This document shows positions 1 to 44,463 of a stretch of DNA of 44,463 nucleotides, in pieces. Both the position numbers and the translations under genes were made by a program. Position 1 is the first letter of the stretch; every line of letters begins with the position of its first letter. The stretch comes from Candidatus Dadabacteria bacterium. Lineage in GTDB: Bacteria > Desulfobacterota_D > UBA1144 > Nemesobacterales > Nemesobacteraceae. The stretch spans positions 1 to 44,463 of the forward strand of contig JAJEGO010000037.1 of NCBI GenBank assembly GCA_022819805.1, written 5' to 3'. The notes under the pieces were generated by a model, which saw only the letters and a program-made list of their open reading frames with translations, was not told where the DNA came from and did no database searches.

Positions 1-235
1 AGATCAGCAGGGCCGTGGCGCTGGGATAGAAGCGCGGCTTCAAATCAGACTCTTCGGGCTTGCCCTTCGAGGCTGATTTGAAAAAGCAAAAGCGGACAAT
101 TCATTTGTTAAGAAACCGGTCATTTTAATTTGCTATTAACAACAGTATTTTTTCCCATCTCCAGAAAAAATTCTGGGTGCGGAGGAAAACAATAGTGGTT
201 CTCAAAACTTTTCGCAGTATAATTACGTGCATCTC
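1..235. other. Left-edge region without a recognisable gene
   Basis: No convincing coding region is seen. One frame reads ISRAVALG and then stops at 27-29, which could be the tail of a gene lying to the left, but eight residues do not prove it. An inverted repeat, TTCAAATCAG at 39-48 and CTGATTTGAA at 73-82, could form a 10-bp stem but has no following T-run. A TATAAT at 218-223 could be a -10 box for the next gene, with no good -35 box. Confidence 0.3.
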
Positions 236-258
236 AAATCCGCGCGAAGCGGATTTTT
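236..258 (+). terminator. Terminator-like hairpin just upstream of the first gene
   Basis: AAATCCGC (236-243) and GCGGATTT (249-256) form a perfect 8-bp stem with loop GCGAA, and the right arm runs into TTTTT. It looks like an intrinsic terminator of an upstream transcript. It lies only 17 bases before the ATG at 276 and just after a TATAAT at 218-223, so it could instead be a 5' leader hairpin of that gene. Confidence 0.4.
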
Positions 259-275
259 AAGCAGGTATAAGATCA

Positions 276-830
276 ATGGAAGACAGGAAAAGAAAGAGAA
301 TCTACATTTTCTGCGTAGTGCTGTTTCTGCTCGGAGGGGGGCTTTTCTTTTATAACGTCGTGAAAAGCTTCACCGGGCTCGGCTCAACGCTTAGCGAATA
401 CGCTTTTCCGGGAAGCCACTCAATCCGGCTTGAGGAAAAGGGGCTTTATTCGATCTACCACCAGTACCAGAGTCTCTCCGAGGTGGAAAAGAGAAGCGGT
501 CCATCCGTCGAAGAGGACTCCATAGTCGTTTACCTGAGAAAAGCTCCTGGCGCCGAAGATGTGGAGCTCAGGGTGCCCGATTCAAAGAAAAGATATAGCT
601 ATATCGGGAAGAAGGGGGTTAAGATCCTTGAGTTCGAAAACCCCGGGCCGACGGGTTACGTGATCGAGTCTTTCTCAAGCCCTCCTTACCAGGATGCCTC
701 CTACACGCTTGTCCTTGAGCACGGGTTCGAGATAACAAGGCTTAGGGGAATACTTGTTTCCCAGGCGTTTTTGCTTGCCCCGACCCTTTTCGCGATAATA
801 CTTTTCATGCGCACCTACATAAGGAGCTGA
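276..830 (+). CDS. Two-pass membrane protein of unknown function
   Basis: This 184-residue protein is not one I recognise. A basic N-terminus (DRKRKR) is followed by a hydrophobic segment at about residues 9-28, and a second one lies near the C-terminus at about 160-179. The roughly 130 residues between them are polar and probably form one extracytoplasmic domain, given the positive-inside rule at the N-terminus. No catalytic motif or cysteine pair is visible. A weak GCAGG lies about 10 bases before the ATG. The exonuclease gene starts 9 bases after its stop, so the two are probably co-transcribed with trhO, but that gives no clear functional hint. The reading frame and codon use match the neighbours, so I regard it as a real gene. 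Confidence 0.75.
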   Translation: MEDRKRKRIYIFCVVLFLLGGGLFFYNVVKSFTGLGSTLSEYAFPGSHSIRLEEKGLYSIYHQYQSLSEVEKRSGPSVEEDSIVVYLRKAPGAEDVELRVPDSKKRYSYIGKKGVKILEFENPGPTGYVIESFSSPPYQDASYTLVLEHGFEITRLRGILVSQAFLLAPTLFAIILFMRTYIRS

Positions 831-839
831 CCGCGGCGG

Positions 840-1700
840 ATGTTCAGAGAAGTAAAATCCCGAGTTCTTGCTTTCGACATAGAGTGGGTTCCCGACCCCG
901 AGTCGGGAAAGGCGGCGTACGAACTTCCCCAAGACATGCCCGACCGCGAGGTGATCGAGTTCATGTGGGAACAGGGTGGGGCGAGTGAGGAAGAACCCAT
1001 GCCGTTTCTCAAGACGGTTCTCTCAAAGATAGTATCGATCTCAATGGTCTTCCGGGAATCAGAGAGAGACGGAACGGCTTCAAGACTCAAGCTTCACTCC
1101 ATTCCGTCAATTCCGACTTCGGACGAAGACTGCTCCGAGAGAAGGATCATAGAAGACTTTTTTAAGATTCTCGAGAAGCACCACCCCCAGCTTGTGGGGT
1201 ACAACACCTCGGGGGCCGACATTCCGATTCTTGCCCAGAGAATGATCAAGCACGGGCTCCAGGGCGGTTTTTTCACGCAGAGACCTAACAGGCCCTGGGA
1301 AGGAGCTGATTTTTTCGCCCGCGGAAGCGACTGGAACGTCGATTTAATGCGTTGCGTAAGCACCTGGGGAAAGGGTACGCCTTCTCTTCACGAGATATCG
1401 GTCGTGAGCGGAATCCCGGGAAAGATGGGAGGCGTTGACGGAAAGCAGGTAGCTCCTATGTGGCTTGAGGGAAAGCTTGACGAGATAATCGCCTATAACG
1501 AATGCGACGCTCTTACGACCTATCTTCTGTGGCTCAGGATGGCCCACTCGATCGGACACTTCGATTCAGACCAGTACGCAGAGGAGCAGCGGCTTCTTCG
1601 CGACATGATAAAAAAAGATTCGGAAGGTCCCGGGAGGAGCCACCTTCTGGCCTACCTATCAAAGTGGGAGAGCCTGAGCGGGGTAGGGGCGGATGAGTAA
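840..1700 (+). CDS. Predicted 3'-5' exonuclease of the PolB proofreading type
   Basis: This 286-residue protein carries the three exonuclease motifs of the DEDD superfamily. Motif I is AFDIEW (D13, E15), motif II is GYNTSGAD (N122, D127), and motif III is YNECD (Y219, D223). The overall pattern matches the family of free-standing exonucleases related to the proofreading domain of DNA polymerase B (Pfam DNA_pol_B_exo2), which probably acts on DNA or RNA 3' ends using two metal ions. No polymerase domain is attached. It starts 9 bases after the membrane protein gene and its last 8 bases overlap trhO, so the three genes look like one rightward transcription unit. The substrate is unknown; assignment to the exonuclease fold is firm. 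Confidence 0.85.
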   Translation: MFREVKSRVLAFDIEWVPDPESGKAAYELPQDMPDREVIEFMWEQGGASEEEPMPFLKTVLSKIVSISMVFRESERDGTASRLKLHSIPSIPTSDEDCSERRIIEDFFKILEKHHPQLVGYNTSGADIPILAQRMIKHGLQGGFFTQRPNRPWEGADFFARGSDWNVDLMRCVSTWGKGTPSLHEISVVSGIPGKMGGVDGKQVAPMWLEGKLDEIIAYNECDALTTYLLWLRMAHSIGHFDSDQYAEEQRLLRDMIKKDSEGPGRSHLLAYLSKWESLSGVGADE

Positions 1701-2652
1701 GCAGTCGGACAACCGCGTAGCCGTCCTTTCCTTCTACAAGTTCGTGGATCTTGACGACACCTCGGAGATAAAGGACTCCCTGCTTTTGTTTTGCGGGAAA
1801 ACCGGGATAAACGGCACCTTCATTCTCGCATCGGAGGGAATAAACGCCACGGTTGCCGGTCCGCCCGAAGGCATAGACCGGCTCATCGCATATCTTGAGA
1901 GCGACCCAAGGCTCTCGGGCGCGCAGTACAAGCTCAGCTATAACGAGCGAAGCCCCTTTCACCGCCTCAAGGTTAAATTCAAAAAGGAACTGGTCCCTAT
2001 GGGCGTAAGTGGCGTAAAGCCGCAGCGCCTCTCGGGGGAGCGCGTTCCGCCTGAGCGGTGGAACGAGCTTATAGGTCGCCCCGACGTGCTTGTTGTAGAC
2101 ACGAGAAACGATTACGAGAACCGCGTCGGAACCTTCAGGGGAGCTGTGAATCCCGAGACGGATCATTTCAGGGAGTTCCCCGAGTACGTAAGGCAAAACC
2201 TTGATCCCGGGGAGCACAAGGAGGTAGCGATGTTCTGCACGGGCGGAATAAGGTGCGAGAAAGCGACCTCGTATCTTCTCGAGCGGGGATTTGAGCGCGT
2301 GTATCAGCTGGAAGGGGGAGTGATTTCCTACCTTGAGAGGGTCCCCCGCGAGCAGAGCCTCTGGGAAGGGGAGTGTTTTGTGTTTGACGACCGCACGTCG
2401 GTCGGCCACGATCTTGCCAAGGGAACCTGGAGCACGTGCAGAAACTGCAGGGCTCCCGTATCTCCGGAAGACAGGCAATCCGAGGAGTTCCGGGAGGGTG
2501 TATCCTGTCCCCGCTGCCACGGAGAACTTACTCCCGAGAGGATTTCATCGCTTGAGGAAAGACAGAAGCAGATGAGGCTTGCCCGGGAGAGGAACCAGAA
2601 ACATCTTGGGGCCGTTATAAGAAGAGGTAGCGCGAAACAGGCGCGGGGATGA
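1693..2652 (+). CDS. trhO: tRNA uridine(34) hydroxylase, rhodanese-like (TrhO/YceA)
   Basis: TrhO family proteins make 5-hydroxyuridine at position 34 of certain tRNAs using molecular oxygen. The 319-residue protein has the family layout: an N-terminal ferredoxin-like domain (about 1-100), a rhodanese domain (about 115-220) whose active-site loop reads FCTGGIRCEKA with the catalytic cysteine at residue 182, and a C-terminal part with two CxxC pairs (CRNC and CPRC) that looks like a small zinc ribbon, followed by a charged helix. Length and motifs match YceA. The ATG overlaps the end of the exonuclease gene by 8 bases, indicating translational coupling. The gene ends 2 bases before the end of the convergent cimA, leaving no room for a separate terminator. 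Confidence 0.92.
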   Translation: MSKQSDNRVAVLSFYKFVDLDDTSEIKDSLLLFCGKTGINGTFILASEGINATVAGPPEGIDRLIAYLESDPRLSGAQYKLSYNERSPFHRLKVKFKKELVPMGVSGVKPQRLSGERVPPERWNELIGRPDVLVVDTRNDYENRVGTFRGAVNPETDHFREFPEYVRQNLDPGEHKEVAMFCTGGIRCEKATSYLLERGFERVYQLEGGVISYLERVPREQSLWEGECFVFDDRTSVGHDLAKGTWSTCRNCRAPVSPEDRQSEEFREGVSCPRCHGELTPERISSLEERQKQMRLARERNQKHLGAVIRRGSAKQARG

Positions 2653-2654
2653 TC

Positions 2655-4241
2655 TCAGGCGTCAAGCTCGTCTTTTAATATCTTGTAGTCTATGCTGTCG
2701 ACAAGGGCTTTCCAGCTCGCTTCCACTATGTTGTCTGAGACTCCCACGGTGCTCCACGTCTTCTTCCCGTCTCCCGATTCGACAAGCACCCTTACAACGG
2801 AATCCGTGCCGCCCGACCTAGACACGACCCTTACCCTGTAATCCAGCAGCCGCAGGGTTTTAAGCCCGGGGAAGAATTTCTCAAGCGATTTCCGAAGCGC
2901 CCCGTCTATCGCGCTTACGGGACCAGTCCCCCTTGCCACTGTGTATTCCGTGACGCCGTTTACCTGGACCTCCGCGGTCGCCTCTGAGAGCGGTTCTTCG
3001 TCCTCCTCCCTCTTTTCGACCAGGGTCCGGGTGTTTTTCAGGTAAAACCGCTTTTTATACATCCCGAGGGTTTTTCTCACCAGCAGCTCAAAGGACGCGT
3101 CCGCTCCCTCGAATTCGTAACCCTGGTTCTCGAGGACCTTGAGCTCGTTCAGTATGTCGAGGATTCTTTCGTCCTTGGGGTCTATTTCCACTCCGAGTTC
3201 CTGGGCCTTGTAGGCTATGTTGGCCCGGCCGGAGAGGTCAGAGACCAGAACCCGCCTCCTGTTGCCGACGCTCTGGGGCTCCACGTGCTCGTAGGTATCG
3301 GAATTTTTCATGACGGCGCTTACGTGAATTCCCCCCTTGTGCGCGAAGGCGCTCTCACCGACAAACGCCTGCTTTTTAAGAGGGGGAAGATTGGTAAGTT
3401 CGTGAATGAAGTGCGACACGGAATAAAGCTTTTTCAGGTTTCTTTTGGAAAGTGACTTCACCCCGAGCTTAAGCGCGATATTGGGTATTATGGCGCAGAG
3501 GTTGGCGTTACCGCACCGCTCCCCGTAGCCGTTCATGGTTCCCTGCACCTGGGATGCTCCTTCCCTTACCGCGTAAAGCGTGTTCGCAACCCCGACCTCA
3601 CTGTCGTTATGGGTATGTATTCCAAGGCTCGGGTTATCGAACATGCCGTTAACTTCCCTTATGGCGCCCTCGATATCCCACGGCATCGAGCCGCCGTTTG
3701 TATCGCAGAGAACTACCGTGTCGACTCCCGCTGCGTAGGCGGTCTCAAGAACCTTCGCCGAGTACTCGGAGTTTCTTTTCCATCCGTCAAAGAAATGCTC
3801 GGCATCGAAAAACACCTTGTCCACGTGGCGCTTTAAGTACTCAATAGAGTCGTGCACAAGCTCAAGGTTCTCTTCAAGCCCTATTTTGAGGGCTTCTGTC
3901 ACTTGGAAATCCCAGCTTTTCCCGACGATTGTCACAACGGAGGTTTCGGCCTGCAAAAGCGCCTGGATGCTTGCGTCCTCCTCGCAGGTTTTCCTTGCGC
4001 GTTTCGTGCTTCCGAAAGCCGCGACACTCGCGTTTTTGAGCCCGAGCTTCTTCGCCTCTTCGAAGTACCCCTTGTCCCTTTCGTTAGAACCCGGCCATCC
4101 TCCCTCGATGTAATGCACCCCGAGGTCGTCAAGCCTCTTCGTTATACGGATCTTGTCGTGTATGGAGAAGGATATGTTCTCCCCCTGGGTTCCGTCACGC
4201 AGGGTCACATCGTATATTTCAACGGTTCTAGAGCTACTCAT
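2655..4241 (-). CDS. cimA: (R)-citramalate synthase
   Basis: CimA condenses acetyl-CoA and pyruvate to citramalate, the first step of the threonine-independent route to isoleucine. The N-terminal HMGL-like TIM barrel opens with YDVTLRDGTQGE (catalytic Arg and metal-binding Asp) and contains the metal ligands in HTHNDSEVGVANT and the loop GERCGNANL. A C-terminal LeuA-type dimer/regulatory domain follows at about residues 395-525 and would bind isoleucine. The length of 528 residues is typical of the long bacterial CimA type and distinguishes it from most 2-isopropylmalate synthases. The frame is open up to a TTG at 4253, but the ATG at 4241 fits the usual N-terminus better and overlaps the lysC stop, a coupling arrangement. 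Either way the gene overlaps lysC. Confidence 0.93.
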   Translation of the reverse strand: MSSSRTVEIYDVTLRDGTQGENISFSIHDKIRITKRLDDLGVHYIEGGWPGSNERDKGYFEEAKKLGLKNASVAAFGSTKRARKTCEEDASIQALLQAETSVVTIVGKSWDFQVTEALKIGLEENLELVHDSIEYLKRHVDKVFFDAEHFFDGWKRNSEYSAKVLETAYAAGVDTVVLCDTNGGSMPWDIEGAIREVNGMFDNPSLGIHTHNDSEVGVANTLYAVREGASQVQGTMNGYGERCGNANLCAIIPNIALKLGVKSLSKRNLKKLYSVSHFIHELTNLPPLKKQAFVGESAFAHKGGIHVSAVMKNSDTYEHVEPQSVGNRRRVLVSDLSGRANIAYKAQELGVEIDPKDERILDILNELKVLENQGYEFEGADASFELLVRKTLGMYKKRFYLKNTRTLVEKREEDEEPLSEATAEVQVNGVTEYTVARGTGPVSAIDGALRKSLEKFFPGLKTLRLLDYRVRVVSRSGGTDSVVRVLVESGDGKKTWSTVGVSDNIVEASWKALVDSIDYKILKDELDA

Positions 4242-5472
4242 CGGTTTTTCCAAGATTAAAAGCGTCGTGAAGAGTCCTCACGGCGGTTTCCGTGTCTTTT
4301 TCCTCAAGCACGCAAGAGATTTTTATTTCCGAAGTGCTTATCATCATAATGTTAATCCCCTCGTTTGCAAGCGTCCGGAACATGCGTGACGCCACTCCCG
4401 AGTGAGTCTTCATCCCCACGCCCACCAAGGAGACTTTGGATATAAGGTTGTCAGAGAGAACCTGGTTCGCCCCCAGCTCCCGGGCCATTTTCTCCGAGAG
4501 TTCTATCGATTTCTTGAAATCCGACTTGGGAACCGTGAACGTAAGGTCGGTAAACCCCTCCGTGCTCACGTTCTGAACGATCATGTCGACCACTATGTTC
4601 TCGTCCGCAAGCGACGAGAAAAGCTTCGCCGCTATGCCGGGCTGGTCGGGCACCTGAGTCACGGTGATTTTCGCCTGGTCCCTGTCATAGCTGACTCCCG
4701 ACACCAGAACTTCTTCCATGGATTTCATAACTTTTTCCTCGTCCACAACCCAGGTCCCTTCCTCCCCGGGCCTTGGAGTTGACTTAACATGTATAGGCAC
4801 TTTAAATTTTTTTGCAAATTCAACCGCGCGGGCCTGCAGCACTTTTGATCCCAAGGAGGCCATCTCGAGCATCTCGTCATAGGAAACCCGGCTGAGCTTT
4901 CTTGCGTCGGGACAGATTCCCGGGTCCGTGGTGTAGACCCCGTCAACGTCGTCCTTGTAGAGTTCGCACGAATCGGCGCCCATTACGGCCGCAAGTGCCA
5001 CCGCAGTGAGGTCTGAGCCTCCCCGCCCGAGCGTTGTAAGGTTCCCGTCCTCGTCAACTCCCTGGAATCCCGCTATCACAACCGCCTTTTTTTCCCCGAG
5101 AGCGAGTCGGACGTTACTGTCGTCGATCGATTTTATCTTGGCCTTGGAGTAAATGTTGTCCGTGGTGATCCTTATCTGGTGTCCCTGGAACGATATCGCG
5201 TCCTCACCGAGCGATTTTATCGTCATCGCCAGAAGGCCGGAGGAGACCTGCTCCCCGCTTGAGGTTATCACGTCAAACTCCCTCTCGTCAGGGGGATCCA
5301 TCACCTCTTTTGCGAGGCCGACCAGCCTGTCGGTTTCACCTGCCATAGCGGAAACCACGGCTATCACGTCGTTTTTCTGCTTCTTCGTAGCTACTATGTG
5401 CTCGGCGACGCGTCTTATCTTCTCGATGCTTGCAACGCTTGTTCCGCCGTATTTCTGAACGACAAGAGCCAT
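4234..5472 (-). CDS. lysC: Aspartate kinase
   Basis: Aspartate kinase phosphorylates L-aspartate with ATP at the head of lysine, threonine and methionine synthesis. The 412-residue protein starts with the signature VQKYGGTSV, continues with GRGGSDLTAVALA and YKDDVDGVYTTDP (substrate and nucleotide sites), and ends in two ACT domains (about 265-405) that would give feedback control by lysine and/or threonine. It is a single-function enzyme with no homoserine dehydrogenase fused. Its first 58 bases overlap the end of tsaE and its end overlaps the start of cimA, so tsaE, lysC and cimA are probably translated from one leftward message. dapB of the same pathway lies about 28 kb away at 33126-33926. 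Confidence 0.95.
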   Translation of the reverse strand: MALVVQKYGGTSVASIEKIRRVAEHIVATKKQKNDVIAVVSAMAGETDRLVGLAKEVMDPPDEREFDVITSSGEQVSSGLLAMTIKSLGEDAISFQGHQIRITTDNIYSKAKIKSIDDSNVRLALGEKKAVVIAGFQGVDEDGNLTTLGRGGSDLTAVALAAVMGADSCELYKDDVDGVYTTDPGICPDARKLSRVSYDEMLEMASLGSKVLQARAVEFAKKFKVPIHVKSTPRPGEEGTWVVDEEKVMKSMEEVLVSGVSYDRDQAKITVTQVPDQPGIAAKLFSSLADENIVVDMIVQNVSTEGFTDLTFTVPKSDFKKSIELSEKMARELGANQVLSDNLISKVSLVGVGMKTHSGVASRMFRTLANEGINIMMISTSEIKISCVLEEKDTETAVRTLHDAFNLGKTDE

Positions 5473-5909
5473 TTTCCCTCACCCGTAACCTTTATAGTTC
5501 TCGATTCCGAAGCCGCCTGGGGCTGCGATTGGATATCAATTATAACAGCGTTTGCCGGTAATACATCCCGGATCTTATCCGCCCATTCAACGACGGAGAC
5601 CCCGTCTCCGTAAAAAAATTCCTCATAGCCCATATTCTCGAATTCGGTTTCGCCCGAGAGCCTGTAGGCGTCAAAGTGAAAAAGAGGCACTCTGCCTTCA
5701 TAGCAGTTCATTATGACGAAGGTGGGGCTGTTGGGTTCCTGTGTTATTCCAAGACCGCGGGCAAGACCCTTGGCAAACACAGTCTTTCCCGCGCCCAGTT
5801 CTCCCGTGAGACCTACGATCGAGCCTCGTGGGATCAGTTTTCCCATTATCTCGCCGCAAAGCATGGTCTCCTCAGGCTTGCTGACTTCTAGGAGGAATTC
5901 GTTTTCCAT
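5415..5909 (-). CDS. tsaE: tRNA threonylcarbamoyladenosine biosynthesis ATPase TsaE
   Basis: TsaE is the ATPase that works with TsaB and TsaD to place threonylcarbamoyl on A37 of ANN-decoding tRNAs. The 164-residue protein has a P-loop GELGAGKT at about residues 36-43, the conserved SPTFVIMN segment, an FHFDAYRL block and the VVEWADK block near 115, all in the family order. The gene begins 5 bases after the stop of the NAD(P)HX repair gene and its last 58 bases run inside lysC, an unusually long overlap that is kept in a different frame. The C-terminal extension past about residue 145 is the part that lies within lysC and is not typical of the family. Confidence 0.92.
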   Translation of the reverse strand: MENEFLLEVSKPEETMLCGEIMGKLIPRGSIVGLTGELGAGKTVFAKGLARGLGITQEPNSPTFVIMNCYEGRVPLFHFDAYRLSGETEFENMGYEEFFYGDGVSVVEWADKIRDVLPANAVIIDIQSQPQAASESRTIKVTGEGKWLLSFRNTAEQALQASRR

Positions 5910-5914
5910 TGGGA

Positions 5915-7471
5915 TTATCTTACCGTGGAGAAGTGTTTTTCTTCCGTGGATGACATGATGGAATTTATTGAAGCGGGGATTTTACGCGATATTTCAGAGG
6001 CGGCAAAGCCCGCGGTGCCGGTTTCCTCTAAAAGGAGGTCAGCCGCGTGGCCGTGGAGGAAAACGCCCAGGAGGCAGGACTGAAGGGAGTCGTATCCCTG
6101 CGCCGCAAGCCCCCCGATTATTCCCGTGAGCACGTCTCCGGTTCCGGCCGTGGCCATGGCGGAATTCCCGGTGGGGTTTATGAACACCTCTCCTGTGGGG
6201 GTGGAGACTACTGTTCTCGCTCCCTTAAGGACCACGAAGCAGCCGTATTTCTCGGAGAACCGGGTTGAGACCCCGACTCGGTCGCCCTGCACCTGTTTTG
6301 TTCCGATGTTGCACAGTCTTGCCATCTCGCCGGGATGGGGGGTAACTACCGCGGGAACTTTTGTTCTTCTCAGAACCTCTGGGTTCTTTGAAATTATGTT
6401 AAGCGCGTCTGCGTCGAGCACAACCGGCACTTCGCATTGCGTTATCACTTTTTCAAGAAACTTCCCCGCACTTTTAGAGGTTGATATTCCGGGGCCGACG
6501 GCAAGCGCAGTCTTTCTCTCGTCAAGCTCTCTTAGAGCTTCCTCGTGAGCGTCTGAGTGGAAAGACCCGTCCTTTGAATCCTTAAGCGAAACGGACATTA
6601 CTTCCGTTGTTTTTTCCTCAACGGCCGTGGATATGCTTTCCGGGACCCCGAGAGTGACGAGCCCGCTTCCTGCCCGAAGCGCCGCCTCGGCGCAGAGAAT
6701 CGCGGCACCGCTTTTTCCCGGAGAACCCGCGAGCACAAGCATATGTCCGTAAGTGCCCTTATGAGAATCCGCGGTCCTTTTTCTTATAAGCCCCGCGCAT
6801 TTTTGAAACGTGAGAAGTTCAAAGGGAATATCTTCCTCAAGCAGCTTGGGGATAGTTATATCCGCCACGCAGAGCTTTCCCGCGTAATCAACGCCGGGGT
6901 AAACGCACATCCCAAGCTTGGGCGGGGCGAAAGTGACGGTAACATCGGCCCGCACGGCCGCTCCCATGGGCTGCCCCGTGTCGGCGTCAAGCCCTGAGGG
7001 TATGTCAACGGAAACGCACGGGACGCTCTGGCGGTTTATAAATTTTATAAGCCTCTCGTAAAAGCCTCCCACGTCCCTGTCAAGCCCCGTGCCGAAGATG
7101 GCGTCAATTATTATGTCCGTATCCTTTATCCTGGGGAGTTTCCCATCAAGCTCCCTTACGTCGCCCCCGATCTCAAGAAGGGAGTCGAGGTTCGTTTTCG
7201 CGTCCCCCTTGTAGCGCTGCTTCTCCTGGGCGATGTGTATGCTTACGTCATTTCCTGAGGAAATAAGATGGCGGGCGATCACGAAGCCGTCCCCCGCGTT
7301 GTTTCCGCCGCCGCAGATAACCGCCATTTTCCGCGCCGAGGGGTACTCGGCCAGGATGGCGGACGCCACGGCTCTTCCGGCGTTCTCCATAAGTACGACG
7401 CCCGGGACTCCGAATTCCTCAATGGTCCTTCGGTCTATTTCCCTTGAGATCTGCCTGGTTGAGAGTTTCAT
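5915..7471 (-). CDS. nnr: Bifunctional NAD(P)H-hydrate epimerase / ADP-dependent dehydratase
   Basis: This enzyme repairs NAD(P)HX, the hydrated, damaged form of NAD(P)H. The N-terminal epimerase domain (YjeF_N, about 1-215) shows the start MENAG, the nucleotide-binding GGGNNAGDGFVIARHL and SVDIPSGLDADTG. The C-terminal kinase-like dehydratase (about 225-510) shows GHMLVLAGSPGKSGAA, AVGPGIS, VLDADALN, VTPHPGEMA and the catalytic GTGDVLTGIIGGLAAQG. The fused order and the 518-residue length are those of E. coli Nnr (YjeF). It lies 5 bases upstream of tsaE, a neighbour pairing (yjeF-yjeE) found in many bacteria, which supports both calls. Confidence 0.95.
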   Translation of the reverse strand: MKLSTRQISREIDRRTIEEFGVPGVVLMENAGRAVASAILAEYPSARKMAVICGGGNNAGDGFVIARHLISSGNDVSIHIAQEKQRYKGDAKTNLDSLLEIGGDVRELDGKLPRIKDTDIIIDAIFGTGLDRDVGGFYERLIKFINRQSVPCVSVDIPSGLDADTGQPMGAAVRADVTVTFAPPKLGMCVYPGVDYAGKLCVADITIPKLLEEDIPFELLTFQKCAGLIRKRTADSHKGTYGHMLVLAGSPGKSGAAILCAEAALRAGSGLVTLGVPESISTAVEEKTTEVMSVSLKDSKDGSFHSDAHEEALRELDERKTALAVGPGISTSKSAGKFLEKVITQCEVPVVLDADALNIISKNPEVLRRTKVPAVVTPHPGEMARLCNIGTKQVQGDRVGVSTRFSEKYGCFVVLKGARTVVSTPTGEVFINPTGNSAMATAGTGDVLTGIIGGLAAQGYDSLQSCLLGVFLHGHAADLLLEETGTAGFAASEISRKIPASINSIMSSTEEKHFSTVR

Positions 7472-7499
7472 GGTCTTCTGGGTCCAGTGAAGGGATTTG

Positions 7500-7781
7500 C
7501 TATTTCCCCATACCGCCCGCCCCGGTGGGCCTTGTATCTCCGAGTTCCTCTATGTGCGAGCTGATGAATTCCTCTGCGTGATCAAAGCAAAAGTAGTAGG
7601 AAAGAAGGGTGCTGCCGCCTCGGTTAACGGTGATCAACTGGTAGTGGCGGCTGCAGATATCTATCCCGCACTTTATGCACTGCTTGATATGGTTTCTTTC
7701 TCCCGAAAGTTCGCACCGTTCTCCACCAGGGCTTACGTGATCGCACTGATAAATTTCAACCTCTATTGTTTTTACCGACAA
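7500..7781 (-). CDS. Small cysteine/histidine-rich, probably zinc-binding protein
   Basis: I do not recognise this 93-residue protein. It contains C13, C23, C35, C38, C43, H46, C65 and H68, spaced in CxxC, CxxxxC and CxxH patterns that suggest two zinc sites. The C-terminal 15 residues are glycine-rich and probably unstructured. The start is TTG at 7781: a strong GGGGAGGT lies 8 bases before it, and no ATG fits. It is the first gene of the leftward group leading to nnr, tsaE, lysC and cimA (28-base gap to nnr). A zinc-ribbon or B-box-like adaptor is a guess; no function can be read from the context. Confidence 0.7.
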   Translation of the reverse strand: MSVKTIEVEIYQCDHVSPGGERCELSGERNHIKQCIKCGIDICSRHYQLITVNRGGSTLLSYYFCFDHAEEFISSHIEELGDTRPTGAGGMGK

Positions 7782-7812
7782 ATGCCTTTACCTCCCCTTG
7801 ATTTCTACGTTA

Positions 7813-7856
7813 ATTATACAGCTTCGCACCGGAGTTTGGTAAATCACGCGTATAAT
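7813..7856. promoter_or_regulatory. Divergent promoter region between two genes
   Basis: A TATAAT occurs on the minus strand (complement of 7813-7818) facing the zinc protein gene, and another on the plus strand at 7851-7856 facing the radical SAM gene. Both are at plausible distances (about 30 bases) from the starts. A loose TTACCA sits about 18 bases before the minus-strand box; the plus-strand -35 is not convincing. Confidence 0.4.
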
Positions 7857-7880
7857 TTATAATAGACGGGAAGGATAGAG

Positions 7881-8852
7881 TTGATGATACATCCAAGACA
7901 GGCCGTAAACGGCACATTAAAATATTTCTACATCAAGGCCACCGGAAGGCCGAAGCTCCTTAACCTTGAGATAACAAAGCTTTGCAACGCCCGCTGTGAT
8001 TTCTGCGACTACTGGCAGACAAAACACGAAGAGCGTCTTTCCGACTACACGCCCGTCATAAAGAAAATAAACCCCCTCGTCACGGTTATTACAGGCGGGG
8101 AACCCATGATCAGAAAAGATCTTCCCGATATCGTAAGGCAGATAAAGGGATGCTCCATATTCATTTTCACTTCCATGGTCACGAAGGGAGACTTCCTTAA
8201 CGAGGAGAAAACCGAAGAGCTTTTCGACGCGGGAATGGACCAGATTGCCGTTTCCCTTGATTTTCCGGGCGAAAAGCACGACACCTACAGGGGCATTCCC
8301 GGTCTCTGGAAAAAACTTTCAGAAACCCTGCCCGAACTGGCGGAGCGGTTTCCTGACAAAAGCCTGGTACTTAACACCATAATAATGGAAGACAACCTCG
8401 ACGAGGTGGTCGAGATAGCGAAGAAGGCAAGAGAGTGGGGAATAGCCATATCTTTCAGCTCCTATTCGGTCATGAAAACCAACAACGAAGACCACTTCGT
8501 GAAAAAGGAAGCCCTCTCGAAGGTAAGCGATCTTGTGGAGGAACTGATAGCGCTTCGAAAGAAGTGGAAGGGCACGATACTCTCAACCGAGTACTACCTC
8601 AGGGAAATCCCGGGCTATTTCGAGAGGGGAAGCGTCCCCGACTGCCTGGCCGGCATAAATCAGATACACGTTACCCCGAGCGGTCACTTAAAACGCTGCT
8701 CCGAGATGCCCGTAGCTGCCCACTACAGCGAGTACAAGCCGGATCTTTACGGTAAAACCAAGTGCACTTCCTGCTGGTACAGTTGCAGGGGAGAAACCCA
8801 GAGCCCGGCGAACGTCAAGAGGGCCATGGAATACATGGGAATCTATATCTGA
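7881..8852 (+). CDS. Radical SAM protein with SPASM-like C-terminal cysteines
   Basis: The 323-residue protein has the radical SAM cluster CxxxCxxC (C35, C39, C42 in LCNARCDFC), then the glycine-rich SAM-binding strand TGGEPM and the usual half-barrel. The C-terminus carries a second cysteine set (C255, C273, C295, C298, C302), arranged like an auxiliary iron-sulfur cluster of the SPASM/twitch type. Family members with this layout modify peptides or cofactors, or act on hopanoid and lipid substrates, so the reaction cannot be named. AAGGAT lies about 8 bases before the ATG. It stands alone between divergent and convergent genes; no precursor peptide gene is visible next to it. Confidence 0.85.
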   Translation: MMIHPRQAVNGTLKYFYIKATGRPKLLNLEITKLCNARCDFCDYWQTKHEERLSDYTPVIKKINPLVTVITGGEPMIRKDLPDIVRQIKGCSIFIFTSMVTKGDFLNEEKTEELFDAGMDQIAVSLDFPGEKHDTYRGIPGLWKKLSETLPELAERFPDKSLVLNTIIMEDNLDEVVEIAKKAREWGIAISFSSYSVMKTNNEDHFVKKEALSKVSDLVEELIALRKKWKGTILSTEYYLREIPGYFERGSVPDCLAGINQIHVTPSGHLKRCSEMPVAAHYSEYKPDLYGKTKCTSCWYSCRGETQSPANVKRAMEYMGIYI

Positions 8853-8892
8853 AGCCGGGTCGGCGCAACGCCTTACGTGCGATCGTTAACGG

Positions 8893-9246
8893 TCAGGTGT
8901 CGGTCCAGACCGCGAATTCATTTCCGCTCGGTTCCCTGAAATGAAACCGGCGACCACCCGGAAATTCAAAGGTCTCGAGTTCGATCTTGCCCCCGGCCTT
9001 GCGGATAGCGGCAAGCGTCTGTTCTAGGTTGGCACTGTAGAAGACCACCAGAGCACCACCTGCGGCCTGTGTGCTTTCCAGTTCCGATCTGAAGAACCCG
9101 CCCTCAAGACCGGCGTCCGAAAATGCCATGTAATCTGGGCCGTAATCGGTAAAGGACCAGCCGAACACTTCGGCGAAAAAAGATTTCGTGCGCGCGAAGT
9201 CGCGGCACGGAAACTCGATATAGTCGATCTTGTTGTGATTTCCCAT
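8893..9246 (-). CDS. VOC (glyoxalase/dioxygenase superfamily) protein
   Basis: This 117-residue protein shows the paired beta-alpha-beta-beta-beta fold of the vicinal oxygen chelate superfamily: IDYIEFPCRDFARTKSFF at the N-terminus and a C-terminal EPSGNEFAVW, whose Glu is the usual second metal ligand. It is close in form to the VOC proteins annotated as glyoxalase-like. The histidine that normally starts the first metal site (HxE) is replaced, since the strand reads YIEF, so metal binding is uncertain. A good GGGGGA lies about 8 bases before the ATG. It is a single gene convergent with the radical SAM gene. The substrate is unknown. Confidence 0.8.
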   Translation of the reverse strand: MGNHNKIDYIEFPCRDFARTKSFFAEVFGWSFTDYGPDYMAFSDAGLEGGFFRSELESTQAAGGALVVFYSANLEQTLAAIRKAGGKIELETFEFPGGRRFHFREPSGNEFAVWTDT

Positions 9247-9333
9247 TTCTGTCCCCCATGCGACCGGATTTTCCGGCGAAAATGTTACGAAATTAAAATA
9301 GTGTGCAAGGAAACTTCGCCGGAGCGAGTCAAA

Positions 9334-10779
9334 TTAGAATCTCTGCGCTTTCCAGTCGGTGCCGTCCGGGCGGTCTTCAAGCACGATTCCCTTTGAACTT
9401 AAGTAGTCCCTGATCTCATCGGCCTTTTTCCAGTTCTTTTCCTTCCTGGCCGAGTTTCTCTCGTCTATGAGCTTTTCTATCTCAAAGGGGTCTATGTCTG
9501 AGAGGTTAGCGGTGGACTTTCTTTTCTCCATGTACTCGGCCGGTTCCTCGGAAAGCACTCCGAGCACTCCGCATATTTCCTTTATCTTCTCAAGCGCGAG
9601 AGTCGCGCTTTGAGTCTTTCCCACGGAGTCAAGCGACCTGTTAATCGAGCGTATCAGGTCAAAAAGGTTCCCCACTACGTCGGCGGTATTGAAATTGTCG
9701 CTCATCGAGGAGTAAAAGTCTTCTTCGAATTTTCTGATCGACCCTTCAAGTGCGAGATCGGAACCCTTGGCTTCTCGCGCCTCTGCGGCTCGTAGCAAAG
9801 TAAGGTATATCCTCTCAAGCGCCGCCTCGCTGTCATGCATGCTTTTTTCCGAGAAATCGGCGGGGTTCTGGTAGTGGTGGGAGAGAAAGAAAAGCCTTAT
9901 GGCCTCGGGAGACCATCTTTTGGTGGCTTCGGAGAGCGTGAAGAAGTTCCCGAGGGATTTTGACATCTTTTCCTTGTTTATCCTTATGAGGCCGTTATGA
10001 AGCCAGTACTTTGCGAACGGCTCTCCGGAGGCGGCCTCTGACTGGGCTATCTCGTTTTCATGGTGTGGGAAAATTAGGTCCTTTCCCCCTCCGTGTATCT
10101 CGAAATTCGTCCCCAGATACTCCATGCTCATGACGGAGCACTCTATATGCCATCCGGGCCTCCCGTTTCCCCACGGGCTTTTCCAGGCCGGCTCACCGGG
10201 TTTTGACTCTTTCCAGAGCGCGAAATCGAGAGGGTCTTCCTTCTCTTCGTTAACGTCTATCCTTACCCCTTCGAGCATGTGATCAAGCGATCTGCAGGAG
10301 AGCTTTCCGTAGTCGGGAAATTTTCTCACGGAGAAAAAGACGTTGTTGCCCGAACGATAGGCGAAACCTTTTTCCAATATTTTCTCTATAAGCGCTATTA
10401 TCTGTTCCAGATGCTCGGTTACCCTGGGCTCGACATCAGGGGTCTCGACCCCTATTGAGGCCATATCTTCTCTGTATTCCTTTATGTACTTCTCCGATAT
10501 CTCATCGCAACTCACGCCTTCCTGGTTCGCGCGGGTTATTATCTTGTCGTCTATGTCGGTGTAGTTTCTCGCGAACAGCACGTCGTAGCCCGCGTGGCGG
10601 AGGAATCTCTGTATTATGTCAAAAGACACGGCGGAGCGGGCGTGTCCCAGGTGGGCTGAGTCATATACCGTGGGACCGCAGACATACATCCGGACCTTGT
10701 CTCCTTCAAAGGGGATGAGATCTTCTTTTTTCTGGGAGAGGGAATTATAGATTTTTATCTTGGGAAGTTCTTTTCGCAT
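9334..10779 (-). CDS. cysS: Cysteinyl-tRNA synthetase
   Basis: CysS charges tRNA-Cys with cysteine. The class I signatures are present: HLGH in PTVYDSAHLGHARS and KMSKS in KEKMSKSLGNFF, together with the zinc-site segments VCGPTVYD, WHIECS and FPHHENEIAQSEA. The C-terminal DALR/anticodon region ends normally. The frame is open up to a TTG at 10863, but the conserved start KIKIYNSL lies only a few residues after the ATG at 10779, which gives 481 residues against 461 in E. coli; I therefore prefer this ATG although no clear Shine-Dalgarno precedes it. If the TTG is used, the protein gains a basic 28-residue extension. Confidence 0.93.
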   Translation of the reverse strand: MRKELPKIKIYNSLSQKKEDLIPFEGDKVRMYVCGPTVYDSAHLGHARSAVSFDIIQRFLRHAGYDVLFARNYTDIDDKIITRANQEGVSCDEISEKYIKEYREDMASIGVETPDVEPRVTEHLEQIIALIEKILEKGFAYRSGNNVFFSVRKFPDYGKLSCRSLDHMLEGVRIDVNEEKEDPLDFALWKESKPGEPAWKSPWGNGRPGWHIECSVMSMEYLGTNFEIHGGGKDLIFPHHENEIAQSEAASGEPFAKYWLHNGLIRINKEKMSKSLGNFFTLSEATKRWSPEAIRLFFLSHHYQNPADFSEKSMHDSEAALERIYLTLLRAAEAREAKGSDLALEGSIRKFEEDFYSSMSDNFNTADVVGNLFDLIRSINRSLDSVGKTQSATLALEKIKEICGVLGVLSEEPAEYMEKRKSTANLSDIDPFEIEKLIDERNSARKEKNWKKADEIRDYLSSKGIVLEDRPDGTDWKAQRF

Positions 10780-10945
10780 GTTTTCGGGGAGGTCGTAGCG
10801 GGGTTTCCTTGTCCCGCGGTATTTTCGAAAGGAAGATTTTACGTAGTCGTTCTCTAAATTCAAGAAGGGTTCTTCTCGGGGTCTTAAACCAGGATTGTTT
10901 CCACATTGTCTTGAAACCTGTTTCTGCTTTCTGATTTTTCGATTA

Positions 10946-10974
10946 AAAATAAATTTTCAGAAAGCCCTTGCCAA
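10946..10974 (-). promoter_or_regulatory. Putative cysS promoter
   Basis: On the minus strand TTGGCA (complement of 10969-10974) and TATTTT (complement of 10946-10951) are separated by 17 bases and point to cysS. Transcription would begin near 10939. The rest of the 10780-11050 stretch is AT-rich with no gene. Confidence 0.4.
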
Positions 10975-11055
10975 AGCAAAACCGTCCGTTAGTATGATGG
11001 TTCACTTTTTATTTTTCACTTGGAATTTCTTTTGTTTTCCTTGTTCTTTTGCAAG

Positions 11056-11083
11056 TTGACAATTACATGTGGGTGAGTATGCT
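11056..11083 (+). promoter_or_regulatory. rRNA operon promoter
   Basis: A perfect -35 box TTGACA (11056-11061) is followed after 16 bases by TATGCT (11078-11083). The upstream 40 bases are very T-rich and could serve as an UP element. It is about 90 bases before the 16S gene, the usual place for the rrn promoter. Confidence 0.6.
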
Positions 11084-11104
11084 ATTTTACCCATTTTGAT
11101 AGCT

Positions 11105-11117
11105 TGATCTTTGAAAA
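11105..11117 (+). promoter_or_regulatory. boxA antitermination element before 16S
   Basis: TGATCTTTGAAAA resembles the boxA consensus of rRNA leaders, which loads the Nus antitermination complex. A nearly identical copy occurs before the 23S at 12973-12985, which supports the call. Confidence 0.65.
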
Positions 11118-11123
11118 TTTAAT

Positions 11124-11142
11124 AGCAGACGATAGCGGGCGA
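11124..11142 (+). other. 5' arm of the 16S processing stem
   Basis: AGCAGAC and GCGGGCGA here pair with the segment TCGCTCGCCGTCTGCT at 12736-12751 just after the 16S, apart from a small bulge. Such a stem enclosing the precursor is the usual RNase III substrate. Confidence 0.6.
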
Positions 11143-11174
11143 ACTAGAGCAGTATCCGTAAATTCTTTTAAACT

Positions 11175-12711
<1,537 letters not shown>

Positions 12712-12793
12712 TTCACGGAGATATCTGTCTTTTTTTCGCTCGCCGTCTGCTTTTTATAAAAAAGTATTTTTCCTGCGCTTAAAAAGCAACAGG

Positions 12794-12870
<77 letters not shown>

Positions 12871-12873
12871 ATA

Positions 12874-12946
12874 GGGGGTGTAGCTCAGTTGGGAGAGCGC
12901 CTGCTTTGCAAGCAGGAGGTCGACGGTTCGAGCCCGTTCACCTCCA
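12874..12946 (+). tRNA. tRNA-Ala (anticodon TGC)
   Basis: The acceptor GGGGGTG pairs with CACCTCC with one G-T pair. The anticodon stem CCTGC/GCAGG encloses TTTGCAA with anticodon TGC. The discriminator is A at 12946 and the next bases are CAT, so CCA is not encoded, unlike in the neighbouring tRNA-Ile only 3 bases upstream. Confidence 0.95.
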
Positions 12947-12972
12947 CATAAAAAGAATTTCGAATGCTTTTT

Positions 12973-12985
12973 TGATCTTTGACAA
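12973..12985 (+). promoter_or_regulatory. boxA antitermination element before 23S
   Basis: TGATCTTTGACAA repeats the element found before the 16S at 11105-11117 with few changes. A second boxA in the spacer is common in rRNA operons. Confidence 0.65.
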
Positions 12986-13052
12986 TTGAATATAACGCTG
13001 AGAAACAGAATTGATCGTGTTGTTAGTATTATCGAGGATTTTCACGCCTCGC
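12981..13052 (+). other. 5' arm of the 23S processing stem
   Basis: This segment is largely complementary to 16000-16064 behind the 23S: for example TATAACGCTGAG pairs with CTCAGCGTTATA, TTTTCACGCCTCGC with GCGAGGCTTGAAAA (one mismatch), and GTGTTGTTAGTAT with ATACCAACACAAC with few mismatches. It would bring both ends of the precursor together for RNase III. Confidence 0.65.
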
Positions 13053-16000
<2,948 letters not shown>

Positions 16001-16064
16001 GAGGCTTGAAAATTCTCGATACCAACACAACACACAATTTTCTCAGCGTTATATTCAGTTGCCA

Positions 16065-16222
16065 AAGATTTTTCCGATTTGATTTAAGGTTGCCTTTTAG
16101 ATTAGAATTCTTCATAAAGTTCTTGACATGTTAGAATTTGTTGTGGTAGTTTATAAGCGAGTTTTAAATGTTTTTTAACTGAAATTATAATACGTTAAAA
16201 CCCCTAACCATAATCCACATGT
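16065..16222. other. AT-rich stretch without a gene
   Basis: No coding sequence and no 5S rRNA are visible. A TTGACA at 16123-16128 has no -10 box at the right distance. The first 45 bases show weak similarity to 20010-20055, the flank of copy C, as a faded extension of the repeat. Confidence 0.5.
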
Positions 16223-16257
16223 AAAAAAGCCCAGATCCGATTTCTCAGACCTGGGCT
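16223..16257 (-). terminator. Intrinsic terminator of the RTX lipoprotein gene
   Basis: On the minus strand AGCCCAG pairs with CTGGGCT, extended by about three inner pairs, and is followed by TTTTTT (complement of 16223-16228). It lies about 95 bases after the stop codon of the RTX gene. Confidence 0.8.
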
Positions 16258-16352
16258 GCAAGAGGAGATTAAATGTCTACTAGTTAGCGATGATGTTAGT
16301 TTCCTTACTCAAGGGAAACAACTCTAGAGGCAAATGAATCTCTCCTTAGGTT

Positions 16353-17840
16353 TTATTCAAATATCAAGAAAACCGAACCCTCTCCATCTCTTCCTATGAT
16401 GGCCTGGATGGTGGTGCCCAGGTTATAAGGGGCGTCGGTTCCTAAAATAACTGTCTGGCTAACTCCGCCCGTCGTAATCGTAAATATTCCGTCCGTCTGG
16501 ATAGGGTCCGAAGCTTTCGGCGTCCCCTCGGTGTTAGGCAACTGCTTGACGACGATTTTGTCAATTACGCCTGTCTGCCCTGCGGCCGGCAACTGAAAAT
16601 CTAAAATGGTATCCGTTGCGCCAGCCCTGGGAACCCAGACAACAAAGGTATCTTTCCCGGTAACATCATTGCCATCATCGGGGGGATCTCCAAAAAGGGT
16701 GTTGTTGCCTGCCTTGCCGTCAAGCTCATTGTCCGCGTCATCTCCCGTCAGGGCGTCGTTATCGGCACCTCCATGAACATTTTCAAAACCTTTGACTCCT
16801 GGAGCAGTGGAAAGAACAAAGGTTCCAGACACAACAATGGTGTCAGTACCCATACCGCCGTCAAGCGTGTCAGTCCCTCCGCCGCCAGTAATAACGTCAT
16901 CTCCGCCCATACCGTTAATGGTGTCGTTGCGAGAACCGCCTGTAAGCGTGTTGGCGTTGTCATCGCCCACCAGTTGGTTAGGGCCAGTTGCACTGCCCGT
17001 GACATTTTCAACGTTGGAAATCACGTCCTTGATATCTCCTACCTCCATCAAGGCACCTGCCGGCCGGACTTCCGAGAAACCATTATCTCCCCCCATAAGC
17101 CCAACATGAAGAACATTACCAGCACCATCTGCTTCTCCCAGTTGACCAGCGTCGGTGCCAGGCGCGATGGCAGCGAAACTTACGGTATCTACACCGTCAC
17201 CGCCGTCAAGAACATCTATGCCTACCAGATCGCTGTCAGTAAGAGTATCGTTTCCAGCTTCGCCATAGAGCTCATCGTTTCCAGCCCCACCGTCGAGATC
17301 GTCGTTGCCTTCTCCACCATAGAGCATGTCATCGCCCCCGTTACCCCTAAGAGTATCGTTTCCAGCATCGCCCCTGAGCACGTCATCCCCCGCGTCGTTA
17401 TAATTGTCCGGTGGGGTCGCCGGGCGCGCTTCGTGACCATACAAATTGTCATCGCCCAGTCCTCCCTCGAGGGTATCGTTGCCAGCCTCTCCGTTAATGG
17501 TGTCCTTGCCCCCGTTACCGAGTAGCGTATCATCTCCATCCGCACCGCTGATGGAATCAGGATAGTTGCTTCCACAAACCATATCGGCTCCATCGGAACC
17601 CACGAACACCCTGTCTCTGAGGGTCAACTGATGGTCGCACTCCGGCATTTCCGGAGGTGCCGGACACATTGCGGGGTCGCTAACTTCAGTTGCTTCCTCG
17701 TCGGAACACACATACACCGTAGGTCTAGGCACGTTCTTTTCCACCTCTACCTCCACGGTTTCCGTATCTGTGCAAGATATGCTTAGAACCCCTGCTGCCG
17801 TGCACAGCAACAGAATCATAAACAAGTTACGTAACTTCAT
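16353..17840 (-). CDS. RTX calcium-binding repeat lipoprotein
   Basis: The 495-residue protein begins with a signal peptide whose cleavage region VLSISC (Cys23) is loosely lipobox-like, though the residue at -3 is Ser rather than Leu. From about residue 80 it carries many RTX nonapeptide units of the form GGxGxDxLx (for example GGEGNDDLD, GEAGNDTLT, GGGGTDTLD) in two blocks, about 85-220 and 290-390, which fold into a calcium-loaded parallel beta-roll in known family members. The last 100 residues contain no enzyme motif. No type I secretion genes lie nearby. AAGGAGG lies 8 bases before the ATG and a terminator follows. It is probably a surface or periplasmic calcium-binding structural or adhesion protein. 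It sits between two copies of the 23S tail, and so may be mobile cargo. Confidence 0.85.
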   Translation of the reverse strand: MKLRNLFMILLLCTAAGVLSISCTDTETVEVEVEKNVPRPTVYVCSDEEATEVSDPAMCPAPPEMPECDHQLTLRDRVFVGSDGADMVCGSNYPDSISGADGDDTLLGNGGKDTINGEAGNDTLEGGLGDDNLYGHEARPATPPDNYNDAGDDVLRGDAGNDTLRGNGGDDMLYGGEGNDDLDGGAGNDELYGEAGNDTLTDSDLVGIDVLDGGDGVDTVSFAAIAPGTDAGQLGEADGAGNVLHVGLMGGDNGFSEVRPAGALMEVGDIKDVISNVENVTGSATGPNQLVGDDNANTLTGGSRNDTINGMGGDDVITGGGGTDTLDGGMGTDTIVVSGTFVLSTAPGVKGFENVHGGADNDALTGDDADNELDGKAGNNTLFGDPPDDGNDVTGKDTFVVWVPRAGATDTILDFQLPAAGQTGVIDKIVVKQLPNTEGTPKASDPIQTDGIFTITTGGVSQTVILGTDAPYNLGTTIQAIIGRDGEGSVFLIFE

Positions 17841-18183
17841 ATTGAATCCTCCTTAAAAATTAAAAATTTGAACTCTTAAAAACCCTGTTTCACTCTGTTT
17901 CCTAATTTCAGTTAAGAGGCGGAAGCTACGAAGCAATTTGTATCTATCGTTTTTCTTGTATATCTGTGCAAAGAGAACCAGTCTTATGTCGCTTGAATGG
18001 TGGTAATACGGTATTTTTCTCCTCTGAGAAATCACTCGGGCGTTCTGTTAAACTTAAGGTTGAGGGGTTTTTGGAGTTACGCTTTTCTTGCGGGATGGTC
18101 GCCGGGATGGGCAGCGAGGCTGCGGTTTTTCCTGATGTTAAAATTAGCTTCGCAGTTGCCACCCTTTCCAGTCACGCAACGCG
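17841..18183. other. Gap between recombinase and RTX gene
   Basis: Beyond the RTX ribosome binding site (complement of about 17849-17855), nothing definite is seen. Short frames in this stretch have no start signals and no protein-like composition. The RTX gene promoter must lie here or further right, but I cannot pick it out. Confidence 0.5.
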
Positions 18184-19176
18184 TCATCCGCAACCGTAGC
18201 GAATACGAGCGACGGCGTTACTCCCCGCAAGCTGATGCCTGGAGTAGAGGGCGGGCATTTGCGGTGACTGCCAGCGGCCTGCGATCTGCATATCGACGAG
18301 AGTTGCCCCGCTGGCGGCCATACTCTGCGCCGCCCCGACGCGCAGGGAATGACCGCTTACTCCCTCTATTCCTGCCTGTGCGGCCTGAGCTTTGAGAATG
18401 CGGCGTATGGACAAAGGGGATAAAGCTGTTTCACCGACTCGGGAAGTATGAATCTTTCCGCGTGATACTCTGCGAAAAAGCGCCCCGTTATCCACTCTTC
18501 CCGCTTCCCGCCACGCGCGAACCCGCACCATCGTCGGGCGGCCAAGATAAAGAACCGCTCCCCTGCCTTCCTGATCCGTCTTTGAGCGCCTGACACTCAG
18601 CCGCCCGGAACCGTCGGTTTCTTCCGTGACATCTGAGACAAGCAGCGCTGCCGCTTCGGAAATTCTCAGCATTGCGTCGGACATGACCGAGATCAAGGCT
18701 GCGTCACGGATGCCTGAAAGCGAATCCGGATCTTCGCTCGCCTTAGCTGCCATTGTATCAGCCTGTGTCCAGCTGACGCCGCGGGCCTGGCCGCGTCCCC
18801 GGTTTGCTCCCTTGCGGCGAAATCCCCGCATTGTCGCTACCGTAAGCCTGTTAACCGGGGACTTTGTGTCTCTGAGTTTCACGGCGTAGGAAACCGCCGC
18901 TATAGCCATTTGAGCCGTGGCGGGGGCCTTGCCCTCGGCTTCGAGTGTAGCGATGTAGCGGGCAAGAGCAACATCATTGAGCTTTTCAAGCAGCAGACCG
19001 ACATTGACTTCTTCTCCAGATTCAATCCCCATAAACGCTTCAAGACGACGCAGTGCCCCGCGGTAGGTCTTAAGGGTGTTTTCTGACACGGATTCGCTTA
19101 TAAGCTCTCTGAGATTCGCTTCCTCTTCTAGCAATTCCATGGAATGTGATTTCTCAAGTGTATTTTGCTCTCCCAT
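18184..19176 (-). CDS. Cre-like tyrosine recombinase
   Basis: The 330-residue protein has an N-terminal SAM-like core-binding domain (about 25-115) and a C-terminal catalytic domain. The catalytic residues are R171 (in LRISEAA), K199 (RSKTD), H276 and R279 (GHSLRVGAAQ), W302 (AGRWQ) and the nucleophile Y311 (ALYSRH). The spacing R279-W302-Y311 (23 and 9) and the use of Trp where most family members have His match phage P1 Cre (R292, W315, Y324) rather than XerC/XerD. AGGAGG lies about 8 bases before the ATG. It would cut and rejoin DNA at a specific site through a 3'-phosphotyrosine link. Copies of the 23S tail lie on both sides (15927 and 19871) and a decayed one directly upstream (19313), which makes them candidates for past recombination sites. 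Confidence 0.9.
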   Translation of the reverse strand: MGEQNTLEKSHSMELLEEEANLRELISESVSENTLKTYRGALRRLEAFMGIESGEEVNVGLLLEKLNDVALARYIATLEAEGKAPATAQMAIAAVSYAVKLRDTKSPVNRLTVATMRGFRRKGANRGRGQARGVSWTQADTMAAKASEDPDSLSGIRDAALISVMSDAMLRISEAAALLVSDVTEETDGSGRLSVRRSKTDQEGRGAVLYLGRPTMVRVRAWREAGRVDNGALFRRVSRGKIHTSRVGETALSPLSIRRILKAQAAQAGIEGVSGHSLRVGAAQSMAASGATLVDMQIAGRWQSPQMPALYSRHQLAGSNAVARIRYGCG

Positions 19177-19312
19177 AATAAATCCTCCTGCGATTTTTTA
19201 GGGAAATGCTTAATGTTTTTTCTCAATAGGAACAACAGGTTGGGGCCAGATAATGCGTAAGCGGCAGGGAGCACAGCATGCGAAGCAAGTCTGGAAAGTA
19301 AGGTTCCGTAAG

Positions 19313-19411
19313 GATTACGAGGTTGACAGGTTCGGGACCTAAGTTTTGCGGGGGGTTAAGTTGGCGGGTGTTAATCGACCGTGAAACTTGTCTTGAGGAT
19401 TGGAGGTTCTC
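19313..19411 (+). repeat. 23S-tail repeat, copy B (diverged)
   Basis: These 99 bases align without a gap to 15919-16017 (end of the 23S and start of the spacer): 69 positions agree and 30 differ, of which 27 are transitions. Identical runs include GATTACGAGGTTGA and CGACCGTGA. Fainter 23S similarity extends left to about 19272. It is not a functional rRNA end, since no upstream 23S is attached. It lies between the recombinase start and its putative promoter. Confidence 0.8.
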
Positions 19412-19462
19412 AACGACGGTCAGCGTTTGGTCGTTCGCCTGTGAAAATCAAGGTGATTAGCC

Positions 19463-19652
19463 CTCTACAACTAGCCACTTGCCCCATCATATTGTTAAGA
19501 AATTATTCTTTTAAGTTGAAGTTATCGTAACCACCGCAGGCTGTGAAAACTGCGTAGAACCTAATATTAATTCTACCCCTCAGCTTAACTGCTTGTCAAG
19601 TAAAAATTAAGTTATTTCAGGGTGATACAGAGCATTCGGTCCTAACAATCCC
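19463..19652 (-). repeat. Dispersed intergenic repeat, copy 1
   Basis: About 190 bases are similar to 41364-41563. Shared blocks (plus strand) are AACTAGCCACTTGC, GAATTATTCTTT (one mismatch here), CGCAGGCTGTGAAA, CTTAACTG, TTGTCAAGTAAA, GAGTTATTT-type and CGGTCCTAACA-type sequence, separated by less conserved bases. Most differences are transitions. On the minus strand it carries a promoter (19570-19599) followed by a short hairpin (CGCAG/CTGCG) and reads toward the recombinase. Confidence 0.8.
19570..19599 (-). promoter_or_regulatory. Putative promoter of the recombinase gene, inside the repeat
   Basis: On the minus strand TTGACA (complement of 19594-19599) and TAGAAT (complement of 19570-19575) are 18 bases apart. 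The second repeat copy keeps the same boxes and the same spacing at 41483-41512. The leader to the recombinase ATG would be about 390 bases and include copy B of the 23S tail. Confidence 0.6.
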
Positions 19653-19657
19653 GCGCT

Positions 19658-19679
19658 GTTCCACTCGGGTGAGTGGAAC
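19658..19679. repeat. Perfect 9-bp hairpin
   Basis: GTTCCACTC (19658-19666) and GAGTGGAAC (19671-19679) are perfectly complementary around the loop GGGT. There is only a TTT after it, so a terminator role is weak; a protein-binding palindrome is also possible. It marks the outer end of dispersed repeat copy 1. Confidence 0.6.
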
Positions 19680-19698
19680 TTTCAAACCTCCCCAACAT

Positions 19699-19717
19699 CA
19701 ATTCAGCTGATGAATTG
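19699..19717. repeat. Perfect 7-bp hairpin
   Basis: CAATTCA (19699-19705) and TGAATTG (19711-19717) pair around GCTGA, 20 bases from the previous hairpin. The remaining bases up to 19870 hold no gene or other structure that I can support. Confidence 0.45.
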
Positions 19718-19870
19718 CCTGGATAAGATGGCTCTTGGAAACTACACTGAGGGTTCAAAGAGGCGATCCGGGGTTTGGAGGGCTTGTAAGCTTAAGTCTG
19801 TAACCCCATCACCTTTCTAAAAGCGTGAATAAAGCGAAAAAATAAAAAATCGAGTTGACTTAAATTCATG

Positions 19871-20009
19871 GGTTGATAGGCTCAGGGTGTAAGTCCCGTG
19901 AGGGATTAATCTGATGAGTGCTAACCGACCGTGAGGATTACCGCGGCGCTTGAAAATTCTCGATACCAATACAACACACAATTTTGCTCAGCGTTATATT
20001 CAGTTGCCA
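19871..20009 (+). repeat. 23S-tail repeat, copy C
   Basis: This is a near-exact copy of 15927-16064, the end of the 23S plus the 3' processing arm, with about 8 differences. Its left edge is sharp (the bases before 19871 do not match the 23S), while to the right the similarity fades over about 40 bases. It is not attached to any 23S body, so it is a partial duplication or an attachment-site copy. Confidence 0.88.
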
Positions 20010-20067
20010 GGGATCCTTCCCCAAGTTGAAGGCGACCTTTCATAAGCAAGCTTTCCCCGTGAGATAT

Positions 20068-20490
20068 TTATTGCGTTTCCCAGGGATTTGTGATCTTGAC
20101 GTCCAGTCCGGCAAAATCCCCGATGTTCCGCGTGGCTACAGAGAGATCATGCGTTTTTGCGGTTCCCGCAATCAGCGCGTCACCTATGTCTAGCACGTGA
20201 CCAGACTTTTTGGCTTGCGCCCTGAACCACGCTGCCCACTCCGCTTCTTTTTTTGCCAGCGGCAGAATACGGTCTTCGTATTCAGAGACGAACTCTGATA
20301 AGAGGCTATGCAAGTCGAAACGACGCTTTCCCTCTGGGAGGAGTTGCAGACCGAATTCAAGCTCATGCAGAACGATTGGCGACAGCCAGAGCTGTTTCTC
20401 CTGCGCTGATATGAATGCTGACACTCTCGGATCAGGGTACTTTCTGGTCAGTTCCGATATAACGTTGGTGTCCAGAATGTAACCGCTCAT
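20068..20490 (-). CDS. vapC: PIN-domain ribonuclease toxin (VapC/FitB type)
   Basis: The 140-residue protein is a full-length PIN domain. The acidic metal-binding residues are D7 (YILDTNVISEL), E43 (LHELEFG), D101 and D104 (VLDIGDALIAG) and D125 (RNIGDF). PIN toxins of this group cut tRNA or rRNA in a magnesium-dependent way when freed from the antitoxin. The ATG overlaps the antitoxin stop by 4 bases, the classical coupled arrangement. The gene ends 59 bases from copy C of the 23S tail, at the edge of the accessory island. Confidence 0.92.
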   Translation of the reverse strand: MSGYILDTNVISELTRKYPDPRVSAFISAQEKQLWLSPIVLHELEFGLQLLPEGKRRFDLHSLLSEFVSEYEDRILPLAKKEAEWAAWFRAQAKKSGHVLDIGDALIAGTAKTHDLSVATRNIGDFAGLDVKITNPWETQ

Positions 20491-20765
20491 TTCTCATCGT
20501 CCTCTATGAAGGGGATTTTGCGTTTGGACTTTCGGTTACGCGGGATTTCAAACTCCCCTGCCCGGGACATATTTTCAAGAAGCCACTGACCCATAGGCTT
20601 TTTAGGTGATTCCTTGATCTGCCACAAGTCGGAGGGTACAAGAATGAAGGATCTCCGTACTCCGATACGCTGAGGACCCTCTGTCTCGGCAAGCCTCAGT
20701 ATTTCGGAAAGCTTCGCTTTGGCCTCGGCTACAGTCCATACATGCTGGCTTTTGGAAGTGCTCAT
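20487..20765 (-). CDS. vapB: Antitoxin of the Phd/YefM type, partner of VapC
   Basis: The 92-residue protein has the Phd/YefM N-terminal DNA-binding fold, with VWTVAEAKAKLSEILRLAE at about residues 9-27, then strands around the segment FILVPSDLW. The basic and acidic C-terminal tail (residues 65-92) would wrap and inhibit the toxin. AAGGAG lies about 9 bases before the ATG. Antitoxins of this type bind their own promoter, and the tandem repeat at 20791-20810 is a good candidate operator. Confidence 0.88.
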   Translation of the reverse strand: MSTSKSQHVWTVAEAKAKLSEILRLAETEGPQRIGVRRSFILVPSDLWQIKESPKKPMGQWLLENMSRAGEFEIPRNRKSKRKIPFIEDDEK

Positions 20766-20790
20766 AGTTCTAACTCCTTTATATGTGCTA

Positions 20791-20832
20791 GTCTAGTATA
20801 GTCTAGTATATATAAAGGGTTTTTATTATCAA
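20791..20832 (-). promoter_or_regulatory. vapBC promoter and probable operator
   Basis: Two perfect tandem 10-bp repeats, GTCTAGTATA at 20791-20800 and 20801-20810, lie 25 bases before vapB. On the minus strand each ends in TATACT. The outer one (complement of 20805-20810) is 16 bases from TTGATA (complement of 20827-20832), so the repeats overlap the -10 box, as expected for autorepression by the antitoxin complex. Confidence 0.6.
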
Positions 20833-20843
20833 TCCCGATCATT

Positions 20844-20849
20844 TATAAT
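20844..20849 (+). promoter_or_regulatory. -10 box of rmuC
   Basis: TATAAT lies 12 bases before the rmuC ATG. Transcription would start about 6 bases before the codon, and no Shine-Dalgarno is present, so the message may be nearly leaderless. No clear -35 box is seen. The site shares the 96-base gap with the divergent vapBC promoter. Confidence 0.45.
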
Positions 20850-20861
20850 ATAAAACCTGTC

Positions 20862-22343
20862 ATGAATATCCCCGACCTACTTACTCATTTGGGAGCGATG
20901 GCGATTGTTGCCCTCGCGCTATCCTACTATCTGACTAGGGAAAGGGGCCGGCGCGAGTCGGCTGAAACCAAGCTTTCCTTCATCAGCGATGAACTCGAAG
21001 AGACAAGAAGCAAAAGTGCTCAACTTGAAGAACAACTTAAAAACTCGGTTGATGTCGCAAACACCCTTAACGCCGAGAAAGCTTCCCTTCAGTCCAGCAT
21101 AAAAGAAAAGGAAACCGCCATTGCCGACCGTGATTCAAGGATTTCCGGGTTGGAAAGACAGGTTAGCGAACTCGTATCTGAGGTTGCCAGAAAGGAAAGC
21201 GTACTTTCAGGTCTCAGTGCGACCATGGAGCAGGAAAGAAAGGGTTTCGAGGAAAAACTGACCATCCTGGATGAAGCGAAAAAAAGACTGGGTGACGAGT
21301 TTGAAAACCTAGGAAACAGGATTTTCGAGGATACGACCAAGAAATTCACCGACAAGAACAAAACGGACATGGAGACCCTTCTTAATCCCCTGCGCGAGCA
21401 GATAAAGGATTTCGAGAAGAAAGTCACCGATACCCACACGGAGGCGAGCAAAGACAGAGCTTCTCTGCAAACCCACATAGAAAATCTCAAGAAACTGGGC
21501 GAGCAGATGAGCCAGGAAGCCCTCAATCTCACCACGGCCCTCAAGGGAGAATCACAGACCCAGGGCGCCTGGGGCGAAATAGTGCTAGAGAAGGCCCTTG
21601 AGATGTCGGGGCTTTCCGAGGGCAGGGAGTATCACTCCCAGTCAAGCTACAAGGGGGGTAACGGCAATACCCTCCGGCCCGACGTGATCGTTCACCTCCC
21701 CGAGGGAAAAGACGTCATAATCGACTCCAAGGTCTCCCTCACGGCTTACGAGAGATACGTCTCCTGCGAGGATGAGGAGGAGAGGGAGAATTACCTGAAA
21801 CAGCACGTTTCATCGTTTCGAAACCACATAAAGGAACTCAGCGACAAGAGATATGAGGACATTCCCGAAATAACGAGCCTTAACTACGTTTTGATGTTCG
21901 TTCCGCTCGAGTCGGCTTTTATGGTGGCCATAGAGACGGAGAGGGGTCTTTACTCAGAGGCTTTTGAGAAAAACGTGATAATCGTCTGTCCATCGACCCT
22001 TCTCGCGACGCTGAGAACCATACACAGCATCTGGCAGTTTGAAGACCAGAACTCAAATGCCAGGGAGATAGCCGAAAGCGCCGGGAGGATGTACGACAAG
22101 TTCGCGACTTTCGTTGAGCATCTCGAGGAAGTCGGAAAGCGTATAGAACAGTCCAACAAAGCTTATCAGAGCGCGATGGGCAGCCTTTCCGAAGGCAAGG
22201 GCAATCTCGTGAAAAGAGCTTCAGATCTCAAGGAGTTGGGGGTAAAAGCTTCTAAGGAGCTTCCCCGGGACCTAGTGGAAAAATCCCGACTCTCCGGGCA
22301 CGCAGTTTCCTCCGGCAAGGAGGCGGATAACGGGTCGCAGTGA
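20862..22343 (+). CDS. rmuC: DNA recombination protein RmuC
   Basis: RmuC proteins limit DNA rearrangements at inverted repeats and are predicted nucleases anchored in the membrane. The 493-residue protein has a membrane segment at about residues 8-24, a long coiled coil at about 30-135 with further helices to 230, and the conserved RmuC domain at about 235-430 (GAWGEIVLEKALE, RPDVIVHLPEGKDVIIDSK, FVPLESAF). The C-terminal tail is variable as in the family. The ATG at 20862 gives the expected N-terminal anchor, although no ribosome binding site is visible. It is divergent from vapBC and followed by the reductase gene 76 bases later. Confidence 0.93.
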   Translation: MNIPDLLTHLGAMAIVALALSYYLTRERGRRESAETKLSFISDELEETRSKSAQLEEQLKNSVDVANTLNAEKASLQSSIKEKETAIADRDSRISGLERQVSELVSEVARKESVLSGLSATMEQERKGFEEKLTILDEAKKRLGDEFENLGNRIFEDTTKKFTDKNKTDMETLLNPLREQIKDFEKKVTDTHTEASKDRASLQTHIENLKKLGEQMSQEALNLTTALKGESQTQGAWGEIVLEKALEMSGLSEGREYHSQSSYKGGNGNTLRPDVIVHLPEGKDVIIDSKVSLTAYERYVSCEDEEERENYLKQHVSSFRNHIKELSDKRYEDIPEITSLNYVLMFVPLESAFMVAIETERGLYSEAFEKNVIIVCPSTLLATLRTIHSIWQFEDQNSNAREIAESAGRMYDKFATFVEHLEEVGKRIEQSNKAYQSAMGSLSEGKGNLVKRASDLKELGVKASKELPRDLVEKSRLSGHAVSSGKEADNGSQ

Positions 22344-22419
22344 TCTTTTCGATTTAGAAAAAGAGGGGGAATCATGTACGATTTCACCCTTAATTTCCAT
22401 ACGTAAGGAGTAAAGCAGA

Positions 22420-23220
22420 TTGTTTGAAAATTCTCTTAAAAACAGTTGGGCACTCGTGCTCGGTTCCTCAAGCGGCTTCGGGGAGGCCTGCAGTCTTGAG
22501 CTTGCGCGCCGCGGAATGAACATTTTCGGCGTGCACCTTGACCGAAGGGGCACCATGGCGAAGGTAGAGGGCATAGTGGAGGAGATAAAGAGCACGGGAA
22601 GCCAGGTGAAATTCTATAACGTAAACGTGGCCGACGCCGAGAAAAGGCAGGAGGTTATCGCGGATATAAAAGACGTTGTAGGACAAGACGGCTCACAGGT
22701 AAAGGTAATGATACACTCCGTGGCTTTCGGGACGCTTAAGCACTACATTGCGGATGAGCGCAAAGACGTTCTTAACACCAGAAACATCGACATGACCCTT
22801 GATGTAATGGCTCACAGCATCATTTACTGGGCGCAGGATCTTGTTATGGAAGGAGTGATGGGCGAGGGCGGGAGAATATTCGCCATGACGAGTGCTGGGA
22901 GCCACAAGGTGTGGCCCACGTACGGCGCGGTATCGGCCGCCAAGGCGGCCATAGAGGCCCACATACGCCAGCTCGCCGTAGAACTCGCCCCCCGCGGGGT
23001 TACCGCGAACTCGATAATGGCAGGGGTAACCGACACTCCCGCGCTGAGAAAGATTCCGGAAAACGACAAGCTGATCGACCACGCTCTCCGGGCAAACCCT
23101 TCGGGAAGACTGACGACCACAGAAGACGTGGCAAAAGCAATTGCCATTCTCTCCCTTGACGAAGCCTCCTGGATCACCGGCAATGTTATAGGGGTTGACG
23201 GCGGAGAAGACCTTGTCTAA
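22420..23220 (+). CDS. Enoyl-[acyl-carrier-protein] reductase-like SDR (FabL type)
   Basis: The 266-residue protein is a short-chain dehydrogenase with the nucleotide-binding GSSSGFGEA near the N-terminus. The active site reads TSAGS (S158, S161) and Y168-x6-K175, and a Y-x6-K spacing is typical of enoyl-ACP reductases rather than the Y-x3-K of most SDRs. The segment IEAHIRQLAVELAPRGVTAN and the ending GGEDLV resemble Bacillus FabL, which reduces the trans-2-enoyl-ACP double bond in fatty acid elongation with NADPH. The start is TTG at 22420: TAAGGAG ends 9 bases before it and no ATG is available. The DoxX gene follows after 28 bases. The function is inferred from motifs and related SDR activities cannot be excluded. 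Confidence 0.82.
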   Translation: MFENSLKNSWALVLGSSSGFGEACSLELARRGMNIFGVHLDRRGTMAKVEGIVEEIKSTGSQVKFYNVNVADAEKRQEVIADIKDVVGQDGSQVKVMIHSVAFGTLKHYIADERKDVLNTRNIDMTLDVMAHSIIYWAQDLVMEGVMGEGGRIFAMTSAGSHKVWPTYGAVSAAKAAIEAHIRQLAVELAPRGVTANSIMAGVTDTPALRKIPENDKLIDHALRANPSGRLTTTEDVAKAIAILSLDEASWITGNVIGVDGGEDLV

Positions 23221-23248
23221 TAGGTCTGCTTAGTATAAATTTAAGACT

Positions 23249-23671
23249 ATGTTGAGTTATGGCAGAAACAGGGATGTTGATCTAGGAGTTTTTCTGCTCA
23301 GAGTAGGTTTTGGCTTCTCGATGCTGATTTTCCACGGTTACGGAAAGCTGGTCGGGGGTCCTGAAAGGTGGGCTAAAGTCGGGGGGGCACTGCAGACCTT
23401 CGGCATTGATTTTTATCCGGTTTTCTGGGGTTTTATGGCGGCTTTTGCCGAGTTTTTCTGTTCGGCCTTCATAATCGCGGGGATTTTCTTTATGCCCGCG
23501 ACTTTTCTTCTGACCGTTAACATGATCGTGGCAGTTCTCTTTCACCTGTATCTTCCGGAAGAGTCATCTGCGGCGGGATGGCAAGGGGCTTCAAACGCGA
23601 TTGAATATCTCTTTGTTTACATCGTATTGATGATTACCGGCCCTGGAAGGTACAAGATAAACTTGGGCTGA
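23249..23671 (+). CDS. DoxX family membrane protein
   Basis: This 140-residue protein has four hydrophobic helices at about 13-33, 57-80, 84-105 and 118-135, and the DoxX N-terminal pattern LLRVGFGFSMLIFHGYGKL followed by GGPERW. DoxX proteins are small inner-membrane proteins, linked in various organisms to thiol or sulfur redox or to carotenoid and quinol chemistry; the function here cannot be read. It is probably co-transcribed with the upstream reductase. A short spacer with a hairpin separates it from the following lipoprotein gene. Confidence 0.88.
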   Translation: MLSYGRNRDVDLGVFLLRVGFGFSMLIFHGYGKLVGGPERWAKVGGALQTFGIDFYPVFWGFMAAFAEFFCSAFIIAGIFFMPATFLLTVNMIVAVLFHLYLPEESSAAGWQGASNAIEYLFVYIVLMITGPGRYKINLG

Positions 23672-23788
23672 CAGTTTTTGCTTGAGTCCATTATCATTGT
23701 GGACCTAGTGAAACCACATACTCTAGGCTTCTTCCAGTAAATAGACTTGGATCTGGAACAATATGCATTCTTGGGATTATCCTTCAGG

Positions 23789-23835
23789 CAAGACCCTGCA
23801 AGTTTAGTTTGAAGACAAAGAGGTCTTGGATTTTT
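23789..23835 (+). terminator. Possible terminator before the lipoprotein gene
   Basis: CAAGACC (23789-23795) and GGTCTTG (23822-23828) are perfectly complementary across a 26-base loop and are followed by GATTTTT. The long loop makes it weak. It lies 20 bases before the next ATG and could equally be a leader structure. Confidence 0.3.
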
Positions 23836-23854
23836 AAAAGCGTAAGATATAACC

Positions 23855-25081
23855 ATGTCCAAAAACCGTAGAATCGGTTCCTTTATCTCATTTATGGCTA
23901 TAGTGCCGGTCGTTTTGGTGATGTCCGGCTGCCAAACTCTGAATTGGAACGAAAAATGGCAAAGCAACTTTATTGATCAAATGGCTGTGGCCAGAGACAG
24001 TCAGATGCTTAAAAATCTGGTGCGCATGCGCTATGGAGCACCCCCTGTATTTACAACTGTTGGAACGGTAACGGAAAAATATAAACAGGCACCGAGTCAA
24101 GTTTCATTAACCGGTGCGGTAAGCAGCGTCCTCGGCTCCTCAGTAGACAATAGCGCGCAAAGCGAAAATAATCTCTTGGGGCAGGTGGGAATAGGCGGCG
24201 CCCGTGAAACTACCGTTCAATACAGTCCGCTTGTCGGCAAGGAACTCAATGAGACCATGAATCAACGTTTGGGACTGGAGACGGTGTTTGCTCTTACCCA
24301 ATCAGGGTTTTCGATAGAACGCGTTCTGGCGATAACGGTTGAACGCTTCGGCCCTGCGTTAAACGCTCCGTTCGCATCCGGACCTACCCCGGATGATTTA
24401 CCAGAGCAGGAAGAATTCAACAAATACGAAGAGATACTTGTCGCATTAAGAGGTTTGAGACAACAAAATAAAATAAGATTTCTCAATGCCAGTCCTGATG
24501 AGATCTGCCCCTCTGCAGAAACCAAAAAAGAAGAATCGTCGATAATGGCCTGCTTTCTGGATGAAAACGATTGCCTGTGCGAAAGCAGTAATGACCCGCA
24601 ATGGAAAAAGTTGACGAACCTTTTGAAGGCTGAAGACAGTAAAGGAGTTTTAATGCTGACCGGCTCTGAAGCTGGGTCCGGTTCCGAAATAAAAGTGAGA
24701 ACCCGCTCATTGTTCGGAATAATGCATTATCTGTCGCAGAACGTAAAAGTGCCCGATGGGGACAGGGAAATAGTCAAAACCTCAAAGATCAGGAACGGTG
24801 GAGGTTGCGGGGAAGAAGGCGAAAAGCGAGATGGCTGGGACTGCAGTCCCGCTGGACAGCGATTTGAAGTCGTATCAAGCGATACGCAGCCTCGGATGAT
24901 TTGTTCAGGCCCCAAGACTGCTGAAGACTGCGCTTCGGTCGTTGCCAGACATAACGGTCACTGGTTTTACATAGACGCCAAGGATCATAACAGCAAAGCG
25001 ACTTTCGCGCTGCTGACAAAGTTATTTGAGATACAGATCTCCGGCAGGGAAACGAATCAGGGCGTTTTTCTTGTTCAGTAA
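23855..25081 (+). CDS. Lipoprotein of unknown function
   Basis: The 408-residue protein has a basic N-terminus, a hydrophobic stretch and the lipobox MSGC with Cys26, so it is a lipoprotein. The mature part begins with a segment LKNLVRMRYGAPPVF, then a Ser/Gly-rich stretch (about 80-125) and a region LVGKELNETMNQRLGLETVFALTQSGFSIERVLAITVERFG, a pattern I associate with a widespread but uncharacterised Gram-negative lipoprotein family. Between about 205 and 360 there are 10 cysteines (for example CFLDENDCLC and CGEEGEKRDGWDC), suggesting disulfides and extracytoplasmic location. No catalytic motif is seen. The start has no clear ribosome binding site. It is convergent with the hydantoinase-dipeptidase gene. 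Confidence 0.75.
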   Translation: MSKNRRIGSFISFMAIVPVVLVMSGCQTLNWNEKWQSNFIDQMAVARDSQMLKNLVRMRYGAPPVFTTVGTVTEKYKQAPSQVSLTGAVSSVLGSSVDNSAQSENNLLGQVGIGGARETTVQYSPLVGKELNETMNQRLGLETVFALTQSGFSIERVLAITVERFGPALNAPFASGPTPDDLPEQEEFNKYEEILVALRGLRQQNKIRFLNASPDEICPSAETKKEESSIMACFLDENDCLCESSNDPQWKKLTNLLKAEDSKGVLMLTGSEAGSGSEIKVRTRSLFGIMHYLSQNVKVPDGDREIVKTSKIRNGGGCGEEGEKRDGWDCSPAGQRFEVVSSDTQPRMICSGPKTAEDCASVVARHNGHWFYIDAKDHNSKATFALLTKLFEIQISGRETNQGVFLVQ

Positions 25082-25136
25082 ACTTGCCCATGTCAGCAGA
25101 AAGATACGTGGGTTCGTGTAAAGCATCGGCGATACG

Positions 25137-27668
25137 TTACTCGATGTCGTCCGGTACTTTTTCAAGGTTCGTTTTTATTGCCCTAAGGAAGTTCTTCCCC
25201 ATTACTTTTTCCACAACCCCCCTAGGATACCCCTTGCCGAGAAGGTACTCGGAGAGCGCGGGAAGTCGGGATATATGCCTCATCTCCTCGGGGAAATCCT
25301 TTATGGGCGCTCCATCCATGTCGGTTCCCACTCCCACGTGATCCTCGCCGCAGACGCTTATGATGTGGTCTATGTGGGCGTAAATGTCTTCAAGGGTGGC
25401 CAAACCCTCTCCTTGCCTTAGAAATTTTCCGTAGAAGACAACCCCGATCACCCCGCCTCTTTCGGAGATGGCGCGAAGCTGCTCGTCGCGCAGGTTCCTC
25501 GGGTGATCCACAAGGGCCCTTGAATTCGAGTGGGTCGCAACGGGTATGAGCTCGGTGAGTTCCACGCTCTCCCAGAAACATTTCTCGTTGAGGTGGGAGA
25601 GATCAAGCGTGATCCCCAGGGCGTTCATCCGGCGGAGAAGCTCCTTTCCCTGCGGGGAGAGTCCCCGTTTGCTTTCGGGCCCGGACGCGTAGATGTTTCT
25701 GTTGTTCCAGGAGAGTCCGACCGCCCGGACGCCTCTTTTCTGGTATTCAATAAGATGTTCCGGGTTCGAGACGGGGTCCGCTCCCTCCATGAGAGTGAAA
25801 AACCCGATTTTTCCCCCTTCGCTCAGCGTGTCTATGTCTTGTCTGGTTCTTATCTGAAAGACGTCCTCTGAGTGCTCCCTGTATATGTCGTCGTATACGT
25901 CAAGCTGGGCCATGGCCTCGGCTACCGAGCCCTCGGGTTTGTGCTTTGGGTGAATGAAGATGGTGTTGAAAACTACCCTCGCCCCGCTCTGTCTTAGTCC
26001 GGGCAGGGTTATCATGCAGGGACCCTCGGGATTCTCGAAATCCCTTTTGTAGTGGCGCAGGTGAAAGGCTATGTCCTGGTGAGCGTCAATGGTGAAAAAA
26101 GTCGCGGGAGCGGGGGTTCCCCATCCTCCTCCTCCCGGAGTCTCGATCCTCACCGCTTCTCCGGCCTTCACGGAAATAGAGCACTTCGCGGGCAGTTTTT
26201 TCTCCTCTCCGGCCGACACAAGCGTGTTCTCCCCGCTCGCTCCGTCTTCTCCGCCCCGGGCTCCCCAGGGACTCCTCTCCCTTCTCTCGGTTATAAGGGA
26301 AACATGGGAGTCCTCAAGGAACCTGTACTGTCTCGTGATTCCGTCCCCTCCCGGGAACCTGCCCGCTCCTCCAGACCCCTTTCTCACGGAATATGATTCC
26401 ACCATTACGGGAAGCTCCCTCTCGATCGCCTCAACCGGGGTGTTGAGCGTGTTCGTCATGTGCGTGTGCACGGCGTTTGCTCCGTCGGCATTTGACCGTC
26501 CTCCCATCCCGCCGGCTATGGTTTCGTAGTAGGCGTAGGAGGAGTCAGCAGGGGTATTCCCCGGAGAGCCGAACGCCAGGTTGCTCATTGTTCCGGCGCT
26601 TGCCGCCTGTATCGTCTCGGGGATTGCCTGCGCGAGCGCCCCGAACACCACGTCGACTACCCTCTGGGACGTCTCGACGTTCCCGCCGACAACCGCGCTT
26701 GGGAATCGGGCGTTAAGAACAGAGTCCCGATCGACCTTTATTTCAATGGGCCTGAGAGTTCCCGAGTTAAGAGGCGTGTCTTCGCCCGAGAGGCACTGAA
26801 AACAGTACAGAACCGCGGAGGTAGTTACGCTCAGGGGAGCGTTAAGACATCCTTTGACTTTTTTCGAGCTTCCCCTGAAATCCACGGTCGCCGAGTTCCC
26901 GTTTATTTTTACTTTTACCTTTATGGGTATATCCCTGGTTCCCGCCCCGTCGTCTTCAAGATAGTCCGTGAAGACGTAGCTGCCGTCCGGTATTTTCTCT
27001 ATGGCGCTTCTCACGAGCCTCTCCCCGTAGTCAAGAAGCCCGGAAGCCGCGAGGTTTATCTTCTCCAGGGAATGTTTTTCAAGAAGCTCCCGCATCCTCT
27101 TCTCCCCGGTGTCAAGCGAGGCTATCTGCGCCCGAAGGTCCCCCTCTCTTTCCTCATGATCCCTGGTTGAGCGGATTATCTCCTGGAGCAGGGTTTCTTT
27201 CAGTACTCCCTCTTCCCGTATCCTCGTCGGGGGTATTATGATCCCCTCTTCGTGTATTGTCGTTGAGAGCGGCAGGGATCCGGGGGTAGCGCCCCCTATG
27301 TCCGCGTGGTGGGCGCGCGAGGCGAGCAGAAACTCGGGTTTCCCCTGAACGAACACGGGCGCGACGCAGGTTACGTCAGGAAGATGTGTTCCTCCGCGAA
27401 ACGGGTCGTTGAGGATGAAAACGTCTCCCGGGGAGAGGTTCTCCGTCGCTACCGACCTTGCGGCAAACGACATTGACCCGAGGTGTATGGGGATATGGGC
27501 CGCCTGGGCGATCATATCCCCCTCTGAGTTGAATATGGCGCAGGAGAGGTCCCTTCTCTCCTTTATGTTCGGAGAGAATCCGGCTCTCACCAGGACCGAG
27601 CCCATCTCCTCGGCGATTGTTCCGAGAAGGTTGTTGAAAATCTCGAGTTCGAAAAGTTTGAGTTCCAT
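25137..27668 (-). CDS. Fusion of hydantoinase B/oxoprolinase with a membrane-type dipeptidase
   Basis: Residues 1 to about 520 are a complete hydantoinase B domain (N-methylhydantoinase/5-oxoprolinase beta): NLLGTIAEEMGSVLVRAGFS, ILNDPFRGGTHLPDV, and the typical terminal GGGGWGTP. Residues from about 524 to 843 are a renal/membrane dipeptidase (peptidase M19) with its zinc ligands in place: H530 and D532 (DAHQD), Glu in LMEGAD, His in LDLSH, His in ATHSNSR and Asp in GTDMDGAP. There is no linker and no stop at the junction. HyuB needs HyuA, which is absent here. The fusion would link ATP-dependent or metal-dependent ring opening of a cyclic amide to dipeptide cleavage, perhaps in salvage of modified peptides; that is inference. 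No signal peptide is present, so it is cytoplasmic. The start is preceded by a hairpin and no Shine-Dalgarno. Confidence 0.88.
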   Translation of the reverse strand: MELKLFELEIFNNLLGTIAEEMGSVLVRAGFSPNIKERRDLSCAIFNSEGDMIAQAAHIPIHLGSMSFAARSVATENLSPGDVFILNDPFRGGTHLPDVTCVAPVFVQGKPEFLLASRAHHADIGGATPGSLPLSTTIHEEGIIIPPTRIREEGVLKETLLQEIIRSTRDHEEREGDLRAQIASLDTGEKRMRELLEKHSLEKINLAASGLLDYGERLVRSAIEKIPDGSYVFTDYLEDDGAGTRDIPIKVKVKINGNSATVDFRGSSKKVKGCLNAPLSVTTSAVLYCFQCLSGEDTPLNSGTLRPIEIKVDRDSVLNARFPSAVVGGNVETSQRVVDVVFGALAQAIPETIQAASAGTMSNLAFGSPGNTPADSSYAYYETIAGGMGGRSNADGANAVHTHMTNTLNTPVEAIERELPVMVESYSVRKGSGGAGRFPGGDGITRQYRFLEDSHVSLITERRERSPWGARGGEDGASGENTLVSAGEEKKLPAKCSISVKAGEAVRIETPGGGGWGTPAPATFFTIDAHQDIAFHLRHYKRDFENPEGPCMITLPGLRQSGARVVFNTIFIHPKHKPEGSVAEAMAQLDVYDDIYREHSEDVFQIRTRQDIDTLSEGGKIGFFTLMEGADPVSNPEHLIEYQKRGVRAVGLSWNNRNIYASGPESKRGLSPQGKELLRRMNALGITLDLSHLNEKCFWESVELTELIPVATHSNSRALVDHPRNLRDEQLRAISERGGVIGVVFYGKFLRQGEGLATLEDIYAHIDHIISVCGEDHVGVGTDMDGAPIKDFPEEMRHISRLPALSEYLLGKGYPRGVVEKVMGKNFLRAIKTNLEKVPDDIE

Positions 27669-27704
27669 ACGGGCAAAAGAATAACCAATTTAGGGATTGC
27701 CCGT
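27669..27704 (-). promoter_or_regulatory. Hairpin abutting the start codon of the fusion gene
   Basis: On the minus strand ACGGGCAA (complement of 27697-27704) and TTGCCCGT (complement of 27669-27676) are perfectly complementary, and the second arm ends at the base before the ATG. No Shine-Dalgarno can be seen. It may control translation; it has no T-run after it, so it is not a terminator of sucD. Confidence 0.45.
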
Positions 27705-27741
27705 GTGAGTATCAGGATTCGCAGCGTTAAGCTAGGGGGCG

Positions 27742-28611
27742 TTACGAGATCGCGCTTTTAAGCGCCTCTCCCATCTCAGCCGGACTCTTGCAGGTGGTGA
27801 CCCCGGCGCGCTCGAGTGCCTGGAACTTGTCTTCCGCGCTTCCCGAACTCCCGGAGATGATGGCTCCCGCGTGACCCATTCTTTTTCCCTTGGGCGCCGT
27901 GGCTCCCGCGATAAAAGCGGCTATGGGCTTTGTGAAGCTCTCGCTTATGTACTCCGCTGCCTCTTCCTCGTCAGAACCCCCGATTTCCCCTATCATTACA
28001 ACCGCGTCTGTGTCCGGGTCGTCCTCAAAGAGGGAGAGCGCGTCAATAAACGTGGTTCCGATCACGGGGTCGCCTCCTATTCCCAGGCAGGTCGATTGTC
28101 CTATGTCGAGATTGGTAAGCTGCCAGACGGCCTCGTAGGTAAGCGTTCCACTTCTTGAGATTATTCCCACTCTTCCGGGCTTATGGATGTACCCCGGCAT
28201 TATTCCCACCTTGGCCTCTCCGGGTGTTATGACGCCCGGGCAGTTGGGTCCCACGAGCCTCGCGGGAGAGCCCCTCATGTATTCCTTTACCCTTACCACA
28301 TCCAGTGTGGGTATCCCCTCGGTTATGCAGATTACGAGTTCAACGCCTGAATCAAGCGCCTCGAGCATTGAATCCATCGCGAACGCCGCGGGAACGAACA
28401 CCAGGGAGACGTTCGCCCCGGTTTCCCGCACCGCTTCGTCCATGGTGTCGAAAACCGGGAACCCTTCGACGCTGCTTCCGCCTTTTCCGGGCGTTACGCC
28501 GCCGACGACGTTGGTTCCGTACTCACGGCACTGGGTCGCGTGGAAAAGCCCCGCGCTGCCCGTTATTCCCTGCACCAGAACTTTGGAGTCTTTATTGACG
28601 AGAATGCTTAT
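27742..28611 (-). CDS. sucD: Succinyl-CoA ligase, ADP-forming, alpha subunit
   Basis: SucD carries the CoA site and the histidine that is phosphorylated in the TCA-cycle conversion of succinyl-CoA to succinate with ATP or GTP formation. Motifs are [29 protein letters not shown] and [17 protein letters not shown]. No ATG, GTG or TTG lies at the expected start. The frame continues upstream of the GTG at 28575 as [14 protein letters not shown], and the codon before Ser is ATA (28609-28611) where the family has Met. Counting from this ATA the protein has 289 residues and the active histidine is residue 247, exactly as in E. coli. GGGAG lies about 10 bases upstream. Starting at the GTG would remove a conserved strand. 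sucC is not adjacent. Confidence 0.88.
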
Positions 28612-28618
28612 TTTTCCG

Positions 28619-28661
28619 GTTCTCCCTTGCGAACTTCACTGCTCTTCAAATGAGGGAGAAC
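28619..28661 (-). promoter_or_regulatory. Hairpin that covers the sucD ribosome binding site
   Basis: On the minus strand GTTCTCCCT (complement of 28653-28661) and AGGGAGAAC (complement of 28619-28627) form a perfect 9-bp stem with a 25-base loop. The second arm is the only Shine-Dalgarno of sucD, 7 bases before the ATA codon. A transcript beginning upstream would therefore hide the site. Confidence 0.5.
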
Positions 28662-28687
28662 TATAACATGCCTGTCCGTTTTTTCAA
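28660..28687 (-). promoter_or_regulatory. Putative sucD promoter
   Basis: TTGAAA (complement of 28682-28687) and TATAGT (complement of 28660-28665) are 16 bases apart. Transcription from it would start near 28653, just inside the left arm of the hairpin, so this promoter would make a message in which the ribosome site is free. The stretch from there to 28882 holds no gene. Confidence 0.4.
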
Positions 28688-28882
28688 AGTCTTTTGCTCT
28701 TGGCTTGCAAAGATGGAGAAGGACATTTTACAGTCCTGAAACATCTTTTCTGGAAGAGCACTACCGCCTGGTTCGGGGCGATGAGTTATAAGCGGTTTTC
28801 AGTGAAAGACTTATCGCTCCTTCTAGGACTTGCTGTTTCGTATCATGCTGAAATCACTTGTAAATTGTTATAATGCCCGTTC

Positions 28883-29503
28883 ATGGACAATCCGCCGCAC
28901 AGAACGGGCAGAATGATAAAAATATATAAAATCAGCTTCCCCGATGGATCGGCTTACGTCGGGCAGACAAGACAGCCGGTTTCCGCCCGGCTCGCGCAGC
29001 ATCGGCGCTCAAGCCCGTGCAATTCAATTCTGCACCGCAGGCTTCTTATAATGAAGCCGACCATAGAAGTCCTCTCTAGCCACCGCAACCAGGAGATTGC
29101 CGACCGGGAAGAGAAAAAGTGGATCATGGGGCTTGAAAAACCGATAAACATGTATGTCGACGGGAAGCAGATCAACACAAACCCCCAAGCCCCGTCACTG
29201 CGTGACAACAGGTGGCCGAAGGAAAGAAACCGGCGGAAAAGACCCAAGTATCCCCGCAGGGCCAGCGGCTATCACGTCTGTTCCTGGTGCTGGCGGAAAC
29301 TTCCAGTGTCTGAGTTCTATTCAGACTGCTGCAGGTCGGTCGGCCTTTCAAGCCGATGCAAGAGATGTTCCGGGATCGAGAGCAGGGCCCGCCGGGAGGC
29401 GATAAAAAGGAATGGGGATACTTCCGTAGCCTATTTCCAGGCTAAACTTGCGTGTCAGGCGCTGCGGACGACGAGAACCCGGCCGGTGATCAGAGTCGTA
29501 TGA
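28883..29503 (+). CDS. GIY-YIG endonuclease-domain protein with a cysteine cluster
   Basis: The 206-residue protein begins with a GIY-YIG nuclease domain (about 12-95): KIYKIS (Y15), AYVGQT (Y25, G27), the catalytic-type arginine R36 in ARLAQH and a helix with acidic residues. After a basic linker there is a C-terminal cluster CSWCWRKLPVSEFY...C...CKRC, a pattern seen in small zinc-binding modules that often accompany HNH or phage-related nucleases. The first ATG (28883) lies 8 bases after a TATAAT (28869-28874) without a Shine-Dalgarno; the ATG at 28913 is an alternative and keeps the whole domain. It is a single gene between sucD and yicC and is probably of mobile or phage origin. Confidence 0.8.
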   Translation: MDNPPHRTGRMIKIYKISFPDGSAYVGQTRQPVSARLAQHRRSSPCNSILHRRLLIMKPTIEVLSSHRNQEIADREEKKWIMGLEKPINMYVDGKQINTNPQAPSLRDNRWPKERNRRKRPKYPRRASGYHVCSWCWRKLPVSEFYSDCCRSVGLSSRCKRCSGIESRARREAIKRNGDTSVAYFQAKLACQALRTTRTRPVIRVV

Positions 29504-29539
29504 GAAGTAAAGAACCCGTAACCGGTGGCCGCAACGGGC

Positions 29540-30412
29540 TTACTCTATATTCTGAACCTGCTCGCGTATCTTTTCCAGCTCAAGTCGTATGTTTATGGTG
29601 AGGTGAGAGATCCCCGCGTCCTTGCATTTTGCCGATATGGTCCCGGCTTCCCTGTTCATTTCCTGGATCAGGAAATCAAGCTCCTTCCCCACGGGTCCCT
29701 TTTTCCTGGCGGTCTTCCTGAACTTGGAGATATGAGCCTCAAGTCTCACGATTTCTTCATCGATCTCGCTTTTTTCAGTCACTATGGCCGCGGCTTCCTG
29801 AGAAATAAGAGGATCGTTCTTATGCCTTGATGAGAAGATTTTCTCGATCTTCTCCTTTGTTTTTTTCTCGGATTTCTTTACGAATTCCTTTCGTTTCTTC
29901 TTTACGCCGTCAACCGCTTTTCTTATGATTTCCAGGCGCCCGAGTATCGCTTTCTCGAGCTTCTGCCCCTCGGCCTCCCGGCTCCTGTTGAACTTTACAA
30001 GCGCTTTTGCGACCGTTTCCCTGATCTTGGTTTCCGTATCTCTTGAGACCTCGGGTCCGACATGGCTCTCAAAGGAATTCTCCATCATGAGCAGGTGCTC
30101 GACTCCTATCTCCGTTTTAAGCCCCAGAGCGGAATTGATTCTCTTGAGGGAGCTGTGATTTTCCCGGAGCACTTTTTCTGAGAGGCGCTGCCTCTCCTTT
30201 CGGTTTGTCTGCACGGAAAGCCTAAGGCGAAGTTTTCCCCTCTGAATCGAGTTTTTCATCCTGTCTTCAATTGCGGTTTCCAATTGGAGAAGCGATTCGG
30301 GAACGCTGGCATTTACATCGAGGAACCTGTGGTTCTCCGACCGTATGTTCACCATTATCTTTCCGATCTCTGTGTTTACGGATGATTCCGCAAAGCCGGT
30401 CATACTTTTCAT
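29540..30412 (-). CDS. yicC: YicC family endoribonuclease
   Basis: The 290-residue protein starts with MKSMTGFA, the invariant N-terminus of YicC, and ends with EMNREAGTISAKCKDAG followed by a final REQVQNIE, the family C-terminal signature (DUF1732). YicC proteins are ribonucleases that in E. coli act on small RNAs such as RyhB together with PNPase. The middle third is highly charged and helical. A 9-codon remnant of the same gene start is found at 32801-32827 as part of a duplicated junction. The gene faces away from the small lipoprotein gene at 30592. Confidence 0.93.
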   Translation of the reverse strand: MKSMTGFAESSVNTEIGKIMVNIRSENHRFLDVNASVPESLLQLETAIEDRMKNSIQRGKLRLRLSVQTNRKERQRLSEKVLRENHSSLKRINSALGLKTEIGVEHLLMMENSFESHVGPEVSRDTETKIRETVAKALVKFNRSREAEGQKLEKAILGRLEIIRKAVDGVKKKRKEFVKKSEKKTKEKIEKIFSSRHKNDPLISQEAAAIVTEKSEIDEEIVRLEAHISKFRKTARKKGPVGKELDFLIQEMNREAGTISAKCKDAGISHLTINIRLELEKIREQVQNIE

Positions 30413-30591
30413 GATACGCTTTTTTCCTTCTGGTATACGTTTTTCTCAAGCAGAATACCCGCAACGGGTTCCAATTCGCAACCGCCGCCATGTGAGGAAA
30501 GAAAACCGCTTTGCATGTTCCCGGAACTTGCCTGCACCATTTTTCTCATTTAACTTCTTAGATCATTCAAAGGATCCCCAGTTCCCGCTCC

Positions 30592-31071
30592 ATGAGAAAA
30601 TCCTATCTTTTCGTTCTGCCCTTGCTGCTTCTTTCTCTCTCCTGCGCCGTTCCGGTGCAGAGTTCGGACCAAAGGAGACCGCAGCCGAAAGTTTCCGCTA
30701 CCAGCGTCGTAAAATCTTTTCTTGAGGCGCTTAAGGAGCGTGACTTTGAATCCGCTTACGACAAGGTGCATATATTCAGTTCGGACCGCGAAGGTTACGT
30801 AAGCAGGTTTGAGCTTCTTTACGAAAACTACGATATCAGAATAGTTGGCTACAGGGTCCTGGCGACCCAGCTTTTCAAGGACACCGCCATAGTGGTCGCG
30901 GAAGTGGAGGTTGACTACAGAAGGCCGGGCGAGAGCGAGCGCGCGAGAGCTAAACACACAAACCGCTACGATCTCTCAATACCCAAAAAAGAGTGGAAGA
31001 TAGTAAAGGACGAATGCATTGAGAACTGCAGTTACGGACCGGAAGGTGAGAGCGGAGACGGAGGAGTGTAG
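30592..31071 (+). CDS. Small lipoprotein, possible NTF2-like fold
   Basis: The 159-residue protein has a signal peptide (MRKSYLFVLPLLLLSLSC) ending at Cys18. The mature part contains VVKSFLEALKERDFESAYDKV and later a strand-rich stretch, the pattern of small NTF2-like domains of the DUF4878 kind; that assignment is a guess. The glycine-rich, acidic C-terminus may be disordered. A shortened second copy (same signal peptide and same tail, middle missing) stands at 33025-33129 directly before dapB. This and the following dapB remnant indicate that this gene originally lay between yicC and dapB. Confidence 0.75.
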   Translation: MRKSYLFVLPLLLLSLSCAVPVQSSDQRRPQPKVSATSVVKSFLEALKERDFESAYDKVHIFSSDREGYVSRFELLYENYDIRIVGYRVLATQLFKDTAIVVAEVEVDYRRPGESERARAKHTNRYDLSIPKKEWKIVKDECIENCSYGPEGESGDGGV

Positions 31072-31140
31072 GGGATAAAAGTCGCGGTCGTCGCGGACCC
31101 CGAGTCCAGAGTCAGGGATGTGGCGGGAGCTCTGTAGAAA
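31072..31140 (+). pseudogene. Remnant of the dapB 5' end
   Basis: Right after the lipoprotein stop the sequence reads GGG ATA AAA GTC GCG GTC, which lines up codon by codon with the true dapB start GTG ATA AAG ATT GCG GTA at 33126. The start codon is destroyed (GTG to GGG). The frame reads IKVAVVADPESRVRDVAGAL and then stops at TAG (31136-31138), against IKIAVAGVCGRMG in DapB. It fixes the right edge of the duplicated segment. Confidence 0.65.
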
Positions 31141-31202
31141 GCATTGCAATCCTGAAGATGTATTGTTACCATGTTTCGGCGATGTTTGGCTGCTCCTCAG
31201 TG

Positions 31203-32783
31203 ATGCGCGGGATCAAGGGTATTTTCTTGGTGTTGCTTATCGTGACCGCTGCCGGTTGCGGCGGGAGCGATGGTGGTGAGAACAACGAGGACACGCGTGA
31301 CCGGTTCGCCGAGTTTTGGGATGAACTGGAGCGTCTGGATCCCCGGCCGGACTGGTGGAGAGATTCCGAACCGTATACCTGCCGTCAGGAGGAGAACCCT
31401 GACTCCCCGTGGCCTGAAGCGGGTCTTGAGGATCTTGGCGGGTCCGACCCTCTCTCCCTGATCCGCTGGTTCGGTAACGGAAGTTATCTGCGGTACGGCA
31501 ATCTGAGATTCTTCGGGTGTACGGAACTTGAAAAGTACCCGGGCGAGTACCATGTTGCGGATACGCCCATCGACCCGACATATTACTCGCTGGGCGATCT
31601 GGACATATATGTGGACATAGCTCGCATACCGCCTCGTCCGGCTCACGTGCCGGCAGATGAGTGGTTGTGGTACGAAGACGACGGGGGACGAATCGATTTC
31701 ATCAGCATGGAGGAAGCCGTCTCGCTTCTCAATCAGCACGTCGCCCCGTATTACAGGAGGATATCGGGGGACAGGTTCCGGATCACTTTTCACGCGGGCA
31801 ATGAATTTGAAGTCGGCGGCGACGGCCAGCCGGAGGACGCGGAGAGCCGGCAGATGGCGGAGGTCGGAATAACCTGCGGGGAGGGCTGTCGCAAGTACGG
31901 ACCCCCAAGCGGGCTCAACCGGATTCTGCTCAACGATGTCGCTTCTTACAGCGGAGGCGAGGCATCCAGTGGATGGGCCGGATTCGGCCTCGTGAGTTTG
32001 CGCGAAGGGCTCATGGGAATTATTGTCCACGAGATAGGCCATGGGTGGATGGAATGGCCGCATTCTTTTGCGGAAGTAGTCTTGGAACTTCCCGGCCAAC
32101 CGACTTTGCCTCCCAATGAATACAGCAATCCTTACGATGTAATGTCGAGTTTTGCCTTCATCGATCCGGTGAGGGGCTGGGACAGCGATATGCCGTCCAC
32201 GCTGGCAATCAACCGTTACTCGGCCGGCTGGATCAGTCCAAGCGATGTCGCTTTGCACACAAAAGACGAAGCCACGTATACATTGAGCAAACCGTTTGGT
32301 AGCGGCTATCAGTTCCTCGTCATACATTCGGGCCGCCGCTACGCCTTCACGACGCTTGAGGTTCTCGAGGAGCGGTCCTCCAGATACAAGGTAACCGAGG
32401 CAAACGTTTACGACCCGTCGGCCCCGGGCGGAAAGCGTCCCCGAAGGTACGAGGGGGTCCTGGTAAGCCGTTACGATCAGAGCGCCGGCACCGGTGGGTT
32501 CGTCCGGTTTGGTCCGGCTCTCTACAATACGGACAATCCGAACTACAGGTTTGAGGTTGCCGCCGGCGCGGATGATTACTCTCTCATACCCGACGGCGGG
32601 ACGCGGCAGATCGGCGGGGGAGTCAGCGTTTCGGTGAAGAAAAACCCGGATGGCAGCTATGAAGTGACCGTAAGCGGCGGGAGAACGGCGGAGTTTAAAA
32701 AATGGTGTGCCCCCATTCTGTTGTCGCTTGGGGACGGAAAGATAGAATACGACACCGGCTGTTCCCTGGAACCGGAGTTCTAG
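31203..32783 (+). CDS. Secreted zinc metallopeptidase-like lipoprotein (M6/M11-like)
   Basis: The 526-residue protein starts with a signal peptide and lipobox AAGC (Cys19). The zinc motif HEIGH is at residues 276-280 (VHEIGHGWMEW), with another histidine at 287. Downstream, NPYDVMSS resembles the Met-turn region of M6 (immune inhibitor A) and M11 zincins, and NRYSAGWI the following conserved block. The third zinc ligand cannot be fixed by eye. The frame is open from 31158, but the ATG at 31203 directly precedes the signal peptide and is preferred. The region beyond 390 is strand-rich and of unknown role. The gene stands between the two halves of a broken duplication of the yicC-lipoprotein-dapB junction, and was probably inserted there. 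Confidence 0.8.
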   Translation: MRGIKGIFLVLLIVTAAGCGGSDGGENNEDTRDRFAEFWDELERLDPRPDWWRDSEPYTCRQEENPDSPWPEAGLEDLGGSDPLSLIRWFGNGSYLRYGNLRFFGCTELEKYPGEYHVADTPIDPTYYSLGDLDIYVDIARIPPRPAHVPADEWLWYEDDGGRIDFISMEEAVSLLNQHVAPYYRRISGDRFRITFHAGNEFEVGGDGQPEDAESRQMAEVGITCGEGCRKYGPPSGLNRILLNDVASYSGGEASSGWAGFGLVSLREGLMGIIVHEIGHGWMEWPHSFAEVVLELPGQPTLPPNEYSNPYDVMSSFAFIDPVRGWDSDMPSTLAINRYSAGWISPSDVALHTKDEATYTLSKPFGSGYQFLVIHSGRRYAFTTLEVLEERSSRYKVTEANVYDPSAPGGKRPRRYEGVLVSRYDQSAGTGGFVRFGPALYNTDNPNYRFEVAAGADDYSLIPDGGTRQIGGGVSVSVKKNPDGSYEVTVSGGRTAEFKKWCAPILLSLGDGKIEYDTGCSLEPEF

Positions 32784-32800
32784 GCCTCAACGGGATTTCC

Positions 32801-32827
32801 ATCCGCGAAACCCGTCATGCTTTTCAT
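32801..32827 (-). pseudogene. Remnant of the yicC 5' end
   Basis: On the minus strand this reads MKSMTGFAD, matching the invariant start of YicC (MKSMTGFAE at 30412 downward), then stops after a few more codons. The bases to the right, through 33024, align with the spacer between yicC and the lipoprotein gene (30413-30591), including GGAACTTGCCTG and TTTAACTTCTTA. Confidence 0.7.
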
Positions 32828-33024
32828 GCTGCTGTTCTTTCCGTACGGGCGCGCGTTTTCCTCTGCCTGACGGGCGAAACACCCGAAACGGCGCCGATTG
32901 ACACGGCTTCTGACCGGATGCGGGCTGACGTAAAACCCGTCCTGTCCCTTTCCGGGAACTTGCCTGTATCATCATTCTCGTTTAACTTCTTATCCTGTTC
33001 GGAGGATTTTCCGTTTCCGTGTCC

Positions 33025-33129
33025 ATGAGAAAAGCTTATCTTTTCGTCCTGCCGCCGCTTTTTTTCACCCCCTGCGCCGTCCTGGCGTGCGGTTCCTGCG
33101 AAGGCGGAGACGGAGGAGGTCAGGAGTGA
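33025..33129 (+). pseudogene. Internally deleted copy of the small lipoprotein (34 codons)
   Basis: The frame reads MRKAYLFVLPPLFFTPC at the start and GGDGGGQE at the end. It matches the N-terminus and the C-terminal tail of the lipoprotein at 30592 (MRKSYLFVLPLLLLSLSC and SGDGGV) with about 125 codons missing between. It ends TGA at 33127-33129, overlapping the dapB GTG as GTGA. It may be translated as a short signal-peptide-like leader coupled to dapB, but its sequence is that of a decayed gene. Confidence 0.7.
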
Positions 33130-33926
33130 TAAAGATTGCGGTAGCAGGTGTATGCGGGCGCATGGGGATGAGCGTGGCTTCGCTTGCGGGCGCTGACGGG
33201 GATATTGAAATCGTGGGGGCGACGGAGGCGCCGGGGCACGTTTCGGTCGGCTTCGGTCTCGAGGATCTTATCGCGGGTGCGGGGCCGGGAGTGAGCGTGA
33301 GTGGCAGCATTGAGGAGGCTGCCGGGGACGCGGACGTGATAATTGACTTCACCGTTCCCGAGGCGACCCTTGCCCACGCCGAATATTCGGTCCGGAACGG
33401 AAAATCGATGGTCATAGGAACGACGGGCTTTACGCAGGAGCAGAGAGAAGAACTCCTTGGGCTCCTTGGGCGGATACCGTGCGTTCTCGCTCCCAATATG
33501 AGCGTCGGCGTCAATATTCTTTTCGAGATATCAAGGCAGGTGGCGTTTCATCTGGGAGACAGCTACGACGCCGAGATCTTCGAGACCCATCACAGGGGGA
33601 AAATCGATTCTCCGAGCGGAACGGCAATTGCGCTTGCGGAAGCTGTCGCGTCGGGACTCGGCTCGCAACTCGAGGATGTGGCGAGATACGAAAGACACGG
33701 GCGTACAGGGGCGAGAGAGAAGGGGGAGATAGGCATTCAGACGCTTCGCGGAGGAGACGTGGTGGGAGATCACACCGTCATGTTCCTCGGCGACGGGGAG
33801 AGAGTGGAGCTTACCCACAAGGCGACTACCAGGGAGAATTTCTCTGCGGGCGCGCTTCGCGCGGCGAAATGGATTCCGGGGAAACCCCCGGGAGCCTACG
33901 CGATGCGGGACGTGCTCGGATTCTGA
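33126..33926 (+). CDS. dapB: 4-hydroxy-tetrahydrodipicolinate reductase
   Basis: DapB reduces the product of DapA with NAD(P)H in diaminopimelate/lysine synthesis. Motifs are the nucleotide fold IKIAVAGVCGRMG, the loop IDFTVPEATLAHA, IGTTGFT, the active-site block EIFETHHRGKIDSPSGTA and the C-terminal block GDHTVMFLGDGERVELTHKA. The frame is open upstream from 33087 as an arginine-rich stretch, but the GTG at 33126 gives the family N-terminus and 266 residues, and GGAGGAGGT ends 5 bases before it. It is the first full gene of a rightward group dapB-tgt-yajC-secD-secF with short gaps. Confidence 0.95.
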   Translation: MIKIAVAGVCGRMGMSVASLAGADGDIEIVGATEAPGHVSVGFGLEDLIAGAGPGVSVSGSIEEAAGDADVIIDFTVPEATLAHAEYSVRNGKSMVIGTTGFTQEQREELLGLLGRIPCVLAPNMSVGVNILFEISRQVAFHLGDSYDAEIFETHHRGKIDSPSGTAIALAEAVASGLGSQLEDVARYERHGRTGAREKGEIGIQTLRGGDVVGDHTVMFLGDGERVELTHKATTRENFSAGALRAAKWIPGKPPGAYAMRDVLGF

Positions 33927-35048
<1,122 letters not shown>

Positions 35049-35051
35049 AAA

Positions 35052-35426
35052 TTGAGAAAACTTGCTTTTGTGGCCACTTCTGCGCTTTTCGTTTCATCGT
35101 GCATGCCTCCCGGGGCCGGCTCGGGGGAAGGGGGAACGGCATTTTCGGCCATACTTCCGTTCGTTGCCATATTCGCCCTTTTCTACTTTCTTATAATAAG
35201 GCCCCAGCAGCGCCAGAGCCGTGAGCGCAAGAAGATGCTCGCCGAGGTAAAGAGGGGTGACAGCATTATTACCACCGGCGGCATACGTGGCAGGGTGATA
35301 AACGTTGACGGGGATGACATCACGGTCGAGATAGCCAAAGGCATCAACATAAAAATGGTCCGCTCCGGGATCTCGGAGAAGACCGATTCCCCAGCAGCTG
35401 ACGGCAAACCCAAGGGGGGCGGCTGA
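35052..35426 (+). CDS. yajC: Sec translocon accessory subunit YajC
   Basis: YajC associates with SecDF and the SecYEG channel. The 124-residue protein has the family core: a membrane helix at about 31-50 (ILPFVAIFALFYFLIIRPQQ) and a conserved cytoplasmic block with VKRGDSIITTGGIRGRV. It is preceded by an extra N-terminal segment that looks like a lipoprotein signal, FVSSC with Cys17, then a Gly/Ser-rich linker, which is not usual in YajC. The start is TTG at 35052: GGAGGAGG lies about 9 bases before it and there is no nearby ATG. The gap to secD is 3 bases. Confidence 0.92.
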   Translation: MRKLAFVATSALFVSSCMPPGAGSGEGGTAFSAILPFVAIFALFYFLIIRPQQRQSRERKKMLAEVKRGDSIITTGGIRGRVINVDGDDITVEIAKGINIKMVRSGISEKTDSPAADGKPKGGG

Positions 35427-35429
35427 TTA

Positions 35430-37031
35430 ATGCAAGGCGTGTCCCGTCTCTGGGTTACCGTTATTGTTCTTTTTTCCTTTCTCTGCGTAATACTCCTTAC
35501 GCCGACCTTTATGGGTGACAAGCTTCCCTCCTGGTGGGGGAAGGTGTTCTCAAGCAAGGGGATAAGCCTCGGGCTTGACCTTGAAGGGGGAATATTCCTT
35601 CTTCTGGGCGTTGAGACGGAAGAGGGCGTGGAGCAGGAAATGCTTATCGTGGAGGAGTCCCTTGTCTCGAAGTTCAGGAAAGACAGGATCCTGGTGAAAA
35701 GCTCCTCCGTTTCCGACGGAACTCTCACGATAGGTTTTTTCCCGGGCGCCGATATGGACAAGGCGCTTGAGATTGCGCGCGACGAGTTTGAGGAGGTAAC
35801 GGATATAGATTCAGACGGTTTCCGGATCAGGCTTTCCGTAAAGCCCTCCTACGTGGACGAGCTTGAGCGAAACTCAATAGAACGGGTTCGCCACATAATA
35901 GAGAACCGCATCAAGGATTTCGGTCTGGTGGAGCCGAGCATACAGAAATCGGGCGAAGACAGGATCCTGGTGCAGGTGCCGGGAGCTTCCAAGAAAGACA
36001 GGCAGAGAATAGTAAACCTGATCAAAAAAACGGCCGTTCTGGAGTTCAAGATCGTAGAGGCCGTCGGGGCGTCGCAGGAGAACCTCCTTGCGGCGGTCGA
36101 GGCTGAAACGGAAAAGCAGGTTGCGGAGAAAGGACGGGCCATCCACGCGGGAGACACGGGGAACGAGAACGAGAGGTTTTTTCTGACCGAGAGGCTTGCG
36201 AGCGTGACCGGGGAGTATATCTCGGACGCGCGGATAACCTTTGATAACTACGGGAATCCGGCGGTCGGATTCACGTTCAGGGGAGAGGGCGCGAGCAGGT
36301 TCGGGAAGCTTACAGAAAACAATATCGGCGAGCGCTTGGCAATAGTTCTAGACGGCGTGATAAAGTCAGCTCCCACAATCCAGGACAAGATAACCTACCA
36401 GGGCACGATAACCGGGACTTTCACCCCCGATGAGGCAAAGGACCTCGCGCTTATCCTGAGATCGGGCTCCCTTCCCGTTCCGGTGAGGGTGGAGCAGGAA
36501 AGGACCGTGGGCCCCTCCCTGGGTCAGGACTCGATAGAGAAGGGGAGGTTCTCGATGATCGTGGGCGGCATACTTGTTCTTGTGTTCATGGTCTTTTTCT
36601 ACCGGGTGCAGGGTGTCGTGGCGAACGCCGCCCTGGTGCTCAACATACTTTTTATAATGGGTTTTCTCTCCGCCTTCGGGGTGACGCTTACCCTCCCGGG
36701 CATAGCCGGGCTTGTTCTCACGCTCGGCATGGCGGTTGACGGAAACATCATCATATTCGAGAGGATAAAAGAGGAACTTGTCGCGGGGAAAACCGCCGTT
36801 CACTCCATTGAAGCGGGATACGCGAGGTCGCTTTGGACCATACTTGACGCGAACGTGACGACGCTTCTTACGGCTCTTATACTTTTCTGGCTCGGCACGG
36901 GCCCCGTCAAGGGTTTCGCGGCGACTCTTTCGATCGGGATAGTATCGACCGTTTTCAGCAATCTCGTGGTGGCGAGAATTTTTACGAACATGCTATACAG
37001 GGACAAAAAAATTACCGAGGTAAGTATCTGA
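35430..37031 (+). CDS. secD: Protein translocase subunit SecD
   Basis: SecD with SecF pulls exported proteins across the membrane using the proton motive force. The 533-residue protein has an N-terminal membrane helix (about 6-26), the conserved GLDLEGG motif at about 49-55, the periplasmic P1 region (two segments to about residue 350), and five further helices from about 370 to 525, including GMAVDGNIIIFERIKEE in helix 4/5, the proton-path signature. Length and order match short-form SecD. secF follows after 10 bases. Confidence 0.95.
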   Translation: MQGVSRLWVTVIVLFSFLCVILLTPTFMGDKLPSWWGKVFSSKGISLGLDLEGGIFLLLGVETEEGVEQEMLIVEESLVSKFRKDRILVKSSSVSDGTLTIGFFPGADMDKALEIARDEFEEVTDIDSDGFRIRLSVKPSYVDELERNSIERVRHIIENRIKDFGLVEPSIQKSGEDRILVQVPGASKKDRQRIVNLIKKTAVLEFKIVEAVGASQENLLAAVEAETEKQVAEKGRAIHAGDTGNENERFFLTERLASVTGEYISDARITFDNYGNPAVGFTFRGEGASRFGKLTENNIGERLAIVLDGVIKSAPTIQDKITYQGTITGTFTPDEAKDLALILRSGSLPVPVRVEQERTVGPSLGQDSIEKGRFSMIVGGILVLVFMVFFYRVQGVVANAALVLNILFIMGFLSAFGVTLTLPGIAGLVLTLGMAVDGNIIIFERIKEELVAGKTAVHSIEAGYARSLWTILDANVTTLLTALILFWLGTGPVKGFAATLSIGIVSTVFSNLVVARIFTNMLYRDKKITEVSI

Positions 37032-37041
37032 GGGTGCGCGA

Positions 37042-37953
37042 GTGAGGCTCATAGGAAGACTTAATTACGATTTTGTGGAGAAGATGGGGGGCGCGATGCG
37101 CATTTCCATCGCGCTTGCGGTTATTTCCATCGCCTCCCTTGTTTATCACCAGGGACCTAACTGGGGAGTTGAGTTCACGGGCGGAACGGAGATACACATA
37201 AAGCTTGCGAAAAGCCTTGAAACCAACGTGCTGAAAGAGGGGCTTGAGAGAAGCGGCTTTCCCTCAGAATCGGTTCAGCGCTTCGGTCTCCCGGGCGATA
37301 ACGAGCACCTGATACAGTTCGCCCCCGATCTCGCGACTTTTGACCAGATAGAGGATTTTCAGAAAAGCCTTGAGGACCTTTTCGCGGAGTCAGAGGATTT
37401 CCAGGGAGCCTCCATCCAGAGAATAGACTACATAGGCCCCAGGGTGGGGAAGGAACTCATAACCAAGGCCCTTCTCTCCATACTGATCGCGTGCGTCGGC
37501 ATACTCGGCTACCTGGTCCTGAGGTTTGAATTCGGTTTTGCCGTGGGAGCGGTTATCGCGCTTATTCACGACACCCTTATAACCGTGGGAGCGATATCGC
37601 TTGCGGACAAGGAGTTCACCCTCGCGATCGTAGCCGCGCTTCTGACCGTTATAGGTTATTCGGTTAACGACACTATCGTCATATTCGACAGGATAAGGGA
37701 GAACATGGGGAATTTCCCCGAAAAAGGCTTCAGGGAGCTTGTCAACGATGGAATAAGCCAGACGCTCTCGCGTACTTTGCTCACGGCGATAACGGTGTTC
37801 ATAGTGCTTGTTCCGCTCTTTTTCCTCGGCGGCTCCGTAATACACGATTTCGCGTTTACCCTTATGGTGGGGGTCGTCATAGGGACCTACTCGTCGATTT
37901 TCGTGGCAAGCGCTTTCGTTGTCTACTGGAGAAAAAGAAAGGCAACCGGATAA
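37042..37953 (+). CDS. secF: Protein translocase subunit SecF
   Basis: The 303-residue partner of SecD has a membrane helix at about 17-35, the conserved VEFTGGTE motif and five C-terminal helices with VIGYSVNDTIVIFDRIRENMG. The start is GTG at 37042, which gives the usual N-terminus ending in LNYDFVEK. It is the last gene of the dapB-tgt-yajC-secDF group. The 92-base gap to pheS contains a putative promoter. Confidence 0.95.
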   Translation: MRLIGRLNYDFVEKMGGAMRISIALAVISIASLVYHQGPNWGVEFTGGTEIHIKLAKSLETNVLKEGLERSGFPSESVQRFGLPGDNEHLIQFAPDLATFDQIEDFQKSLEDLFAESEDFQGASIQRIDYIGPRVGKELITKALLSILIACVGILGYLVLRFEFGFAVGAVIALIHDTLITVGAISLADKEFTLAIVAALLTVIGYSVNDTIVIFDRIRENMGNFPEKGFRELVNDGISQTLSRTLLTAITVFIVLVPLFFLGGSVIHDFAFTLMVGVVIGTYSSIFVASAFVVYWRKRKATG

Positions 37954-37978
37954 GAGCCGTTTTGGCGGGTTCTCCGCT

Positions 37979-38007
37979 TTGATAATCGGTCCCATAACAG
38001 TTAAATA
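37979..38007 (+). promoter_or_regulatory. Putative pheS promoter
   Basis: TTGATA (37979-37984) and TAAATA (38002-38007) are 17 bases apart, 39 bases before the pheS ATG. No T-box, leader peptide with Phe codons or attenuator is seen between. Confidence 0.4.
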
Positions 38008-38045
38008 TTTCCCGTTTTGCTTCTGAAAACACACAACCCGGGCAG

Positions 38046-39065
38046 ATGATGGAAGAAACGCTTAAGGAGATAAGAAACCAGATAGATTCTGACCTTGAGG
38101 GGGTCTCGACCGAAGCCGATCTCGTCAGGGTAAAGGCAGGCTACGTAGGGAAAAAGGGATCTCTAACGCAGCTTCTTAAATCCATGAAGGACCTTCCTAA
38201 AGAGGAGCGCCGCCAGGCGGGCATTCTCATAAATGCGACGAAAAATGAAATCGAGGAGCTGATCGAGAAGAGATCAGACGAGATAAAGCGCAAGATCATG
38301 GACGAGAAACTCCTTGAGGAGGCAACCGACTTCACTCTTCCCGGCCGCGGAATGCCGGTAGGGGCAAAGCATCCCATAACCCAGGTCATGGAGCGAATAG
38401 TCTATGACTTTGAGAGGATGGGGTTTGAAGTCGCCGAGGGTCCGGAGGTTGAGCTTGACTACTACAATTTCGAGGCGCTTAACATACCGAAAAACCATCC
38501 CGCGAGGGACATGCAGGACACTTTCTACATAACCGACGACATGGTGCTCAGGACCCATACTTCCCCGGTGCAGATACGGATCATGCAGACCCAGCAGCCT
38601 CCGGTGAAGATAATAGCTCCCGGAAAGGTTTATCGATGCGACAGCGACGTCTCCCACACACCTATGTTCCACCAGATAGAGGGTCTCCTGGTCGACAAGG
38701 GGATAACTTTCGGAAACCTGAAATCGGTCATTATCCAGTTCGTAAAACTCACTTTCGGGGAGGGCACGAACGTAAGGTTCCGCCCGAGCTTTTTTCCCTT
38801 CACAGAACCAAGCGCGGAGGTGGACATAGAGTGCCAGATATGTTCTAACGGGTGCAGGGTATGCAAGGGTACCGGGTGGCTTGAAATAATGGGATGCGGA
38901 ATGGTAGACCCCGCGGTTTTCTCAAGCGTCAACTACAATACCGACATCTACTCGGGTTTTGCCTTCGGCATGGGGGTTGAGAGAATCGCCATGCTTAAAT
39001 ACGGGATAAACGACATAAGGCTTTTCTTTGAGAACGACGTAAGATTTCTAAGGCAGTTTGTATAA
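38046..39065 (+). CDS. pheS: Phenylalanyl-tRNA synthetase alpha subunit
   Basis: PheS is the catalytic subunit of the tetrameric enzyme that charges tRNA-Phe. The 339-residue protein has an N-terminal coiled coil (about 1-85) that binds tRNA and the class II core with motif 2 (GKVYRCDSDVSHTPMFHQIEG), the phenylalanine pocket region EPSAEVDIEC and motif 3 (FGMGVERIAMLKYGINDIR). The length is typical (327 in E. coli). The start is ATG at 38046 or the next codon. The beta subunit gene pheT, which normally follows directly, is not in this window; dcd comes next. Confidence 0.95.
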   Translation: MMEETLKEIRNQIDSDLEGVSTEADLVRVKAGYVGKKGSLTQLLKSMKDLPKEERRQAGILINATKNEIEELIEKRSDEIKRKIMDEKLLEEATDFTLPGRGMPVGAKHPITQVMERIVYDFERMGFEVAEGPEVELDYYNFEALNIPKNHPARDMQDTFYITDDMVLRTHTSPVQIRIMQTQQPPVKIIAPGKVYRCDSDVSHTPMFHQIEGLLVDKGITFGNLKSVIIQFVKLTFGEGTNVRFRPSFFPFTEPSAEVDIECQICSNGCRVCKGTGWLEIMGCGMVDPAVFSSVNYNTDIYSGFAFGMGVERIAMLKYGINDIRLFFENDVRFLRQFV

Positions 39066-39078
39066 TTTTTTTCGGGGT

Positions 39079-39107
39079 TGCCGTCGGAAGTACGGCACCG
39101 TCTTTTA
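39079..39107 (+). terminator. Possible pheS terminator
   Basis: TGCCGT (39079-39084) and ACGGCA (39092-39097) form a 6-bp stem with a 7-base loop, followed by CCGTCTTTT. The T-run is short and offset, so the terminator would be weak. An alternative stem, CGGCAC with GTGCCG further right, is also possible. Confidence 0.35.
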
Positions 39108-39238
39108 TGGTTCACTTCATTGTGCCGGATAAAGACTGCCAGATTGATAACATTTCTAAGTAAAAAAATATCTTTTATATGAGAATGATACGAATCAGAT
39201 ATTAAACAGAATTCGAGAAGACAGAAAGGAGAACACCG

Positions 39239-39802
39239 ATGGGAATCAAACCTGATCACTGGATAAGAAAGATGTCGCTTGAGCACAAGATGATAGACCC
39301 TTTCGTGGAAGGGCAGGTAAGCAAGGGCGTTATATCGTACGGCCTTTCCTCTTACGGCTACGATATAAGGGTAAGCAACGAGTTCAAGGTGTTCACCAAC
39401 CTTCACAGCGCCGTCGTTGACCCGAAGAATTTCGATCCCAACTCCTTTGTGGAAATAGAGAACGATTACTGCATAATCCCGCCCAACTCCTTCGCGCTCG
39501 CGAAGACCGTTGAGTATTTCAGGATACCCAGGAGCACCGTTACCGTCTGCGTCGGGAAATCCACTTACGCAAGGTGCGGGATAATCGTGAATGTCACCCC
39601 TTTTGAACCCGAGTGGGAGGGGTACGTGACGCTTGAGATCTCGAATACGACCCCGATTCCCGCGAAGATCTATTCAAACGAGGGAATCGCCCAGGTGCTC
39701 TTTTTCGAGGGAGACGAAGAGTGCGATACCTCCTACGCGGACAAGAAGGGAAAATACCAGAAACAAACCGGCATCACTCACCCGAAAATTTCTCAGGCGT
39801 AG
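39239..39802 (+). CDS. dcd: dCTP deaminase
   Basis: Dcd converts dCTP to dUTP, supplying dUMP for thymidylate synthesis. The 187-residue protein has the trimeric dUTPase-like fold motifs: [24 protein letters not shown] (Ser and Arg of the active site), the catalytic-glutamate strand [14 protein letters not shown] and the C-terminal [15 protein letters not shown] that closes over the nucleotide. There is no sign of the extra dUTPase activity of bifunctional forms, but that needs residue-level comparison. AAGGAG lies 9 bases before the ATG. It is a single-gene unit between pheS and the convergent decarboxylase. Confidence 0.94.
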
Positions 39803-39862
39803 ACCGGCAGTTGGCGTTTTGTGCTGATTTGAGGGACTAAGCGAACCGATCCGCCTCGGGCG

Positions 39863-41344
39863 TCAGTCAGTTCGGGGCAGGCTTTCCGTCCCGAATCTCG
39901 AGATGGTTTCCAATGTCTCGCGTACGTCGTTCCAGGTCGTTGTGTGGTTAATGACACACATTCTGAGCGCAAACGTCCCGTTAAGAAGTGTCGATGATAT
40001 GAAAGCACGGTCTTCCCAGAATACACGGGCGAGTACAGTCCTGTTGATTTCTTCCAACACGTCCTCGCCAAGGTCGGTGCTTGCGGGGTTGACTCGGAAG
40101 CATGCGATCCCCAATGTCGGGGGAGTCAGCATCTCCAGAACGGGACTGCCCTTGATGTACTCCTCAATCCGGTGCGCAAGCGCCATCCCATTCGATACGG
40201 CTCGCCGGAACGCGGCCATTCCGAAGGTCTGAACCGACATCCAGATCTTAAGCGCCCGAACGGAGCGGCTGAGTTGAAGGCCTCTGTCCGAAAAATTCGG
40301 ATGGTCAGCGCCCCAGATCGTGTCCTGGAGAATATCGTGCTTGACGGCGAACGCCCGCTCGAGCGTGCGTACATCCTTCACCATCAGGCCGCCCACCTCA
40401 TAGGGCTGGAAGAACCACTTGTGCGCGTCCAGGCTTATTGAATCTGCGCGCTCTATTCCGCGCAAGAGCCTCTTGCCTTCCTCGGTCACGATTGCGAAGC
40501 CTCCATGCGCGGCGTCGACGTGAAGCCATATATCTTGGGCCTCGCAATAGTCCGCCATCGCTTCCAGAGGGTCGACAGCTCCGCTGCTGGACGTTCCGGC
40601 GTTCGCGCACACTGCGATGGGACTGAGTCCGGCGGCCCGGTCCTCGGCCACGGTCTCGGCAAGCGCATCCATGTCCATACGGAAATCCCCATCGGTCGGA
40701 ATCATGCGGATGCATTCTGGACGGACGCCTACAATTCTGGCCGCGCGGACAAGCGCGCTGTGGCTCTGGTTGCTCATGTACACGCTGGCACGTTCCGGGT
40801 GGTTTGCTGCCTCTCTCGCTGTGACTAAGGCGTCAAGGCTCGCCGCCGAGCCTCCGCTTGTCAACAGTCCGCCCGCACTCTCCGGATAGCCAAGCCAGCG
40901 CCGAAACCAGTCGATCACGACGAGCTCGAGCTGGCTCGGACCGCTTGAAGTCAGCCAGGAGCACTGGTTGATGTTAAATCCGGCAACCATGAAGTCGGCC
41001 AGCACTCCGGGCCAGGTGGGCTGCGAAGGGATGAATCCGAAGCAACGCGGGTGGTCCAGGCGCATTGCGATTGGGAGGATCTCGTGCGCGGCCTGTTCAA
41101 TCACTTGCGAGGCCGGCTGGCCGTCCTCGGGTGGATCTTTCAGCAGTTGATCCTCGAGTTCTCGTCGGAACTCTCCCTCCCAGGCACCTTCTTCGGGCAA
41201 GTTCTCAATGCGCTGCACCAGGAGTTCGGCCGTTCGGCGTGCAAGTTCCAGCATCTGTTCCGGTGCCATACGGAGGTCATCACCCATTCCATCATCATTT
41301 CCTGTTGCTGAGTCTGTCGGATGTCCTGGTTTCTTTACCCGCAT
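39863..41344 (-). CDS. PLP-dependent amino-acid decarboxylase (group II, aromatic type)
   Basis: This 493-residue protein belongs to the pyridoxal-phosphate decarboxylase family that includes aromatic-L-amino-acid, glutamate and tyrosine decarboxylases. Motifs are TSGGSAASLDAL, the substrate/PLP block WLHVDAAHGGFA, and SISLDAHKWFFQPYEVGGLMV with the PLP-binding lysine at residue 309. The N-terminal segment PEQMLELARRTAELLVQRIE and the DHPRCFGFIPSQPTWPGVLADFM block resemble the aromatic group more than the glutamate group. The substrate cannot be told by eye. It is a single gene between dcd and the dispersed repeat, whose promoter would drive it, and looks like an acquired accessory gene. ATG at 41344 is the first start and later ones (for example Met26) are possible. 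Confidence 0.88.
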   Translation of the reverse strand: MRVKKPGHPTDSATGNDDGMGDDLRMAPEQMLELARRTAELLVQRIENLPEEGAWEGEFRRELEDQLLKDPPEDGQPASQVIEQAAHEILPIAMRLDHPRCFGFIPSQPTWPGVLADFMVAGFNINQCSWLTSSGPSQLELVVIDWFRRWLGYPESAGGLLTSGGSAASLDALVTAREAANHPERASVYMSNQSHSALVRAARIVGVRPECIRMIPTDGDFRMDMDALAETVAEDRAAGLSPIAVCANAGTSSSGAVDPLEAMADYCEAQDIWLHVDAAHGGFAIVTEEGKRLLRGIERADSISLDAHKWFFQPYEVGGLMVKDVRTLERAFAVKHDILQDTIWGADHPNFSDRGLQLSRSVRALKIWMSVQTFGMAAFRRAVSNGMALAHRIEEYIKGSPVLEMLTPPTLGIACFRVNPASTDLGEDVLEEINRTVLARVFWEDRAFISSTLLNGTFALRMCVINHTTTWNDVRETLETISRFGTESLPRTD

Positions 41345-41363
41345 TTCTTATCAAAGGTAATTA

Positions 41364-41563
41364 CCCACTATAACTAGCCACTTGCTCCGCCATATTATTG
41401 GGGAATTATTCTTTCAGGTTGACATATTACCGGCGTCAACCGAACATCGCAGGCTGTGAAAGCTCCATACAGCCTAGCAGGGATTTTATTCTCCTGCTTA
41501 ACTGTTTGTCAAGTAAAGAGTGAGTTATTTTGGGTGATACGGAGCGTTTGGTCCTAACAGACC
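41364..41563 (-). repeat. Dispersed intergenic repeat, copy 2
   Basis: This is the second copy of the repeat at 19463-19652, in the same orientation. Conserved blocks are listed there. On the minus strand the sequence carries promoter boxes, a 7-bp hairpin (AGGCTGT/ACAGCCT) just after the predicted start, and a conserved segment with the core CAAGTGGCTAGTT, then reads into the decarboxylase gene about 20 bases further on. The hairpin is at the same place as in copy 1 but uses different bases. Confidence 0.8.
41483..41512 (-). promoter_or_regulatory. Putative promoter of the decarboxylase gene, inside the repeat
   Basis: On the minus strand TTGACA (complement of 41507-41512) and TAAAAT (complement of 41483-41488) are 18 bases apart, as in repeat copy 1. 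The leader to the ATG at 41344 would be about 130 bases. Confidence 0.6.
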
Positions 41564-44341
<2,778 letters not shown>

Positions 44342-44354
44342 GGCTCTTGGAGCC
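44342..44354 (+). terminator. Short hairpin after gyrB
   Basis: GGCTC (44342-44346) and GAGCC (44350-44354) form a 5-bp stem with loop TTG right after the stop codon, followed by GTCCTGTTTC. It lacks a real T-run, so it is at most a weak terminator. Confidence 0.3.
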
Positions 44355-44463
44355 GTCCTGTTTCGTCGTGGCTTTACCTGATGAGATTCGAAGTGAAGCT
44401 ATGGGAGTCCTGTTGGAATTTCATCACGGTGTTTGACCGGGCGCGGCAAATTATCCTTGCAAA

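Follow-up and report, generated by a model that had tools for sequence, protein, structure and literature searches.

Correia elements of Neisseria are short, non-autonomous elements with terminal inverted repeats and strong sigma70-like promoters that often lie just upstream of genes, and sigma70-like promoter sequences have also been reported in the prokaryotic MITEs MITEAba12, BrickBuilt, QMITE1 and SonMITE_1 (both from excerpts of PMC10969869). Here we describe a repeat family of Candidatus Dadabacteria that is of the same kind as the Correia elements as those excerpts present them: short, non-autonomous, bounded by inverted repeats and bearing promoters near genes. Our literature search found no report on MITEs in Dadabacteria. 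We consider it very probable that the family is a non-autonomous MITE with an outward-facing promoter, that it spread within one Dadabacteria genus by means of a transposase encoded elsewhere, and that some of its insertions were kept for the use of that promoter.

By the window we mean the whole 44,463-nucleotide stretch of DNA analysed (contig JAJEGO010000037.1). An initial annotation had described in it two homologous stretches of about 190 bp. The homology is confirmed: searching within the own genome (1.57 Mb) gives 74% identity over about 190 bp and an E-value of 7e-27. The minus-strand promoter described at that time is present in both copies, with TTGACA and a spacer of 18 bases followed by TAGAAT in copy 1 and TAAAAT in copy 2. 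So is the shared core CAAGTGGCTAGTT, which belongs to the innermost portion of the element's right terminal repeat. The extent of about 190 bp is correct for the homologous block and too short for the copies themselves, which reach the borders given in Table 1.

Table 1. Positions in the window of the two MITE copies, their parts, the genes next to them and a stand-alone box
Feature	Positions	Strand	Evidence and remarks
MITE copy 1	19452..19807	-	without left end; profile positions 74-473; nhmmer E 2.9e-102; BLAST against relatives
Right terminal inverted repeat, copy 1	19452..19477	-	diverged; contains the core of the initial annotation; comparison with complete copies
-35 TTGACA, copy 1	19594..19599	-	sequence
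-10 TAGAAT, copy 1	19570..19575	-	spacer 18; sequence
Upstream 20-bp box, copy 1	19623..19642	-	15/20 against consensus; 23 bp before -35; sequence
MITE copy 2	41356..41577	-	without left half; profile positions 252-473; nhmmer E 7e-69
Right terminal inverted repeat, copy 2	41356..41380	-	1 inserted base; sequence and comparison with complete copies
-35 TTGACA, copy 2	41507..41512	-	sequence
-10 TAAAAT, copy 2	41483..41488	-	spacer 18; sequence
Upstream 20-bp box, copy 2	41535..41554	-	18/20; 22 bp before -35; sequence
Tyrosine recombinase gene, next downstream of copy 1	18184..19176	-	276 bp from element; Pfam Phage_integrase E 2.4e-11
PLP-dependent decarboxylase gene	39863..41344	-	ORF start 12 bp past copy 2; Pfam Pyridoxal_deC E 1.3e-64
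Diverged stand-alone box, not a MITE copy	28826..28845	+	before a presumably GIY-YIG-like gene at 28883; weak nhmmer E 0.004

The initial annotation had named a lack of further copies in the genome as grounds for rejecting it, but the two window copies are not alone there. The own genome (G000) holds five copies; beyond the window, two strong ones are found on C40 and C58 and a decayed one on C1, and relatives contain more. Among the 60 genomes searched, the element matches in 8 of the 13 genomes of the genus (own included) and in none of the 47 outside it. We count 22 distinct copies in these eight genomes (six in G001, five each in G000 and G003, two in G005 and one each in G002, G006, G007 and G010), some of them very partial, such as L042, where only the tail is found; L038 (G003) and L074 denote a single site, counted once, and the copies of the CATOTB record come on top. 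When the full-length query is used, 9 of the 13 genomes match, the ninth (G012) through a 32-bp inner match only, which was left uncounted.

Six complete copies define the borders of the element. They range from 430 to 516 bp (L043, 430 bp; L075, 441 bp; L073, 443 bp; L034, 467 bp; L031, 511 bp; L076 of record CATOTB010000001.1, 516 bp) and are bounded by 24-bp terminal inverted repeats, GGTAATTACCCCTATAACTAGCCA on the left and its reverse complement on the right, with 0-3 mismatches relative to the consensus. The copy L073, in a Candidatus Dadabacteria record, appeared in a scan of public genomes as two inverted matches, about 440 bp apart, to the block at the 3' border. The exact 21-base end of the terminal repeat had no match in viral contigs. 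In four of the six complete copies the flanking 8-bp target duplications match at seven or eight positions, with full agreement in L073 (TAAATTTA), L075 (AAATATAA) and L043 (ATTAAAAA) and seven of eight in L034. Both ends are present in L031 (3/8) and L076 (1/8), yet neither has a target duplication. The duplications are AT-rich.

The coding content of the element consists of a single reverse-strand ORF of about 50 amino acids, and there is no transposase gene. This ORF is open in some copies and carries stops or a deletion in others (win19, L035, L037, L029 and L059); its matches outside the genus are weak only (best E 0.0097), and we treat it as non-essential. The element combines terminal inverted repeats, target duplications, short length without a transposase and several dispersed copies, the features of a MITE, in line with the earlier guess of a miniature element. 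Many copies are truncated: 11 have lost the left end and kept the right, and one shows the converse. This bias may point to selection on the part that holds the promoter, although the left 73 profile positions are rich in indels and we do not rely on it.

Given that a tyrosine recombinase gene adjoins copy 1, the element might be conceived as a site moved by this enzyme, in the manner of an integron-like or phage-like cassette. We regard this as exceedingly unlikely. Recombinase and element are found together in G000 and G002 only, the fetched flanks of the recombinase in six further genomes contain no element, and elements occupy other sites in G001, G003, G005, G006, G007 and G010. Target duplications of 8 bp, moreover, do not fit site-specific recombination. 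Recombinase-mediated movement was rejected on account of these duplications and of the mostly separate places of recombinase and element.

The surroundings of copy 1 contain a duplication of the 3' end of the 23S rRNA gene together with its downstream tail (15927-16075 and 19871-20020, 92% over 150 bp, about 3.9 kb apart), and a weaker third piece of the 23S end lies at 19299-19384 (73% relative to 15905-15990). The recombinase, an RTX-like gene and MITE copy 1 are located between the duplicates, as might be expected of an integrative unit with the 23S end as its target; the arrangement is similar in L035 (G002) and partial in L037 (G001). No 5S rRNA match above the Rfam gathering score was found after the 23S gene (16000-16353) or elsewhere in the window. 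The adjacent region 20068-20765 contains a PIN-domain gene preceded by a partner with weak similarity to Phd/YefM; the two are likely a toxin-antitoxin pair.

The best candidate for the enzyme that moves the MITE, short of proof, is an IS1595-type transposase. Such transposases occur in 12 of the 13 genus genomes. One IS1595 of the own genome (L109, G000:C55) has perfect inverted ends and an 8-bp target duplication matching at 8/8. Its end is identical to that of the MITE in only 14 of 24 positions, an agreement that chance would produce with a probability of about 0.004, taking 0.3 per position. This copy resembles the MITE in the 8-bp duplication and in ends that start with GG. IS1595 elements differ in carrying the transposase and in the sequence of their ends, which are the same as those of the MITE in none of the 20 IS1595 loci checked for ends. 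IS256-type transposases are found in 2 of the 13 genomes, and in G006 their ends are unlike those of the MITE. No autonomous element sharing the ends of the MITE was found, which counts against the proposed origin.

Some further loci lie close to these elements in position or in structure. IS1595 transposase genes (L034:6628-7632 and L073:4962-5894) are located within about 84 and 388 bp, respectively, of complete MITE copies. A 940-bp relative with MITE-like ends and an 8/8 target duplication (L096:1501-2440, G005:C6) contains a 275-amino-acid ORF without Pfam match, which may be either a passenger gene or an unrecognised transposase. L095 (G010:C27) and L084 (G012:C102) are possible sister elements that share a GGAACTTATATACATAACTAGACA-like end and the inner block CTCTCCTTGGTGTT and have other contents.

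Near its right end the element carries a sigma70-like promoter sequence that points outward across the right terminal repeat. In an alignment of 10 copies counted by hand, 9 of the 12 hexamer positions are invariant, compared to 55 of the 162 others (Fisher p 0.006). The next gene is on the same strand at 17 of 20 sites versus 49% of 2,969 intergenic points drawn at random from these loci (p 0.001), a comparison based on crude ORF calls in which element copies and genes may in some cases have been duplicated jointly. Likewise, a gene starts within 150 bp at 14 of 20 sites versus 32% of the random points (p 0.0006). For the orientation test, 21 of 23 copies were evaluable, L073 and L041 being dropped for having no called downstream gene; the raw count of 18/21 became 17/20 once the orthologs win19 and L035 were merged, and the list was drawn up without L037, L060 and the second partial L076 copy (4308-4613). 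The decayed L102 copy and the copies L036 and L039 have their next called gene on the opposite strand, but the automatic call at L039 could be in error, as a short same-strand frame with a Shine-Dalgarno-like sequence begins closer to the element.

These figures bear on whether the promoter is of any use to the host. The repeat could be simply a MITE that inherited its promoter as a by-product and serves no gene with it, its proximity to genes reflecting AT-rich intergenic targets. We find this rather unlikely: the AT-rich target duplications would be expected under it, and some copies are indeed decayed or without a near same-strand gene (L036, L102), but the same-strand bias and the higher conservation of the hexamers relative to the remainder speak against it.

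The genes downstream of the element are diverse and include the PLP decarboxylase (in the window and in G003), a GDSL-lipase autotransporter (L026), a PhyH-type dioxygenase (L042) and, in six loci (L027, L028, L031, L034, L038 and L040), secreted Cache-like proteins. Only L027 reaches the Cache-domain Pfam model, and the other five were assigned through BLAST similarity to L027 and to one another. Just downstream of the element in L038, the Cache-like gene is a pseudogene with one TAG. Whether copy 1 drives the recombinase is doubtful because the gene is 276 bp away with a 23S rRNA remnant in between.

The recurrence of Cache-like genes raises another explanation, namely that the repeat is a conserved regulatory leader of this family that was copied with gene duplications instead of being transposed. 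Six of about 20 sites precede family members (p 1.5e-8, relative to 187 matches among genes whose number we ourselves estimate at 21,600; the matches overcount genes). Against such co-duplication, the proteins are 20-46% identical over long alignments while the DNA of the element is about 80% identical, and 23 of 30 fetched family loci have no strong element match. Other copies stand in front of unrelated genes, and the terminal repeats come with target duplications. We therefore consider a duplicated leader improbable and retain the MITE. The 30 loci were fetched out of the 187 matches and gave seven strong element matches (two of them to the same G006 element) and one weak box match. The family itself is large, with 8-25 matches in 12 of the 13 genus genomes and 3 in G004, 187 in total, and many of its proteins (e.g., L031, L034, L040 and L028) end in a GCAIA-type motif followed by a hydrophobic stretch and a basic tail, resembling a sorting signal. 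Six members of the family were scanned against NCBIfam and gave no match over the cut-off.

The region between promoter and right end was also proposed to form a hairpin at the same place in both copies from different bases, and hence to be selected for structure. The two window copies can indeed form such hairpins, which would suit a small RNA gene or a structured riboregulator leader, but the hairpin is not conserved among 10 copies and the argument for selection falls with the covariation, which stays within shuffled controls. In these 10 copies the stems GGCTGT/ACAGCC and CGCAG/CTGCG show no covariation beyond shuffles, the stem GGTTGAC/GTCAACC has one pair changed on both sides (shuffled mean 0.7), and RNAalifold gives a covariation term of -0.93, both partners differing in 1 of 32 pairs. 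For the element, neither the window nor two further loci gave an Rfam match above the gathering score; Rfam matches in the window are to rRNA and tRNA only. Taken together, these results leave the small RNA with very little probability.

The clearest case of probable promoter use by a gene comes from the decarboxylase. The initial annotation had regarded both neighbouring genes as unrelated accessory genes, which holds for the recombinase, patchy in its distribution (8/13). The decarboxylase is present in 11 of the 13 genus genomes with 81-91% identity to the window protein and is thus not accessory. Eight of its upstream regions (L173-L176, L178-L180 and L183) share a collinear sequence, and the seven that reach far enough contain a -10-like box; read by eye, it is TATAAT in six of them, whereas L174 has TATGAT. 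In G003 (L181), both flanks are collinear with L173 at 87-88%; between them about 126 bp including the TATAAT box are lost and about 180 bp are gained, holding the element promoter and leader (profile positions 271-435). Both terminal repeats are gone from this insertion, and the decarboxylase is intact, with a 528-amino-acid frame without stops. Read from these alignments, the predicted promoter half of the element has replaced a stretch common to other decarboxylase orthologs. That a gene with an intact frame has the element promoter in place of the common TATAAT stretch argues further against a promoter used by no gene.

The decarboxylase adjoins gyrB in the window and in G006, with the element in the window and none in G006. 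The element promoter thus precedes this gene in two genomes, each time at a different genomic site. In a tree built from 14 copies, 8 of 11 inner branches are left open and the two decarboxylase copies do not come together. This weakly suggests that they are separate events, a conclusion that rests mainly on the different genomic sites, with the tree adding weakly. Two suggestions of the initial annotation, a miniature element and a mobile promoter cassette, merge here into one, supported by the inverted ends, the target duplications, the dispersed copies and one clear promoter replacement, the promoter itself being predicted from sequence.

Upstream of the -35 lies a conserved 20-base box, GGACCAACCGTTCCGTATCA. 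Allowing up to three mismatches, it is found at 19 sites in the 13 genomes, whereas the reversed control gives 0. Five sites belong to MITE copies and 14 do not. Nine of the latter precede what we take, from translations read by eye, to be a tetR-like gene and overlap there the end of the upstream gene (in L193, L201 and L191 this placement is deduced from the upstream gene and the spacing, both of which match, the automatic ORF being different or missing); two stand before a presumed tetR paralog, outside any called coding frame; and one each is found at a presumably GIY-YIG-like gene, at a presumably transposase-like gene and apparently by chance. The stand-alone box of the window has TATAAT 23 bp on, and the ortholog of its gene in G003 (L187) also has a box.

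An exact TTGACA follows 12 of the 14 non-MITE boxes, at 23-24 bp in four and at 35-36 bp in eight, two distances about one DNA turn apart; for the tetR ortholog of G010 it is 24, versus 35-36 in its relatives. In all 18 MITE copies examined, a -35 matching at 5 or 6 of 6 positions lies 22-25 bp past the box. The box is probably a regulator site that the MITE carries, with the reservations that coding constraint could explain the conservation of nine sites, which are orthologous and not independent, and that the MITE copies descend from one source. Its presence in both MITE and host promoters suggests a mobile regulated promoter. We tentatively propose, as a possibility with the balance still against it, that the MITE carries the box of a host regulator in helical phase with the -35, so that insertions enrol genes into an existing, perhaps TetR-type, circuit and build up a regulon. 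If so, secreted Cache-like sensors, the decarboxylase, the GDSL autotransporter and others would have been joined to one control circuit by a transposon.

In the mechanism that we propose, the MITE would be spread by a transposase encoded elsewhere, for which the IS1595 type is the best candidate. Its predicted promoter consists of the 20-bp box, 22-25 bp, TTGACA, 18 bp, TAAAAT or TAGAAT and a leader of about 130-140 nt ending in the right terminal repeat. We infer that, from a copy landing with its right end toward a gene, transcription would pass through the right repeat and continue into the gene. Some insertions may then be kept since the gene adopts the element promoter, and the left part would decay. 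Since one genus offers pairs of the same gene with and without the element, it can be tested directly whether transposition brings about promoter turnover and the growth of regulons.

The Dadabacteria MITE differs from the Correia elements in its host, its ends and its 8-bp AT-rich duplication. Correia elements generate a TA target duplication; neither this nor Correia ends are found in the Dadabacteria copies, whose duplications are 8 bp long and of other sequence. MITEAba12, BrickBuilt, QMITE1 and SonMITE_1 are likewise promoter-bearing and can be compared by description only; in excerpts of PMC10969869 these descriptions mention no replacement of a native promoter and no box phased as in the host. 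Promoter-bearing MITEs are therefore known, and what sets this one apart is the host-type box in phase and the replacement of a conserved gene's upstream region. To our knowledge, cases are rare in which a comparison of close relatives shows one element family replacing the sequence upstream of a conserved gene, and in which this family carries a box that also occurs in host promoters, at spacings one turn apart.

Follow-up and report, generated by a model that had tools for sequence, protein, structure and literature searches.

In the genome of a Candidatus Dadabacteria bacterium (G000; a 1.57-Mb assembly in 71 contigs), the junction of yicC, a small lipoprotein gene and dapB is present twice, as direct repeats with a peptidase-like gene between them, and the two copies have decayed in opposite directions: copy 1 has lost dapB, and copy 2 has lost yicC and the body of the lipoprotein gene. 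Doubling and opposite decay had both been proposed in a preliminary description of this DNA, and both are borne out here. The repeats occupy positions 30385-31150 and 32799-33150 of the window, by which we mean the whole 44,463-nt stretch that was analysed (contig JAJEGO010000037.1). We put at about 0.6 the probability that the locus arose by an insertion-duplication of the single-crossover type that brought in the peptidase gene, followed by one-sided decay and then by horizontal exchange. The processes concerned are known, and the locus is a well-preserved and well-resolved example of ordinary genome evolution, not a new kind of element. It provides a stepwise, roughly dated record of an accessory gene being added between conserved genes with none of them broken, the duplicate being kept until each side had lost the parts available from the other, and the half-eroded result remaining transferable.

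The duplicated junction and its cargo

The genes in this part of the window are sucD (minus strand), a 206-aa GIY-YIG-like open reading frame (ORF) (plus), yicC (minus), the lipoprotein gene (plus), a dapB stub and the peptidase-like gene (plus), followed by a yicC stub (minus), a short lipoprotein remnant (plus), dapB (plus), tgt (plus), a yajC-like ORF (plus) and secD (plus). The names sucD, yajC, tgt and secD are our reading from sequence and gene order. The features of the duplicated region are as follows.

29540-30412, minus strand: intact native yicC of copy 1 (Pfam YicC-like_N, 3.5e-31; YicC-like_C, 2e-34)
30413-30591: native divergent spacer of copy 1 between yicC and the lipoprotein gene (80-86% identity to most congeners)
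30592-31071, plus strand: intact small conserved lipoprotein gene of copy 1 (present in 39 of 41 genomes searched within the order)
31072-31146, plus strand: dapB pseudogene stub with a GGG start, in which about 7 N-terminal codons run directly into what is left of codons ~172-186
31158-32783, plus strand: peptidase-like gene of secreted lipoprotein type with a HEIGH motif, at the duplication junction (start probably near 31203)
32799-32827, minus strand: yicC pseudogene stub of copy 2, MKSMTGFAD (its G007 counterpart keeps ~46 codons)
32828-33024: spacer of copy 2 (64-75% identity to copy 1; ~95% to copy 2 of G007)
33025-33129, plus strand: lipoprotein remnant with its middle deleted, an intact ORF of 34 codons whose stop overlaps the dapB GTG (same ORF in G007)
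33126-33926, plus strand: intact dapB of copy 2 (NCBIfam dapB, 1.6e-80; Pfam DapB_N and DapB_C)

The intact yicC lies on the minus strand and is thus divergent from the lipoprotein gene; it is 81-92% identical to its congeners at the amino acid level. The lipoprotein itself matched no family in a Pfam search. The GIY-YIG-like ORF (28883-29503) sits in the slot between sucD and yicC, has a sub-threshold match (E = 0.0048) and is present in most, though not all, congeners.

Ungapped repeats link 30387-30655 to 32802-33085, with a near-constant spacing of ~2.42 kb (blocks of 70 nt at 74%, 41 nt at 78%, 39 nt at 85% and 32 nt at 72%). Gapped local alignment of the two segments, the check that the preliminary description had proposed, gave a score of 201 against a maximum of 45.5 over 200 shuffles. 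The spacers align as described, and at 64-75% identity they mark the duplication as old rather than recent. The target of the insert was one contiguous segment, which now forms direct repeats on both sides of the cargo, with the outer genes intact and the inner copies truncated (yicC...dapB' / yicC'...dapB). All described parts of copy 2 were found, namely the MKSMTGFAD stub, the lipoprotein gene lacking its middle and the intact dapB. The dapB stub of copy 1 does begin with GGG, as had been noted, but it is a fusion to codons ~172-186, recognizable through G007, rather than a plain N-terminal stub. Where copy 1 has GGG ATA AAA at the expected dapB start, the sister genome G003 reads GGTGATAAAAG, and the GTG start looks to have been lost through a one-base deletion. 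The proposed repeat length of ~700 bases has to be replaced: the alignable copy in the window is ~350-430 bp, and the unit in G007 is at least ~1.35 kb (141 nt of yicC, ~190 of spacer, ~475 of lipoprotein gene and 555 of dapB), spanning at least 46 yicC codons, the spacer, the lipoprotein gene and dapB up to codon ~185.

The product of the peptidase-like gene starts with a signal peptide and a lipobox-like motif. Its match to an NCBIfam M6 domain (E = 0.002; 18.1 bits) is below the curated cut-off of 110.8, and our guess from sequence is an M6-like putative peptidase. The AlphaFold model (pLDDT 28) was unusable. The gene was found only in G000, in G007 (a Ca. Dadabacteria metagenome-assembled genome; 84% amino acid identity) and, at another site, in G005 (60-62%), with just one locus per genome. 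In G005 it lies directly beyond the 3' end of yicC, in the order pep(+), yicC(-), lipo(+), dapB(+). A dispersed repeat of ~210 nt occurs upstream of this G005 homologue, in the window at 19430-19640 and 41354-41559, and at four places in contig C1 of G007.

The peptidase is absent at this site from 12 of the 13 congeners. The junction can be read fully in 11 of those 12 (the G009 contig stops before yicC), and in all 11 yicC, the lipoprotein gene and dapB follow in order as a single copy without the peptidase; in G002 a HipA-like gene separates yicC from the lipoprotein gene. More distant families have the same order, and on that comparison yicC-lipoprotein-dapB is the ancestral arrangement there. 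The comparison with sister genomes thus came out as the preliminary description had anticipated, and no relative carrying the peptidase here without stubs was encountered: G007, the only other congener with the peptidase at this site, has both junction copies and both stubs, and a database scan for further carriers returned G007 alone (as CATOTB010000002.1). Its remnants are longer: downstream of the peptidase yicC is recognizable as far as about codon 46, and upstream of it dapB extends to nt ~555 (nt 273-400 and 449-555).

Separately, a MITE-like element of ~254-285 bp with inverted ends GGCAATTACCC (L028, reverse strand, 1303-1587, and G007 C5:48828-49081) is inserted just before the G007 peptidase, and a copy of it at 87% falls on an indel relative to G006. 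The sucD-yicC-lipoprotein-dapB region also resembles an insertion hot spot in congeners, with the HipA-like gene of G002 (L025, 3342-4613), an ABC substrate-binding-like protein gene in G001 (L031, 2560-3822) and the peptidase homologue of G005 (L030, 2215-3879). These three inserts have no flanking duplications, and a plain insertion hot spot was set aside as an account of the present locus because other inserts there lack duplication.

Position and conservation suggest that yicC and the lipoprotein gene depend on the native spacer of copy 1 and dapB on copy 2, whose spacer (32828-33024) is the presumed promoter and ribosome-binding region upstream of dapB. A promoter consensus scan found nothing above chance, and predicted RNA structure in the dapB leader was no more stable than shuffles (z = -0.17). 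The in-frame remnant of 34 codons, MRKAYLFVLPPLFFTPCAVLACGSCEGGDGGGQE, and the dapB GTG overlap in the bases GTGA, the same overlap as at the lipoprotein/dapB junction of G006. The locus also shows that a 34-codon piece of a lipoprotein gene can persist as an ORF that overlaps the dapB start.

Neutral decay and probable horizontal sharing

The redundant copies show spread-out substitutions, frameshifts and deletions, as in duplicate pseudogenes. Between stub and live gene in G007, 52 of 245 sites at codon positions 1 and 2 differ (21%), against 39 of 124 at position 3 (31%). For live orthologues of G007 and G005, a species pair of similar depth that served as reference, the corresponding counts are 16 of 281 (6%) and 44 of 140 (31%). 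The position-3 distance of the stubs (0.41, Jukes-Cantor) compares with 0.44 expected under a simple model in which the copies are identical at the start and one drifts freely. This agreement, together with the near-flat codon-position spectrum, implies that the stubs have been functionless from about the time of the duplication. By this measure the duplication dates to roughly the time when G007 diverged from G005 or G000; the counts behind this age are small, and its error is no less than 15-20%. A foreign, already diverged copy 2 (63-70% identical to everything) was considered and dropped as the main reading, as neutral decay accounts for the divergence of the stubs; the codon-position comparison gave no sign of divergence at entry.

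The cassette is less diverged between G000 and G007 than its surroundings. Identity at four-fold sites is 0.889 for the peptidase gene versus 0.747 for dapB, tgt and secD (P = 6e-6), and copy 2 differs at 17 of 323 positions (5.3%) versus 23 of 179 in the copy 1 spacer (12.8%; P = 0.003). Where the lipoprotein gene meets dapB, the two copies in G000 have different sequence types, that of G003 in copy 1 and that of G006/G007 in copy 2. With the cassette less diverged than core genes and the junction types mixed, the part-decayed cassette appears to have passed horizontally between species. In the core tree G006, which has no insert, is a close sister of G007. Mismatches between their dapB genes fall from 45 of 200 to 31 of 595 at a sharp break near nt 210 (P = 3e-11), likely the edge of a recombination or crossover. 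Transfer would have run from the G006/G007 clade to the G000 lineage. By their neutral age the stubs predate the split of G006 from G007, which means that the cassette was either lost in G006 or acquired by G007 from elsewhere, and the long stem and unsupported tree position of copy 2 make an unsampled donor lineage possible.

Empty sites in the sisters, both stubs in G007 and the flat codon-position spectrum support the earlier interpretation in outline, with its details refined. A unit of at least 1.35 kb, an event whose age is about that of the species and the later sharing of the cassette were beyond the reach of a first reading of the window.

Origin of the duplication

The course of events that we favour would begin with an accessory peptidase gene entering the yicC/lipoprotein/dapB locus and, in the same event, a tandem duplication of that locus that placed the peptidase at the junction. 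The likeliest form of this event would be a Campbell-type single crossover by circularized DNA of a relative in which the peptidase lay beside yicC-lipoprotein-dapB; interchromatid merodiploid integration would be an equivalent alternative. Point mutations and deletions would then have eroded the redundant halves, which in copy 1 meant dapB and in copy 2 meant yicC together with the body of the lipoprotein gene, leaving copy 2 as the upstream region of dapB with a 34-codon leader ORF overlapping its start. Homologous recombination in the flanks would later have swapped the decayed cassette between the G006/G007 clade and the G000 lineage. The duplicated piece contains the divergent spacer and the whole lipoprotein gene, and for that reason no essential gene was broken.

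The order yicC-lipo-dapB'-pep-yicC'-lipo'-dapB is the exact product of a single crossover with a circle carrying pep and the internal segment. A tandem duplication that has pep at its joint gives the same order, and since the first junction left no molecular trace, circle, tandem duplication and merodiploid are indistinguishable. A fragment with the G005 layout, its ends joined, would yield the order seen; this is suggestive only, the G005 homologue being 60-62% identical and its support for the donor order correspondingly weak. Linear DNA that circularizes and integrates by a single crossover has been documented in E. coli (PMC3240628). As in a Campbell-type insertion-duplication, the cargo lies within direct target repeats, with inner gene parts broken and outer genes intact; unlike it, the present case is natural, ancient and decayed, and no circle is seen. 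In S. pneumoniae, transformation gives rise to tandem merodiploids when a donor fragment pairs with two chromatids (PMC3784515). The tandem duplication is common to both, whereas the pneumococcal one is 107 kb and unstable and the present one ~1.35 kb and fixed by decay.

Alternatively, the native segment could have been duplicated in tandem first, the peptidase being inserted later by unrelated illegitimate recombination, with vertical descent thereafter. Decay of the stubs fits two initially identical copies, and plain insertions without flanking duplication are common both at this locus (G002, G001, G005) and genome-wide. Two independent events would, however, have to coincide at one point, in the genomes compared the duplication never occurs apart from the peptidase, and the low divergence of the cassette speaks against purely vertical descent in G000 and G007; we regard this order of events as unlikely, though worth keeping in view.

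We find it improbable that a donor pep-yicC-lipo-dapB fragment entered by homology-facilitated illegitimate recombination, homologous at dapB and illegitimate at the other end, as has been proposed for T6SS immunity-gene arrays in V. cholerae (PMC5361080). That process would set copy 2 beside the peptidase as in the G005 order, and the arrays share with our locus a homology-anchored incoming module beside remnants of the old locus. They contain displaced downstream genes, however, whereas here the junction is doubled on both sides. In its simple form the process does not duplicate the recipient flank, yet dapB sequence lies on both sides of the insert, and the stub before the peptidase needs an extra recipient copy. 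Nor does copy 2 show divergence predating entry. Shorter displaced gene ends around accessory genes do exist, such as the 102-bp 3' end in G007 C6 described below, and this process explains them better than it does the present locus.

A dedicated mobile element, borne by an integrase or transposase and making a long target duplication, is barely credible. Its products resemble the locus in having direct repeats around cargo, and an integrase-linked duplication of the 23S rRNA 3' end occurs elsewhere in the window. Against it, no recombinase or terminal repeats were seen between the copies, the duplicated unit is at least 1.35 kb with boundaries inside two genes, and there is a single peptidase locus per genome; a short target duplication, terminal inverted repeats and a transposase, as in transposons, are all lacking at the locus. 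An assembly artefact, conceivable in a 71-contig metagenome-assembled genome, deserves virtually no weight given the same structure in the separate G007 assembly, with species-level differences and an additional insertion.

Recurrence and a second repeat in the window

Indels were surveyed in a comparison of 760 kb of G006 against the whole of G007 except 846 bp of contig C3. Among 38 clean indels of 250-5300 bp, seven had some duplication of or into the flank: four direct insertion-site duplications of ~32-102 bp, the present locus, and two longer repeats that lie inside or reach into the insert and resemble other repeat types. The present locus is the longest target duplication in this sample; with the other site duplications at ~32-102 bp, the earlier remark that the repeats exceed transposon target duplications stands. 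At G007 C6:102338-103653, a 102-bp gene 3' end (which looks like pgpA) stands on both sides of an inserted lipoprotein gene, the duplicates being 84% identical, and G006 has a single copy. Gene gain with short, diverged target repeats thus does occur, but the long duplicated junction is unusual in the G007/G006 comparison. It is very doubtful that the genus routinely gains accessory genes through recombination that duplicates a neighbouring gene end or junction, as a recombinase-free, homology-based cassette system. If it did, the direct repeats would permit scarless loss of the cargo and its re-exchange between species.

Elsewhere in the window (15905-20020), the 23S rRNA 3' end (15927-16075) is repeated at 19871-20020 (92%) and, in degenerate form, at 19299-19384 (73%). 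The repeats enclose an RTX-repeat lipoprotein gene (16353-17840, minus strand) and a tyrosine recombinase gene (18184-19176, minus strand; Pfam Phage_integrase, 2.4e-11). This is possibly an element that integrates at the 23S rRNA 3' end; a literature search on such an element found nothing. In G002, G010 and G013, homologues of the recombinase share a contig with a 23S 3' end and lie near it; a degenerate, displaced 23S end is present in G002 as well.
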